The notes beneath the pieces are model-generated. The model worked only from the letters and a program-made list of their open reading frames with translations, did not search any database and was not told the origin of the DNA. A DNA stretch of 58,975 nucleotides from an uncultured Burkholderiales bacterium (lineage in GTDB: Bacteria; Pseudomonadota; Gammaproteobacteria; Burkholderiales; Burkholderiaceae_C). The translations under genes and the position numbers were made by a program. Positions 1-58,975 of the stretch are shown here, piece after piece. Position 1 is the stretch's first letter. Each line of letters starts with the position of its first letter. The stretch is taken from contig CADEDE010000007.1 in assembly GCA_902825995.1 (NCBI GenBank), positions 1 through 58,975 of the forward strand, written 5' to 3'.

Positions 1-92
1 GCGTTCCTCGCCGTCCCACATGCGCCCCCACCGCGTACCGCCTGCCGCGAGGCTCCGGCATTTCTTCGCGCGAGGAATACCAGCTCCCGAGT

Positions 93-329
93 GCAAAGGC
101 GCGCCCGGGCAGGCGGCAGCGCGCCCGCGAGGCGCTGACGAGCGCAGGGTTTGTGGCCGCGCGCGCAGCGCGCTTCGTGCTCTGATTCGTTGCGTCTGTT
201 CGACCACAGTGAGCGCAACGAACGGAGGGAGTTACGCAACGGGGCCACAAACCCGAGCACCGCAAGGCAGTCGGTGTACCCACCGACCGCCTCGCCGAAG
301 CGCTGCCGCCTGCCCGGGCGCGCCTTTGC
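93..329. repeat. Long nested inverted-repeat element upstream of xerD
   Basis: The first 420 bases contain no convincing gene but are strongly self-complementary. The outer arms 93-122 and 300-329 are a perfect 30-bp inverted repeat. Inner arms 147-158/243-254 (12 bp) and 186-194/214-222 (9 bp) also match perfectly, so the whole stretch could fold into one long interrupted stem. A further small palindrome, TGAACGCA-A-TGCGTTCA, lies at 335-351. The two short plus-strand reading frames here run through both arms, have arginine- and proline-rich nonsense composition, and are best read as non-coding. It may be a MITE/REP-type element, a structured RNA or a decayed mobile element; the sequence alone does not decide. 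Confidence 0.7.
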
Positions 330-422
330 TGCGCTGAACGCAATGCGTTCAGAGGGGATCTCGAAGGTCAGAGAAGGGCCGCTAGCAGATTGCTGTTCTT
401 CTTCAAACGAACGCGAACCCGT

Positions 423-1325
423 ATGAGCCCCACCATGCCCAGCCAGCCGTTGATCGACCGCTTCCTCGATGCCCTGTGGATCGAGGACGGCTTGGCCGCG
501 AATACGCTGGCGGCTTACCGGCGCGATTTGGAAATGTTTGCGACCTGGCTCGCGCGCGAAGAGTCCGGCGATATGAGCGCCGTTCGCGAGCAGGATCTGC
601 TGGCCTATGCCGCGTTTCGCCATGAGGGCTCGAAAGCCACCAGCGCCAACCGCCGTTTGACTGTCTTCAAGCGCTTTTATCGCTGGGCCTTGCGCGAGCG
701 CATCGTCAGCGAAGACCCGACGCAGCGCCTGCGCAACGCCAAGCAGGCGCTGCGGGTGCCGAAATCATTGTCCGAAGCGCAGGTCGAGGCATTGCTCGCC
801 GCGCCCGATATCACCACGCCGCTGGGCCAGCGCGACCGCGCGATGCTGGAATTGCTGTACGCCAGCGGCCTGCGGGTGAGCGAGCTGGTGACGCTGAAGA
901 CGGTGCAGCTCGGTCTGGCCGAAGGCGCGCTGCGCGTCACCGGCAAAGGCAGCAAGGAGCGCATCGTGCCCTTCGGCGAAGAAGCGCATGCCTGGCTGAC
1001 GCGCTACCTGGCCGAAGCGCGGGCGGCGATCCTCGGCGGCCAGGCCAGCGCTGCGCTTTTTGTCACCGCCCGCGGTGGCGCGATGACGCGGCAGATGTTC
1101 TGGAAACTGGTCAGGCGCCATGCACCGGCCGCCGGGATCGACGCACCGCTGTCGCCGCACACGCTGCGGCATGCCTTCGCCACGCATTTGCTCAACCACG
1201 GCGCGGATTTGCGTGCGGTGCAGATGCTGCTCGGTCACGCCGACATTTCGACGACGACGATCTACACCCACGTGGCGCGCGAGCGCCTGCGGGCGCTGCA
1301 CGCAATGCACCATCCGCGCGGATGA
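423..1325 (+). CDS. xerD: Site-specific tyrosine recombinase XerD
   Basis: This 300-residue tyrosine recombinase would act with XerC at the dif site to resolve chromosome dimers at division. The N-terminal SAM-like core-binding domain (about residues 1-95) is followed by the catalytic domain. All six catalytic residues are visible: R151 (GLRVSE), K175 (GKGSKER), H246 and R249 (HTLRH), H272 (LGHAD) and the nucleophile Y281 (TIYTHV). I chose the ATG at 423 because homologues begin shortly before the LIDRFLDALW segment; an ATG at 390 in frame would add an unlikely FFKRTRTR tail, and ATG 435 is also possible. The gene stands alone, is followed by an intrinsic terminator and converges on a porin gene. 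XerD is preferred over XerC from the N-terminal wording (ALW.EDGLA.NTL). Confidence 0.92.
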   Translation: MSPTMPSQPLIDRFLDALWIEDGLAANTLAAYRRDLEMFATWLAREESGDMSAVREQDLLAYAAFRHEGSKATSANRRLTVFKRFYRWALRERIVSEDPTQRLRNAKQALRVPKSLSEAQVEALLAAPDITTPLGQRDRAMLELLYASGLRVSELVTLKTVQLGLAEGALRVTGKGSKERIVPFGEEAHAWLTRYLAEARAAILGGQASAALFVTARGGAMTRQMFWKLVRRHAPAAGIDAPLSPHTLRHAFATHLLNHGADLRAVQMLLGHADISTTTIYTHVARERLRALHAMHHPRG

Positions 1326-1326
1326 A

Positions 1327-1356
1327 AAAAGGCCGGTCTTCAGACCGGCCTTTCAT
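1327..1356. terminator. Intrinsic terminator between xerD and the porin gene
   Basis: A perfect GGCCGGTC/GACCGGCC hairpin with a TTCA loop (1331-1350) is flanked by an A run on the left and a short T run on the right. It sits directly after the xerD stop and downstream of the convergent porin gene, so it could serve both strands. Confidence 0.8.
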
Positions 1357-1386
1357 GACGGTGCTGCAGCCTTGCGGCTGCGGCGG

Positions 1387-2316
1387 TCAGAAGTTGTGGC
1401 GAACGCCGACGGCGAACGACGAGAAGTCGGCGCCTGCAATGTCGGTGCTGATCTTCGTGTAGAAACCGTACACCTTGGTGCGCTTGCTCAGGTTCTGGTT
1501 GACGCCCAGCGTGTACTGCGTGGCCGCGCTGTTGGCGACGTTGCTGAAGTCGCCGGCGCGGCCGATGTTGGCGTGCAGTTCGGTGGCGCCCATGGCATAC
1601 ATGCCTGACAGCCGGAAGGTGTCTGCGGTGCCGATAACGGGGAGGTCGCTGCGCTGGTAGTAGCCGCCGAAGGTGATGGCCCCCATCTCGTAAAGCCCGC
1701 GCAGCGCGAACTGGTTGGCGTCGCCTTCCTTCTGGTAGCCCAAGCCAAGATGCAGCGGGCCGGCGTCGTAGTTCAGCGCCAGATCCAGGGTGTCGTCCTG
1801 CGTCGGGCTGGACACCGAGGTGCCGATTTCGAGCGTCGCGCCGCCAAAGCTGGGGCTGCGGTAAGACACCTTGCTGTCGTCGCGGCCGAGGTAGGTGTAG
1901 AGCGCATCCGACGAAGTGCCGGTATCGTGGTTGTGCAGGCTCACGTAGTCAGCGGTGGCGTAGTAGGCCTCGCTGGTGAAGTGGCCCAGGCGGACCATGC
2001 CGAAACCGCCGCTCAAGTTCACTTCACTGACGCCGGCGCCACCCCAGAATGCGGCATTGGTCGCCGCGCCGTTGTTGATATTGAAGCGATGCTCGAGCTG
2101 GAAGCCGGCCTTCAAGCCGCCGCCCAGGTCTTCACTGCCCTTCAGGCCGAAGCGCGAAGCGTTGTTCTGCATCACGGTATTCGAGACGTTGCCGAATTTC
2201 TGGCGCTCGATCGTGACATTGACGCGACCGTACAGGGTCACGTTGCCGAGGCTTTGCGCGAAAGCGCCGGAGGCGATGCTGGCCAGGGCGGCTGCGATGA
2301 TCAGGGAGCGTTGCAT
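1387..2316 (-). CDS. Gram-negative trimeric porin (Porin_4 type)
   Basis: The 309-residue product has a clear signal peptide (MQRSLIIAAALASIASGAFA, cleaved before QSLGNVTLYGRV) and the Burkholderiales porin pattern: N-terminal VTLYGRVNV, SRFGLKGSEDLGGGLKAGFQLE, alternating beta strands, and a C-terminal VGVRHNF ending in Phe, which the BAM machinery recognises. It would form a diffusion pore in the outer membrane. The start at 2316 has an AAAGGA ribosome site 7 bases upstream; the 13 extra codons of the longer frame lack signal-peptide character. Substrate preference cannot be predicted. The length is slightly short for the usual 330-380 residues. Confidence 0.92.
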   Translation of the reverse strand: MQRSLIIAAALASIASGAFAQSLGNVTLYGRVNVTIERQKFGNVSNTVMQNNASRFGLKGSEDLGGGLKAGFQLEHRFNINNGAATNAAFWGGAGVSEVNLSGGFGMVRLGHFTSEAYYATADYVSLHNHDTGTSSDALYTYLGRDDSKVSYRSPSFGGATLEIGTSVSSPTQDDTLDLALNYDAGPLHLGLGYQKEGDANQFALRGLYEMGAITFGGYYQRSDLPVIGTADTFRLSGMYAMGATELHANIGRAGDFSNVANSAATQYTLGVNQNLSKRTKVYGFYTKISTDIAGADFSSFAVGVRHNF

Positions 2317-2465
2317 ATTGTTTGTCCTTTGTGAGTCAATAAAACTAGCGGCCATTTTAGTGAGTGACCACAGGTAAACCTTGAATCAGCCGTGCCAACA
2401 GACAGGGATTGCGGCATTCGCGCAACAGTCGTGGCAACCGGGTCCGTGGCCGACAATGGGCGCCG

Positions 2466-3062
2466 ATGGACCACAGCTTCCTGTCTGCCCTGGTGCTGCT
2501 GTTGCTGGTGCTCGACCCTTTCGGCAGCCTGCCGGTATTTGTCTCCGTGATGCGCCAGGTGGCGCCCGAGCGGCGGGCGCGCGTGGCCCTGCGCGAATCG
2601 GCGCTGGCCTTCGGTGTGCTGGTGGGCTTCATGCTGACCGGCCAGGCCTTCTTGGCGCTGATGCGTCTGTCGGAGCGTTCGCTCGAGGTGGCGGGTGGCG
2701 TGATCCTGCTGATCATCGCCATGCGCATGATCTTTGCCTCGGGCGGCGAGATCTACGCCGCCGACGGCCAGGGCCGCGAGCCGCTGATCTTTCCGCTGGC
2801 CGTGCCGCTGCTGGCTGGCCCCTCGGCAATGGCCACCGTGCTGCTGCTGGCCTCGCGCCAGCCCGAGCGCCTGCTGGCCTGGATCGGGGCGCTGACGGTG
2901 GCGATGGTCGTCAGCGCCGTGGTCTTGCTCGGCGCCGACCGCATCCGCCAATGGATCGGCTCGTCGATGGTCAGCGCGATCGAAAAACTGATGGGCCTGG
3001 TGCTGACGGCGATCGCGGTGGAGATGATCCTCGCGGGCCTCAAGCGCTATTTCTACGGCTGA
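2466..3062 (+). CDS. MarC family integral membrane protein
   Basis: This 198-residue protein is almost wholly hydrophobic, with about six predicted membrane segments. It opens with the family signature of an N-terminal helix followed by LDPFGSLPVFVS, and later has PLAVPLLAGPSAMATVLLLA. These are hallmarks of the MarC/YhgN family, inner-membrane proteins of unsettled function despite the historical link to antibiotic resistance. ATG 2466 is chosen because upstream codons (RHSRNSRGNRVRGRQW) are basic and untypical. The gene converges on the next one, with the two stop codons overlapping by 10 bp, so the genes share 3' ends. Confidence 0.88.
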   Translation: MDHSFLSALVLLLLVLDPFGSLPVFVSVMRQVAPERRARVALRESALAFGVLVGFMLTGQAFLALMRLSERSLEVAGGVILLIIAMRMIFASGGEIYAADGQGREPLIFPLAVPLLAGPSAMATVLLLASRQPERLLAWIGALTVAMVVSAVVLLGADRIRQWIGSSMVSAIEKLMGLVLTAIAVEMILAGLKRYFYG

Positions 3063-4147
3063 TCTGAAAAGCGGCGGATGAAGGCGCGATCGATGCGGTC
3101 TTTCCACCAGCCCATCGCTCGGCCCTGAAAAGACCAGCCGCCCCAACTGGCGATCGCGCGGCCGTCGCCCAAGGCCAGCAGGTTCAGCGAACGGCGCTGC
3201 GGCGCATAGGGCATGAGCGCACCGCCGGCCACGAAGCGGCGCAGGTTTTGTGCCAGCACCGGGCCGGCGCGCACGGCATAGACGCCGCTGCGCGGGTGCG
3301 GCGCATCGTCGCGCACGATCACATCGCCGGCGGCAAAAACGCCGGGGTGGCTGGCGCTTTGCAGCGTGGCGCCCACGCGCACGAAGCCGGCGGCATCGAG
3401 CGCCAGGCCGCTGCCGGCGAGCCAGGCCGGCGCATCGCCGCCGATGGCCATGATCGGCACATCGCAGGCCACGCGCAGCGTGCCCAGGCGCACATGCCCT
3501 GGCTCGATCGCCGTGCAAGGCCCGGGCAGAACCTGCACGCTGCGTCGCGCCAGTGCGGCCAAAGCGCGCCGCCGCACGCTCTGGCCATAGCCTGGCAGCA
3601 CGGGGCCGCCGGAGGAGACCAGGGTCAGCGTGCAGCGCGTGCCCAGCCTCGCACCCACGGCCAGCGCGATTTCGACCCCTGCCGCACCGCTGCCGATGAC
3701 CACCACGTCGAGCAGGTCTTCCTCGGCCAATGCCCTGGCCTGCGGCCAGAGTTGCACGAAGGCTTCGATCGGGCGCAGGAAGAGGGCGTTGGCGTGCGCG
3801 CCCGGGATGCGCTCGCGATCCTGCACCGGGCCGGTATTCAGGCTCAAGACGTCATAGTCGATGCGCTGGCCGTCGGCCAGGGTCACGAAATGCTCGGCGG
3901 CATCCAGGGCCACGGCCTGGCCGCGAATGAGGCGCGCCCCGGCAGTCGCCGCCAGCGGCGCCAGCGCAATCGAGCACTCAGCTTCGCTGAAGCGCCCGGC
4001 GACCAGGCCCGGCACCATGCCCGAATAGAGCTGGCGCTCGGCGGCCGATACCAGCACGACTTCGGCGCCCGGCACGCGCTGGCGCGCCAAGGCCGCCAGC
4101 ACCGACAGCTGGGCATGGCCGGCGCCGAGCAGGAGCAGGCGCTTCAT
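3053..4147 (-). CDS. FAD-dependent pyridine nucleotide-disulfide oxidoreductase (NDH-2/SelD-associated type)
   Basis: The 364-residue protein begins with an FAD-binding Rossmann motif, LLLGAGHAQLSVLAAL, has a second dinucleotide motif near residue 150 (VVVIGSGAAGVEIALAVGAR), and a C-terminal FAD-contact segment (GVFAAGDVIV). Absence of a CxxxxC pair separates it from the disulfide reductases and places it near type II NADH dehydrogenase-like enzymes, the group also found fused to SelD in some bacteria. The GAGHAQ start is typical of that group. No selD is visible here. The electron acceptor is unknown. The gene lies immediately upstream (4147) of the DUF547 stop (4170) on the same strand, so it may be the last gene of that operon. 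Confidence 0.85.
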   Translation of the reverse strand: MKRLLLLGAGHAQLSVLAALARQRVPGAEVVLVSAAERQLYSGMVPGLVAGRFSEAECSIALAPLAATAGARLIRGQAVALDAAEHFVTLADGQRIDYDVLSLNTGPVQDRERIPGAHANALFLRPIEAFVQLWPQARALAEEDLLDVVVIGSGAAGVEIALAVGARLGTRCTLTLVSSGGPVLPGYGQSVRRRALAALARRSVQVLPGPCTAIEPGHVRLGTLRVACDVPIMAIGGDAPAWLAGSGLALDAAGFVRVGATLQSASHPGVFAAGDVIVRDDAPHPRSGVYAVRAGPVLAQNLRRFVAGGALMPYAPQRRSLNLLALGDGRAIASWGGWSFQGRAMGWWKDRIDRAFIRRFSDQP

Positions 4148-4169
4148 GCGCGCGAAGCGTGCGGGCCGC

Positions 4170-4964
4170 TCATCGACCCACGGCGTTGAGCGCCCAGTCG
4201 TAGTCGAGGTAGGCCACTGGCAAGCGCTTGTCGCGCAGCCGTGCCTGTTCGTCGGGCTTGTCGCTCAATTGCACGGCGTAGCGGGCGAAAACATCCTCGA
4301 CGCTTGCGAAGCGCCCGTTCTCGAAATCTTCGCGGAACCATTTGAAGATCGCGTTGACTTCGAGCTGGCCCGCGCGCACGCGGTTGCGCGTGCGGTCGGC
4401 CAAAAAGCGCTGCATACCGTCTTCGAGCTGGACTTCGAGTTTGGCGGCGGTGAAGGCTTCGTTGCGCAGCGCCGGGCAGCCGATCGAGGCGCAGTTCACG
4501 GCGGCGTGAATGCGCGGATCGCCGTAGAGCGGGCGCAATTGCTCGTGCTCGATCCAGTCGAGGTGGCGCTCTTCGCCGAGCAGGGTGAAGAACTTTTTCT
4601 TCCACGGCGATTGCACGAAGGAGCCGAGGTCTTTGATCGATTTCAGGTTCGGATATCGGGTCAGGATCAGCTCGACCGTGAAGGCGTTGTAGGCATTGAC
4701 GAGGAAGGCCATGCGCTGCTCGCGCGGCCATCGGTCGAACTCGGCTTTCGACACCGCGCTCATCGCATCGAGAACCTTTTTCAACTCGACGCGGTCGGCT
4801 TTGAAGGCGGCGTAATCGACGCGGCTTTGTTTGTGGTCGGGCAGCCATTTCACATGCTTCCCGACCAGACTGTCCCAGCCGGTGTGGCCGTGATCGAACC
4901 GGGCCTGGGCCTGGGCCTGGGCAAAACCGCTCAATAGCAGCAGACAAGCGAGAAGGTGTTTCAT
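4170..4964 (-). CDS. DUF547 domain-containing secreted protein
   Basis: The 264-residue protein has a signal peptide (MKHLLACLLLLSGFAQAQAQA) and then a DUF547 domain. Family marks are FLVNAYNAFTVELIL, the conserved WKKKFF segment, the LDWIEHEQLRPLYGDPRIHAAVNCAS.GCP block and the C-terminal YLDYDWALN. DUF547 has no assigned reaction; the conserved N-A-Y-N, H and C residues suggest a papain-like/transglutaminase-related fold, which is inference. Its ATG overlaps the stop of the upstream oxidoreductase fusion (ATGA), so the two are translationally coupled and probably work in one process. It is probably periplasmic. Confidence 0.88.
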   Translation of the reverse strand: MKHLLACLLLLSGFAQAQAQARFDHGHTGWDSLVGKHVKWLPDHKQSRVDYAAFKADRVELKKVLDAMSAVSKAEFDRWPREQRMAFLVNAYNAFTVELILTRYPNLKSIKDLGSFVQSPWKKKFFTLLGEERHLDWIEHEQLRPLYGDPRIHAAVNCASIGCPALRNEAFTAAKLEVQLEDGMQRFLADRTRNRVRAGQLEVNAIFKWFREDFENGRFASVEDVFARYAVQLSDKPDEQARLRDKRLPVAYLDYDWALNAVGR

Positions 4965-7111
4965 GTGCGGCGCCAGGCGTGGAACTTGGCCACCCATTCG
5001 AGCAGTTTTACCGGCTGGTGCGCGCGCTTCCATTCGCCCGCGGCGTACTTGTTGGCCTCGGCCAGGGTCGGGTAGGTGTGGATGGTGCCGAGGATCTTGT
5101 TCAGGCCCAGGCCGTGCTTCATCGCCAGCACATATTCGGCCAGCAGGTCGCCGGCATGGACGCCGACGATGGTGACGCCGAGTATTTTGTCCTTGCCCGG
5201 CACCGTCAGCACTTTGACCCAGCCATGCGCCGCCGAGTCGGCGATGGCGCGGTCGAGGTCGTCGAGGCCGTATTTCGTGACTTCGCAGGCGATGCCTTTT
5301 TCCTTTGCCTCCTGTTCGTTCAGGCCGACGCGCGCGACCTCGGGGTCGATGAAGGTCGCCCACGGGATCACCGAGTAATCCGCCTTGAATTTCTTGAACG
5401 TGCCGAAGAGGGCGTTGACCGCCGCATACCAGGCCTGGTGCGCAGCGGTGTGGGTGAACTGGAACGGCCCGGCCACGTCGCCGGCAGCCAGGATATTGGG
5501 ATAGATCGTTTCCAGGTACTCGTTGGTCTGCACCGTGCGGTGGACCGGGATGCCGAGCTCTTCCAGGCCAAAACCCTTCAGGCGCGCGCTGCGGCCGACG
5601 GCGCAAAGCAGCGCATCGAAGCCGATCCGTTTCTCGGCGCCCGCCGCTTCCACGACGATGAATTTTCCCTCGACCGTGGTCTCGCAGCGCAGCGCCTTGT
5701 GGCCGGTGAGCACGGCGACGCCATCGGCCTCGAGCGCCTGGCGCGCGAAGGCCGAAACCTCTTCGTCCTCGCGGATCATGATGCGCGGCAGCATCTCGAT
5801 CTGCGTGACCTTGGAGCCCAGCCGTGCGAAGCTTTGCGCCAGCTCGCAGCCGATCGGCCCGCCGCCGAGCACGACCAGGCGCTGCGGCAATTCGCGCAGG
5901 CCCCACAGCGTATCGCTGGTCAGGTAGCCCACGCCGTCCAGGCCCGGCAGGGGCGGCACGAAGGGCGCGGCGCCGGTGGCGATCACGATGCTCTTGGTGG
6001 TCAGCGTTTGCGTGCTGCCGTCGGCCTTCTTGATCTCCACCGTCCACGGGTTGACCAGCCGGGCATGGCCGCTGACGACATCGACGCCGAGCGCGGTGTA
6101 GCGTTCGACAGAATCGTGCGGCTCGACCGCGCGCACGACGCCGGCCACGCGCTCCATCACGTCGGCAAACTTGATATCCGCGGTTGCCGAAGCGATGCCG
6201 TAATCCTTCGAGTGTCGGATCTGCCTGGCCAACGTGGCGGTCTTGATCAGCGCCTTGCTCGGCACGCAGCCGTAGTTCAGGCAGTCGCCGCCCATCTTGT
6301 GTGCTTCGACCAGGGTCACCTTGGCCTTCACCGCCGCGGCGATATACGAGGTGACGAGGCCTGCCGCGCCGGCCCCGATGACGACCAGGTTGCGTTCGAA
6401 GGTCTTGGGCTTCACGCCGGCCCAGCGCGCATAGACCTGGCGCGCTTTGACCGCATCGACGATCTTCTTGGTGATCAGCGGAAACAGCCCGAGCAGCACA
6501 AACGAGCCGACCAGCCCCGGCGACAGGATGCCCTTCAGCGAGTCGATCTTCGCCAGTTGCGTGCCGGCGTTCACATAAACGAGGGTGCCGGCCAGCATGC
6601 CGATCTGGCTGACCCAGTAGAAGGTCCAGGCCTTCATCTTCGTCAATCCCATCGCCAGGTTGATGACGAAGAAAGGGATCAGCGGCACCAGGCGCAGTGT
6701 GAACAGGTAGAGCGCACCTTCCTTTTCGACACCCTTGTCGATATCGGCCAGCCGCGCCCCGAAGCGCGACCGCACGCTGCCTTGCAGCACATAGCGCGAA
6801 GCCAGGAAGGCCAGGGTGGCGCCGATGCTCGATGCAAACGAGACGATCACGATGCCGGCGACGAAGCCGAAGATCGCGCCCGCCGCCAGCGTCATGATCG
6901 CGGCACCCGGCAGTGACAACGCGGTCACCGCCACATAGACCACGAGGAATGCGCCACCGATCGACAGCGGCTTCTCGCTGGCCAGTGCAGTGAATTCGAC
7001 CTGTCGCGACTTGATGTAGTCCAGGCTCAGGAAGCGCCCGAGGTCGAAGGCGAAAAATGCCAGCACCAGGGCCACCAGCAAAGCGACGATCAACAATTTC
7101 TTTTTCGACAC
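4961..7111 (-). CDS. VTT/TVP38 membrane domain fused to a mercuric-reductase-like disulfide oxidoreductase
   Basis: This 716-residue protein joins two modules. Residues 1-220 form a TVP38/TMEM64 (VTT, DedA-like) membrane domain with several hydrophobic helices and the signature segment FGFVAGIVIVSFASSIGATLAFLASRY. Residues 240-716 form a class I pyridine nucleotide-disulfide oxidoreductase: FAD motif GAGAAG at 246-251, redox pair C277/C282 in CLNYGC, an NAD(P) motif (VVLGGGPIGCELAQ), AAGDVAGP, and the dimer domain with the HTYPTLAE active-site segment. MerA's metal-binding C-terminal cysteines and heavy-metal domain are absent, so mercury is not the predicted substrate. The start is the GTG at 7111 with AAGGA 8 bases upstream; the longer frame is basic, low-complexity sequence. 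It is probably a membrane-anchored thiol or quinone oxidoreductase. Confidence 0.87.
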   Translation of the reverse strand: MSKKKLLIVALLVALVLAFFAFDLGRFLSLDYIKSRQVEFTALASEKPLSIGGAFLVVYVAVTALSLPGAAIMTLAAGAIFGFVAGIVIVSFASSIGATLAFLASRYVLQGSVRSRFGARLADIDKGVEKEGALYLFTLRLVPLIPFFVINLAMGLTKMKAWTFYWVSQIGMLAGTLVYVNAGTQLAKIDSLKGILSPGLVGSFVLLGLFPLITKKIVDAVKARQVYARWAGVKPKTFERNLVVIGAGAAGLVTSYIAAAVKAKVTLVEAHKMGGDCLNYGCVPSKALIKTATLARQIRHSKDYGIASATADIKFADVMERVAGVVRAVEPHDSVERYTALGVDVVSGHARLVNPWTVEIKKADGSTQTLTTKSIVIATGAAPFVPPLPGLDGVGYLTSDTLWGLRELPQRLVVLGGGPIGCELAQSFARLGSKVTQIEMLPRIMIREDEEVSAFARQALEADGVAVLTGHKALRCETTVEGKFIVVEAAGAEKRIGFDALLCAVGRSARLKGFGLEELGIPVHRTVQTNEYLETIYPNILAAGDVAGPFQFTHTAAHQAWYAAVNALFGTFKKFKADYSVIPWATFIDPEVARVGLNEQEAKEKGIACEVTKYGLDDLDRAIADSAAHGWVKVLTVPGKDKILGVTIVGVHAGDLLAEYVLAMKHGLGLNKILGTIHTYPTLAEANKYAAGEWKRAHQPVKLLEWVAKFHAWRRT

Positions 7112-7302
7112 GATGAGTTTCCTTCGCTGCGGCTTTTCGGTCGGCCGGCCCCGGCGCACCTTACAACGGGGCCCGTGTGAACTGGACAGGTTCTTTGCGC
7201 CGCCGCCGCGGTCGTGAAGCGCCCGCTCGTGGGCTTGGCGCCAGCCGATGCCGGCCAGGCGCCGAATGCTTACACTGCGCCGCATTGCCACGGTAACTGC
7301 CC

Positions 7303-7872
<570 letters not shown>

Positions 7873-7985
7873 ATCCGCCGGGCCGTTCCCAAGGCGACAA
7901 CGAAGTTGCGGCGCAGACTCACAACTGCGCGAAGCGCTTGTGATGTCGTAGCCAATACCGCAGTGCGTAGCACGAAGGTGCCCTG

Positions 7986-8189
7986 ATGACCGTCAAGCTG
8001 TTCCGTAATTGCCGTGAAGTGACCGCGTTGGTGCTGGCCGGCGAAGATCGTCGCCTGGGCGTGATCGAGCGCACGGCGGTGCAACTGCACTTGAGAATAT
8101 GCAAGGCCTGCCCGCATTTCACGCGCCAGGTGGCTCTGCTGCGCGAGGCGCTGCCGCGCTGGCGGGCCTACCGCGACGGCGGTGAGTGA
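7986..8189 (+). CDS. Small zf-HC2 zinc-finger protein, probable anti-sigma factor
   Basis: The 67-residue soluble protein contains HLRICKACPHF, the HxxxCxxC zinc-binding motif of ZAS (zf-HC2) anti-sigma domains, at about residues 36-43. It has no transmembrane segment, so it would be a cytoplasmic, possibly redox- or metal-responsive, anti-sigma factor rather than a membrane-anchored one. Its position downstream of the ECF sigma gene supports the pairing. The 113-bp gap between them holds no other gene that I can support. Function as an anti-sigma is inferred from family and context. Confidence 0.75.
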   Translation: MTVKLFRNCREVTALVLAGEDRRLGVIERTAVQLHLRICKACPHFTRQVALLREALPRWRAYRDGGE

Positions 8190-8204
8190 CGCGGGACGCG
8201 CAGC

Positions 8205-11858
<3,654 letters not shown>

Positions 11859-11865
11859 CGCACCC

Positions 11866-12372
11866 TCACAGCGAACTCGCCGCGCGCGCGGCCTGGTCGT
11901 ACATGCCGCTCATCGTGCGCAACAGGCGCGCGAGTTCGCCGATCGGCGCATTCAGCTCGGTATCCAGGCTCTGCACCAGGCATTGCTCGCGCACCTTGCG
12001 GTAGGCCATCACGGCGGCCTCGCCGGCCTTGGTGGGGCTGTAGAGAACTTCCTTGCCGACCTTCTCGGTGGCGACCAGCCTGGCCGCCACCAGCTTCTTC
12101 AGGGAGTAGGCGACGACATGGGTATCTTCGTAGTTCAGCACGAAGCAGATATCGGCCAGCTTCTTGTTGCGGGCGCGGTGGTTCACGTGGTGCAGCAGCA
12201 GCACATCGGTGATCGTCAGTTCAGCCATGCCGGTGGCCGCCATGCAACGCACGGCCCAGCGCGAGAAGGCATTCCAGGCCACGATCAGGCCGAACTCGAA
12301 TTCGCTCAACTCCGCGCTGCGCGGCGAGACCAGGTGCGAGGACGAGACAATGCCGGTGGCTTTGCGGGGCAT
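11866..12372 (-). CDS. MarR-like winged-helix transcriptional regulator
   Basis: The 168-residue protein carries a winged-helix domain with the MarR layout: helix-turn-helix in [29 protein letters not shown], followed by a wing ([17 protein letters not shown]), framed by N- and C-terminal helices for dimerisation. The gene lies 7 bp upstream of the oxoprolinase, in the same operon, and is divergent from the TRAP transporter genes across 134 bp. The simplest model is a local regulator that responds to the substrate or product of this module. The inducer is unknown. Confidence 0.85.
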
Positions 12373-12390
12373 GGGAATTACCCTTAATCG

Positions 12391-12442
12391 TCAAGAAGAC
12401 GTTGAAAAAACATTGACGTTTTATCTGAATACTTCCTAGACT
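12391..12442 (+). promoter_or_regulatory. Candidate sigma-70 promoter and operator of the TRAP operon
   Basis: The stretch between the divergent marR-like gene and the TRAP operon is unusually AT-rich for this genome. TTGACG at 12413-12418 and TAGACT at 12437-12442 are separated by 18 bp, a fair sigma-70 match. Just upstream, TCAA...TTGA half-sites (12391-12405) and the repeated (A)ACGTCAA/TTGACGTT words form dyad symmetry that could be the regulator's binding site. Both assignments are by eye. Confidence 0.4.
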
Positions 12443-12506
12443 GCAAGCTGCCTTGTTCCGATTGCGCTGATCCCGCCGCCAAGTTCCACCTCCAGGAGTG
12501 CCGACC

Positions 12507-13475
12507 ATGACCCTGCTTCGATCCTTCGTTCTCGCCGCCGCCGCGAGCCTCTCGCTCGGCGCCGCCGCCCAGACCAAATGGGATCTGGCCAGCGCTTACC
12601 CGGTCACCAATTTCCACAGCGAGAACCTGGCCGCCTTTGCCGCCGATGTCGATAAGGCCACGGCCGGAAAATTGAAGATCACCGTGCATGCCAACGCCTC
12701 GTTGTTCAAGGCGCCCGAGATCAAGCGCGCGGTGCAGGGCGGGCAGGCACAGGCCGGCGAGATCCTGCTGGTGAACTACCAGAACGAGTGGCAGATCTTC
12801 GGTGCCGATGGTCTGCCGTTTCTGGCCGACAGCTACGACGAGTCGATGAAGCTGTACAGGGCCCAACGCCCCTTGCTCGAGAAGAAGCTCGGCGAGCAGG
12901 GCATGCTGCTGCTGTACGCGGTGGCCTGGCCACCGCAGGGTATCTACACCAAGAAACCGATCGCGGCGGCGGCCGACCTCAAGGGCTCGAAGTGGCGCGC
13001 CTACAGCCCGGCCACGGCGCGCATTGCCGAACTGGTGGGCGCGCAGCCGGTCACGGTGCAGGCTGCCGAGTTGTCGCAGGCCATGGCCACCGGCGTCGTC
13101 GAGAGCTACATGAGCAGCGGCTCGACCGGCTTCGACACCAAGACCTACGAGCACCTGAAATACTGGTACGACACCCAGGCCTGGCTGCCGAAGAATGCGG
13201 TCATCGTCAACAAGGCGGCCTACGACGCCCTCGATGCACCGATCAAGGCGGCGCTGCAAAAAGCCGGCGCCGACGCCGAGATCCGCGGCTGGGCCGCCAG
13301 CAAGCGCGTGAATACGGAAACGCTCGACAAATTGAAAGCCAATGGCATGAATATCGTCGCACCGAGCGCGCAACTGAAGTCCGACATGAAGAAGGTCGGC
13401 GACACGATGCTGACCGAGTGGCTGGACAAAGCCGGTCCCGACGGCAAAGCCCTGGTCGACGCCTTCCGCAAGTAG
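12507..13475 (+). CDS. dctP: TRAP transporter substrate-binding protein (DctP family)
   Basis: The 322-residue periplasmic binding protein has a signal peptide (MTLLRSFVLAAAASLSLGAAA, mature start QTKWDLAS) and the DctP-type fold. Family segments include HANASLFKAPEIKRAVQGG, GLPFLADSYDES, the AAADLKGSKWRAYSPATARI domain and VESYMSSGSTGFDTKTYEHLKYW. It would capture a carboxylate-bearing ligand for the membrane permease. The start ATG at 12507 is preceded by CAGGAG at good spacing; the GTG at 12498 overlaps that ribosome site and is rejected. The two permease genes follow directly. The neighbouring oxoprolinase suggests a cyclic amide or its acid, which is inference. Confidence 0.9.
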   Translation: MTLLRSFVLAAAASLSLGAAAQTKWDLASAYPVTNFHSENLAAFAADVDKATAGKLKITVHANASLFKAPEIKRAVQGGQAQAGEILLVNYQNEWQIFGADGLPFLADSYDESMKLYRAQRPLLEKKLGEQGMLLLYAVAWPPQGIYTKKPIAAAADLKGSKWRAYSPATARIAELVGAQPVTVQAAELSQAMATGVVESYMSSGSTGFDTKTYEHLKYWYDTQAWLPKNAVIVNKAAYDALDAPIKAALQKAGADAEIRGWAASKRVNTETLDKLKANGMNIVAPSAQLKSDMKKVGDTMLTEWLDKAGPDGKALVDAFRK

Positions 13476-13485
13476 TCGCCTACCG

Positions 13486-13995
13486 ATGCGCCGCGCGCTC
13501 GACGCCCTGTACGACGGCGCCGCGGCGTTGGCGGCGCTGTTCATGGTGGCGCTGCTGGCCGCGGTGCTGGCGTCGATCCTCGGCCGCCAGTTGGGCTTTC
13601 ACATCCGCGGCACCGACGCCTACGCCGGCTACATGATGGCCGCCGCAGGCTTTCTTGCGCTGGCGCAGACCCTCAAGCGCGGCGAGCACATCCGCGTCAC
13701 GCTGCTCTTGCAGGCGCTCTCGCCGCGTGCGCGCCATGCGTTCGAGGTCTGGGCCCTGCTGGCGGCGTCGCTGCTGTCTGCGCTGGTGGCGTATTACAGC
13801 CTGCGCCTGGCGTGGCAGTCGCACCTGTTCAACGATGTCTCGACCGGCAACGACGCGACGCCGCTGTGGCTGCCGCAGCTGGGCATGGCCTTGGGCACGA
13901 CGATCCTGGCCATCGCCTTCGTCGATGAACTGGTGCTCGAATGGCGCGGCCGGCGCGCCGCCACTGCCGGCAGCGAAGCTCTGCGCAACGAGTGA
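13486..13995 (+). CDS. dctQ: TRAP transporter small permease subunit (DctQ family)
   Basis: The 169-residue membrane protein has four predicted transmembrane helices and the DctQ-type middle block (GYMMAAAGFLALAQTLKRGEHIRVTLLL). It assists the large permease. It starts 10 bp after the dctP stop and ends 4 bp before the dctM start, so the three genes form one operon. Confidence 0.88.
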   Translation: MRRALDALYDGAAALAALFMVALLAAVLASILGRQLGFHIRGTDAYAGYMMAAAGFLALAQTLKRGEHIRVTLLLQALSPRARHAFEVWALLAASLLSALVAYYSLRLAWQSHLFNDVSTGNDATPLWLPQLGMALGTTILAIAFVDELVLEWRGRRAATAGSEALRNE

Positions 13996-13999
13996 ACCG

Positions 14000-15310
14000 A
14001 TGAACGACATCGCCATCACCACACTGCTGATCCTGGCGCTGTTCGCGATCCTCGGCAGTGGCGTCTGGATCGGCCTGGCCCTGGCCGGGGTGGCCTGGAT
14101 CGGCATGCAGCTGTTTGCCGCGCGCCCGGCCGGCGACGCGATGGCCGTCACGATCTGGGGTTCGGCGTCGAGCTGGACCCTGACGGCGCTGCCGCTGTTC
14201 ATCTGGATGGGCGAAATCCTCTTTCGCACGCGTCTGTCGAGCGACATGTTCCGCGGCCTGGCGCCGTGGCTGCAGGCGCTGCCCGGGCGCCTTTTGCACA
14301 CCAATGTGGTCGGCTGCGCGATCTTCGCCGCGGTCTCGGGATCGAGCGCCGCCACCTGCGCCACCATCGGCAAGATGAGCCTGCCCGAGTTGTCGCAGCG
14401 CGGTTATCCCGACGCCATTTCGATCGGCTCCTTGGCCGGCGCCGGCACGCTGGGTCTGTTGATTCCGCCGTCGATCATCATGATCGTCTATGGCGTTGCG
14501 GCCGAGGTCTCGATCGCGCAATTGTTCATGGCCGGCATTCTGCCTGGCGCGATGCTGGCGGGGCTGTTTTCGGGCTACCTGGCCTGGTGGGCACTGGCCC
14601 ATCCGGGCCAGGTTCCGGCGGCCGACCGTTCGATGAGCTTGGCGCAAAAGCTGCACGAGTCGCGGTACCTGATCCCGGTCGTGCTGCTGATCTCGGCCGT
14701 GCTCGGCTCGATCTATGCCGGCATCGCCACGGCGACCGAGGCGGCAGCCATCGGTGTGGTCGGCGCGCTGCTGATTTCCGGCGTGCAGGGCTCGCTCGAC
14801 TGGAGCACGTTCAAGGCCTCGCTGCTCAGCGGCACGCGGCTGTATTGCATGATCGCGCTGATCCTGGCCGGGGCTGCCTTCCTGACCCTCAGCATGGGCT
14901 ATATCGGCCTGCCGCGCCACCTGGCCGAATGGATCGCCAGGCTGGGCCTGTCGCAGTGGCAACTGCTGCTGGCACTGATGCTGTTCTATATCGTGCTCGG
15001 CTGTTTTCTCGACGGCATTTCGATGGTCGTGCTGACCATGGGGGTGATCCTGCCCACGGTGGTCAAGGCCGGCATCGACCCGCTGTGGTTCGGCATCTTC
15101 GTCGTCCTCGTTGTCGAAATGGCGCAGATCACGCCGCCGGTGGGCTTCAACCTGTTCGTGCTGCAGGGCATGACCGGCCGCGAGCTCGGCTGGATCGCGC
15201 GCGCCGCGCTGCCGTTCTTCTTTTGCCTGGCGCTCGGGGTGGCCCTGATCACGCTGTTCCCGGCCATCGTGACGGCGCTGCCGCAGGGGCTGATGGGGGC
15301 GGTGCGCTGA
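14000..15310 (+). CDS. dctM: TRAP transporter large permease subunit (DctM family)
   Basis: The 436-residue protein has about twelve hydrophobic segments and DctM signatures: LPLFIWMGEILFRT, AIFAAVSGSSAATCATIGKM, GSLAGAGTLGLLIPPSIIMIVYG and, near the C-terminus, EMAQITPPVGFNLFVLQG. It forms the sodium-coupled translocation channel for the ligand delivered by the binding protein. The start at 14000 follows the dctQ stop by 4 bp. About 180 bp without a visible gene follow before the next CDS. Confidence 0.92.
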   Translation: MNDIAITTLLILALFAILGSGVWIGLALAGVAWIGMQLFAARPAGDAMAVTIWGSASSWTLTALPLFIWMGEILFRTRLSSDMFRGLAPWLQALPGRLLHTNVVGCAIFAAVSGSSAATCATIGKMSLPELSQRGYPDAISIGSLAGAGTLGLLIPPSIIMIVYGVAAEVSIAQLFMAGILPGAMLAGLFSGYLAWWALAHPGQVPAADRSMSLAQKLHESRYLIPVVLLISAVLGSIYAGIATATEAAAIGVVGALLISGVQGSLDWSTFKASLLSGTRLYCMIALILAGAAFLTLSMGYIGLPRHLAEWIARLGLSQWQLLLALMLFYIVLGCFLDGISMVVLTMGVILPTVVKAGIDPLWFGIFVVLVVEMAQITPPVGFNLFVLQGMTGRELGWIARAALPFFFCLALGVALITLFPAIVTALPQGLMGAVR

Positions 15311-15487
15311 CCGTGCAGCGCGGTTTGAACCGCGTAAAACCCGACCCCCGCAGATGGGCGTTCGAGTGCGACGCGCCAGAGCGCGCGGTCGCAATTCACG
15401 CAGCGATCGGCGGGCTTCGGCTACGATTTTCGACCATCCAGCCACGGCCGCTTCGGTCGAAAACAAGTTCGAGCGCAACGCAAACCC

Positions 15488-16594
15488 ATGCCTGTCATGC
15501 CGACCCTCGACACGCCGTTTCCGGCCCTGATGCTGGATGCCGCCGCTGCGTGGGAGTGGCCGCAACCACCGTTCGCGCGCCAGCACATCATGGCGCCGCT
15601 GGACGGTGGCACGCAGCCGTGTCGTCTCGAGACGCCCAGTGGCTCCGCGGTGGAAGGCCAGCTGGTGCATTTCGACGCCGATGCCGGCGTGCTGCGCTTT
15701 TGCCTCGGCACTGGCGGCGATGCGCTCAGCATGCCGTTCGCCAAATTTCGACGCTTGACCTTGACCACGCCCTGGCCACTCGCGGACCGCGGCACCCATG
15801 GGCCGGTCGAGCGCGTGCCCACTGCGGTGCAAGAGCGCAGCTACCACATCGAGTTGACGGGAGGCAGCGAACTGAGCGGCCGCACGATGGGCCACGTGCA
15901 GACCCGCGGCGGTATCTTTTTGTTTGCACCGCTCGACGATGGTGCCGCCGTGTTGCGTGTGTTCGTGCCGCAGGCGGCTTGCGTGGCGGTCGAATTCGGC
16001 AAGTCGGCCGAGGAGCAGGCGACCGAGCGCTGGATCGCCACGCCGGCGCAGCTGTTCGCGGCACTCGACGCACAGCAAACCGCGCCGATCAAGCCGCTGG
16101 GCGACGCGCTGGTCGATCTGGGCTTCGTGACCCGGGGTGTGCTCGAGCGTGCCGTCGGCGAACTGTCCAGCCAGCGAGAGCGCCCCTTGGGCGAGAAACT
16201 GGTGGCCGCCGGCTTGCTCGACCGGGCCGATCTGAAGACGGCGCTGGCCCACAAGATGGGCTACCCGATGATTGACTTGTCGCGCTTCCCGATCGATGTG
16301 CAGGCGGCGCGCAAGCTGCCGCAGCGCTCGATGGTCGAGCACAACGCCTTTCCTTTGCACCAAGACGGCGAACGCCTGATCGTCGCCATCGACGACCTGG
16401 CGCGCGTGCCGCGACTGCAATCCTTGCACGCCTTGGCCGGCTTGAAGCTGGTGCCGGTACTGGCCTCGCGCGCCCAAATTGTGCTGGCACTGGGCAGCCT
16501 GCCGCAACGCCTGGGCACCGACCGCTGGGCCGACAATGTGTCGATGCACCGGCCCATCCGACTGACCGAACCGGGCGCGCTGCGCAGCGTTTGA
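15488..16594 (+). CDS. Free-standing MshEN (GspE/PilB N-terminal) domain protein, candidate c-di-GMP receptor
   Basis: The 368-residue soluble protein has no ATPase domain. An N-terminal region (about 1-180) of beta-rich sequence resembles PilZ-like or adaptor folds (SGSAVEGQLVHFDADAGVLRF; GIFLFAPLDDGAAVLRVF). Residues about 195-270 contain two tandem motifs of the MshEN type, PLGDALVDLGFVTRGVLERAV and PLGEKLVAAGLLDRADLKTAL, followed by KMGYPMIDL. The [RP]LGxxLVxxGxx repeats are the c-di-GMP-binding signature of the N-terminal domains of MshE/PilB ATPases. The C-terminal domain (about 280-350) resembles the second GspE N-terminal lobe (HNAFPLHQDGERLIVAIDD). No Walker A follows. Its neighbour ycgR, convergent across 67 bp, is also a c-di-GMP effector, so a motility-control role is plausible. 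The first Arg of the motif is Pro in both repeats. Confidence 0.7.
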   Translation: MPVMPTLDTPFPALMLDAAAAWEWPQPPFARQHIMAPLDGGTQPCRLETPSGSAVEGQLVHFDADAGVLRFCLGTGGDALSMPFAKFRRLTLTTPWPLADRGTHGPVERVPTAVQERSYHIELTGGSELSGRTMGHVQTRGGIFLFAPLDDGAAVLRVFVPQAACVAVEFGKSAEEQATERWIATPAQLFAALDAQQTAPIKPLGDALVDLGFVTRGVLERAVGELSSQRERPLGEKLVAAGLLDRADLKTALAHKMGYPMIDLSRFPIDVQAARKLPQRSMVEHNAFPLHQDGERLIVAIDDLARVPRLQSLHALAGLKLVPVLASRAQIVLALGSLPQRLGTDRWADNVSMHRPIRLTEPGALRSV

Positions 16595-16661
16595 TCGGGT
16601 GGCCGTTCTCGGGCCGCTCTGGGCCGATTCGAGCGCCGCCCGGGTCGCCGACCACGCCGAC

Positions 16662-17429
16662 CTACAGTGAAAACAGACGCTGGCGTTTTTGCGTTTGGTC
16701 GATATAGCGCTGCAACGCACGTTGTGCGCCGCCATCGAGCTTGCCGAAGGCGCAGCCCAGGCGTTGGCCGATAGGCGACGACCCCATACCGCTGCTCACA
16801 TGCTGCAGCGTCAGCGTGGTGTCGAAGCGCGTGTCGCCATCGAGCTCGATGCGTGCGCCGTCAATCTGTATGCCGGCGGCCAGTGCGGGCACATTCGCCG
16901 GCAACGCCAGCGCGCAGCCTCCGACACTGACGTCGAGCACCCGCAGCGCCAACAGCCTCTCGGGCAGGGACGGGTGGCGCAGCCTGGCCGTGGGCGCCGC
17001 GCTGGCCGGCGTGCGCACGCGAAAACTCGCGCGGCGCTGGAAGCGCCACAGTACCTCGGGCAGCTCGGCCTGGATGGCGCTGGCGTTGGCGCCATGCACC
17101 AGCACCAGGTTGCGCAGGTCGAATTGCAGCTTGACGCTGTCCAGGTAGGCCACTGCGGTGGCTTCGCCGGCGTCGATCAGCGTGCGCACGGCCGGCTGGA
17201 CCGCATCGGCAGACAGAGACAGGCGGCGCTGGTGGGCATCGACCGTCCATAGCGTCGTGGTGTAGGCGCTGCCGCCGGGCGCCGACAGGTGTACCCGCAC
17301 GCCGGCGTCGACCAGTTGCCGCAGCAGCGCCAGCAGCTCGGTCGGGTTGCCGACGCGAAACTCGTCTTGCGCGTTCCCGCTCAGCTGGTGCAAGGCCGCG
17401 GGCTGGGTGTCCTGAAAGCTTGGCGGCAT
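16662..17429 (-). CDS. ycgR: Flagellar brake protein YcgR (PilZ domain)
   Basis: The 255-residue protein has the two-domain YcgR layout: an N-terminal YcgR domain (about 25-130) and a C-terminal PilZ domain (about 132-245). The c-di-GMP contacts are visible as RRASFRVR (RxxxR) and DVSVGGCAL (D/NxSxxG). Bound to c-di-GMP, YcgR slows the flagellar motor. It is the last gene of the fliS-fliT-ycgR operon, 9 bp after the fliT stop. Confidence 0.9.
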   Translation of the reverse strand: MPPSFQDTQPAALHQLSGNAQDEFRVGNPTELLALLRQLVDAGVRVHLSAPGGSAYTTTLWTVDAHQRRLSLSADAVQPAVRTLIDAGEATAVAYLDSVKLQFDLRNLVLVHGANASAIQAELPEVLWRFQRRASFRVRTPASAAPTARLRHPSLPERLLALRVLDVSVGGCALALPANVPALAAGIQIDGARIELDGDTRFDTTLTLQHVSSGMGSSPIGQRLGCAFGKLDGGAQRALQRYIDQTQKRQRLFSL

Positions 17430-17438
17430 CGTCGGGCG

Positions 17439-17738
17439 CTAATGGAGCGTGCGGTTCTTGCCGGCGAGCATGCGGTCGAGGTCTTCGAGCCAGGGCTCGG
17501 CCAGGCTGCGGATTTCGGCGTCGTTGACCAGGATGCGCTGCATGATGCACGTCTTCAACCGGGCCTCGTCGGCAACCAGGGTCTGCTCGCCGGCCGCGTG
17601 TTTGAGCTGCGCGATCAACAGCACGCAGGCGCCTTCGAGTTTGACGACCTGGTCCCAGTCGGCCTCGCGGGCGGCGCTGAGCATGTCGGTGCTGGCTTTT
17701 TCCAGCGCTTCGTAATAGCCGAGCAGTTGGGTGTTCAT
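17439..17738 (-). CDS. fliT: Flagellar chaperone FliT-like protein
   Basis: The 99-residue all-helical protein fits FliT, the cytoplasmic chaperone for the filament cap FliD that also restrains the FlhDC regulator. Recognition rests on size, position directly after fliS, and segments YYEALEKASTDMLSAAREADWDQVVKLE and RIRSL-type helices (RILVNDAEIRSLAEPW). The ATG at 17738 has GAAGGTG upstream. FliT sequences are poorly conserved, so the name depends partly on context. Confidence 0.75.
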   Translation of the reverse strand: MNTQLLGYYEALEKASTDMLSAAREADWDQVVKLEGACVLLIAQLKHAAGEQTLVADEARLKTCIMQRILVNDAEIRSLAEPWLEDLDRMLAGKNRTLH

Positions 17739-17764
17739 CGGTGCACCTTCGAGATTCAGCGGCT

Positions 17765-18208
17765 TCAGGCCTGGGGCGCAGCGACCTGCGGGGCGATTGC
17801 TGCCCAGGCCTCGCGCAGCGGTTGGATCAGGGCCAGGCACTCGTCGAGCGCGCAGGCGTCGTTGTGCAGGTTGGCGTGCGTCAGGCGCAGCGTGACGTAG
17901 GCGTACAGCTCGGCCAGGTCGGCGGCCAGGGCGCCGCCGCCGCTCAGGTCCAGGCTGGCCTTCAGGCCTTCGTCGACGATCCGTGCTGCGCGGCCGATGG
18001 CGATGCCTTTGGCCTCGACCTGGCCGCCTTGCAGCGCGCCCTTGGCCTGGGCCATCGCATCGACGAAGCCGGCGAAGAGCATCGACACGAGCTGGTGCGG
18101 CGAGGCGCCCGAGACCCCGGTTTCGACGCCGACGCGGGCGTACAGGCTGGTTTGGGGCAGGGTGGGGTTGCGGCTGAAGGGCGCGGCGGTAAAGCGGAGA
18201 GCGTGCAT
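17765..18208 (-). CDS. fliS: Flagellar export chaperone FliS
   Basis: The 147-residue helical protein has FliS family blocks: SPHQLVSMLFAGFVDAMAQAKGAL and AIGRAARIVDEGLKASLDLSGGGALAADLAELYAYVTLRLTHANL. FliS binds the C-terminus of flagellin and prevents premature polymerisation. A sigma-28-like promoter lies 39-66 bp upstream and a terminator separates it from fliD, so it begins a transcript running through fliT and ycgR. Confidence 0.92.
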   Translation of the reverse strand: MHALRFTAAPFSRNPTLPQTSLYARVGVETGVSGASPHQLVSMLFAGFVDAMAQAKGALQGGQVEAKGIAIGRAARIVDEGLKASLDLSGGGALAADLAELYAYVTLRLTHANLHNDACALDECLALIQPLREAWAAIAPQVAAPQA

Positions 18209-18246
18209 GGCGGGTTGCGATCGACGGTGGGCTGCGGATACAGACC

Positions 18247-18274
18247 TTATCGGTTCGACCGGGGCCTGGCTTGA
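18247..18274 (-). promoter_or_regulatory. Sigma-28 (FliA) promoter of fliS-fliT-ycgR
   Basis: Read on the minus strand, TCAAGCCA and ACCGATAA are separated by 12 bases, matching the FliA consensus (TAAAGTTT, GCCGATAA) in most core positions. It lies just upstream of fliS and downstream of the fliD terminator. Confidence 0.7.
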
Positions 18275-18300
18275 GGCCTGTGACGCGGGCCGATGCGATG

Positions 18301-18329
18301 AAAAACGGCCTGCGCGTGGCGCAGGCCGT
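18301..18329 (-). terminator. Intrinsic terminator after fliD
   Basis: ACGGCCTGCGC/GCGCAGGCCGT forms a perfect 11-bp stem with a 3-base loop; on the minus strand it is followed by five T. It lies 19 bp downstream of the fliD stop and separates fliD from fliS. Confidence 0.85.
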
Positions 18330-18347
18330 CGGTGTGCGCCATCTCGT

Positions 18348-19700
18348 TCAAAGCCTGTTGTCGCTCTTGTTCCAGTTGGTGATCTGCTGCTGCACGAAGC
18401 TGCCCAGGCCGTTGATCTGGTTCAGGTTGTTGTCCAGGGCCGAGTACTGGCGCGTCAGACGTTCCTGCACGCGGGCGACGCGGTCCTCGAGGCGTTTCTG
18501 GTCCTTGTCGTTGCGTGAGATCGAATCGCGCAGGCCATTGGTGCGGGTGGTCAGCAGGCCCTCGGTACCGAGCACGCTGTCGCTGAGCGCCTTGAAGCGC
18601 TGGCCAAAGCCGGTCTGCAGGGTGCTGAACGCGCGCGCCATCTCGGCCGGATCGGCCAGGGCCGCGTCGAGCTTGCTGTCGTTGACCTTGATCGAGCCGT
18701 CGCGCTGCAATTCCAGGCCCAGGTCGCTCAGGCGCGTGAAGACCGTCGAGGCGGTGGAGGTCTGCTGCAGCGTGCTGCGCAGCCGGTTCAGCAAACCGAC
18801 CGCGCTGCGGTCGCCTTGCAAGGCGCCGGCGACCTTGGAGGCCTCGTCATACTTGGTCTGGGTCGAAAGGTAGCGGCTGATCTCGTTGTAGGCGCTGACG
18901 AAATCGGTGATGCCCTTCTTCATCGTGGCGCTGTCGTGGCCCACCGTCACCTGGACCGGGCTGGCTGTGACCTTGGCCAGTGTCAGGTTCAGACCATCGA
19001 CCACGCCGGACAGGTTGTTCTTGGCCGAACCGATCAGCAGGCCGTTGATCTTGAGGCTTGCGTTGGCCGCCGGGCGGTCTTGCGTCATGCCGGCGGGGTA
19101 GGACAGCGCCGTCAACTGACCGCTGGCGCCGGTGACGGCGATGCTGACGGCATTGGCCGTGCCGGTGTCGGAGCCGGTCAAGACCAGGCGCGGGCCGGTG
19201 CCGTCCTGGATGATGACTGCGCTGACCCCGGCCTTGGCCGCGTTGATCTGGTCGCGCACTGCGGCCAGGCTCGTGCCGTCAGCGATGGTGATCGGTATCG
19301 CGGTCGCGCCGCGGGTCACGGTCAGCGTGCCGGCTCCCATATTGCTGGCATCGGTGATGGCGCCGGCGGCGGTCGAGAGCGACTGCGCCGATGCCAGGCT
19401 CAGCACCTCGATGCTGTAGCTGGCGGGCACGGCCGAGGCCAGCGCCGTCGCGGCCACGGCGGTCGAATCGCTGCTGCTGGCGACGCTCTTGGTCCAGAAG
19501 TCGGCCTTGCCGAGCTGTGCCGCCACCGACTGCAGATTGGCCATGTAGCTCTGCACCAGGCCGATCGACGACAACTGCGTATTGAGCCTGGTCTTTTGCG
19601 TCTGCAGGATCGCGATCGGGCGCCGTTCGAGCTCGACCAGTTGCGACACGATGCTGTTGACATCGAGGCCGCTGCCGATACCGGGCGAGGAGATGGGCAT
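18348..19700 (-). CDS. fliD: Flagellar filament capping protein FliD
   Basis: The 450-residue protein has the FliD N-terminal block (SPGIGSGLDVNSIVSQLVELE, then the QKTRLNTQLSSIGLVQSYMANLQS coiled coil), a central D2-D3 region rich in Ala/Thr/Ser, and the C-terminal FliD block ending in a coiled coil (ERLTRQYSALDNNLNQINGLGSFVQQQI). FliD caps the growing filament and is exported with FliT as chaperone. It has its own sigma-28-like promoter at 19725-19751. Confidence 0.93.
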   Translation of the reverse strand: MPISSPGIGSGLDVNSIVSQLVELERRPIAILQTQKTRLNTQLSSIGLVQSYMANLQSVAAQLGKADFWTKSVASSSDSTAVAATALASAVPASYSIEVLSLASAQSLSTAAGAITDASNMGAGTLTVTRGATAIPITIADGTSLAAVRDQINAAKAGVSAVIIQDGTGPRLVLTGSDTGTANAVSIAVTGASGQLTALSYPAGMTQDRPAANASLKINGLLIGSAKNNLSGVVDGLNLTLAKVTASPVQVTVGHDSATMKKGITDFVSAYNEISRYLSTQTKYDEASKVAGALQGDRSAVGLLNRLRSTLQQTSTASTVFTRLSDLGLELQRDGSIKVNDSKLDAALADPAEMARAFSTLQTGFGQRFKALSDSVLGTEGLLTTRTNGLRDSISRNDKDQKRLEDRVARVQERLTRQYSALDNNLNQINGLGSFVQQQITNWNKSDNRL

Positions 19701-19724
19701 GCGATGGCGTTCCGTTCAGCGACG

Positions 19725-19751
19725 TTATCGACCGGACACGCGCTGACTTGA
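19725..19751 (-). promoter_or_regulatory. Sigma-28 (FliA) promoter of fliD
   Basis: On the minus strand TCAAGTCA and GTCGATAA are spaced by 11 bases, close to the FliA consensus, about 25 bp upstream of the fliD start and inside the 69-bp gap after the second flagellin gene. Confidence 0.6.
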
Positions 19752-19769
19752 GCCGGTCTTCGCTTTGTT

Positions 19770-20987
19770 TCAGGTGCGCAGCAGTGCCAGCACCTGTTGC
19801 GGCAACTGGTTGGCCTGCGCCACCATCGCGGTGCCGGCCTGCTGCAGGATCTGCGCTCGCGACAGGTTGGCGGTTTCCATCGCGAAGTCGGCGTCCATGA
19901 TGCGCCCGCGTGCGGCGGACAGGTTCTCGGCCTGGATCTGGATGTTGGCGACGGTGTTCTCGAAGCGGCTCTGCACCGCGCCCAGGGTGCCGCGCGAGTG
20001 GTTGACCTGGTCCAGGGCGCTGTCGAGTTTCTTGATCGCGATCCAGGCGTCCTTGTCGGTCTCGACGTTCAGGGTCTCGATGCCGACGCCCTGGGCGGCG
20101 GTGTTGACGACAAAGGTCGGTGGCGCGATGCCGGTGCTGGCGGCTGTGAAGCCGGCGCCGAAAGTCGGCAGGTAGGCCACGCCCGTCGCCGGGTTGACCT
20201 TGGCCGACAGCAGGGCGATATCGACCGTGCCGTTGCCCTTGTCGATCACGAAGGCCGAGACGCCGGAGTCCGAGGTCTTGCGGTTGATGGCTTCGGCGAC
20301 CTGGCCCATGCGCTGGCGCGGGCTGTCGGCCGCGGCGACGGTGCCGAGCTCGTAGGTCACGCCGTTGACGGCGATATCCAGCGTGCCGTCGGCGATTGTC
20401 GTCAGCGTGGTGATGGTCGGTGTGGCGCTGTCCAGGTCGATGCCGGCCACGGTGACGGCCGAGTAGGCGACGCTGGACAACTGCGATGCGCGGGTGTCGG
20501 TCAGCGAGCCGACCGTGATGCTGTCGCCCGAGTTGGCGCCGATCTGGAAGGTGGCGGCGGTGAACGAGCCGTCGAGCAGCTTCTTGCCATTGAAGCTGGC
20601 GCCCTTGGCCACGCGATCGACCTCGTCGCGCAACTGCGCTACTTCGGCCTGCAGGGCCTTGCGGTCGTCGGTGCTGTTGGTGGCGTTGGCCGCCTGCACC
20701 GCCAGTTCGCGCATGCGTTGCAGCATATCGCCGACCTTGCCTAGCGCGCCCTCGGCGGTTTGCGCCAGCGAGATACCGTCGTTGGCATTGCGCGCCGCGA
20801 CGTTCAGGCCGCGCACCTGCGTATTCATGCGCTCGGCGATGGCCAGGCCGGCGGCATCGTCCTTGGCGCTGTTGACGCGCAGGCCCGACGACAGGCGCTG
20901 CATCGAAGTGGCCAGCGAAGACTGGCTCATGTTCAGGTTGCGTTGCGCGTTGAGCGAAACGACGTTGGTGTTGATGGTTTGGGGCAT
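19770..20987 (-). CDS. fliC: Flagellin (second copy)
   Basis: The 405-residue protein has conserved flagellin ends: N-terminal [18 protein letters not shown] through the D0/D1 helices ([23 protein letters not shown]) and a C-terminal D1/D0 ending LPQQVLALLRT. The central D2 region (about 170-310) differs from the neighbouring flagellin. The start at 20987 is chosen because homologues begin directly before TINTNV; eight upstream in-frame codons are untypical. I see no clear sigma-28 promoter in the 219 bp upstream. It may be read through from the first flagellin gene or use a diverged promoter. Confidence 0.93.
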   Translation of the reverse strand: MPQTINTNVVSLNAQRNLNMSQSSLATSMQRLSSGLRVNSAKDDAAGLAIAERMNTQVRGLNVAARNANDGISLAQTAEGALGKVGDMLQRMRELAVQAANATNSTDDRKALQAEVAQLRDEVDRVAKGASFNGKKLLDGSFTAATFQIGANSGDSITVGSLTDTRASQLSSVAYSAVTVAGIDLDSATPTITTLTTIADGTLDIAVNGVTYELGTVAAADSPRQRMGQVAEAINRKTSDSGVSAFVIDKGNGTVDIALLSAKVNPATGVAYLPTFGAGFTAASTGIAPPTFVVNTAAQGVGIETLNVETDKDAWIAIKKLDSALDQVNHSRGTLGAVQSRFENTVANIQIQAENLSAARGRIMDADFAMETANLSRAQILQQAGTAMVAQANQLPQQVLALLRT

Positions 20988-21128
20988 CGCGGCTCTCCAT
21001 TGCGGATTCAAAGATGGCCGGCGAAAGGCCGCCGGGGCTGTCGGTGCCGCGATTCTTGGCCGAGGTCAACACGCGCAATGCGCCGAAAAGTGAGTCGTTT
21101 GCGGCCCATCTCGGCGTCGGACGAAAGC

Positions 21129-21156
21129 AGGCCCCGTCCTGCAAAGGACGGGGCCT
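21129..21156 (-). terminator. Strong hairpin between the two flagellin genes
   Basis: AGGCCCCGTCCT/AGGACGGGGCCT is a perfect 12-bp stem with a GCAA/TTGC tetraloop 50 bp after the stop of the upstream flagellin gene. The following T run is weak on the minus strand, so it may be a partial terminator or an mRNA-stabilising structure. Confidence 0.6.
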
Positions 21157-21206
21157 GTGGTGGAAAAAGGCGGGCGGCGGTGCGCCCGCGGGCCGATCGG
21201 CGCCGG

Positions 21207-22412
21207 TCAGCGAAGCAGCGACAGCACTTGCTGCGGCAGCTGGTTGGCCTGCGCCACCATCGCCGTGCCGGCCTGTTGCAGGATCTGCGCCCGCGACAGG
21301 TTGGCGGTTTCGGTCGCGAAGTCGGCGTCCATGATCCGGCCGCGGGCTGCCGCGGTGTTCTCGGCCTGGATCTGGATCGCGGCCACGGCGTTCTCGAAGC
21401 GGCTCTGCACCGCGCCCAGGGTGCCGCGCGAGCTGTTGACCTGGTCCAGCGCGCTGTCGAGCTTCTTGATCGCGATCCAGGCGTTCTTGTCGGTCGTGAT
21501 GTCGATTGCGTCGATGCCCTTGCCCTGGGCCGCGGTGGCGGCCACCAGCGTCGGAGGGGCAAAGCCGGTGTCGATCGCGGTGAAGCCGGCCGAGAAGGTC
21601 GGCACCAGCGCCACGCCGGCGGCGTCGGTCTTGGACGACAGGATCTCGACCGTGAATGCGCCGCCACCGCCGTCCACCAGGTAGGCCGACACGCCGGTGT
21701 CGCTGGTCTTGCGGTTGATGGCCTCGACCACCTGGCCCAGGCGTTCGGTGCCCGACGCCGCCACGCCGATGGCGCCGAGCTCGGTGGTCACGCCGCCGAC
21801 CGTGATGTCCAGCGTGCCGTCGGCGATGGCCGTGGCGGCCGCGGTGATCACCGTATTGGCGTTGAACGAAGCCACCGTGACCGCCGCATAGGCAATCTTG
21901 GACAGACCCGACGTGCGGGAGTCGGCCAGTGCGCCGACCGTGATGTTCTCGCCCGAGCCGGCGCCGATCTGGAAAGTGGCGGCCGTGAACGAACCGTCGA
22001 GCAGCTTCTTGCCGTTGAAGTTGGCACTCTTGGCGATGCGGTCGATTTCGTCGCGCAGTTGCGTGACTTCGGACTGCAGGGCCTTGCGGTCGTCGGCGCT
22101 GTTGGTGGCGTTGGCCGACTGCACCGCCAGTTCGCGCATGCGCTGCAGCATGTCGCCGACCTTGCCCAGCGCGCCCTCGGCGGTCTGCGCCAGCGAAATG
22201 CCGTCGTTGGCATTGCGCGCCGCGACGTTCAGGCCGCGCACCGAAGCGTTCATGCGCTCGGCAATGGCCAGGCCGGCGGCATCGTCCTTGGCGCTGTTGA
22301 CGCGCAGGCCCGACGACAGGCGCTGCATCGACGTCGCCAGTGAGGACTGCGACGTGCCCAGGTTGCGCTGGGCGTTGAGGGACACGATATTGCTGTTGAC
22401 TGACAGTGCCAT
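21207..22412 (-). CDS. fliC: Flagellin (first copy)
   Basis: The 401-residue protein has the same conserved ends as its downstream neighbour ([42 protein letters not shown]-terminal [10 protein letters not shown]) and a different central region (about 170-305). It polymerises into the flagellar filament. AGGAGAG lies 6 bases upstream of the ATG. A clear sigma-28 promoter lies about 190 bp upstream, leaving a long leader of about 180 nt. The two genes are tandem paralogues, probably from local duplication. Confidence 0.94.
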
Positions 22413-22600
22413 GATGGCTCTCCTAAAGGTTGATAACTCCCGGCAGACGCCGGCATTGCCGTGCCAGCTGAGGCTGGCTGCGCCCGGCGTGAGTCATCCT
22501 CAGATCTCGTTGGAGGGGCGGGGTTGGTTGTGCCCTCTACGAAAACATCGGCCGCTTACTCCGGACCCCGGAATCCGATTGCTCGATTCCGTTGCCCGGG

Positions 22601-22628
22601 TTATCGGAGGGGCCCTGAAGAAACTTTA
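22601..22628 (-). promoter_or_regulatory. Sigma-28 (FliA) promoter of the first flagellin gene
   Basis: On the minus strand TAAAGTTT (22621-22628), identical to the FliA -35 consensus, and TCCGATAA (22601-22608), one base from the -10 consensus, are spaced by 12 bases. The predicted transcript has a leader of about 180 nt before the ATG at 22412. Confidence 0.85.
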
Positions 22629-22697
22629 GCCGCCTGTCAAGCCCGTTTGCGGGTGTGTTGGCCACGCCCAGCGGCCAATGCCCGGGTCAACCGAGCC

Positions 22698-22725
22698 CTA
22701 TCGGCAGCTCGCGCGGCCGGCTTGA
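22698..22725 (-). promoter_or_regulatory. Possible second sigma-28 promoter upstream of the flagellin gene
   Basis: On the minus strand TCAAGCCG and GCCGATAG are spaced by 12 bases, the same spacing as the other three sites here. It lies between the flagellin promoter and the stop of the upstream kinase gene. No other gene is visible in 22413-22740. Confidence 0.45.
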
Positions 22726-22740
22726 GCCAAAACCGGCCGG

Positions 22741-24570
22741 CTACGTCGCGACCGCGGCATGGCGTGCCAACAATTCCGTCAATTCGGCCAAGCCCACCGG
22801 CTTGCTCAGGAACTCGTCCATGCCGGCGTCCAGACAGCGGGCCCGTGTTTCGGCGAAGGCGTCGGCGGTCAGGGCCACGATCGGTACCCGGGCGGCCGGG
22901 CCGGCGAGTGCGCGAATCGCGTGCGTGGCGCCGATGCCGTCGAGCTCGGGCATGTGCAGATCCATCAACACCAGGTCGAAGGGCTGCGAACTCACGGCGT
23001 GCACCGCCTGCAGGCCGTTGGCGGCGAAGCTGACCTGGTGACCGTCGATTCCGATCATCGCCGCCAGCACCTCGCGGTTGACCGCGTTGTCTTCGGCGGC
23101 AAGCACACGCAGCGGGCGCCGCGGCGCCTCGGCCCGCACGGCTGCCGGTGCCGGCGCATCCTGCAAAGGATCGGCCGCACGCAGCGGCAGCCGCATCTCG
23201 AATCGGCTGCCCTGACCGGGTGTGCTCTGCACCGTCAGGTCACCGCCCATCAGGCGCGCCAGGTTGCGCGAGATCTCGAGGCCCAGGCCGGTACCGCCGT
23301 GGCGGCGCAAGCGCGAATCGTCACCCTGACCGAAGCGCTTGAACAGTCGCGGCAGGGTTGCCGGCTGGATGCCGATGCCGCTGTCGATGACCGCGACCAC
23401 GATCTCGCTGCCGCTGCGATGCACGTCCAGCGTGATGCTGCCGTGGTCGGTGAACTTGATGGCGTTGCTGAGCAGGTTGTAGAGCACCTGGCGCACGCGG
23501 GTGGCGTCGAGCAGCACCTGCGCGGGCAGGTCGGGATCGACGCTGGCTTGCAGCACCAAGCCCTTGGCGACGGCCTGCCCCTGCATCAGACGCTGCACAT
23601 CGCCGGCCAGGGCGTGCAGGCCGACCGTCTCGCTGCCGACGTTGAGCGTACCGGCTTCGAGCTTGGACAGGTCGAGCAGGTCGTTCATGATCGCCAGCAG
23701 GTGCTTGGCCGAGTCGCGCGCGACGTGCAGCTGAGTGCGCTGCGACGCGGCGAGTGCGCCCGCGTCGAGCAATTCCAGCATGCCCAGCAAGCCCTGGAAC
23801 GGCGTACGGATCTCGTGGCTCATGTTGGCCAGGAAAACGCTTTTGGCGCGGTTGGCCGCTTCGGCCTCGTGCTGTGCCTGGCGCAGCGCGCCAGCCAGGC
23901 GCTCGAGCGAAAGGCGCCGCTCGTCGAGACGGCGCAACTGGCCCAAGGCCAGCAGGGCAAACCCGAAGGTCGTGATGGTGAGCAAAGCGGTCAGCGCGAG
24001 GCCGACGCGGTTGTATTTGCCGATGGTCGCGTTGCGCAGCGTCGCCTGTGTGGCGACGTTGTGGGTGCCTTTCAACACCAGGCCGTGGATCGGTGCGTCG
24101 AGGGTCGCCAAGTCGGCATCGAGGGCCTTCAATGCCGGGCCGTTCAAGGTTTCGGTCGGCGCCGGACCGAGCAGGCGGTCGGCGCGCTCGACGAAGGCCC
24201 GAGTTCGGGCCGCCACGTCCTGGAACTCATGGCTTTGCGGCAAGGTGTGCCCGGTGCGCAGTGCGTCGAGCAGATCGATCCGGCTGACGAAGATGTCGTA
24301 GCGCAACTGCAGCGCCTCGCGCCCACCCGTGTCGGTGCTGGCCGCGTGTTGCAAGGCCGAGCGCAGCCGCAGGAACTCGGCCTGCAACTGGTGCAGGCCG
24401 ACCTGCAGGTAGTCGTCCTGGTTCTGCGCTGCGCGGTCGAGCAGGCGGTACTGGCTCACCTGGACCCAGGCGGCGGCGGCCAGCGCCAGGGCCAGCAGCA
24501 CGGTGGTGCTGGCCAGCAGAACCCGCAGGCGTAGCAGCCCGACCGTGAGCCTGCTGTCGGCTGCGTTCAT
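22741..24570 (-). CDS. Hybrid sensor histidine kinase with C-terminal receiver domain
   Basis: The 609-residue protein starts with a transmembrane helix (about 10-35), a mainly helical periplasmic sensor of about 140 residues, and a second helix (about 195-220). Then come HisKA with the phosphoacceptor H252 in MSHEIRTP, a HATPase domain ([12 protein letters not shown]-box, [16 protein letters not shown]), and a receiver domain (about 475-605) with [14 protein letters not shown], the [11 protein letters not shown] phosphoacceptor Asp and LSKPVG. Its ATG overlaps the stop of the upstream molybdopterin-fold protein (ATGA), implying joint function. No dedicated DNA-binding response regulator is adjacent, so the output is unknown. 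Confidence 0.92.
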
Positions 24571-25070
24571 ACCAGCTCGATCGAGCGCAGCTGCCAGACG
24601 CAGCGGATGAAGTACAGCGCATTGCGCAACTGCGGCTGCGAGTCGAACGGGTACATCACGAACACCGGGCCCTTCTCGCGCACGCTCATGGCCTTGCCGT
24701 CGAGCTGCACGGCCAGGATCACGTCGTAGCGTTGCGGGTCGTCCTGCGGCATCTCGATGCGATAGTCGTTCAGCGCGACCAGGCGCAAGCCACTGCCCTT
24801 GCCGCCTGCCATTGCCAGCACATCGCGCAGCAGCGGGCCGCTGAACCTGCGCGCGTCCTTGTACCAGGGCGTTTCTGCGCGGATGCTGCGCTGGGGCAGG
24901 CGTTCGAGCATGGCCATGTCGAAATCGGCCCGGCCGCCGCGGTGGGCCAGCGCCAGCCCAGCGCTGACGGTCAGCACGACCGGGCCGGTCGGGGTGGCGA
25001 GTGCTGCGGCGGGGGCGCTCAGACCGGCCAGCGGTGCAGCGAACACAAGTTGACGACGCAATCGATTCAT
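24567..25070 (-). CDS. Molybdopterin-binding-fold (sulfite-oxidase-like) exported protein
   Basis: The 167-residue protein has a signal peptide (MNRLRRQLVFAAPLAGLSAPAAA) and a compact oxidoreductase molybdopterin-binding fold, seen in FDMAMLERLPQRSI, the WYKDARRFSGPLLRDVLAMAG block, LNDYRIEMP and GPVFVMYPFD. The catalytic Cys of true sulfite oxidases is not evident (the equivalent region reads ETPWYKDARRFSG), so it may bind a ligand rather than catalyse. Its stop overlaps the start of the hybrid kinase, suggesting a periplasmic sensory subunit for that kinase. The role is inferred. Confidence 0.75.
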   Translation of the reverse strand: MNRLRRQLVFAAPLAGLSAPAAALATPTGPVVLTVSAGLALAHRGGRADFDMAMLERLPQRSIRAETPWYKDARRFSGPLLRDVLAMAGGKGSGLRLVALNDYRIEMPQDDPQRYDVILAVQLDGKAMSVREKGPVFVMYPFDSQPQLRNALYFIRCVWQLRSIELV

Positions 25071-25237
25071 GGCTCGCGCTTTGATGGGGCGAGCCAATTC
25101 TAGGGGCGGCCCAAGCCCGGGCATGGGCCCGCGACAGTCCGTTGGCAACATGTGCTTGCGAATGGGTCGTGCCGTATGACGCAGCAAGCGCTGCCGCGGC
25201 AGGGGTGCCGCGGTACCCGTCAAGTAAGCTTGGCGCA

Positions 25238-26938
25238 ATGTCCGAGGCCGCGCCGCCCATGTCTGTCGATGCCCCCGCGGCTTTGCCTGCGGGCACGCGG
25301 GTGGCCGAGTTCGAAATTCGGCGCCTGCTCGGCAGCGGCGGCTTCGGCATCGTCTATCTGGCCTGGGACCACGCCCTCGAACGCGAGGTCGCGCTGAAGG
25401 AATATATGCCCGGCACCCTGGCCGGCCGCGGCACGGGCCTGCAGGTTTCGGTACGTTCGTCATCGACGGCCGATACCTTTGCGCTGGGCCTGCGCTCGTT
25501 CATCAACGAAGCCCGGCTGCTGGCGCGTTTCGACCATCCGTCGCTGGTCAAGGTCTATCGCTTCTGGGAAGACAACGGCACGGCCTACATGGTCATGCCC
25601 TACTACCAGGGGCGCACCCTGCGCCAGGTGCGCCAGGGCATGGTCGTGCCGCCGGGCGAGGTGGCTTGCCGACGCGTGCTCGATGCCCTGCTGTCGGCAT
25701 TGGAGACCCTGCACCGCGAGGGGGTCTATCACCGCGACATCGCGCCCGACAACATCCTGCTCGGCGACGACGGCCTGCCGGTGCTGCTGGACTTCGGCGC
25801 CGCGCGCCGCGTGCTCAGCGACCGCACCCAGGCCCTGACCTCGATCATGAAGCCGCACTATGCGCCGCTGGAGCAATATGCCGACGCCAACGCGATGCGC
25901 CAGGGCCCCTGGACCGACCTGTACGCGCTGGGCGGCACGCTGTACTTCCTGCTCACCGGGCAGGAGCCGGTGGCGGCCGCCTCGCGCGCGCTGCACGACG
26001 ACCAGCCGCGCCTGGCCGAGTTGCGGCCGCGCGGTTGCTCGCCGGGTTTCCTGGCCGCGATCGACTGGATGCTGGCGTTGAAGCCGCCCGAGCGACCGCA
26101 GAGCGTGCACATGCTGCGCGACGTTTTCGAAGGCCGCATCACGCTGCCTGGCCGCACCGCTGCCGACAAGACCATGCCTGGCGTGGCTGCGCTCGACAGC
26201 AGCGCCGCGCGCAGCCCCGTGCGCACCGATATCGATCCCAGCGAACCGGACGACAAGGACGCGGCAGCCATGGCTGCCACGGCGGCCAGCGCGGATGCCG
26301 TGACCGTCGTGCAGGCGCCGGTTGGCGCGGCCGGGGCAGCCGCGAGTGGCGACGCACAGGCCGGGGCCGGCGTCGAAGTCACGGCCGCGTCGCAGCAGTC
26401 GCCCAAGCGGGTCGGCGTGCTCGTCGGGCTGGTGCTGCTCAACCTGCTGGCCTGGTGGTGGTTCACGCGGCCGGCGCAGAGCGTCCCGGTGTTGCCGGTA
26501 GCGGTATCGGTGCCTGCCGCATCGGCGCCGGCAGTGGCCAGCAACGCGCCGACGAGCGCCGAGCCAGCGCCAACCGCAGCGCCTGAACGCGAGGCTGACG
26601 CTTCGGAAACCATCCTGTCGATCCTGCCCGCACGCGGCTCTGCGGTGCGCCCGCCGCCGGCCGGCGGCGCGGCGGCGCCGCTGCCGGGCGAAGCCAACGC
26701 TCCAGCAGCCACAACCACAGCCCCGCGGCCCCGCGTGAGCAATGAAACGGTGGCGACGATGACCCCGGCTGCGCCCGTCGCTGCCGTCGCCGGGCCGCGC
26801 GCCCACTGCGGCGATCGCAATTTCCTGTCGATGCTGATCTGCGTCAAGCGCGAATGCGACCAGCCGTCGCTGTACGGCCATCCCGAGTGCGTCAGGCTGC
26901 GCGAGCAGGAAGAATCGCAGCAAGGCCGGCAGCAATGA
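25238..26938 (+). CDS. Membrane-anchored Ser/Thr protein kinase
   Basis: The 566-residue Hanks-type kinase has an N-terminal catalytic domain (about 25-295): glycine loop LLGSGGFGIVY, Lys54 in VALKEYMP, HRD at 165-167 (YHRDIAPDNILL), DFG at 185-187. A low-complexity Ala/Thr linker and one transmembrane helix (about 390-407, VLVGLVLLNLLAWWWF) follow, then a Pro/Ala-rich extracytoplasmic tail ending in a cysteine-containing segment (HCGDRNFLSMLICVKRECDQ). This CGDRNF/CxxxxC tail is a recurrent end of such proteobacterial kinases. The ATG at 25238 is preferred over a TTG 32 codons upstream; ATG 25259 is an alternative. No phosphatase or FHA gene is adjacent. Confidence 0.9.
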   Translation: MSEAAPPMSVDAPAALPAGTRVAEFEIRRLLGSGGFGIVYLAWDHALEREVALKEYMPGTLAGRGTGLQVSVRSSSTADTFALGLRSFINEARLLARFDHPSLVKVYRFWEDNGTAYMVMPYYQGRTLRQVRQGMVVPPGEVACRRVLDALLSALETLHREGVYHRDIAPDNILLGDDGLPVLLDFGAARRVLSDRTQALTSIMKPHYAPLEQYADANAMRQGPWTDLYALGGTLYFLLTGQEPVAAASRALHDDQPRLAELRPRGCSPGFLAAIDWMLALKPPERPQSVHMLRDVFEGRITLPGRTAADKTMPGVAALDSSAARSPVRTDIDPSEPDDKDAAAMAATAASADAVTVVQAPVGAAGAAASGDAQAGAGVEVTAASQQSPKRVGVLVGLVLLNLLAWWWFTRPAQSVPVLPVAVSVPAASAPAVASNAPTSAEPAPTAAPEREADASETILSILPARGSAVRPPPAGGAAAPLPGEANAPAATTTAPRPRVSNETVATMTPAAPVAAVAGPRAHCGDRNFLSMLICVKRECDQPSLYGHPECVRLREQEESQQGRQQ

Positions 26939-26945
26939 GTCGGCG

Positions 26946-27524
26946 CTAGAAACTCGCCCCCGGCTGCTTCAGGAACTCGATTTCTGCGGCAGTCGATATG
27001 CGCCCGAGTGCTGCGTTGCGGTGCGGAAAGCGGCCAAAGCGTTCGATGATGTCACGGTGGCGACGGGCCCATTCGACGAGGCCGGCAAGCCCCGGCTCAT
27101 CGCGGCCGAGTTGTGCGAACAATTGAACCGAGGTGCGCTGCTGCGCCAGGTCTTCGGCATGCTCGAAGGGCAGGTAGGCGAACTGGCGTTGCACGCCGCC
27201 GAGCTGGCGGTCCAGGCCCGACGCCACGAGCATGCGCGCCGTCTGCAAGGCCAGCGCATCGCCGGCAAAGGCGCGGGCGCTGCCGCGAAAGGCATTGCGC
27301 GTGAACTGGTCGAGCACGATCACGCGGGCCAGCGACGGCAGCGGCGCGATCCAGTCGTCGATGCCGCCTGCCAGCGCCTGCTCGATCAGCGTGCCGAAGC
27401 GCTGCACGATCGCGGTGTCGAAAGCCGCGTCCTTGCGAAACCACTGCACGCGCGGCTGTGCATGGCCCGGGTCGCCGGGCGCACCGAACCAGAAATCGAG
27501 AACCGCTTGCGCGTTCGGTGGCAT
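26946..27524 (-). CDS. DUF924 family protein
   Basis: The 192-residue soluble protein matches DUF924 throughout: VLDFWFGAPG at the start, WFRKDAAFDTAIVQRFG, LDQFTRNAFRGSARAFAGDALAL, FAYLPFEHAEDLAQQ, and FGRFPHRNAALGR near the end. The family resembles TPR-like helical folds and has no assigned activity. The start follows the TctC-like stop by 4 bp, so the two may be cotranscribed. Confidence 0.88.
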   Translation of the reverse strand: MPPNAQAVLDFWFGAPGDPGHAQPRVQWFRKDAAFDTAIVQRFGTLIEQALAGGIDDWIAPLPSLARVIVLDQFTRNAFRGSARAFAGDALALQTARMLVASGLDRQLGGVQRQFAYLPFEHAEDLAQQRTSVQLFAQLGRDEPGLAGLVEWARRHRDIIERFGRFPHRNAALGRISTAAEIEFLKQPGASF

Positions 27525-27528
27525 CGCA

Positions 27529-28497
27529 TCAATCCAGCTTGGTGCCCGAAGCCTTGACCACCTGGGCCCAGCGCGGCATTTCCGCGGCGAGGAAACGCTT
27601 GAAGTCATCCGCGCCGAGGAAGGCCGGGTCGGCGCCCTGCGCCACCATGCGGCTGCGCACCTCGGGCGCTTCGAGCGTGGCCTTGCAGGCGGCCGAGAGT
27701 TTGTCAATGGCGGCCCTGGGCGTGGCGGCCGGCGCGAGCAGGCCATAGAAGCCCACGACCTCGAAATTCTTCAGGCCGGCCTCGGCCATTGTCGGCACCT
27801 CGGGCAGCGCGGGATTGCGAGCGCGGCTGGTGACCGCCAGCGCGCGCAGCTTGCCGGCCTTGACGTACTGCGCGGCCTGCGGAATCGATTCGGCCATCAA
27901 CTGCACCTGGCCGGCCATCAGATCGGTGAAGGCCGGCGCGCTGCCGCGGTAGGGGATGTGGACGATGAAGGTGCCGGTGGCCTGCTTGAACATTTCGGGC
28001 ACCAGGTGGCTGATGCCGCCGTTGCCCGCCGAGCCGTAGTTCAGCTTGCCCGGCGCGGCCTTGGCCAGCGCGACGAGCTCGTTCACGCTGCGCGCATTGA
28101 CATCCGGGTGCACCACCAGCGCCAGCGGCTGCTGCGCGGTGCGCGCGACGGGCGCGAAATCGCGCAGGGTCTCGTAGGGCAGCCTGGAATAGACGGCCGG
28201 GTTGATGACCATCGTGCCGGTATTGGCCATCAACAGCGTATGCCCGTCGGCCTCGCCCTTGGCGACGAATTCGGCGCCCACCGTACCGCCCGCGCCGGCC
28301 TTGTAATCGATGATCACCGGCTGGCCCAGCTCCTTGGCCAGGCGATCGGCCAACAGCCGCGCGTGGGCGTCGAGCGGCCCGCCGGCCGGAAAGCCGACGA
28401 TGATTTTCAGCGGCTTGCTGGGGAAGGTTTGCGCGGCACTCAGCAGCGGCGCGGCCAAGGCCAGCAGGGTTAGCGAGCGGCGAAAAGCGAGGGGCAT
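27529..28497 (-). CDS. TctC/Bug family periplasmic solute-binding protein
   Basis: The 322-residue protein has a signal peptide (MPLAFRRSLTLLALAAPLLSAAQ) and Bug-family signatures: KPLKIIVGFPAGGPLDAHARLLA, the VIIDYKAGAGGTVGAEFVAK block, NTGTMVINPAVYSRLPY, and GKLNYGSAGNGGISHL. Bug proteins bind carboxylates and are hugely expanded in Burkholderiales, mostly as orphans. No TctAB permease is encoded nearby. The ligand is unknown. The N-terminal ASP..PGG loop is changed here to GFPAGGPLD, which is still typical. Confidence 0.9.
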   Translation of the reverse strand: MPLAFRRSLTLLALAAPLLSAAQTFPSKPLKIIVGFPAGGPLDAHARLLADRLAKELGQPVIIDYKAGAGGTVGAEFVAKGEADGHTLLMANTGTMVINPAVYSRLPYETLRDFAPVARTAQQPLALVVHPDVNARSVNELVALAKAAPGKLNYGSAGNGGISHLVPEMFKQATGTFIVHIPYRGSAPAFTDLMAGQVQLMAESIPQAAQYVKAGKLRALAVTSRARNPALPEVPTMAEAGLKNFEVVGFYGLLAPAATPRAAIDKLSAACKATLEAPEVRSRMVAQGADPAFLGADDFKRFLAAEMPRWAQVVKASGTKLD

Positions 28498-28523
28498 CGT
28501 CAGTCTCCGGTGGGGCAGTGAAA

Positions 28524-28808
28524 TCAAGGTGCGAGCAGATCCTGCGTTTCCAGGTGGCGCTGCATGTAGCGCGCCACATAGCTGCACGCCGGGTGCACGC
28601 GCCAGCCCGCCCCGCGCGCATGGTCCAGCGCGGCCGCCACCAGCGCCGCGGCGATGCCCCGGCCTTCGAGCGCCGCCGGTACGAAGGTGTGGTGCATCGT
28701 CATCAGCGTGCCGGCGAGGCGGTAGTCGGCAACGCATAGCTGGCCATCGATATGGGCCTCGAAGCGCGCGGCGGCGGGGTTGTGGGTCACGGCGTGCGGC
28801 GTTGGCAT
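28524..28808 (-). CDS. Small GNAT-like N-acetyltransferase (YjdJ/COG2388 type)
   Basis: The 94-residue protein is the short single-domain GNAT type: AHIDGQLCVADYRLAG, MHHTFVPAALEGRGIAAALVAAAL (the acetyl-CoA loop has E-GRGIA), and the terminal CSYVARYMQRH. The full domain is present at the usual length for this subfamily (about 95). The substrate is unknown. Confidence 0.85.
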   Translation of the reverse strand: MPTPHAVTHNPAAARFEAHIDGQLCVADYRLAGTLMTMHHTFVPAALEGRGIAAALVAAALDHARGAGWRVHPACSYVARYMQRHLETQDLLAP

Positions 28809-28957
28809 CGCCCGACTTTAGCCGCCACGCTGACATGTCACGCCGGGCCGCATCGAGCAGGGGGATGGGGCGAATCCGGGGCTGGACGACCGCGCCGGGC
28901 TGGTAGGCTGCGCGCCCAGCGCCAAGCGGCGCCAATAGGCATGAACAGCGGTCGATC

Positions 28958-29704
28958 ATGGAGGTGGCTTTGTTGCAACGATTCAAACTGGGTTCGCGCT
29001 TGGCAGGCCAGGCGCGCCGCGGGGCGCTGCTGGCCATGCTGCTGGGCGCGACCGGCATGGCGCAGGCGCAGTCGCGCAACCTCGCGCCGGGGTTCACGGC
29101 CTTGCCGACGGACGCCAAGGTGGTGGTTGCGCCGCTGGACGTCGAACTCTTCGAGCTGAGCGTCGGCGGCGTGCTGGTGCCCAAGGCCGACTGGACGGCC
29201 GCCGCCAACAAGCACATGGGCGAGGCGCTCAAGACGAAGGCATCGTCGCTCGGCCTGCCCTCGAATTTCCTCAGCGACGCGCTCGCCGATGAGCACGCCG
29301 AATTGCTGCACCTGTATGGCGCCGTGGCGCGGGCGATTTCAATGCACCACATGGGCGCCTTCAAATTGCCGACCAAGGAAGACAAGCTCGATTGGGGTTT
29401 CGGCGATTCGCTGCGGCCCCTGCAGCAGGCCAGCGGCGCGCGCTATGCCCTCTTCACCTGGGTGCGCGACAGCTATGCCAGCGCAGAGCGCAAGGTGATG
29501 ATGGTCGGGCTGGCGCTGCTGGGCGTGGGCGTGGGGGGCGGTGCGCAGGTGGGCTATGCCTCGCTGGTCGATCTGGAATCGGGCCAGGTGCTGTGGTTCA
29601 ACCAATTGGTCAGCGTGACCGGCGATTTGCGCGACGAGAAAAGCGCTGTCGCCTCGGTTGACGGCCTGTTGACGGGGTTTCCCGGCACCGCCACCGGCAA
29701 GTGA
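28958..29704 (+). CDS. Hypothetical exported protein coupled to an M48 peptidase
   Basis: The 248-residue protein has a long N-region signal peptide (about 1-38, cleaved near AQAQS) and no family I can name. Visible features are a repeated hydrophobic segment (MMVGLALLGVGVGGGAQVGYASLVDL), DVELFELSVGGVLVPKADWT and a C-terminal GDLRDEKSAVASVDGLLTGFPG. It resembles exported proteins with a lipoprotein-like YASLVDLESGQVLWFN beta motif. Its stop overlaps the ATG of the M48 gene (TGATG), so the pair is translationally coupled. The start may lie at the ATG at 28958; a TTG at 28973 is a weaker alternative. Confidence 0.75.
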   Translation: MEVALLQRFKLGSRLAGQARRGALLAMLLGATGMAQAQSRNLAPGFTALPTDAKVVVAPLDVELFELSVGGVLVPKADWTAAANKHMGEALKTKASSLGLPSNFLSDALADEHAELLHLYGAVARAISMHHMGAFKLPTKEDKLDWGFGDSLRPLQQASGARYALFTWVRDSYASAERKVMMVGLALLGVGVGGGAQVGYASLVDLESGQVLWFNQLVSVTGDLRDEKSAVASVDGLLTGFPGTATGK

Positions 29705-30879
29705 TGGCCGCGCGTGCCAATACGGCGCTGAGCCGCCGACGCTGGCTGCAATGGGGCTGCGCCCATTGCGCGGCGCTGGGCGGTGCGGCCGCGTATGCGC
29801 AGGGCGATTGGGTGGCGCCGCCGCGGCACACGCGCCCCGACCTGGCGGGCGACGAAGGCGGCCTGTGGGCCCTGATGGACCGCGAAGAGACCAAGCTGCG
29901 TCGCAGCAGTTTTCTCGTTCGCGACCCGACCCTGCGCAATTACCTGAGCAGCCTGGCCTGCAAGCTCGCGGGCGAGCATTGCCCCGATGTGCGCGTCTAT
30001 CCCGTGCGAACGCCGCTGTTCAACGCGTCGATGGCCCCCAACGGGATGATGCAGGTCTGGACGGGGCTGTTGCTGCGGGTCGAGAACGAGGCCCAGTTGG
30101 CGGCCGTGCTCGGCCACGAGATCGGCCACTACCTGCAGCGCCATTCGATCGAGCGCCTGCGCGACGCACAGGCGCGCAGCGCCTTCGCGACCCTGCTCGC
30201 GCCCTTCGGAATCGTTGGCCTGGTCGGGCAGCTCGGTGCGCTGGCCGGCTTGCTGGCTTATTCGCGCGAGCATGAGCGCGAGGCCGACCGCATCGGCATC
30301 GCACTGATGACCAAAGCCGGCCACGACCCGCGCGAGGCGGCCAAGGTGTGGGCGAATATCCGCGACGAACTGTCCGCCGGCCCGGCGGGCGACCCGGCCA
30401 AGCGCAGCGTGATGTTCGCGACCCACCCCGGCATCGAGGAACGCCAGGTCTTGCTGGAGCAGATGGCGGCCGACAAGAGCGGCTTCGTCGGCGAAAGCGA
30501 ATACCAGGCGATCGTCGAGCCGATGCTGTGGGACTTGTGCGAAGACGAACTCAAGCGCGCGCAGTACGACGAAAGCATCGTCTTGCTCGACCGCCATTGC
30601 GAAAAACGCCCTCGGCGCGGCGACTTGCGCTGGTTTCGCGGCGAGGCACGCCGCCTGCGTGCCCAAGGCGACGATATCGAGCGCGCCGTGGCCGATTTCA
30701 ATGCGGCACTCACGCTGGATAAACCGCCCGCGCAGGCCCATCGCTCGCTGGGCTTCATCCAACGCGAGCAGGGCCGCAAGGAGGATGCCGCGGCGTCGTT
30801 TTCACGCTATCTCGAAGCCCTGCCGGCGGCCCCCGATGCCGGCCTGGTGCAGTCCTACCTCTCTGAACTCAAGACCTGA
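29704..30879 (+). CDS. M48 family metallopeptidase with TPR tail, probably Tat-exported
   Basis: The 391-residue protein has a twin-arginine-like signal (SRRRWLQWGCAHCAALGGAAA, about residues 9-29). The zinc site is HEIGH (VLGHEIGHYLQRHS), the third ligand E in YSREHEREADRIG, and the C-terminal half has TPR-like repeats (RYLEALPAAPDAG). M48 peptidases with this layout (YfgC/BepA-like) are periplasmic and act on outer-membrane proteins. It is the third of a compact run of three genes (28958-31463) whose neighbours encode an exported protein and a lipoprotein. Confidence 0.9.
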   Translation: MAARANTALSRRRWLQWGCAHCAALGGAAAYAQGDWVAPPRHTRPDLAGDEGGLWALMDREETKLRRSSFLVRDPTLRNYLSSLACKLAGEHCPDVRVYPVRTPLFNASMAPNGMMQVWTGLLLRVENEAQLAAVLGHEIGHYLQRHSIERLRDAQARSAFATLLAPFGIVGLVGQLGALAGLLAYSREHEREADRIGIALMTKAGHDPREAAKVWANIRDELSAGPAGDPAKRSVMFATHPGIEERQVLLEQMAADKSGFVGESEYQAIVEPMLWDLCEDELKRAQYDESIVLLDRHCEKRPRRGDLRWFRGEARRLRAQGDDIERAVADFNAALTLDKPPAQAHRSLGFIQREQGRKEDAAASFSRYLEALPAAPDAGLVQSYLSELKT

Positions 30880-30884
30880 TCGAC

Positions 30885-31463
30885 ATGAACAAACTTCTTC
30901 TCTCGTTGGCATTCGTCGCCCTGCTGGGTGCTTGCGCCCAAGTCACTAAGATCGGCCCCGGTGAAGCCGTGATCGCCGAGCGCATCGGGGTGCCGGTCGA
31001 TAGCGGATGGAACCAGTTCGGTGGCCGGTTCGGCGGCAGCAATGCCGCGGCCCTGTGGACCAGCGAAGGCCTGGCGATCGACCAGTTGAACTTCTATGTC
31101 GGCGTGAAGGATGGCGACCTGATCGCGGCCAATCCCGGCAAGGAGCAGCGACCGCTGGCATTCAAGGCCACCATGCAGCCGCACGAATTGGTGGCCCTGT
31201 TCGAGGCCTTCTATACCCGCGACGGTTCCAGCTTCAAGCTCGACAAACTCGAGGCCACCGAGTTTCTCGGTCAGCGCGGCTGGCGTGCCAATTACACCGT
31301 GGTGCGCAAGTTCGACGACGTCAAGCTCAGCGGCAGCGTCTGGGCCACCGTGCGCGGCGGCGAACTGTTCGCGATGACCTTCTCGGCGCCGGCGGTGGGC
31401 TTTTATGCGCGCCAGATCGCCAAGGTCGAGAAGGCCGCCGCGGCGGCGCGCTTCAAGCAGTGA
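30885..31463 (+). CDS. Hypothetical lipoprotein
   Basis: The 192-residue protein has a lipoprotein signal peptide ending in LLGAC, with Cys17 the lipidated residue. The mature part (KIGPGEAVIAERIGVPVDSGWNQFGG...) is beta-rich and unrecognised. It starts 5 bp after the M48 stop and is probably the third gene of that operon. Function unknown. Confidence 0.75.
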   Translation: MNKLLLSLAFVALLGACAQVTKIGPGEAVIAERIGVPVDSGWNQFGGRFGGSNAAALWTSEGLAIDQLNFYVGVKDGDLIAANPGKEQRPLAFKATMQPHELVALFEAFYTRDGSSFKLDKLEATEFLGQRGWRANYTVVRKFDDVKLSGSVWATVRGGELFAMTFSAPAVGFYARQIAKVEKAAAAARFKQ

Positions 31464-31468
31464 GCGGC

Positions 31469-32020
31469 TCAGGCCAGCAGCGGCTGCAGCCCCAGCTCGA
31501 CCGAACGCTGGCCATCGTTGAACCAGACCAGGCCGTCCTGCACGGTGACCTGGATCTGCATCGAGCGCTGCGCCAGCGCGGCCAGCGCGGCGCTCTGCTC
31601 GGCGGGCAACTGCCACACGGCCAAGCGCTCGGTGCGGGTGAGTTTGTTCTTCACGCCGGCCCACCAGATCGGCGTACTGGCGCTATAGGAAATAAAGGTC
31701 GCCTGGTCGGCGCGCAAGGCGGCGCGCAGCATGCGGCGCTCGTCGGGCTGGCCGACTTCGATCCAGTGCACGAGCTGGCCCGTGAGGTCGAGCTGCCACA
31801 GATCGGGCTCGTCGGTATCGGCCAGGCCGCGCGCAAAAACCAGATCGCCGCGGTGGTTGTCGGCCGGCACGTTGAGGGCGAAGGCCAGGAGTCGCACCAT
31901 CATGCGTTCTTCGGTTTCGCTCGGGTGCTGCGCGAGCGTGAGGGCGTGATCGCCATAGATGCCGCGGTCCATATCGGCGATCTGCAGTTGGGCTTTGAAG
32001 ATGGTTGCTTTGAGGGCCAT
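31469..32020 (-). CDS. yaeQ: YaeQ family protein
   Basis: The 183-residue soluble protein is full length for YaeQ: MALKATIFKAQLQIADMDRG, HPSETEERMMVRLLAFAL, LWQLDLTGQLVHWIEVGQPDE and YSASTPIWWAGVKNKLTRTE. YaeQ has a PD-(D/E)XK-like fold, but its physiological role is unclear. It is convergent with the lipoprotein gene, with 5 bp between stops. Confidence 0.88.
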   Translation of the reverse strand: MALKATIFKAQLQIADMDRGIYGDHALTLAQHPSETEERMMVRLLAFALNVPADNHRGDLVFARGLADTDEPDLWQLDLTGQLVHWIEVGQPDERRMLRAALRADQATFISYSASTPIWWAGVKNKLTRTERLAVWQLPAEQSAALAALAQRSMQIQVTVQDGLVWFNDGQRSVELGLQPLLA

Positions 32021-32126
32021 GCGGCGCCGACTGTGCCACAGGGTTCGGTGCGGCCGCGCCCGGCCTATGCAAATGGCGGCATATCGCCAGCGGTGCATTG
32101 CTTGTGAACAATGGCGCGCTCGTATT

Positions 32127-32149
32127 CCCCTCTCCCATAGGGAGAGGGG
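32127..32149. repeat. Short palindromic repeat upstream of tupB
   Basis: Arms CCCCTCTCCC (32127-32136) and GGGAGAGGGG (32140-32149) form a 10-bp hairpin around ATA. It is a shortened relative of the palindrome at 9412-9459, sharing the CCCTCTCCC core, and lies in the 150 bp between yaeQ and tupB. Confidence 0.7.
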
Positions 32150-32171
32150 GCAAACCAACTGAAAGGCCAGC

Positions 32172-32879
32172 ATGGGCGGTGGTTTCGCCGACAGCCTGCG
32201 CGCGGCGTGGGCCTTGGTTGCGGCATTCGACGGGCGCCTGGCGCAGATCGTCGGCCTATCGCTGGGCGTCAGTGCCACGGCCTGCGCGCTCGCGGCGGCC
32301 TTCGGCATGGCGGCGGGCGCATGGCTGGCGGTGGCGCGCTTTCCCGGCCACCGCGCCCTCGTCGCGGCGTTGAATACCCTGCTCGCGCTGCCCTCGGTCG
32401 TCGTCGGGCTGGTGGTGTATTTGCTGCTCTCGCGTTCGGGGCCGCTGGGTTCCTGGGGCATCCTCTTCACGCCGCGCGCGATGGTGCTGGCGCAGACGAT
32501 GCTGGTGCTGCCGGTGGTGGCCGCACTGACGCGACAACTCATCGCCGATGCCTGGCGCGGCAACGGCGAACAACTGCGCTCGATGGGCGCGGGTGCCCCG
32601 GCCAGCGCCGCGCTGCTGCTGTTGCACGAGCGCCTGGCGCTGGTCACGGTGCTGCTCACCGCTTTCGGCCGCGCCATCAGCGAAGTCGGCGCGGTGATGA
32701 TCGTCGGCGGCAATATCGACGGCGTCACACGGGTGATGACGACGGCCATCGCCCTGGAAACCAGCCAGGGCGATCTGCCGCTGGCGCTCGGGCTGGGCAT
32801 CGTGCTGCTGGGCCTGGTCGGTGCCATCAACGCGGCGATCGCGCTGGTGCAGCGGCGTCACGTTGTCGTGACGGCATGA
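32172..32879 (+). CDS. tupB: Tungstate-type ABC transporter permease TupB
   Basis: The 235-residue membrane protein has about five hydrophobic helices and an ABC-importer EAA loop (GNGEQLRSMGAGAPASA). TupB/WtpB-type features include LLALPSVVVGLVVYLLLSRSGPLG, RAISEVGAVMIVGGNI and the terminal ETSQGDLPLALGLGIVLLG. It forms the channel for the binding protein TupA. Dispersed palindromic repeats lie both before it and between it and tupC. A molybdate/tungstate-like permease of the family also exists, but the TupA sequence downstream favours tungstate. Confidence 0.87.
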   Translation: MGGGFADSLRAAWALVAAFDGRLAQIVGLSLGVSATACALAAAFGMAAGAWLAVARFPGHRALVAALNTLLALPSVVVGLVVYLLLSRSGPLGSWGILFTPRAMVLAQTMLVLPVVAALTRQLIADAWRGNGEQLRSMGAGAPASAALLLLHERLALVTVLLTAFGRAISEVGAVMIVGGNIDGVTRVMTTAIALETSQGDLPLALGLGIVLLGLVGAINAAIALVQRRHVVVTA

Positions 32880-32893
32880 ATGCGCTTGAAAAC

Positions 32894-32943
32894 CCGTTCG
32901 GGCTGAGCTTGTCGAAGCCCTTCGACAGGCTCAGGGCGAACGG
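32894..32943. repeat. REP-type palindrome between tupB and tupC
   Basis: Arms 32894-32917 (CCGTTCGGGCTGAGCTTGTC...) and 32920-32943 are imperfectly complementary (21 of 24). This matches the widespread proteobacterial palindrome GTTCGGGCTGAGCTTGTCGAAG...CTTCGACAGGCTCAGGGCGAAC. A diverged fragment of the same type appears near 58902-58930. Confidence 0.85.
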
Positions 32944-32971
32944 CTCGAGTTCGATCGTGTCGGATCGATAG

Positions 32972-33685
32972 ATGAGCACGGCACTCATCGAGTTGAACGC
33001 CGCCGCGGTGCGCTTCGGCCGCGTCAGCGCGCTGGCCGGCGTGAATTTTGCGTTGCACGCCGGCGAGCGCGTGGCCCTGGTCGGCGCCAACGGTTCGGGA
33101 AAGACGACGCTGCTGCGCCTGCTGCACGGCCAGCTCGCGCACGAGGGTACTCGCCGCGCCGCGCTGGATGCGCAGGGCCGCGAGCCGGCGCAGGCGATGG
33201 TTTTTCAGCGCCCATTTCTATTGCGCCTTTCGGTCTGGCACAACCTGATGCTCGCGCTGTGGCTGGCGCGCGTGCCGCGCAACGAACGCGCCGCGCGCGC
33301 CGCGCAGGCGCTCGCGCGCGTGGGCCTGACTGACCAGCGCGAGAGGCCCGCGCGCGTGCTCTCGGGCGGGCAACAGCAGCGCCTGGCGCTGGCCCGCGCC
33401 TGGGCCGCGCGCCCTTGCGTTCTCTTCCTCGACGAGCCCACGGCGAGTCTCGATCCCGGCGCCAAGCGCGAAGTCGAACAGCTCATCACCGAATTTGCGC
33501 AAGAAGGCATGGCGGTGGCGATGAGCACGCACAACCTGGGCCAGGCCAAGCGCCTGGCCACGCGGGTGTGCTATCTCGAAGGCGGGCGTGTGATCGTCGA
33601 TCTGCCGAGCGTGGATTTTTTCCACGACACGCTGCCCGATGCGGCGGCGGCTTTCGTCAAAGGGGAGTTGGGATGGTCCACCTGA
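32972..33685 (+). CDS. tupC: Tungstate-type ABC transporter ATP-binding protein TupC
   Basis: The 237-residue ATPase has Walker A GANGSGKTT, a Q-loop (MVFQRPFLLR), the signature LSGGQQQRLALARAW, Walker B VLFLDEPTAS and the switch His in STHNLGQA. It powers TupB. Its C-terminus overlaps tupA by 13 bp, and the family length (about 230) is normal. The N-terminus (ALIELNAAAVRFGRVSALAGVNF) is typical of the tungstate/molybdate group. Confidence 0.9.
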   Translation: MSTALIELNAAAVRFGRVSALAGVNFALHAGERVALVGANGSGKTTLLRLLHGQLAHEGTRRAALDAQGREPAQAMVFQRPFLLRLSVWHNLMLALWLARVPRNERAARAAQALARVGLTDQRERPARVLSGGQQQRLALARAWAARPCVLFLDEPTASLDPGAKREVEQLITEFAQEGMAVAMSTHNLGQAKRLATRVCYLEGGRVIVDLPSVDFFHDTLPDAAAAFVKGELGWST

Positions 33686-34497
33686 AACGCTGGCTCTGCA
33701 TGGTGGGCGTGTTGCTCGCTTGCTGTGGTGTCGCGCTCGCGCAGGAGCGCTTCATCGTCATGGCCTCGACGACGAGCACCGAGCAGTCGGGCCTCTTCGC
33801 GCACCTGCTGCCGGCCTTCAAGGCGGCCAGCGGCATCGATGTGCGCGTGGTTGCGCTCGGGACAGGCCAGGCGCTCGATGCGGCGCGCCGTGGCGATGCC
33901 GATGTGGTCTTCGTGCATGACCAGGTGGCCGAAGAGAAGTTCGTCGCCGAGGGCTTCGGCATCGAGCGCCTTCCCGTGATGTACAACGATTTCGTCCTCA
34001 TCGGTCCCAAGGCCGATCCCTTCGGCGCGAAGGGCAAGGACATCACTGCGGCGCTGGCCAAGCTGGCGGCGCAAGGCACGCCCTTCATCTCGCGCGGCGA
34101 CAAGAGCGGCACCCATGCCGCCGAGCTGCGCTATTGGAGGATGGCGGGCATCGACGCGACCGCTACGCCGCCGGGCTCGATGAAAGGCTACCAGGCCTGC
34201 GGCTGCGGCATGGGCCCGGCGCTGAATATCGCGGCATCGAGCAACGCCTATGCGCTCACCGATCGCGGCACCTGGCTCAATTTCAGAAACCGTGGCGATC
34301 TGGGCATCCTCGTCGAAGGCGATGCGCGTCTGTTCAATCAATACGGCGTGATGGTCGTCAACCCGGCCAGACACCCGCATGTCAAGGCCGTGTTGGCACA
34401 GGCCTTTGCCGACTGGGTCGTGTCACCGGCCGGGCAGGCGGCGATCGCTGGCTACAAGATCGGCGGCGAGCGGGTGTTTTTTCCGAACGCAAAGTAG
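33673..34497 (+). CDS. tupA: Tungstate-binding periplasmic protein TupA
   Basis: The 274-residue protein has a signal peptide (MVHLKRWLCMVGVLLACCGVALA) and the TupA ligand motifs STTSTEQSGLF and SRGDKSGTHAAE, plus GDARLFNQYGVMVVNP. It binds the oxoanion tightly and hands it to TupB/C. Start chosen at 33673, where GGGAGTTGGG precedes the ATG and the frame overlaps tupC by 13 bp. Tungstate uptake suggests at least one tungsten- or molybdenum-cofactor enzyme in the cell. Confidence 0.9.
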   Translation: MVHLKRWLCMVGVLLACCGVALAQERFIVMASTTSTEQSGLFAHLLPAFKAASGIDVRVVALGTGQALDAARRGDADVVFVHDQVAEEKFVAEGFGIERLPVMYNDFVLIGPKADPFGAKGKDITAALAKLAAQGTPFISRGDKSGTHAAELRYWRMAGIDATATPPGSMKGYQACGCGMGPALNIAASSNAYALTDRGTWLNFRNRGDLGILVEGDARLFNQYGVMVVNPARHPHVKAVLAQAFADWVVSPAGQAAIAGYKIGGERVFFPNAK

Positions 34498-34529
34498 TGA
34501 AAACGGGGCTCCTCCAGAGCCACCCCTCC

Positions 34530-34610
34530 CTTCACTTGCTGCTGGTGCGCAAGATCGGCGCGCCCTGGCAGCGCGAGCCGGCGGTGGTCGATGGCAACCC
34601 TGCCGGCTGA
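34530..34610 (+). pseudogene. Probable remnant of a phosphoribosyltransferase gene
   Basis: A reading frame that ends at 34610 encodes LHLLLVRKIGAPWQREPAVV, which resembles the conserved LVLVRKIGAPGQPELAxGAV segment of PRTase-family proteins. The start of the gene and the catalytic PRPP loop are absent, and the frame stops soon after. It lies in the 220-bp gap between tupA and the next lipoprotein gene. The match rests on one conserved segment, so this is tentative. Confidence 0.4.
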
Positions 34611-34717
34611 CTGACGCTTTGTAAACCCAGGTAAACGGCGGTGCACGATCAACCGATTGCCGCCGCCACACGTTGCAGCCCTGTCGCGGCGATCGGCCGC
34701 CAAACCAGGAGACTTGA

Positions 34718-35191
34718 ATGCAACGAATGATCCGCATCGCTGTTCCGGCCGTTGTGCTGGCGTTGCTGTCGGCGTGTGCCACGCGCCCGCAAACGAGCAA
34801 TGCACCGGTGTACAGCCCCACTCGCGGTGCCGGCGGCGTCACCAGTGCAAACGTCGGCTACGGCGTCGTGCGCAGCATCGAATCCCTGGGCAGTGCAAGC
34901 GAGCAGCCGCATGGCGGCGGTGCGGTGGTCGGGGGTATCGTCGGCGCCGTGATCGGCCGCCAGTTTGCCGACAGCAATTCGGGCAAGAACGTCGGTACCG
35001 TGGCCGGTGCCGTGGGTGGCGCGCTGATCGGCAACGAGATCGAGAAGAATTCGCGCCGTGATCAGCAAGGCGTGCGCGTGAATGTCCAACTCGACCAGGG
35101 TGGTCTGCGCAGCTTTGATTTCAAGAGCATCGGCGAGTTGCGCGTCGGCGACCGCGTGCGCATCGACGGCAATCAGCTTTACCGACTGTGA
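34718..35191 (+). CDS. Glycine-zipper lipoprotein (17-kDa antigen / SlyB-like)
   Basis: The 157-residue protein has a lipoprotein signal (MQRMIRIAVPAVVLALLSAC) with Cys20 lipidated. The central part is a glycine zipper (GAVVGGIVGAVIGRQFADSNSGKNVGTVAGAVGGALIG), a membrane-inserting motif, and the C-terminus is beta-rich (GVRVNVQLDQGG...RVRIDGNQLYRL). Such outer-membrane lipoproteins (SlyB/17-kDa antigen type) contribute to envelope integrity. The start follows an AGGAGA ribosome site. Confidence 0.87.
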   Translation: MQRMIRIAVPAVVLALLSACATRPQTSNAPVYSPTRGAGGVTSANVGYGVVRSIESLGSASEQPHGGGAVVGGIVGAVIGRQFADSNSGKNVGTVAGAVGGALIGNEIEKNSRRDQQGVRVNVQLDQGGLRSFDFKSIGELRVGDRVRIDGNQLYRL

Positions 35192-35209
35192 GTCGTTGCG
35201 CCTGTGAAC

Positions 35210-35215
35210 TAGAAT
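35210..35215 (+). promoter_or_regulatory. Candidate -10 of the thrS leader transcript
   Basis: TAGAAT matches TATAAT in 4 of 6 positions. A start near 35222 would give a leader of about 165 nt before thrS containing the Thr-rich ORF and the terminator. No strong -35 is visible. Confidence 0.35.
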
Positions 35216-35249
35216 CGCGGCACTCGAAACGAACAAGGGCGAGAAAGGC

Positions 35250-35297
35250 ATGACGGTTATGACACCGCGAACTACGGCCTCCGTGAAAACGGAGTAG
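35250..35297 (+). CDS. Thr-rich leader peptide upstream of thrS (probable attenuator)
   Basis: The 15-codon ORF reads [15 protein letters not shown] and ends in TAG. Five of 15 residues are Thr (codons ACG, ACA, ACT, ACG, ACG), two of them adjacent. An AAGGGCGAG stretch (35235-35243) lies a suitable distance upstream; the internal ATG at 35259 with AAAGG ahead of it is an alternative start that keeps four Thr codons. A hairpin covers the last codons (35275-35300) and an intrinsic terminator follows at 35339-35367, before thrS. This is the arrangement of amino-acid attenuators of aminoacyl-tRNA synthetase or biosynthetic genes. The role is inferred from the layout. Confidence 0.65.
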
Positions 35298-35338
35298 CCG
35301 CCCGCGCGCGTTTGCCCACTCAGCTTCCCCCTCCAGTG

Positions 35339-35367
35339 AAAAGCGCGGTCTTGCACCGCGCTTTTTC
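35339..35367 (+). terminator. Intrinsic terminator in the thrS leader
   Basis: AAAAGCGCGGT (35339-35349) and ACCGCGCTTTT (35355-35365) form an 11-bp stem with a 5-base loop followed by T residues. It ends 20 bp before the thrS ATG. A CCGCGC segment at 35302-35307 is complementary to the 5' arm (GCGCGG, 35343-35348) and could form a competing antiterminator. Confidence 0.8.
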
Positions 35368-35386
35368 TTTTGTCGAAGGTGCCGCC

Positions 35387-37294
35387 ATGATCTCGATTCA
35401 ATTGCCCGATGGCTCCAGGCGCGAGTTCGCGCAGCCAGTCACGGTCGCGGAAGTCGCCGCGTCGATCGGCGCCGGCCTGGCCAAGGCCGCGCTGGCCGGC
35501 CGCGTGAACGGCCAACTGGTCGATACCAGCCACCGCATCGAGGCCGATGCCCAACTGGCGATCGTGACCGACAAGGACGCCGACGGCCTGGATCTGATCC
35601 GCCACTCGACGGCGCACCTGCTGGCCTACGCCGTGAAGAGCCTGTTCCCCGAGGCGCAGGTGACGATCGGCCCGACGATCGAGAACGGCTTCTATTACGA
35701 CTTTGCCTACAAGCGCCCCTTCACGCCGGAAGACCTGGCGGCGATCGAAGCCAAGATGGCGGCGCTGGCCAAGATCGACGAAAAGGTTGAACGCCGGGTG
35801 CTGCCGCGCGACGAAGCGGTGGCCTTCTTCAAGGCCCAGGGCGAGCACTACAAGGCCGAGATCATCGCCGGCATTCCGGCCGACCAGGATGTCTCGCTCT
35901 ACCGCGAAGGCGCCTTCGAAGACCTGTGCCGCGGGCCGCATGTGCCTTCGACGGGCAGGCTCAAGCACTTCAAGCTGATGAAGCTGGCCGGGGCTTACTG
36001 GCGCGGCGACCAGGCCAACGAGCAGCTACAGCGCATTTACGGCACGGCCTGGCCCTCGAAGGAGGCGCTACAGCAGTACCTGACGATGCTCGAAGAAGCC
36101 GAGAAGCGCGATCACCGCAAGCTCGGCCGCGAACTCGATCTGTTCCACATGGAGGAGACGGCGCCCGGCCTGGTGTTCTGGCACCCCAAGGGTTGGGCGG
36201 TGTGGCAGGAAGTCGAGCAGTACATGCGCGCCGTCTATCGCGACAACGGCTACCTGGAGGTCAAGGGGCCGCAGATCCTGGACAAGAATCTGTGGGAGAA
36301 GACGGGCCACTGGGACAACTACCGTGACAGCATGTTCACGACCGAATCGGAAAAGCGCGAGTACGCGTTGAAACCGATGAACTGCCCCGGCCACGTGCTG
36401 ATCTTCAAATCGCAGATGCGCAGCTATCGCGAGCTGCCGCTGCGCTACGGCGAGTTCGGCCAGTGCCATCGCAACGAGCCCAGCGGCGCGCTGCACGGGA
36501 TCATGCGCGTGCGCGGCTTCACCCAGGACGACGGCCACATCTTCTGCACCGAGGACATGATCCTCGACGAATGCGTGGCCTATACGGCGCTGCTGCAAAA
36601 GGTTTACAGGGACTTCGGCTTTGGCGAAATCATCTACAAGGTGGCCACGCGGCCCGACAAGCGCGTCGGTTCGGACGGGCAATGGGACAAGTCCGAGTAC
36701 GCGCTGGTGGAGTCGCTGCGGCGCTCGGGCTGCGAGTTCAGTGTTTCACCGGGCGAGGGCGCCTTCTACGGCCCGAAGATCGAGTACACGCTGAAGGACG
36801 CCCTTGGCCGACCCTGGCAGTGCGGCACGATGCAGGTTGACTTCAACACCGCCGAGCGCCTGGGCGGCGACTACGTGACCGAAACCAGCGGGCGCGCCCA
36901 CCCGGTGATGTTGCACCGGGCCATCGTAGGCAGCCTGGAGCGCTTCATCGGCATCCTGATCGAGCAGCACGCCGGGGCGCTGCCGGTGTGGCTGGCGCCG
37001 CTGCAGGTGGTGGTGGCCTGCATCAGCGAAGGCCAGGCCGATTACGTCGGGGAAGTCGTGAAAACGCTTCAAAAACAAGGAGTTAGAGTAGAGGCGGATT
37101 TGCGGAACGAGAAAATCACGTATAAAATCCGCGAGCATTCAATGCAGAAGGTTCCGTTCATCCTGGTCGTCGGCGACAAGGAGAAGGCAAACGGGTCCGT
37201 TGCAGTGCGCGCCCGGGGCAACCTGGATCTTGGCGTGATGCCCCTCGAAACCTTCTCGCAGAAGCTCGCGGCAGACATCGCCTCCAAGGCCTAG
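35387..37294 (+). CDS. thrS: Threonyl-tRNA synthetase
   Basis: The 635-residue class II synthetase charges tRNA-Thr. It has the TGS domain (about 1-62), the editing domain with [11 protein letters not shown] and the ...CRGPHVPST zinc-type loop, the catalytic core with motif 2 (KPMNCPGH, with the zinc-ligand Cys; [15 protein letters not shown]) and motif 3 ([16 protein letters not shown]), and a C-terminal anticodon-binding domain. The ATG at 35387 is preferred: the 25 upstream codons of the longer frame run through the leader terminator. It is the first gene of the thrS-infC-rpmI-rplT-pheS-pheT-ihfA block, and expression is probably controlled by the leader. Confidence 0.97.
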
Positions 37295-37364
37295 CGACAA
37301 CTCCAGGCGCGCGTTTCATTTTGATCGGGCGTGCTGCCTTCACGCCCGCGAAGAGGATTCAACC

Positions 37365-37913
37365 ATCGCTACTTTCCTGGACCGCCGCACTCCGAACGCC
37401 GAGCGCAAGCACCGTCTCAACCGCGAAATCATGGCGCCCGAAGTGCGCCTGAACGGCCCCGAAAACGAGCCCCTGGGCGTGGTCAGCGTGATGGAAGCGC
37501 TGCGAATGGCGACCGAGCTGGATGTCGATTTGGTCGAGATTTCAGCCACGGCGGTGCCGCCGGTCTGCCGCTTGATGGATTACGGCAAGTTCAAATACCA
37601 GGAGCAGAAGAAGGCGGCGGAAGCCAAGAGCAAGCAGAAGATCATCGAGATCAAGGAAGTGAAATTCCGCCCCGGTACCGACGAAGGCGACTACAACATC
37701 AAGATGCGCAACCTGCGCCGCTTCATCGCCGAAGACGGCGACAAGGGCAAAGTCACTTTGCGCTACCGCGGCCGCGAGATCACGCACCAGGATATCGGCA
37801 TGAGATTGCTGGAACGCATTCGCGACGAGTTGGCCGATGTCTCGGTGGTCGAGAATATGCCCAAGCTCGAAGGGCGCCAGATGATCATGGTGCTGGCGCC
37901 GAAGAGGAAGTAA
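37365..37913 (+). CDS. infC: Translation initiation factor IF-3 (AUC start)
   Basis: The 182-residue IF-3 checks initiator tRNA and keeps the ribosomal subunits apart. The N-domain ([31 protein letters not shown]), the lysine-rich linker and the C-domain ([25 protein letters not shown] ... [13 protein letters not shown]) are complete. No ATG lies at the expected start: the codon is ATC at 37365, giving (M)[18 protein letters not shown], with AGAGG about 8 bases upstream. A rare AUU/AUC start is known for infC and allows autoregulation by IF-3. The first ATG (37431) would remove the N-domain start, so it is rejected. Confidence 0.93.
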
Positions 37914-37935
37914 TTTGAATTGAAGGATTCACGGT

Positions 37936-37953
37936 CGAGGTCTGGTCACCTCG
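37936..37953 (+). promoter_or_regulatory. Hairpin in the infC-rpmI spacer
   Basis: CGAGGT-6 nt-ACCTCG forms a 6-bp stem in the 124-bp spacer between infC and rpmI. In many bacteria L20 represses the rpmI-rplT message through a leader structure; this is a candidate, not a match to a known motif. Confidence 0.25.
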
Positions 37954-38037
37954 GTCGTTGAAGAGCAAGCCGTTGCAGGCCAACCAAGCACCGCACAACG
38001 CGGTCGCCTGCAAGGGTCACAAAGAAGGAGCAGTGAA

Positions 38038-38241
38038 ATGCCCAAGATGAAGACCAAGAGCAGCGCGAAGAAGCGTTTTCGCGTTCGTCCGGGAGGTACC
38101 GTCAAACGCGGTCAGGCGTTCAAGCGCCACATCCTCACCAAGAAGTCCACGAAGAACAAGCGCCACCTGCGTGGCGCTGTGAACGTGCATGAGACCAATA
38201 TGGGCGGCATCGCGCAGATGTTGCCTTTTGCCGGCCTCTGA
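38038..38241 (+). CDS. rpmI: Ribosomal protein bL35
   Basis: The 67-residue basic protein has the bL35 pattern [31 protein letters not shown] and [22 protein letters not shown] good AAGGAG lies just upstream. It is part of the 50S subunit and cotranscribed with rplT. Confidence 0.96.
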
Positions 38242-38264
38242 CCCAAAGCTGAAGGAGAACCAAC

Positions 38265-38621
38265 ATGCCTCGCGTCAAACGTGGTGTAACGGCACACGCC
38301 CGCCACAAGAAAGTACTCGCCCTGGCCAAGGGTTTCCGCGGCCGCCGCAAAAACGTCTTCCGCATCGCCAAAGAAGCGGTGATGAAGGCCGGGCAATATG
38401 CCTACCGCGACCGCCGCACCAAGAAACGTGTCTTCCGCCAGCTCTGGATCGCCCGCATCAACGCGGCCAGCCGTGAGTTGGGCGTCAGCTACAGCAAATT
38501 CATGGCCGGCCTGAAGAAGGCGCAGATCGACCTGGACCGCAAGGTGCTGGCCGATATGGCCGTCAACGACCCGGCTGCCTTTGGCAGCATCGTTGCCAAG
38601 GTGAAGGCCCAACTGGCTTGA
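38265..38621 (+). CDS. rplT: Ribosomal protein bL20
   Basis: The 118-residue protein has the bL20 signature [51 protein letters not shown]. It is needed for 50S assembly and represses its own operon in many bacteria. AGGAG precedes the start. Confidence 0.97.
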
Positions 38622-38659
38622 TCGATGGCGCCGCCTTGTGCGGCGCGCCACAAGCACCG

Positions 38660-38690
38660 AAGGCCGTCACCGGGGTGGCGGCCTTTTTTT
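38660..38690 (+). terminator. Intrinsic terminator/attenuator between rplT and pheS
   Basis: AAGGCCGTCAC and GTGGCGGCCTT form an 11-bp stem (one G-T) with a CGGG loop, followed by seven T (38684-38690). It lies just before pheS. No Phe-rich leader peptide is visible, unlike the pheM leader of enterobacteria. A shorter hairpin (GCGCCGC/GCGGCGC) sits upstream at about 38628-38648. Confidence 0.8.
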
Positions 38691-38705
38691 GTCTCGAAGC
38701 TACGA

Positions 38706-39749
38706 ATGAGCGATCTCGATTCACTGGTCACCTCCGCAAGCGCCGAGTTCGGCGCCGCGATGACGCCTGCCGATCTGGAGAATGCCAAGGCGCGCTTTCT
38801 CGGCAAAGCCGGGCGCGTGACCGATCTCTTGAAGTCGCTGGGTGCGCTCTCGGTTGAGGAGAAGAAGGCGCGCGGCGCCGAGATCAACGCCACCAAGCAA
38901 CGCATCGAAGCCGCGCTCCATTTGCGCCGGCAAGCGCTGGCCGATGCCGAGCTCGACGCCCTGCTGAAGGCCGAGGCGCTCGACGTGACCCTGCCGGGCC
39001 GCCACCGCGGTATCGGCGGCTTGCACCCGGTGTCGCGCGCGATGGAGCGCATCGAAGCCATCTTCGGCTCGATGGGCTTCGACATCGCCGACGGCCCTGA
39101 GATCGAAACCGACTGGTACAGCTTCACGGCGCTGAACAACCCCGAGAACCACCCGGCGCGCTCGATGCAGGACACCTTCTACGTCGATATGAAAGACGCC
39201 GAAGGCCGCTGGCTGAACCTGCGCCCGCATACCAGCCCGATGCAGGTGCGTTATGCGCGCGCCCACGCGGCCAAATACGCCGGCATGGGCGCCATGCCCG
39301 AAATTCGCGTCATTGCGCCGGGTCGCACCTACCGCGTCGATAGCGACGCCACGCATTCGCCGATGTTCCATCAGTGCGAAGGTCTGTGGATCGGCGAGAA
39401 CGTCAGCTTCAAGGATCTGAAATCGGTATTCACCGATTTCTGCCGCCGCTACTACGAGAGCGACGATCTCGAACTGCGCTTTCGGCCGAGCTTCTTCCCC
39501 TTCACCGAACCGTCGGCGGAAATCGATATCGCGTTTGCGTCCGGCCCGCTGAAAGGCCAGTGGCTCGAAATCGCCGGCGCCGGCCAGGTGCATCCGAATG
39601 TGATTCGCAACTTCGGCCTCGACCCGGAGCGCCATATCGGTTTTGCCTTCGGCATGGGGCCGGATCGGCTGGCGATGCTGCGCTACGGCGTGAACGATTT
39701 GCGCCTGTTTTTCGAGGGCGATCTGCGCTTTCTGTCGCAGTTCAAATAA
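38706..39749 (+). CDS. pheS: Phenylalanyl-tRNA synthetase alpha subunit
   Basis: The 347-residue alpha subunit has an N-terminal coiled coil ([40 protein letters not shown]) and a catalytic domain: [19 protein letters not shown], motif 2 ([26 protein letters not shown]) and motif 3 ([23 protein letters not shown]). The ATG at 38706 is chosen; the 27 upstream in-frame codons run across the terminator. It forms the (alpha-beta)2 enzyme with pheT, 9 bp downstream. Confidence 0.97.
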
Positions 39750-39758
39750 GTCACCACG

Positions 39759-42182
39759 ATGCAATTCCCTGAAAGCTGGCTGCGCGAATTCTGCGACCCA
39801 CCGCTGTCGACGCAAGCGCTCGCCGATCTGTTGACCATGTCGGGCATGGAAGTCGAATCGCTTCGTGCCGTGGCGCCGCCATGCTCGGGCATCGTCGTCG
39901 GCGAAATCGTCGAGGCGGTGCAGCATCCGAATGCCGACAAGCTGCGTGTGTGCAAAGTCAATGCCGGCGAGTTCTCGAAAGACGGGCCGCTACAGATCGT
40001 CTGCGGCGCGCCGAATGCGCGCGCGGGCATTCGCGTGCCATTGGCCCTGGTCGGCGCCAAGCTGCCACCCGGCGAAGATGGCAAAGCCTTCCAGATCGGC
40101 GTGGGCAAGCTGCGCGGTGTCGAGAGCTTGGGCATGTTGTGCTCGGCGCGCGAACTGAAACTCTCGCAAGACCACGGCGGCCTGCTCGAACTCGCGGCCG
40201 ACGCGCCGCTCGGTGCCGATATCCGTGAGGTGCTGAAGCTCGATGACCCCATCTTCACGCTGAAGCTGACGCCGAATCTGGCGCATGGCCTCTCGGTCTT
40301 CGGTGTCGCGCGCGAAGTTTCCGCATTGACGGGCGCGCCCTTGAAGACGCCGGCCTTCCCGCCGGTGAAGGTTACCCACGACGGCAAACTGCCGGTGCGT
40401 ATCGAAGCCAAGGATCTGTGCGGCCGCTTCTCCGGCCGCATTGTGCGCAGCGTCAACCCGAAAGCGGCGACGCCCGCGTGGATGGTCGAGCGCCTGGCGC
40501 GCTGCGGCCAGCGCTCGGTGACGGCGCTGGTGGATATCTCGAACTATGTATTGTTCGAGTTCGGCCAGCCTTCGCACATCTTCGATCTGGACAAAATCCA
40601 CGACGGCCTGGTCGTGCGCTGGGGCCGGGCCGGCGAGCAGTTGAAATTGCTCAACGGCAATACCGTCGATCTGGATGAGCAGGTCGGTGTGATCGCCGAC
40701 AGCCAGGCCGTCGAATCGCTCGCCGGCATCATGGGCGGCGACGCCACGGCGGTGGGTGACGCCACGCAAAACGTCTATGTCGAAGCCGCCTTCTGGTGGC
40801 CCGAAGCGGTGCAGGGTCGCTCGCGGCGCTACGGCTTTTCAACCGATGCCGGGCACCGCTTCGAGCGCGGCGTCGATCCCGCCGGCACCGTCGAACAGAT
40901 CGAGCGCATCACGCAATTCATCGTCGATATCTGCGGCGGCCAAGCCGGGCCGATGGACGACCAGCCGGTGGCGATGCCGGTGCGCGCGCCGGTCACCCTG
41001 CGCGTCGGGCGCGCGGCCAAGGTCATCGGCATGCCGCTCACGCAGGCGCAATGTGCCGATGCAATGGGCCGCTTGGGCTTTGCCCTCACCGAGGGCGAGG
41101 GCACGATCACCGTTACGCCGCCCTCATGGCGCTTCGACCTGACCATCGAGGAGGATCTGATCGAGGAAGTCATCCGCATGATCGGCTATTCGCGCTTGCC
41201 GAGCACGCCTGCGCTGGCGCCGGTAACCGCGCGCGCGCAACCCGAATCGCGCCGCAGCGTGCACGTCGTGCGCCGCGCGCTGGCCGCGCTCGACTACCAG
41301 GAAACCATCAATTTCAGTTTCGTCGAGGCGCGTTGGGAGCATGAACTGGCCGGCAATCCCGAGCCGATCGCCGTGCTTAACCCGATCGCCGCGCCGCTGG
41401 CGGTGATGCGCTCGAGCCTGATCGGTAACCTGGTCGATGTACTGCGCTACAACCTGGCGCGGCGCGCGGCACGCGTACGCGTCTTCGAGGTCGGGCGCGT
41501 CTTCAAGCGCGACAGTGCCGTTGCGCATGGACCGCTCGAGGTCGCGGGCATCGACCAGCCGATGCGCGCAGCCGGCTTGGCCTTCGGGCCGGCCGATAGC
41601 GCGCAATGGGGCACGCCCGAGCGCGCGGTCGATTTCTTCGATATCAAGGGCGATGTGCAAGCGCTGCTGGCGCCCAAAAACCCGCGCTTCGTTGCCGCCG
41701 AACATCCCGCGCTGCACCCCGGCCGCAGCGCGCGCATCGAGCTCGACGGCCGCCTCATCGGCTGGTGCGGCGAGCTGCACCCGCGCTGGCGCCAGGCCTA
41801 CGAGTTGCCCCAGGCGCCGGTATTGTTCGAGCTTGAGCTCGCTGCATTGCAGGCACGCGAGTTGCCGGCGCCGGTTGCCGTGCCCAAGCAGCAATCGGCA
41901 CTGCGCGATCTGGCCCTGGTGCTGCCCGATCGCGTCAGCCACGATGCGCTGATCGCGGCGGCCCTGGCCGATGGTTCAGGCCTGGTGCGTTCGGTCCGTT
42001 TGTTCGACCTCTACAAACCCAAGATGCCGATCGCCCATATGGCCGCCGACGAGCGCAGCCTGGCGCTGCATTTCGAACTGCGCGACGATACAGCGACACT
42101 GACCGAAGAGCGCATCGAGGCCGCGATGAGCGCGGCCGTGCAGCGCCTGCAAAACCAACTTGGCGCGCGCCTGCGCGCCTGA
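39759..42182 (+). CDS. pheT: Phenylalanyl-tRNA synthetase beta subunit
   Basis: The 807-residue subunit has the OB/tRNA-binding domain ([15 protein letters not shown], about 70-90), the B3/B4 editing domain ([20 protein letters not shown]), B5 with an HTH-like fold, the catalytic-like region ([28 protein letters not shown]) and the ferredoxin-like anticodon-binding domain at the C-terminus. Length is normal for the family (about 800). Confidence 0.96.
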
Positions 42183-42193
42183 AGGCCGCCAAC

Positions 42194-42571
42194 ATGAACA
42201 CCTCGCCCCCCGCCGCGCCGCCCCGCGATTCCGAGCGTGTGTTGCTGCCCTCGCTGGAAACGCCCACGCTGACCAAGGCCGACTTGGCCGAGCTCTTGTT
42301 CGAGCGCCTGGGCCTGAACAAGCGCGAGTCCAAGGATATGGTCGAAGCCTTCTTCGAAATCGTCAACGGCGCATTGGTCGGCGGGGACGATATCAAGCTT
42401 TCGGGCTTCGGCAACTTTAATATCCGGCGCAAGGCCCCGCGCCCCGGACGCAACCCGCGCACCGGGGAATCGATCCCGATCAAGGCCCGAAATGTGGTCA
42501 CTTTTCACGCCAGCCATAAATTGAAGGGCTTGGTGCAAGGCGAAATCAGCGCTGAAGAAGAGTTCGAGTAA
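42194..42571 (+). CDS. ihfA: Integration host factor alpha subunit
   Basis: The 125-residue DNA-bending protein has the HU/IHF fold with the DNA-intercalating arm ([23 protein letters not shown]) and IHF-alpha features ([50 protein letters not shown]). It follows pheT by 11 bp, the usual place. The N-terminus is about 25 residues longer than the common 99-residue form ([20 protein letters not shown]). Confidence 0.93.
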
Positions 42572-42606
42572 AGTCTGAGCTTTCCCAATGAAAGTCATTG
42601 ATTTAA

Positions 42607-43050
42607 ATGGAGAAAGCGCTCCCGGCGATCCCAGCCAAACGCTATTTCACCATCGGTGAGGTGAGCGATTTGTGCGGCGTGAAGCCGTACGTGCTGCGCT
42701 ATTGGGAACAGGAGTTCACGCAACTCAAACCGATGAAGCGGCGCGGCAACCGCCGCTACTACCAGCACCACGAAGTGCTGCTGATCCGGCGCATTCGCGA
42801 CCTGCTCTACGAGCAGGGCTTCACCATCAGCGGCGCGCGCAATCGACTGGCGGATCCCAACGGCGTGCCCCGGGAAGCTTTGGCACCTATCGACACCGAT
42901 GCCGAGGCCGACGACGGTCTCGACCTGCGCGGCGACAGCGACGACGAGGCCGACGATCCTGAGGCCATGCCCCTGCCCGATGGGGTCACGCTGGCGCCCG
43001 ACGATATCCGCAGCGAGCTGCTGGCCATCCGCCGCCTGCTCGAGCCCTGA
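42607..43050 (+). CDS. MerR-family regulator
   Basis: The 147-residue protein has an N-terminal MerR domain with the DNA-binding segment AKRYFTIGEVSDLCGVKPYVLRYWEQEF and the wing (KPMKRRGNRRYYQHHEVLLIRRIRDLLYEQGFTI), then an acidic C-terminal tail (ADDGLDLRGDSDDEADD) rather than an effector domain. It is regularly found after ihfA in betaproteobacteria and resembles the minimal MerR-type regulators with no metal-binding cysteines. Target unknown. Confidence 0.9.
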   Translation: MEKALPAIPAKRYFTIGEVSDLCGVKPYVLRYWEQEFTQLKPMKRRGNRRYYQHHEVLLIRRIRDLLYEQGFTISGARNRLADPNGVPREALAPIDTDAEADDGLDLRGDSDDEADDPEAMPLPDGVTLAPDDIRSELLAIRRLLEP

Positions 43051-43086
43051 AGCGCGCGGCGCTGCGGCTATACTTCGCGCCTTCGT

Positions 43087-43163
43087 CGGGGTGTAGCGCA
43101 GCCTGGTAGCGCACTTGCATGGGGTGCAAGGGGTCGCGAGTTCGAATCCCGCCACCCCGACCA
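43087..43163 (+). tRNA. tRNA-Pro(GGG)
   Basis: The 77-nt gene folds into a standard cloverleaf with acceptor stem CGGGGTG/CACCCCG, the D-arm AGCGCAGCCTGGTAGCGC, anticodon stem CTTGC/GCAAG with loop ATGGGGT (anticodon GGG at 43121-43123), TTCGAAT T-loop, and encoded CCA end. It decodes Pro CCC. The 3' 38 nt are repeated at 44052-44089. A terminator-like stem (43172-43204) follows. Confidence 0.95.
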
Positions 43164-43180
43164 ATGAAATCAACGGGTTA
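43126..43180 (+). repeat. Left copy of the tRNA-Pro 3'-end direct repeat (candidate attL)
   Basis: The last 38 nt of tRNA-Pro plus 17 flanking bases recur at 44052-44106 with one mismatch (54/55). This is what integration into a tRNA gene leaves behind. Confidence 0.85.
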
Positions 43181-43204
43181 GCTCTCACAAGGGGCTAACC
43201 CGTT
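43172..43204 (+). terminator. Terminator-like stem after tRNA-Pro
   Basis: AACGGGTTAGC (43172-43182) pairs perfectly with GCTAACCCGTT (43194-43204). The left arm begins within the direct repeat, while the right arm is unique to this copy. Confidence 0.7.
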
Positions 43205-43376
43205 TGGCTTTGTGGGGCTCCAGGGGTCCACTGGGGGGTACACCGCGAAGCGGACTTTGCGATGCATCATGGGACGCGATGCGTCGCGGCCACGAGACAC
43301 GCGCGCCGCGTGACAGCGGTCCGCAACCTCAACGCGACGAGCCGCGGGCGACCGATCGACCTGCCTGTCGCCCATC

Positions 43377-44051
43377 TCACCCGTCCGTCTGCTCGGGAGC
43401 TCGAGTCGAATCGGCGGCATCCACGCCTCGCGCGCGACTGACGTGCGCCCAGAAGCTCGACTTGCGCTTGTGCTGCATCCGGATCCTGGCCTCGAACGTC
43501 TCGGGTGGTTCGAGAGGCATGAGCGCGGCGCACCGCTGCGCGAGCGCCTGCAGCTTGGCCCAATACGTGGCACCGTGAGCGTATGCAGGGGAGTACGCCC
43601 TGTCGAGGATCGCCACCAGCAGCGCGCGGTACACCGCCGTGGCTCCGGTCCAAAGCCTCTCGCTCTCCAGGGCTCGGGCCAATGGCACCAACGTCCCGTA
43701 GTCGCCGCCCCGGATGCTGCCGGGTGCTGCCACGAGCGCTGCCTCGGCCGCCGCGCCATCGCCGACGTCCATGAACAACGATGCGACAACGACAGGGTCA
43801 CCGTGCTTCGTGGCCAGTGCCCGCGCCTGCTCGGCGGCCTCGGCCTGCGCATTTGGCGGCAGCAGCTCGAGCCAGCCGTGGAAGTCGCTGACCGACAGCG
43901 TGGTCTCGAAGATGTGCTGCCTGATCACGGCCGCTTCGCCGGTGCGCCCGATGGCCGCAGCCGTCAGTACTTCGGCCTGCAGCCTCTGGCGCGAACTCTC
44001 CAGGCGATCCCACGAGCCTTCCAGCCACGACAAGGCGCCCTCGGGCCGGTC
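43377..44051 (-). pseudogene. 5'-truncated DUF6880-like gene inside the tRNA-Pro island
   Basis: A frame of about 225 codons encodes a helical-repeat protein with the DUF6880 C-terminal pattern: LWTGATAVYRALLVAILDRAYSPAYAHGATYWAKLQALA and MQHKRKSSFWAHV. Upstream codons would come from antisense tRNA-Pro sequence, so the real 5' end is missing and was probably lost at the repeat junction at 44051/44052. The remaining frame is intact to its stop. The 5' part is unrecoverable in this window, so the protein is most likely not made properly. Confidence 0.6.
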
Positions 44052-44106
44052 GCAAGGGGTCGCGAGTTCGAATCCCGCCACCCCGACCATTGAAATCAAC
44101 GGGTTA
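44052..44106 (+). repeat. Right copy of the tRNA-Pro 3'-end direct repeat (candidate attR)
   Basis: Identical to 43126-43180 except for one base (T at 44090, A at 43164). It contains only the tRNA 3' 38 nt, so it cannot make a tRNA. It is followed by its own terminator-like stem, AACGGGTTACG/CGTAGCCCGTT at 44098-44129. Confidence 0.85.
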
Positions 44107-44226
44107 CGTCAGCGATGGCGTAGCCCGTTTCCCTTTGCGCCTTTGCACTTTTGCGCCGACACTGACCGCTCAGCAAGCGGGAAGTCGTCTTGAAGGTGAT
44201 CGCGATATGCAACCACCCCAGCGCAT

Positions 44227-45942
44227 TCACATCCCCGCGTAGTTCGGCCCACCGCCGCCCTCGGGCGTGACCCAGACGATATTCTGCGTCGGATCCTTGA
44301 TGTCGCAGGTCTTGCAGTGCACGCAGTTCTGGGCGTTGATCTGCAGGCGGGCCTTCGATACCTCAGGATGATGGGAGCCGTCGTGGTCTTCGACGAACTC
44401 ATAGACACCGGCCGGGCAGTAGCGGCTCTCGGGGCCGGCATACCTGGCCAGGTTGATGGCGACAGGCACCTTGGCGTCGATCAGCGTCAGGTGCGCCGGC
44501 TGGTTTTCTTCGTGGTTGGTGTTGCTGATGAACACCGACGAGAGGCGGTCGAAGGTCAACACGCCGTCGGGCTTGGGGTAGGCAATCTGCACGCACTCGG
44601 CGGCAGGTTTCAGGCGCGCGTGGTCGGGCTCATGGCGGTGCAAGGTCCAGGGCGCCGTCTTGAAGCCGAGCTTGGGCAGCAGCCAGTGCTCGATGCCGGT
44701 CATCACGGCGCCGACCAGGTTGCCCTTCTTGAACCATTGTTTGAAGTTGCGCGCGCCATTCAATTCATCCCACAGCCAGCTGGCGCGGAAGGCTTCGGGG
44801 TAGGCCTTCAATTCGTCGTGGCGGCGGTTCTGCTTGACGACGGCCTCGTACAAAGCTTCGGCGCAGAGCATGCCGGACTTCATTGCCGCGTGGCTGCCCT
44901 TGATGCGCGCGGCATTCAGCGTGCCGGCTTCGCAGCCGATGAGCGCGCCTCCGGGGAAGACCAGCTTGGGCAGGCTCAAGAGGCCGCCGGCGGTGATGGC
45001 GCGCGCGCCGTAGCCGATGCGCCTGCCGCCTTCGATGTGCGGGCGAATCGACGGGTGCGTTTTCCAGCGCTGCATTTCCTCGAACGGGCTGAGCCAGGGG
45101 TTCTGGTAATCCAGGCCGGTGACGAAGCCGAGCGTGACCTTGTTGCCTTCCAGGTGGTAGAGAAAACCGCCGCCGTAGGTGTGGGTGTCCATCGGCCAGC
45201 CGGCGGTATGTACGACATGGCCGGGCCTGGCTTTGGCGGGGTCGATTTCCCACAGCTCCTTGATGCCCAGCGCATAACTTTGCGGGTCTCTGCCGCTGTC
45301 CAGGCGGTAGCGCGCGATGACCTGTCTGCCCAGGTGGCCGCGTGCGCCTTCGGCAAAAATCGTATAGCGGCCATGCAGTTCCATGCCGAGCTGGAAGCCT
45401 GCGTGCGGTGCGCCGTCCTTACCGACGCCCAGGTTGCCGGTGGCTACGCCCAAGACCTTCCCGTCGGCGCCGAACAGCACTTCGGCGGCGGCGAAGCCGG
45501 GGAATATTTCGACGCCCAGCGCTTGCGCCTGTTCGGCCAGCCATTGGGTCACGGCACCCAGGCTGACGATGTAGTTGCCGCCGTTGTGCAGGCAGTCGGG
45601 CACGAAAAAATCGGGCGTGCGCCAGGCCTTGTGCTCGCCGAGCCACAGCACTTCGTCGCCGACCACGCGCTGGTTCAGCGGCGCGCCGCGCGTGCGCCAG
45701 TCGGGAAACAGCTCGGCCATCGCGCGCGGGTCGATCACCGCGCCCGACAGGATGTGCGCGCCGGGCTCGGAGCCCTTCTCGAGCACCACCACCGAGATTT
45801 CCTGGCCCTCGAAGGCCGCGAGCTGCTTCAGGCGAATCGCGCAGGCCAGGCCCGCAGGGCCGGCGCCGACCACCACCACGTCGTACGCCATCGCTTCGCG
45901 CGGGCCGTGCTGGGCGAGGATTTCCTGGGGCGTCATGGGCAT
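44227..45942 (-). CDS. Electron transfer flavoprotein-ubiquinone oxidoreductase
   Basis: The 571-residue protein has an FAD domain (VVVVGAGPAGLACAIRLKQL), the quinone-binding middle part (FLYHLEGNKVTLGFVTGLDYQNPWLSPFEEMQ, VFPGGALIGCEAGTLNAARIKG) and a C-terminal 4Fe-4S domain with C509, C540, C543 and C546 (INAQNCVHCKTCDIKDP). It passes electrons from ETF, loaded by acyl-CoA and other dehydrogenases, to ubiquinone at the inner membrane. Start at 45942 or two codons downstream at 45936. An SDR gene is divergent across 74 bp. Confidence 0.96.
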   Translation of the reverse strand: MPMTPQEILAQHGPREAMAYDVVVVGAGPAGLACAIRLKQLAAFEGQEISVVVLEKGSEPGAHILSGAVIDPRAMAELFPDWRTRGAPLNQRVVGDEVLWLGEHKAWRTPDFFVPDCLHNGGNYIVSLGAVTQWLAEQAQALGVEIFPGFAAAEVLFGADGKVLGVATGNLGVGKDGAPHAGFQLGMELHGRYTIFAEGARGHLGRQVIARYRLDSGRDPQSYALGIKELWEIDPAKARPGHVVHTAGWPMDTHTYGGGFLYHLEGNKVTLGFVTGLDYQNPWLSPFEEMQRWKTHPSIRPHIEGGRRIGYGARAITAGGLLSLPKLVFPGGALIGCEAGTLNAARIKGSHAAMKSGMLCAEALYEAVVKQNRRHDELKAYPEAFRASWLWDELNGARNFKQWFKKGNLVGAVMTGIEHWLLPKLGFKTAPWTLHRHEPDHARLKPAAECVQIAYPKPDGVLTFDRLSSVFISNTNHEENQPAHLTLIDAKVPVAINLARYAGPESRYCPAGVYEFVEDHDGSHHPEVSKARLQINAQNCVHCKTCDIKDPTQNIVWVTPEGGGGPNYAGM

Positions 45943-46016
45943 CGGGGCAGTGGCGCAACGCCATCATTCTATGAGTGCGTGCTATCGTGAAGCCGGGTCT
46001 CAGTCAGGGGAAATAT

Positions 46017-46799
46017 ATGGCGTATCAAATCGACCTTTCCGGCCGCGTGGCCTTGATCACCGGCGCATCGAGCGGCCTGGGCGCGCAGTTCGCCAAGACG
46101 CTGTCGGCCGCCGGTGCCGGCGTGGTGTTGGCCGCGCGCCGCATCGAGCGCCTGAAGACCCTGCGCGCCGAAATCGAAGCCAATGACGGCGACGCGCATG
46201 TGGTCGGCATGGACGTGACCGACAACGACAGCATCTGCGCTGCGATTGCGCATGCCGAGACCGAGATGGGCACGATCGACATCCTGGTCAATAACTCGGG
46301 GGTCAGCACGATGCAGAAACTCACCGACGTGACGCCCGAGGACTACGACTTCGTGATGAATACCAATACGCGCGGTGCCTTCTTCGTGGCCCAGGAAGTT
46401 GCCAAACGCATGATCGCGCGCAGCCAGGGCGCGGCGCCCGGCACCTTCACCGGCGGGCGCATTGTCAACGTGGCGTCGATGGCCGGTCTGCGCGCGCTCG
46501 GCCAGATCGGCGTCTATGCCATGAGCAAGGCCGCGGTGATCCACATGACCAAGGCGATGGCGCTCGAATGGGGCCGCTACGGCATCAATGTCAATGCACT
46601 GTGCCCCGGCTATATCGATACCGAAATCAACCACCACCACTGGCAAACCGAGGCCGGCCAGAAGCTGGTGCAGATGCTGCCGCGCAAACGTATCGGCAGG
46701 CCGCAGGATCTGGACGCGGTGCTGATGATGCTGTGCGCCAACGAGAGTCATTTCGTCAATGGCGCGGTGATTGCGGCCGACGATGGATTTGGCGTGTGA
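46017..46799 (+). CDS. Short-chain dehydrogenase/reductase
   Basis: The 260-residue SDR has the NAD(P) motif TGASSGLGAQF, the NNSG variant of the NNAG motif (ILVNNSGV), the catalytic S in NVASMAGL, and YAMSK for the Y-x-x-x-K pair, then CPGYIDTEIN. The ATG at 46017 has AGGGG at good spacing; the upstream ATG at 45975 has weaker context. Substrate unknown; the sequence resembles the SDR group found with fatty-acid metabolism genes. It overlaps the next gene by GTGA. Confidence 0.92.
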   Translation: MAYQIDLSGRVALITGASSGLGAQFAKTLSAAGAGVVLAARRIERLKTLRAEIEANDGDAHVVGMDVTDNDSICAAIAHAETEMGTIDILVNNSGVSTMQKLTDVTPEDYDFVMNTNTRGAFFVAQEVAKRMIARSQGAAPGTFTGGRIVNVASMAGLRALGQIGVYAMSKAAVIHMTKAMALEWGRYGINVNALCPGYIDTEINHHHWQTEAGQKLVQMLPRKRIGRPQDLDAVLMMLCANESHFVNGAVIAADDGFGV

Positions 46800-47440
46800 G
46801 GCCTCTGACCCCGCTCGAAGCCCGCGTCCTGGGTGTGCTGGTCGAGAAGCAGCACACCGTTCCCGATACCTACCCGCTGTCGCTGAATGCGCTGGTGTCC
46901 GGCTGCAACCAGAAGACCGCCCGGGTGCCGGTCATCGAGGCCAGCGATGCCGAGGTGCTGACCGCCGTTGACGGCCTGAAGGGCTTGAGCCTGGTGTTCG
47001 AGGGCAGCAGCAGCCGCGTCGTCAAGTTCGAGCACAACCTGGGCCGTGTGCAGGGTGTGCCCGATGCGGCCGTTGCGCTGCTGGCCGTGCTGATGCTGCG
47101 CGGGCCGCAGACCGCGGCCGAGTTGCGCCTGAACGGCGAACGCCTGCACCGCTTCGCCGATATCGCGGCCGTCGAGGCCTGCCTCGACGAACTCGCCGAA
47201 CGCTTCCCGCCGCGCGTCGTCAAGTTGCCACGCGCGGCGGGTTCGCGCGAGGCGCGTTGGGCCCATCTCCTGTGCGGCGAGGTGTCGCTGCCGGCCGCGT
47301 CAGCCAACGGCGAGGCGCCGGTCGGTGTCAGCGCCGGCGAGTTGGCCGCCTTGAAGGCCGAACAAACCCGCCTGGCCGCGGAAGTGACCGAACTGCGTAC
47401 CCTGGTGCAGCGTCTGGCCCGCGAACTGGGCGTGGATTGA
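46796..47440 (+). CDS. DUF480 (YceH-like) protein
   Basis: The 214-residue protein has the DUF480 winged-helix pair: TPLEARVLGVLVEKQHTVPDTYPLSLNALVSGCNQKTAR, then LNGERLHRFADIAAVEACLDEL, and a C-terminal coiled coil (LKAEQTRLAAEVTELRTLVQRLAREL). The start is the GTG at 46796, overlapping the SDR stop. Function is unassigned in the family. Confidence 0.9.
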   Translation: MRPLTPLEARVLGVLVEKQHTVPDTYPLSLNALVSGCNQKTARVPVIEASDAEVLTAVDGLKGLSLVFEGSSSRVVKFEHNLGRVQGVPDAAVALLAVLMLRGPQTAAELRLNGERLHRFADIAAVEACLDELAERFPPRVVKLPRAAGSREARWAHLLCGEVSLPAASANGEAPVGVSAGELAALKAEQTRLAAEVTELRTLVQRLARELGVD

Positions 47441-47508
47441 AGATCTGAAGGGTGGCGAGCCATGCGCTTGGCGTGCGCCAATGACTGCCGTGGTTTGCCC
47501 TCCGCGAT

Positions 47509-48624
47509 TTACCGCGCAGCCACGGCGCTGTTCACCTGTCGCGCAATCGCCTGGCCCAGTTCGATCACCGCCAGCGCGTAGTAGCTCGACCAGTTGTAGC
47601 GCGTGACGGCGTAGAAATTGCTCGTGCCGGCCACGTAGCTCGGTGCGGCCGCGCCGTTCTGCAACTCGACCAGGGCCAGCAAGCCGTCATGCGTGAGTGC
47701 CTCGGGCGCCAGCTCGGCGCCGCGCTCGACGAATTGCGCCGCGCTGAAGCTGGGCACGATATCGGGGACCAAGAGGGTGGCGCGATCCACCACGGCTACC
47801 GGCGCGGCCACCTTGTAGTGCGTGGGCATACCGCGCTGCCAGCCGAAGGCCGCCAGGTAATGCGCGACGCTGCCGATCACGTCGGCCGCGTTGTCGGTGC
47901 GGATCAGGTCGATGCGGCCGTCTTCGTCGAAATCCACGGCATAGCGGTTGATGCTGCCGGGCATGAACTGCGGCAGGCCGACGGCGCCGGCAAACGAGCC
48001 CTGCACGCCCTGCGGGTCGCGGCCTTCACGCGCGCACCACAGCAGCAAGGCTTCGAGCTGCTCGCGAAAGAAGGGCGTGCGATCGCTGCGGCCGCCGGGA
48101 AAGTCGAAGCTCAGCGTAGCCAGTGCATCGAGGCTGCGGAAGTTGCCCATCACGCGGCCATAGAAGGTTTCGACGCCGACGATGCCGACGATGACTTCCG
48201 GCGGCACGCCCCAGCGCTCTTCGGCCCGTGTCAGCCAGGCCTGGTTGGTGCGCCAGAAGGCCGCGCCAGCGGCGATGCGTTCGCGCTCGACGAAACGCGC
48301 GCGGTAGGCGGCCCAGTTCTTGGCCGTGCCGGCCGGCGGCGGCATGATGAGCTGGGCCGAGGCGGCCACGTAGCGCGCCTGCGCCAGTTGCTCGCGCACC
48401 CAGGCCAGGTCCAGTTGCGGATGGCGCTCAGCCAGTTCGTCGGCAAAGCGCATCACGTCTTCGCGCTGGCCATAGGCGATTGGCTCTTCCTGCAGACGCG
48501 ATGCGGGTTTCTTGCGCGGCACGGCCGGGCCGTCACCTGCAATGGCACTGCCCGTCGCGCACGCCAACACCAGGGCCAGGCCGTTGATACCGAACGTCCG
48601 CAGGCGCTGAAATCTCGAACTCAT
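47509..48624 (-). CDS. Lytic murein transglycosylase (MltB/SLT type)
   Basis: The 371-residue protein has an N-terminal signal-like segment (about 1-30) and the transglycosylase fold: WGVPPEVIVGIVGVETFYGRVMG with catalytic E152, then GRSDRTPFFREQLEALLLWC, AGAVGLPQFMPGSI and a C-terminal SNFYAVTRYN block. It would cleave peptidoglycan with formation of 1,6-anhydro ends, in the periplasm. Cys22 (VLACAT) may be a lipobox. It ends 7 bp downstream of the transglutaminase gene and may be its last cotranscribed gene. Confidence 0.9.
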   Translation of the reverse strand: MSSRFQRLRTFGINGLALVLACATGSAIAGDGPAVPRKKPASRLQEEPIAYGQREDVMRFADELAERHPQLDLAWVREQLAQARYVAASAQLIMPPPAGTAKNWAAYRARFVERERIAAGAAFWRTNQAWLTRAEERWGVPPEVIVGIVGVETFYGRVMGNFRSLDALATLSFDFPGGRSDRTPFFREQLEALLLWCAREGRDPQGVQGSFAGAVGLPQFMPGSINRYAVDFDEDGRIDLIRTDNAADVIGSVAHYLAAFGWQRGMPTHYKVAAPVAVVDRATLLVPDIVPSFSAAQFVERGAELAPEALTHDGLLALVELQNGAAAPSYVAGTSNFYAVTRYNWSSYYALAVIELGQAIARQVNSAVAAR

Positions 48625-48631
48625 CCGCGAA

Positions 48632-50698
48632 TTATCGCGAGCGTGCCGTGGCCGTCGCTGCCACGAAGCTTGGCCACCACGCGGGATCGAGCCGGGTCGC
48701 GGCATGGCGGCCATAGCGCAACGTATCGAGCGCTTCGAGCTGGCCGGCCACGGCTTCTGCGGGGGCCCCCAATTGCCCACGAACGCGTAGCGCCAGGGTG
48801 CGCAGCCCATCGTGCGGTGAGGCCTCGATGCCGAGCGTGGCCAGGCGCTCGGCGATGCGCGAGCGCAGGCGTTGCCAGGGGTCGCGGCGGTGCCGGTCCC
48901 ACCAGGCCCAGGCGGCGCCCAGAAGGCTGGCGCTGCTGAGCAGGCCGATCAATAGATACGCCAGGTCTTCCCAGGTCGGCGAGCGCACGCCGAACTTTTT
49001 CAGCAGATCGAACTGCTGCGAGCGCGAGTAGTTCAGCACCCACTGGTTCCAGTGGTTGTTCAAGCGCTCGGCCAGCGCGCGCCATTGCGCCATCAGCGCC
49101 GGGTTGACGGCGGCGATTGCGCCGGCCACGATACCCGGCTGCGGTCGCAGTGCGCGGCTGGCCACCACGCGCTCGGGGGCCACCGCAGCCGTCGGATCGA
49201 CGCGCACCCAGCCGCGGCCGTCGAGCCAGACTTCGCTCCAGGCATGGGCGTGGCTGTTGCGAACGATGTGATAGCCGTCCTGCAAGTCGAGGTCGGCGCC
49301 TTGGTAGCCGGTGACGATGCGCGCCGGTATGTCGAGCGCGCGCATCACGACCACGAAGGCGGTGGAAAAATGTTCGCAAAAACCCTGCTTGCGGTCGAAC
49401 CAGAACTCGTCGATCGCAAAACGGCCTTCGGCGGTGTCGCCATAGGTGCCCGGCGTGAGCGTGTAGGTGAAGCCGCGGCGGATATACAGCAGCACGGCAT
49501 CGACGAGTTGCTCCGGCGTCGCATGGGCATGGCGCGGTTCGGTGCGCAGGGCTTCGGCCCAGGCCAGGGTGCGCGGGTTGTAGCCGGGCGGCAACTCGGT
49601 GTAGTCGCGCAGCGACAACTCGTCGCTTTGCGGGCCGTGGCGGTGGTCGAAATAGGCCCGCGCCGCCAGGCGCAGGCGCTCGGTGACGGGGCGCTCGGTG
49701 GCCCATTGCAGGTCGCTGCGCATGAAGGCGCGCTGGCCCTCGATGCGCGGCGCGTCGGCGGCGCTGTCGGGGCTGGCTTCGAGCAGCGGCAGCAGCGGCA
49801 GGCGGTTCGGTTCGAGCGTCATCTCGTAGCCCAGACCGGTGCCGCGCACGCTCAGCGCCGCGCCGCGCCGCGGCGCGCCTGCGTCAGCCGGTTCGAGGCG
49901 GCTCCATTCGATGCCGTCAAAGCGCGTCAGTACCGGGCCGCGCCAGTACAGCGCGCCGGGCGCCGGGCGCACGCCGCCATCGAAGCGCACGCGAAAGGCG
50001 ATGCTCTCGTCGGTGACCAGCTCGGCAATGCCGCCCATGCGCAGGCTGCCCGACAGCCCGGTCTTGGCCAGCGTGTCCTGGGGCACCGACCACAGCGGCG
50101 CCATGCGCGGGAAGAGCATGAAGAGCACGACCATGATCGGCGCGCCGAGCAGCGCAGCCTGGGCCGCCACCGCGCCGGCCCGCACCAGCGGCGGCCGGCC
50201 GACTGGCATGTGCGCCAGCACCAAGGCGGTCAACAGGCCCCACACCGAGACCAGCATCGTCGCCGCCACCGCCAGCGACTGCGAGTACAGAAAGTTGGTC
50301 AGGACGATGAAGAAGCCGAGAAAGAAGACCACCATCGCATCGCGTCGGGCGCGCAATTCGAGCGTCTTCAGCACCATCAGCACGACCAGCATCGTGATGC
50401 CGGCGTCCTTGCCGAGCAGGGTGCGGTGGCTCCACAGCGTGAGGCCCATCGCCAGCACCAGCACCGCCATCAGGGACCAGCGGCCCGGCAAGGCTGCACT
50501 GGCCACCGCCAGGCCCGCGCGCCAGAGGATCACGACGACCGTAAGCGGCGGGCACCACCACGGCAGGTGCGAGAAATGGGGCACCAGGGTCCAGCCGATA
50601 ACGGCGAGCAGGAACAGCACGTCGCGCGCATCGCGCGGCAAGTGCGACCAGCCGGGCCACCTTGGCCGCCACGGCGTTTTCTTCAGTGCGTGGGTCAT
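48632..50698 (-). CDS. Transglutaminase-domain membrane protein (TgpA-like)
   Basis: The 688-residue protein opens with about six transmembrane helices (to about 190), then a periplasmic part with the transglutaminase core. The catalytic triad is plausible: Cys in KQGFCEHFSTAFVVVMRAL, His in NSHAHAWSEVWLDGRGW, and Asp in RVDPTAAV. One more helix near residue 590 precedes a cytoplasmic tail. This is the DUF3488/TgpA type found with DUF58 and MoxR genes. Its start overlaps the DUF58 stop (ATGA), so the three form one operon. Confidence 0.9.
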   Translation of the reverse strand: MTHALKKTPWRPRWPGWSHLPRDARDVLFLLAVIGWTLVPHFSHLPWWCPPLTVVVILWRAGLAVASAALPGRWSLMAVLVLAMGLTLWSHRTLLGKDAGITMLVVLMVLKTLELRARRDAMVVFFLGFFIVLTNFLYSQSLAVAATMLVSVWGLLTALVLAHMPVGRPPLVRAGAVAAQAALLGAPIMVVLFMLFPRMAPLWSVPQDTLAKTGLSGSLRMGGIAELVTDESIAFRVRFDGGVRPAPGALYWRGPVLTRFDGIEWSRLEPADAGAPRRGAALSVRGTGLGYEMTLEPNRLPLLPLLEASPDSAADAPRIEGQRAFMRSDLQWATERPVTERLRLAARAYFDHRHGPQSDELSLRDYTELPPGYNPRTLAWAEALRTEPRHAHATPEQLVDAVLLYIRRGFTYTLTPGTYGDTAEGRFAIDEFWFDRKQGFCEHFSTAFVVVMRALDIPARIVTGYQGADLDLQDGYHIVRNSHAHAWSEVWLDGRGWVRVDPTAAVAPERVVASRALRPQPGIVAGAIAAVNPALMAQWRALAERLNNHWNQWVLNYSRSQQFDLLKKFGVRSPTWEDLAYLLIGLLSSASLLGAAWAWWDRHRRDPWQRLRSRIAERLATLGIEASPHDGLRTLALRVRGQLGAPAEAVAGQLEALDTLRYGRHAATRLDPAWWPSFVAATATARSR

Positions 50699-51663
50699 GA
50701 CCACAACGCCAGCGCATCCAGGCTGCGCCGTTGCTGCGCGCTGCCGCTGCCCGGCGCAATCTCGACGCCGGGCAGGCGCAGCCCGTGCGCGACGCCGGCG
50801 CTTTCGGCGGCCAACACCCAGGCCGCCAGCCGTGACAGCCGCAGCTCGGTGCCCGCTACCTGGGCGAGTTGCCAGTCGAGCCACAGTTCCTGTTGCAGGG
50901 CGCTGCTGGCTTCGCGGCTGACCAGCTCACCGGTGCGCGCGGCTTTCTTCCAGACCACGCGCTTGAGCGCGTCGCCGCGGCGGTAGCTGCGCACGCCTTC
51001 GAACTCGCCGCCGTCGCTGGCCTGGCGCTGCGCCGTTTCGCCGGCCGCGGCCGGTGTCGCGGGCAGCGGCGCCAGCGGCCGCTCAGGTGCCGGCCAGGCC
51101 AGCACCCGCGCCGCGGGGCGCCACACCGTCCAGGCCCGAAACAGGCCGAAGGGGTAGTAGGTTTCGGCGCGCAGGGTCGGCACATCGTGCAGGCCGCGCC
51201 GCGGCGGTATCAGCGCCAGGTGCGCGCTGGCCTGGCCACCAGCCGGCACATCGACGAAGACATCCTGACCGCGATCGCCGCTGTCCGCAAAACCCAGGCC
51301 CACGCCGTGCTGCAAGCGTGTCGGGCTGGTCAGCACGATTTCGAGCGGCAGCGCCGTGCCCGCAAATCCTGGCTGCGGCGGTTTCAGGTGCAGCGTCAGC
51401 CCGCGCAGCGTGTTGTGCGTCAGGTGCATCGAGACGAAGCCGGCGCCGGCCAGCAGGAAGGTCAGCACATAACCGAGGTTCAATTGATAGTTGATCGCCG
51501 CCAGCAGCATCACCGTCAGCACCGCCGCGAACACGAAGCCGGCGCGCGTGGGCAGGATGTAGATGTTGCGCTGGGTCAGCGTCCAGGTGTCGGTGCGCGG
51601 GTGGCGCGCCAGCCACCAGGCGCGCAGGCGCTGGCATGGCCGGCCCGGCAGCGCAGCGATCAC
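50695..51663 (-). CDS. DUF58 family protein
   Basis: The 322-residue protein has a two-helix membrane anchor (TRAGFVFAAVLTVMLLAAINYQLNLGYVLTFLLAGAGF) and the DUF58 C-terminal domain (GEFEGVRSYRRGDALKRVVWKKAARTGELVSRE), which contains the RxYxxGDxxRxIxWKxxAR motif. DUF58 proteins are linked with MoxR AAA+ ATPases and VWA proteins. It starts at a GTG overlapping the MoxR stop. Confidence 0.9.
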   Translation of the reverse strand: MIAALPGRPCQRLRAWWLARHPRTDTWTLTQRNIYILPTRAGFVFAAVLTVMLLAAINYQLNLGYVLTFLLAGAGFVSMHLTHNTLRGLTLHLKPPQPGFAGTALPLEIVLTSPTRLQHGVGLGFADSGDRGQDVFVDVPAGGQASAHLALIPPRRGLHDVPTLRAETYYPFGLFRAWTVWRPAARVLAWPAPERPLAPLPATPAAAGETAQRQASDGGEFEGVRSYRRGDALKRVVWKKAARTGELVSREASSALQQELWLDWQLAQVAGTELRLSRLAAWVLAAESAGVAHGLRLPGVEIAPGSGSAQQRRSLDALALWS

Positions 51664-52595
51664 GACACCGCCACCGCCTTGACCATCGCCAACACCTGCT
51701 CGGCCGCGCCGCGACCCGCTCCGGGCACGGCTTGCAGGCGGTGCGCCGCGGTTTGCACCAGCACGGCCTGGATATCGTCGGGAGCGACATGGTCACGGCG
51801 GTCCATCAGCGCGTGCGCCTTGGCGGCGCGCAGCACCGAAATACCGGCGCGCGGCGAGAGGCCTTCGACGAACCACTGGCCGCTGCGCGTGGCCGCGATC
51901 AACGCCTGCAGGTAGTCGAGCAGGGCCTCGCCGGCATGCACCGCCAGAACGGCCTGCTGCGCGGCCTGCAACTCCAGCGCTGTCATCACCGGCTGCAAGC
52001 GGTCGATCACGGCACGGCGGTCGGTGCCGGCGAGCAGGGCGCGTTCGCTGGCCCGATCGGGGTAGCCCAGGGTCAGGCACATCAGAAAGCGGTCGAGCTG
52101 GCTTTCAGGCAGCGGGTAGGTGCCGAGCTGGTCGGTCGGGTTCTGCGTGGCGATGACGAAGAAGGGCTTGGGCAGGGCGCGGGTCTGGTTCTCGACCGTG
52201 ACCTGCTGCTCTTCCATCGCCTCGAGCAGCGCACTCTGCGTTTTCGGCCCGGCGCGGTTAATCTCGTCGGCCAGCAGCACCTGTGCGAAGACCGGGCCGG
52301 CATGGAAGACGAAAGCTTCCTTGCTGCGTTCATAGACGCTGACGCCGACCAGGTCGCTGGGCATCATGTCGGCGGTGAATTGGACGCGGCGAAAGTCCAG
52401 GCCCAGCGAGACCGACAGCGCATGCGCCAGGGTGGTCTTGCCGACGCCCGGCACGTCTTCGATCAGCAGGTGGCCGCCGGCCAGCAGGCAGGCGATGCAG
52501 TCTTCGATCTGCGTCCGTTTGCCGACGATGACCGTGCTAATCTGGTCCGTCAGCCGCGCCAGTTGTTGTGTCAGCCCCGTATCGTGATTGGCCAT
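51660..52595 (-). CDS. MoxR-family AAA+ ATPase
   Basis: The 311-residue ATPase has Walker A (DVPGVGKTT), Walker B (LLADEINRAGPKTQSALLEAMEE), sensor 1 (VIATQNPTDQLGTYPLPESQLDRF), and a C-terminal AAA lid. MoxR ATPases act as chaperones for the assembly of multi-protein systems. It heads an operon with DUF58, the transglutaminase-like protein and perhaps the lytic transglycosylase. ATG 52595 is chosen; 52607 is possible. An HDAC-like gene is divergent across about 33 bp. Confidence 0.92.
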   Translation of the reverse strand: MANHDTGLTQQLARLTDQISTVIVGKRTQIEDCIACLLAGGHLLIEDVPGVGKTTLAHALSVSLGLDFRRVQFTADMMPSDLVGVSVYERSKEAFVFHAGPVFAQVLLADEINRAGPKTQSALLEAMEEQQVTVENQTRALPKPFFVIATQNPTDQLGTYPLPESQLDRFLMCLTLGYPDRASERALLAGTDRRAVIDRLQPVMTALELQAAQQAVLAVHAGEALLDYLQALIAATRSGQWFVEGLSPRAGISVLRAAKAHALMDRRDHVAPDDIQAVLVQTAAHRLQAVPGAGRGAAEQVLAMVKAVAVS

Positions 52596-52628
52596 GCGCG
52601 GCACCATAACCGAATTCTTTTCTTTGTC

Positions 52629-53567
52629 ATGACCACCGCTTTCTACAGTCACGCCGATTGCCATGCACACGACACGGGCCGTGGCCATCCCGAGTGCGCG
52701 CAGCGCCTGGAGGCGATCCACGACCACCTGCGCGCCACCGGCCTGGCCGATGCGCTGGATCTGCGCGAAGCGCCGCTGGCGGCGCTGGCGCAGATCGAGC
52801 GCGCCCACAGCACGGCTTACGTCACCGAGATGCAGGCCGCGCTCGAGCCCCTGGCCGGCAGCGGCGAGCGCCTGGCGCTGGATCCCGATACCAGCGCCGG
52901 CCCCGGCACCTGGAATGCGGTGCTGCGCGGCGCCGGCGCCGCGCTGGCCGCCACCGATGCGGTCATCGACGGTCGGGCGTCGAATGCCTTTTGCGCCGTG
53001 CGCCCGCCGGGCCACCACGCCACGCGCACCAAGGCGATGGGCTTTTGCTTCTTCAACAATGTGGCGGTGGCCGCGCGCCACGCACTCGACGCGCGCGGCC
53101 TGGAGCGCGTGGCGATCATCGACTTCGACGTGCATCATGGCAACGGCACCGAAGATATCGTCGCCAACGACGAGCGCATCCTGATGGCCAGCTTTTTCCA
53201 GCACCCTCTGTACCCCTACAGTGGTACGCAGCCCTTGGGCACGAATATGGTCAACGTGCCGATCGCGCCGTACTCGCGCGGCGAGGTGGTGCGCGCGGCG
53301 ATCGAGGCCCTGTGGCTGCCGCGGCTGGAAGCCTTCGAGCCGCAGATGCTGTTCGTCTCGGCCGGCTTCGACGCTCACCGCGAAGACGAACTCGGCCAGC
53401 TCGGCTTGGTCGAGGCCGACTACGCCTGGATCACGCAACGACTCGTCGAGGTGGCTGGGCGTCACGCCCAGGGCCGCATCGTGTCCTGCCTCGAAGGCGG
53501 CTACGAGCTCGGCGCCCTGGCGCGCAGCGTGGCCGCGCATTTGCGTGTGCTGGCAGGCCTGTTCTGA
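52629..53567 (+). CDS. Histone deacetylase-like amidohydrolase
   Basis: The 312-residue protein has the class II HDAC/acetylpolyamine amidohydrolase motifs: HPECAQRLEAI, RPPGHHATRTKAMGFCFFNNVAVAARHA (catalytic HH), IIDFDVHHGNGTEDI (zinc ligands D and H), and SAGFDAHREDELG. It would remove acyl groups from proteins or small amines; the substrate is not predictable. It is followed by an MscS gene with stop/start overlap (TGATG). Confidence 0.92.
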   Translation: MTTAFYSHADCHAHDTGRGHPECAQRLEAIHDHLRATGLADALDLREAPLAALAQIERAHSTAYVTEMQAALEPLAGSGERLALDPDTSAGPGTWNAVLRGAGAALAATDAVIDGRASNAFCAVRPPGHHATRTKAMGFCFFNNVAVAARHALDARGLERVAIIDFDVHHGNGTEDIVANDERILMASFFQHPLYPYSGTQPLGTNMVNVPIAPYSRGEVVRAAIEALWLPRLEAFEPQMLFVSAGFDAHREDELGQLGLVEADYAWITQRLVEVAGRHAQGRIVSCLEGGYELGALARSVAAHLRVLAGLF

Positions 53568-54835
53568 TGCTCGGTTCGAGCGCAGATCTCGATGCCTGGC
53601 TGGCCGCGCTGACGCGGCCCAGCGTGCCGATCGAACTGGCCGTGCTGGCGGCCTGCGTTGGCCTGGCCTGGCTGGCGGTGCGTTTGGCGCGCCGTGGCCT
53701 GGACCCGCAGCACCGGGCCAGCAGCGTCTGGTTCGGCATGCGCATCGTCGATGGCGTGTTGTTCCCGGTGATGGCGCTGCTGTTCACGCTGGCCGCGCGC
53801 TGGAGGCTCGAGTCGGTGCAGCCGGTCGCGCTGCTGCACCTGGCGGTGCCGATCCTGGCCTCGCTGGTGGTGATCCGCATCGCGGTGCGCGTGCTGCGCG
53901 TGGCCTTCCCGAACTCGCAGGCGGTGCGTGTGCTCGAACGCACGCTGTCGTGGCTGGTCTGGGGCGCGCTGGTGCTGTGGCTCACCGGCCTGCTGCCGCT
54001 GGTGCTGACCGAACTGGACGCGGTCCACTGGAAGCTCGGCGGCGTCGATGTGTCGCTGCGCAGCCTGGTCGAAGGCGCGCTCTCGGCGGTGGTCGTGCTG
54101 GTGGTGATGCTGTGGGTCTCGGCCGCCATCGAGTCGCGGCTGCTGGCAGGGGTCAGCGACAACCTTTCGGTGCGCAAGATCGCCGCCAATGCGGTGCGTG
54201 CGCTGCTGTTGCTGGTGGGCCTGCTGCTGGCGCTGTCGGCCGCCGGTATCCCGCTCGGTGCGCTCAGCGTGATGGGCGGGGCGCTGGGTGTCGGCCTCGG
54301 CTTCGGGCTGCAGAAACTGGCGGCCAACTACGTCAGCGGCTTCGTGATCCTGGCCGAACGCAGCTTGCGCATCGGCGACATGGTCACGGTCGATAACTTC
54401 GAGGGCCAGGTCACCGATATCAATACCCGCTATACGGTGGTGCGCGCCTTGAACGGCCGCGAGTCGATCGTGCCCAACGAGATGCTGATCACGCAGCGCG
54501 TGGAGAACTGGTCGCTGGCCGACCCCAAGGTCCAGATCTCGACCACGCTGCAGGTGGCCTACGGCACCGACCTGGACGCGCTCTTGCCGCGCCTGGCGGC
54601 TGTCGTTCGCGAAGTTCCGCGCGTGCTGGCGGATCCGCCGCCACAGGCCCGGCTGGCCGCCTTCGGCGCCGACGGCCTGGATCTGTCGGTCGGCTTCTGG
54701 ATCGGTGACCCGCAGAACGGTCAGGGCAATGTCAGGAGCGATGTCAACCTCGCACTGCTGCGAACGCTCAATGCGCTGGGCGTCAGCATCCCGTTCCCGC
54801 AGCGGGTGGTACACCAGGCGCCGCCGGCACCCTAG
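53567..54835 (+). CDS. MscS-family mechanosensitive channel
   Basis: The 422-residue protein has several N-terminal helices and the MscS pore and vestibule region: GIPLGALSVMGGALGVGLGFGLQKLAANYVSGFVILAERSLRIGDMVTV, followed by the beta-domain (RYTVVRALNGRESIVPNEMLITQRVENWS). It would release osmolytes on hypo-osmotic shock. It is translationally coupled to the HDAC-like gene. Confidence 0.92.
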   Translation: MLGSSADLDAWLAALTRPSVPIELAVLAACVGLAWLAVRLARRGLDPQHRASSVWFGMRIVDGVLFPVMALLFTLAARWRLESVQPVALLHLAVPILASLVVIRIAVRVLRVAFPNSQAVRVLERTLSWLVWGALVLWLTGLLPLVLTELDAVHWKLGGVDVSLRSLVEGALSAVVVLVVMLWVSAAIESRLLAGVSDNLSVRKIAANAVRALLLLVGLLLALSAAGIPLGALSVMGGALGVGLGFGLQKLAANYVSGFVILAERSLRIGDMVTVDNFEGQVTDINTRYTVVRALNGRESIVPNEMLITQRVENWSLADPKVQISTTLQVAYGTDLDALLPRLAAVVREVPRVLADPPPQARLAAFGADGLDLSVGFWIGDPQNGQGNVRSDVNLALLRTLNALGVSIPFPQRVVHQAPPAP

Positions 54836-54896
54836 TCGCGATCCATGCAGCAGGCGCTGCACCCGGTCGTCGTCGCCGGTGCGCCCACAGAAATGA

Positions 54897-55104
54897 TGCC
54901 GACGCTCGACGCGCTGAATGTGCTGTTCGGATGCCTCGCTGAACTGATGGGCGCCGAACGCCGATCGCGGCCATCCGCTACAGCCCGCCGCGTGCAAGCA
55001 TCCGCATTGCTGTGCGGCGGCAGGCCGGCAGCGTGCGCCTCGGCGAGCGCTTCTTTCGCATCGTTGGCAGCGGTCTGGCCGTCAACGTCGATTGGCCAAG
55101 CTGA
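54897..55104 (+). pseudogene. Eroded remnant of a sensor histidine kinase
   Basis: No intact gene fits the 300 bp between mscS and the next lipoprotein, but fragments of a QseC-like kinase are visible across two frames. One frame reads PTLDALNVLFGCLAELMGAE, like the start of HisKA; a shifted frame reads RTPIAAIRYSPP, combining an H-box-like end and the N-box RYSPP, then SIRIAVRRQAGS, and VRLGERFFRIVGSG, the ATP-lid-like LGERFFRVxGSG. The order is that of a kinase with most of the sequence deleted. The frame shifts make it non-functional. Confidence 0.5.
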
Positions 55105-55135
55105 CGCGGGCAGGGCAAGGCGCAGAATCGGGCCC

Positions 55136-56065
55136 ATGTCCGCTGCGCTCCCTGGTCTGGCCTTCGCGCTGCCCCTGGCCCTACTCGCTGCCTGCGCCAC
55201 GCGATCGGCCGACGTCATGCCGCTGGCCGCCGATCCGGGTGTGTTCGCTGCCTGGAGTTGCGATGCGCTGTACGACGAGGCCGACCGCGTGCGCCAGCGT
55301 GCCGCACAGCGGGCCTACGCCGTCGATGAACGCTCGGGCAACAATATCATCGCGCTCGGCCTGGGCGTCACCGTTTTCTGGCCGGCCCTGCTGGCAATGC
55401 GCCCGAACGGGCCCGATGCCCAGGCGCTGGCGCAGTTGCGTGGCCAGGACGACGCCTTGCGCGTGGCGCTGAGCCGGCATGCCTGCCCGCCCGCGCCGCA
55501 GCAATTGGCGCCGGCGCGCGCGGCAGCGCTGCCGATCGCCCTCGGCGAACGCCTGGTCTATGAAGAACGCGCCGCCGCCGGCGGGCCGGCGCGCGAGCTG
55601 GGCCTGCGGGTTGCGGCCCTGCACCGCGACGAACTCGAGTTCGCGCCCGATTTCGCCGGGCGCGCGCTGCCGCTGCGCTGGCAGCAGGATTTGTGGGGCA
55701 ACCAGCCGCGCCTGCCCGAAGGCAGCGGCTGGCTGCACTGGAAGCGCCTGTTGCAGCCCGATCTGGCGTTGGGCGACGTGATCAGCGGCGACGTGATCGG
55801 GGGCGACGGCGGCGGCCGCGGCCGCGGCCGCCTGCGCGGCCAGGTCATCGCACTGGGTGTGCAAACCTCGCTCGGCCGGCCCTTCGACGCGGCGGTGATC
55901 GAACTCTTCGGCGACGTACCGATGACCAACCACGGCACGCGGCTGGACGGCGTGATGGTCGTCGATCGCAAGAGCGGCGTGCTGCTGCGGCTGGAACTGC
56001 ACAGCGGCAACCCCGAATTCGCACTGCGGCGCACGCTGACGCGCATCGAGCCGGCCCCGCCCTGA
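55136..56065 (+). CDS. Hypothetical lipoprotein
   Basis: The 309-residue protein has a lipoprotein signal ending LLAAC (Cys20). The mature part includes a hydrophobic helix (GNNIIALGLGVTVFWPALLAMRP), a beta-rich section, and a Gly/Arg-rich linker (GGDGGGRGRGRLRG, about residues 222-235). I do not recognise a family. It is probably outer-membrane or periplasmic and stands alone between the kinase remnant and the Spy-like gene. Confidence 0.7.
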   Translation: MSAALPGLAFALPLALLAACATRSADVMPLAADPGVFAAWSCDALYDEADRVRQRAAQRAYAVDERSGNNIIALGLGVTVFWPALLAMRPNGPDAQALAQLRGQDDALRVALSRHACPPAPQQLAPARAAALPIALGERLVYEERAAAGGPARELGLRVAALHRDELEFAPDFAGRALPLRWQQDLWGNQPRLPEGSGWLHWKRLLQPDLALGDVISGDVIGGDGGGRGRGRLRGQVIALGVQTSLGRPFDAAVIELFGDVPMTNHGTRLDGVMVVDRKSGVLLRLELHSGNPEFALRRTLTRIEPAPP

Positions 56066-56166
56066 GTGGTGCCCGGCTGCGTTTACGCAGCTTTACCCGC
56101 CAGCCGTCAGCCGCTCACCTGCGGCCGGCATTCTTGGGTCACCTCGACTACACCAGGAGCCCTTCA

Positions 56167-56712
56167 ATGGCGACCACTTCACGTTCACCCTTCAATGTTT
56201 CGCGCCTGTTCGGTGGTGCGGTGCTCGTTGCCGTGCTCGGCAGCATGGCCCTTTCGGCTTGGGCGCAGGGCGGGCCAGACGGCCACCGCGGCGGTCATGA
56301 CGGCGGCTTCGGCATGTCGGGCATGCCCATGCACAGCCGCATGGTCGAACGCATGCTCGACAGCGTCAACGCCACGACTGAGCAGCGCGCGCAGATCAAG
56401 CAGATCGCCGACCGCGCCACAGCCGCGCGCAAGGCCCAACGCGAGTCGGGCCGCGCGTTGCGCGAGCAGGGCCTGAAGCTGTTCACGCAACCGGTGGTCG
56501 ATGCCAACGCCGCCGAAGCGCTGCGCCAACAAATGTTGCAGCAGCATGACCAGGGCTCGCGCCGCATGATGCAGACGATGCTCGAAGTCAGCCGCGTGCT
56601 GACCCCCGAGCAACGCAAGCAGCTGGCCGAACGCATGGCCCAGCGCGGCGACATGATGCGCCGCCACATGCAGGAACGTCAGTCGCTCGACGGCGCCCCG
56701 CAAAAACGCTGA
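56167..56712 (+). CDS. Spy/CpxP-like periplasmic protein (LTXXQ motif)
   Basis: The 181-residue protein has a signal peptide (to about AWAQG) and a mature part that is helical, rich in Met, Gln and Arg, with a His/Gly/Met-rich N-terminus (GGPDGHRGGHDGGFGMSGMPM) suggestive of metal binding. A C-terminal VLTPEQRKQLAERM carries the LTXXQ motif of Spy/CpxP chaperones. It lies just upstream of a two-component system, as in the cpx arrangement, and may be its feedback regulator. Confidence 0.8.
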   Translation: MATTSRSPFNVSRLFGGAVLVAVLGSMALSAWAQGGPDGHRGGHDGGFGMSGMPMHSRMVERMLDSVNATTEQRAQIKQIADRATAARKAQRESGRALREQGLKLFTQPVVDANAAEALRQQMLQQHDQGSRRMMQTMLEVSRVLTPEQRKQLAERMAQRGDMMRRHMQERQSLDGAPQKR

Positions 56713-56749
56713 GCGCGGCGCGTTGGCGCGCTATGCTTTGCAGCAGCCT

Positions 56750-56780
56750 GCCCCGACGAGCAACCTCGCCGGGGCCTTTT
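56750..56780 (+). terminator. Intrinsic terminator after the Spy-like gene
   Basis: GCCCCG-A-CGAG with CTCG-C-CGGGGC forms a 6+4 bp stem with a CAAC loop and a TTTT tail. It ends 25 bp before the regulator's ATG, so regulation of the two-component genes may be partly uncoupled from the Spy-like gene. Confidence 0.75.
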
Positions 56781-56804
56781 CCATCTTCACTGCCTCCAAC
56801 CACG

Positions 56805-57524
56805 ATGGCCCAAGCGCAACGCCTGCTGCTGATCGACGACGATGCGCGCCTGGCGGCGATGGTCGGCGACTATCTGCGCCAGGCCGGCTTCGAGGTCGAT
56901 GTGGCGGCCACGCTGGCGGCCGGGCGCGCGCGCCTGCACGACGTCAGCTATGACGCGCTGCTGCTCGACCTGATGCTGCCCGACGGCGACGGCCTGGATT
57001 TCACGCGCACGCTGCGCGGCGACGCGCGCACGCGGCGCCTGCCGCTGTTGATGCTGACCGCGCGCGGCGAGCCGTTGGACCGCATCGTCGGCCTCGAACT
57101 CGGCGCCGACGATTACCTGGGCAAGCCCTTCGAGCCGCGCGAGTTGCTGGCCCGCGTGAAGGCGCTGTTGCGCCGCGCGCAGCCCGAAGCCACGGCCGAC
57201 GAGGTGCTGCGTTTTGGTCGCCTTGAAATCGATCTCGGCGCCCGCCAGGCCCGGCGCGACGGCAAGGCGTGCGATCTGACCGGGCACCAGTTCGAGTTGC
57301 TCGCGGTGCTGGCCCAGGTCGCCGGCCGCACCCTGTCGCGCGACCAGATCATGGATGCGCTGCGAGGCCACCCGATGGAGGCTTTCGACCGCTCGATCGA
57401 CGTGCATGTCTCGCGCATTCGCGCGGCGATCGAAGACGACCCGAAGAACCCGCAGCGCGTGCTCACCGTGCGCGGCGTGGGTTATCTTTTTGCCAAACGG
57501 CAGGACGCCGGCCGCGAGGCATGA
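56805..57524 (+). CDS. OmpR-family response regulator
   Basis: The 239-residue regulator has a receiver domain with the DD pair (LLIDDDARL), phosphoacceptor D55 (LLLDLMLPDGDG), the switch T in MLTARGE, and the K in GKPFEPREL. The C-terminal winged-helix domain (LTGHQFELLAVLAQVAGRTLSRDQIMDALRG and VSRIRAAIEDDPKNPQRVLTVRGVGYLF) binds DNA. The ATG at 56805 gives the normal length; the 24 upstream codons run through the terminator. It overlaps the kinase by ATGA. Confidence 0.95.
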   Translation: MAQAQRLLLIDDDARLAAMVGDYLRQAGFEVDVAATLAAGRARLHDVSYDALLLDLMLPDGDGLDFTRTLRGDARTRRLPLLMLTARGEPLDRIVGLELGADDYLGKPFEPRELLARVKALLRRAQPEATADEVLRFGRLEIDLGARQARRDGKACDLTGHQFELLAVLAQVAGRTLSRDQIMDALRGHPMEAFDRSIDVHVSRIRAAIEDDPKNPQRVLTVRGVGYLFAKRQDAGREA

Positions 57525-58888
57525 AGTCCCTTTATCTGCGCATCTACCTCACGGTGGTGGCGACGCTGGCGTTTTTCGCGATCGGGACGGCCTGGCTGTT
57601 CCAGAGCCAGGTGCAGGTCGAACAGGGCCGCGTCGAGGCGCAGGTCGGCGAGCGTGTTGCCGCCTGGGGCGATTTGATCCAGCGCTCGCTGCCGCCCGCC
57701 GATGCGGCACCCGAGCAGCAGGCCAGTGCGCTGCGCGAGTGGTCGCAGCGCTTGCGCCTGCCGCTGGCCCTCGACGATGCCCAGGGCCGGCGCATCGGGG
57801 CCAGCGAGTCCTACCTGCGCCGCGTGGCCGAGCCGCCCGGCGCACCGCGCGGCCTGCCGGTGCGGCTGGACGATGGGCGCACGTTGTGGGTAATGCGCGC
57901 GTCGATGCAGGGGCTGCGCGAGGGCGCGGGTGCGATGCGGGGCGGGCCGGGTCATGTGCCGCCGCACAGGGCCTTGCTGCCGCCGTGGCTGCGCGGCGCC
58001 GGCTTGGCGGTGATCCTGGTGCTGCTGTTCGTGGCCGTGGCGGCCGGCGCCTACCCGGTGGTACGCCAGCTGACACGCCGCCTCGAAAGCCTCAAAGCGG
58101 GGGTCGAGCGCTTCGGAGCCGGCGCGCTCGACCAGCGTGTCGATGCCTCGGGGCGCGACGAGGTGGCCGCGGTGGCCGCCAGCTTCAATCAGGCCGCCGA
58201 GCGCATCCAAGCCCTGGTGCGCTCACACCAGTCGCTGCTGGCCAACGCCAGCCACGAACTGCGCTCGCCGCTGGCGCGCTTGAAGATGGCGGTGTCGCTG
58301 CTCGAAAACACGCCCGAGGGCGCACCGCGTGAATCGGGCGAGCGGCTCAAGAACGAAATCCGCACCAATATCGGCGAACTCGACGCGCTGGTCGAAGAAG
58401 TGCTACTGGCCAGTCGGCTCGATGCCCAGCAGGCCGGCGCAGCGATCGCGCCGGTGGATCTGATCGGCATTGCCGCCGAAGAAGCGGCGCGTGTCGGCGC
58501 CGAGTTGCAGGCCACGCTGGCCGCCCTGGTCGTGTCCGGCGACGAACGCCTGTTGCGCCGCGCGCTGCGCAACCTGCTCGAGAACGCGCGCCGCTACGGC
58601 GTGGGGGATGGTGGCAGCGCGATCACACTGCACGCCGAGCGCACGCCAGGCCCAGGCGCGATGGCCGAACTGCGCGTGTGCGACCGCGGTCCCGGCGTGC
58701 CCGAAGCACTGCGCGAACGCATCTTCGAGCCTTTTTTCCGTCTGCCTGGCCACGCCGAACGCGAGGGCGGCGTCGGCCTCGGGCTGGCGCTGGTGAAGCA
58801 GATTGCCGATCGCCATGGCGGCGGCGTGCGCTGTGAAGTTCGTGAAGGCGGCGGCAGCTGTTTCGTGCTCAGCCTGCCGATGACCTGA
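57521..58888 (+). CDS. Sensor histidine kinase
   Basis: The 455-residue kinase has a first transmembrane helix (about 8-28), a periplasmic loop of about 125 residues, a second helix (about 165-185), HAMP (RLESLKAGVERFGAGALDQRV), HisKA with H245 in ASHELRSPLARLK, and HATPase (LRNLLENARRYG, DRGPGVPEALRERIFEPFFR, GGVGLGLALVKQIA). It phosphorylates the upstream regulator. The Spy-like gene is probably a target, suggesting envelope stress. Confidence 0.94.
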   Translation: MKSLYLRIYLTVVATLAFFAIGTAWLFQSQVQVEQGRVEAQVGERVAAWGDLIQRSLPPADAAPEQQASALREWSQRLRLPLALDDAQGRRIGASESYLRRVAEPPGAPRGLPVRLDDGRTLWVMRASMQGLREGAGAMRGGPGHVPPHRALLPPWLRGAGLAVILVLLFVAVAAGAYPVVRQLTRRLESLKAGVERFGAGALDQRVDASGRDEVAAVAASFNQAAERIQALVRSHQSLLANASHELRSPLARLKMAVSLLENTPEGAPRESGERLKNEIRTNIGELDALVEEVLLASRLDAQQAGAAIAPVDLIGIAAEEAARVGAELQATLAALVVSGDERLLRRALRNLLENARRYGVGDGGSAITLHAERTPGPGAMAELRVCDRGPGVPEALRERIFEPFFRLPGHAEREGGVGLGLALVKQIADRHGGGVRCEVREGGGSCFVLSLPMT

Positions 58889-58901
58889 CGGCGGGGCGGC
58901 C

Positions 58902-58930
58902 TTCCTTCGACAAGGCTCTCCTGAGCGCCC
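58902..58930. repeat. Degenerate REP-like fragment at the window end
   Basis: CCTTCGACAAGGCTCTCCTGAG resembles one arm of the palindrome at 32894-32943 (CTTCGACAGGCTCAGG), with insertions. The last 87 bases of the window contain no gene that I can support. Confidence 0.35.
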
Positions 58931-58975
58931 CCAGACCTGCCGCTTCGCGTCAGGCCCCCCGAGGGGCATAAGCGC

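Follow-up and report, generated by a model that had tools for sequence, protein, structure and literature searches.

A predicted threonine leader-peptide attenuator of transcription upstream of thrS in Burkholderiales

In Escherichia coli the gene for threonine--tRNA ligase (thrS) offers the textbook case of translational autoregulation, in which the protein binds to a mimic of the anticodon arm in the 5' region of its own gene and blocks translation. In Gram-positives T-boxes also sense tRNA charging ahead of synthetase genes, binding the tRNA directly and dispensing with a leader peptide, whereas the thrABC leader (Rfam RF00506, Thr_leader) encodes a Thr-rich peptide before a terminator, reads Thr and Ile codons and controls biosynthesis genes. 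An attenuator with a Phe leader peptide governs the synthetase operon pheST in gamma-proteobacteria (PMC1262725), and synthetase leader-peptide attenuators are predicted for trpS/leuS of Streptomyces and hisS/hisZ of bacilli (PMC1262725; PMC2965389). For Burkholderia cenocepacia, PMC5688073 describes 82 short 5'UTR transcripts (some arising by attenuation), with tRNA-synthetases (BCAL3373, BCAL3436) among the genes concerned. A Thr leader of thrS is described in no title or abstract that we found in the open literature, a scope outside which the likeliest earlier predictions (Lopatovskaya 2010; Vitreschak 2004) lie.

Here we analyse a window of 58,975 nucleotides (the whole stretch of DNA under study) from an uncultured Burkholderiales bacterium (GCA_902825995.1, contig CADEDE010000007.1, positions 1 to 58,975 of the forward strand), in which, as the best-supported reading, thrS is very probably preceded by a ribosome-mediated (classical leader-peptide) transcription attenuator that would replace the translational operator. 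Such an element would be of the same class as that of pheST (with a different amino acid and a different gene, and no sequence relation being claimed), and would represent the same kind of synthetase control as the trpS/leuS and hisS/hisZ leaders, which serve other amino acids in other phyla and have a separate origin. With the thrABC leader it shares the richness in Thr codons before a terminator, the target and the use of Ile codons being different; with the E. coli operator it shares the controlled gene and the 5' location, the anticodon-arm look-alike being missing. In the window neither the covariance model RF00506 nor the T-box model found a match, and Rfam returned no family at threshold except a tRNA elsewhere; the proposed attenuator would account for a conserved stretch that lacks any such family. 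A weak match to the Burkholderia RNA ncS025 (12.8 bits against a threshold of 46) was not recovered at E<=0.5 in 20 relatives and was dropped. In one other locus (L205) RF00506 gave a sub-threshold match (26.4 bits versus 55), whose strand is opposite to, or the same as, that of the tRNA-leader reading according to the stored orientation.

All parts of the region lie on the forward strand. A probable -10 box (TAGAAT, 35210..35215) of the leader/thrS promoter, assigned from the position of TANAAT in relatives, is followed by a stretch conserved in an alignment of 54 leaders (ACAAGGGCGAGAAAGG, 35233..35248), inside which lies a putative ribosome binding site of the leader. The initial annotation had described an ORF of 15 codons with five Thr codons, two of them adjacent, and this is indeed present at 35250-35297 (ACG, ACA, ACT, ACG and ACG, the third and fourth adjacent); its start at 35250 was rejected, and since relatives keep the second ATG, the likely leader is the ORF of 12 codons, 4 of them Thr, from 35259 to 35297. 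Within it, segment 1 (CCGCGAACTAC, 35265..35275, codons Pro-Arg-Thr-Thr) is near-invariant in the alignment and has two roles: it carries the regulatory Thr codons, and it is the pairing partner of segment 2 (CCCGCGCGC, 35301..35309), which sits directly 3' of the leader stop and has as partner either segment 1 or the 5' arm of the terminator. A hairpin over the last leader codons and the stop, as originally proposed, appears in the minimum-energy fold at about 35276..35299. The intrinsic terminator (segments 3 and 4 with a T-rich tail, 35338..35371) has its 12 pairs at 35338-35366, 20 nt before the thrS ATG (35387), and is the only terminator-like site detected in a scan of 34900-35600; a hexamer of its 5' arm (GCGCGG, 35343-35348) is complementary to CCGCGC at 35302-35307 and would be the antiterminator partner. 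A probable thrS ribosome binding site (GAAGG, 35375..35379), read from the sequence, precedes the gene that we take to be under control, thrS itself (35387..37294; NCBIfam TIGR00418, 701.9 bits against a cut-off of 383.65).

Taken from the window alone, these elements stay within chance: the leader region folds with a z of -1.39, the shuffled region contains 0.7 terminator-like sites on average, and the pairing scores against shuffles are +0.4 (segments 1:2) and +0.2 (2:3). With 18 of 200 shuffles folding at least as stably, single-sequence folding was rejected as a proof of an attenuator; it is conservation in relatives that lifts the predicted elements beyond chance.

We therefore turn to 110 upstream loci picked by ThrS homology only (30 including the window's own, plus the best 80 of at least 584 matches), among which an ORF with the Arg-Thr core precedes thrS in 61, and the core GGTTATGACACCGCGAACTAC (<=5 mismatches) occurs in 58. 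By a strict rule a terminator accompanies the core in 54 of these 58, lying between ORF and gene as it does in the window. To relatives that keep the terminator and lack a Thr-rich ORF the initial annotation had given the weight of a refutation, and such loci do exist in part: a terminator-like hairpin also precedes thrS in 26 of the 52 core-less loci, a few of which carry divergent leaders (Vogesella L078, Aquitalea L080, Aromatoleum L091) and others none, and in six (L017, L039, L046, L049, L053 and L096) a window-like terminator lies within the last 100 nt before thrS with no Thr leader found upstream of the gene. A covariance model built from the 54 leaders and run, with stricter filters, on 399 genomes of the order gave a match at E<=0.01 in 154 genomes; among the 150 matches listed (from 133 genomes), 110 have thrS following on their own strand within 500 nt. 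Among those listed, the thrS-upstream share was 39/39 at E<1e-10 and 24/25, 10/12, 10/19, 20/34 and 7/21 in the successively weaker bins, and the 110 come from 19 families of the order. The window's own genome holds a single match (next best E=0.07). In a class-wide run on 185 genomes 8 had a match at E<=0.001, namely the window's own, G084 (of the same family) and six labelled as the same class (E 1.2e-4 to 7.0e-4). Four of the latter have a known thrS position, and in all four the match is on a different contig from the gene. A plasmid search gave nothing beyond partial matches of 72-75% in Sinorhizobium.

The codons of the leader bear the mark of selection for threonine. An in-frame ORF with the Arg-Thr core (CGAACT, CGGACT or CGAACG) is present in 153 of 220 upstream regions, 147 of them unique; f23 and f10 have leaders, for example MVMTPLTTLERLIR, that lie outside the CGAACT pattern and were left out of the counts. 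Threonine stands at the successive codons after the core in 83, 75, 49 and 30 of the 147 leaders, which amounts to 237 of 588 codons (runner-up Ser, 51), with ACC, ACG, ACA and ACT all in use; Arg-Thr-Thr occurs in 83 leaders and at least one Thr within four codons after the core in 113. Because the covariance model may favour the bases of the core, the count was repeated on 61 model-independent leaders, where Thr accounts in frame for 105 of the 244 codons at the four positions after the core, the two out-of-frame readings giving 1 and 11 of 244. The comparison thus presents what had been asked of it, namely Thr codons that are kept among other codons that vary, and the third bases of the Thr codons vary as well. 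The leaders are accordingly rich in the cognate codons, though not universally so, several families having just two Thr codons: 35 of the 147 leaders contain two in all and 4 contain one, and two is the rule in most leaders read from f3, f21, f35, f39, f44 and f47 (e.g. MTPRTCKAPEPRR and MTPRTFLLKR).

The retention of M-T-P-R-T even where families possess just two Thr codons would suit a leader that works as an arrest peptide or small protein, by virtue of its amino acid sequence and not of its Thr codons. We hold this to be highly improbable, as other families keep only Arg-Thr runs in peptides that are otherwise unlike and have little else in common (MTPRTTTKLWERR, MSFRTTTTGTLYLG, MFKRTTTTRISR, MFRTRTTTQSC, MNTNTTRTTTTRHT, MIMQLNRTTTTS), and as the conserved codons double as the arm that pairs with segment 2, which accounts for their fixed bases. 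Nine loci (L186, L188, L191, L194, L196, L180, L182, L202 and L203) have MTPRT or MSPRT, two Thr codons and a nearly invariant RNA core CCGCGAACT. One might speculate that the CGA codon kept in two-Thr leaders plays a part in pairing or in slow decoding.

A classical attenuator is further expected to possess three mutually exclusive pairings (1:2, 2:3 and 3:4) with segment 1 inside the ORF, and these were found, weak as they are in single sequences. The terminator stem shows compensatory changes in relatives (e.g. in 6/54 and 8/54 rows at the two outer modelled pairs), and the segment near the leader stop pairs both with the coding core and with the 5' arm of the terminator, the best sites overlapping by at least 4 nt in 43 of 54 leaders. 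Scored against shuffles one sequence at a time, the pairings come out weak (1:2, mean z -0.69, below -1.64 in 8/54; 2:3, mean z -1.17, below -1.64 in 13/54). Co-evolution emerged on swapping partners between families (103 of the 110 thrS-upstream sequences, 18 families, 153 family pairs): for 2:3 the own partners paired better than swapped ones in 123 of these pairs (mean -2.16 kcal/mol, with 0 of 500 permutations as low), and for 1:2 in 105 of 153 (mean -1.27 kcal/mol, 12 of 500 permutations as low), the permutations ignoring relatedness, so that these figures are not strict probabilities. When segment 2 was shuffled (62 sequences), 0 of 28 shuffles were as low for 2:3 and 1 of 28 for 1:2. 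The covariation of terminator and antiterminator arms that had been anticipated is hence borne out within the terminator itself and, between families, for segment 2 and the terminator 5' arm.

The mutually exclusive structures predicted earlier are found in the folds of the window. When the Thr codons are masked at a stage where the terminator still lacks its 3' arm, the RNA adopts the 2:3 structure, including the pairing of CCGCGC with the terminator 5' arm; with a ribosome at the stop the terminator forms, and the free RNA shows 1:2 plus terminator. In the full RNA the terminator is the favoured structure, and masking the Thr codons does not alter this, so the switch would have to be kinetic and act during transcription.

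Classical attenuation also calls for a promoter upstream of both ORF and terminator. Of 70 leader regions that have no tRNA motif close by, 42 contain TANAAT starting at -52 to -39 from GTTATG, whereas 45 other position ranges gave 2.4 on average and 6 at most. Transcription would accordingly start near 35222. In the window the promoter scan found no consensus -35/-10 pair. A promoter downstream of the terminator had been named as a contrary sign; what resembles a promoter here, the -10 box, is located ahead of the leader instead. A tRNA T-arm motif is found close upstream in 43 of 113 leader regions, and Rfam recognised a tRNA in 14 of 20 such upstream stretches (many of them tRNA-Val by eye); tRNA and leader may share a transcript. 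Whereas many relatives thus have a tRNA gene before thrS, the window has none there, and the gene upstream of the leader (34718-35191) encodes a glycine-rich, lipoprotein-like product of 157 aa with no NCBIfam match at 1e-10.

This neighbourhood raises another account of the hairpin, by which it would be the end signal of the upstream unit (the lipoprotein-like gene here, a tRNA gene elsewhere), thrS being reached by read-through and the ORF being incidental. The hairpins of the 26 core-less loci would fit it, as would those placed 29-85 nt before the aligned thrS start in 13 of 40 other Gammaproteobacteria. We nonetheless consider it very unlikely, given that the leader is kept beneath differing upstream genes, with a -10 box of its own, and that selection acts both on its Thr codons and on its arms. 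The same 13 of 40 hairpins imply that the terminator may predate the leader.

These 40 upstream stretches (out of 121 same-class genomes with thrS, mostly those closest in ThrS) were also searched for an operator of the E. coli type, by a rule that requires a hairpin of 5-7 bp with CGTA or GGTA in a loop of 7-9 nt at most 90 nt from the end. Loops of this kind match the Thr anticodons and are reminiscent of the E. coli thrS operator. The rule was satisfied in 22 of 40 (L289 among them is probably a tRNA), in 3 of 153 leader-bearing regions (each time within the terminator), in 1 of 67 other regions and in 14 of 800 shuffles, and it found no such hairpin before thrS of the window (L001). The contrast with E. 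coli control drawn at the outset is thereby borne out, and it bears on the possibility that thrS is repressed here, too, by ThrRS bound to the leader RNA, the Thr codons being a by-product. Although ThrRS controls its own gene in E. coli (PMC2965389), the distribution of the anticodon-arm-like hairpin, 22/40 against 3/153, makes such binding in leader-bearing regions almost certainly the wrong explanation. We lean, with moderate confidence, towards a scenario in which thrS control was switched wholesale early in the order: the ThrRS operator, which other Gammaproteobacteria still show, was lost, and the terminator that already stood between a tRNA gene and thrS received a Thr-codon leader in front of it, giving an attenuator whose regulatory codons are themselves a pairing arm.

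The attenuator reading of thrS draws on the parts and their order, the conservation before thrS, the selection on Thr codons, the covariation and co-evolution of the arms and the upstream -10 box, and the relatives uphold the logic first attributed to the region. We infer that the ORF is translated, that ribosomes stall on it, at which moment the switch acts and that it responds to threonine, in the following course. RNA polymerase would start near the predicted site, and the leader RNA that it produces would contain the very short Thr-rich ORF. A shortage of charged tRNA-Thr would make the ribosome stall on the Thr codons, where it covers segment 1; segment 2 would then pair with the 5' arm of the terminator while the 3' arm has yet to be synthesised, and thrS would be transcribed. 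With charged tRNA-Thr in good supply, the ribosome would reach the stop codon and cover segment 2, the terminator would form and transcription would end before thrS. In the absence of a ribosome segments 1 and 2 would pair, with the same outcome. In the 19 sampled families of the order thrS thus seems to read charged tRNA-Thr via a leader peptide, unlike in E. coli; the gene may represent a clean natural case of one gene exchanging regulatory systems, and its leader could serve as a ready reporter of threonine starvation in Betaproteobacteria.

Downstream, the gene order (NCBIfam, six proteins tested) is thrS, infC, rplT, pheS and pheT. Between rplT and pheS a terminator-like hairpin with a T run (38660-38691) lies ~15 nt before the pheS ATG (38706), and no Phe-rich leader ORF was seen by eye before pheS. 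Moreover, infC has an apparent rare ATC start at 37365-37367, after a GAGGA motif and in the reading frame of IF-3; in E. coli, infC is known for rare start codons.
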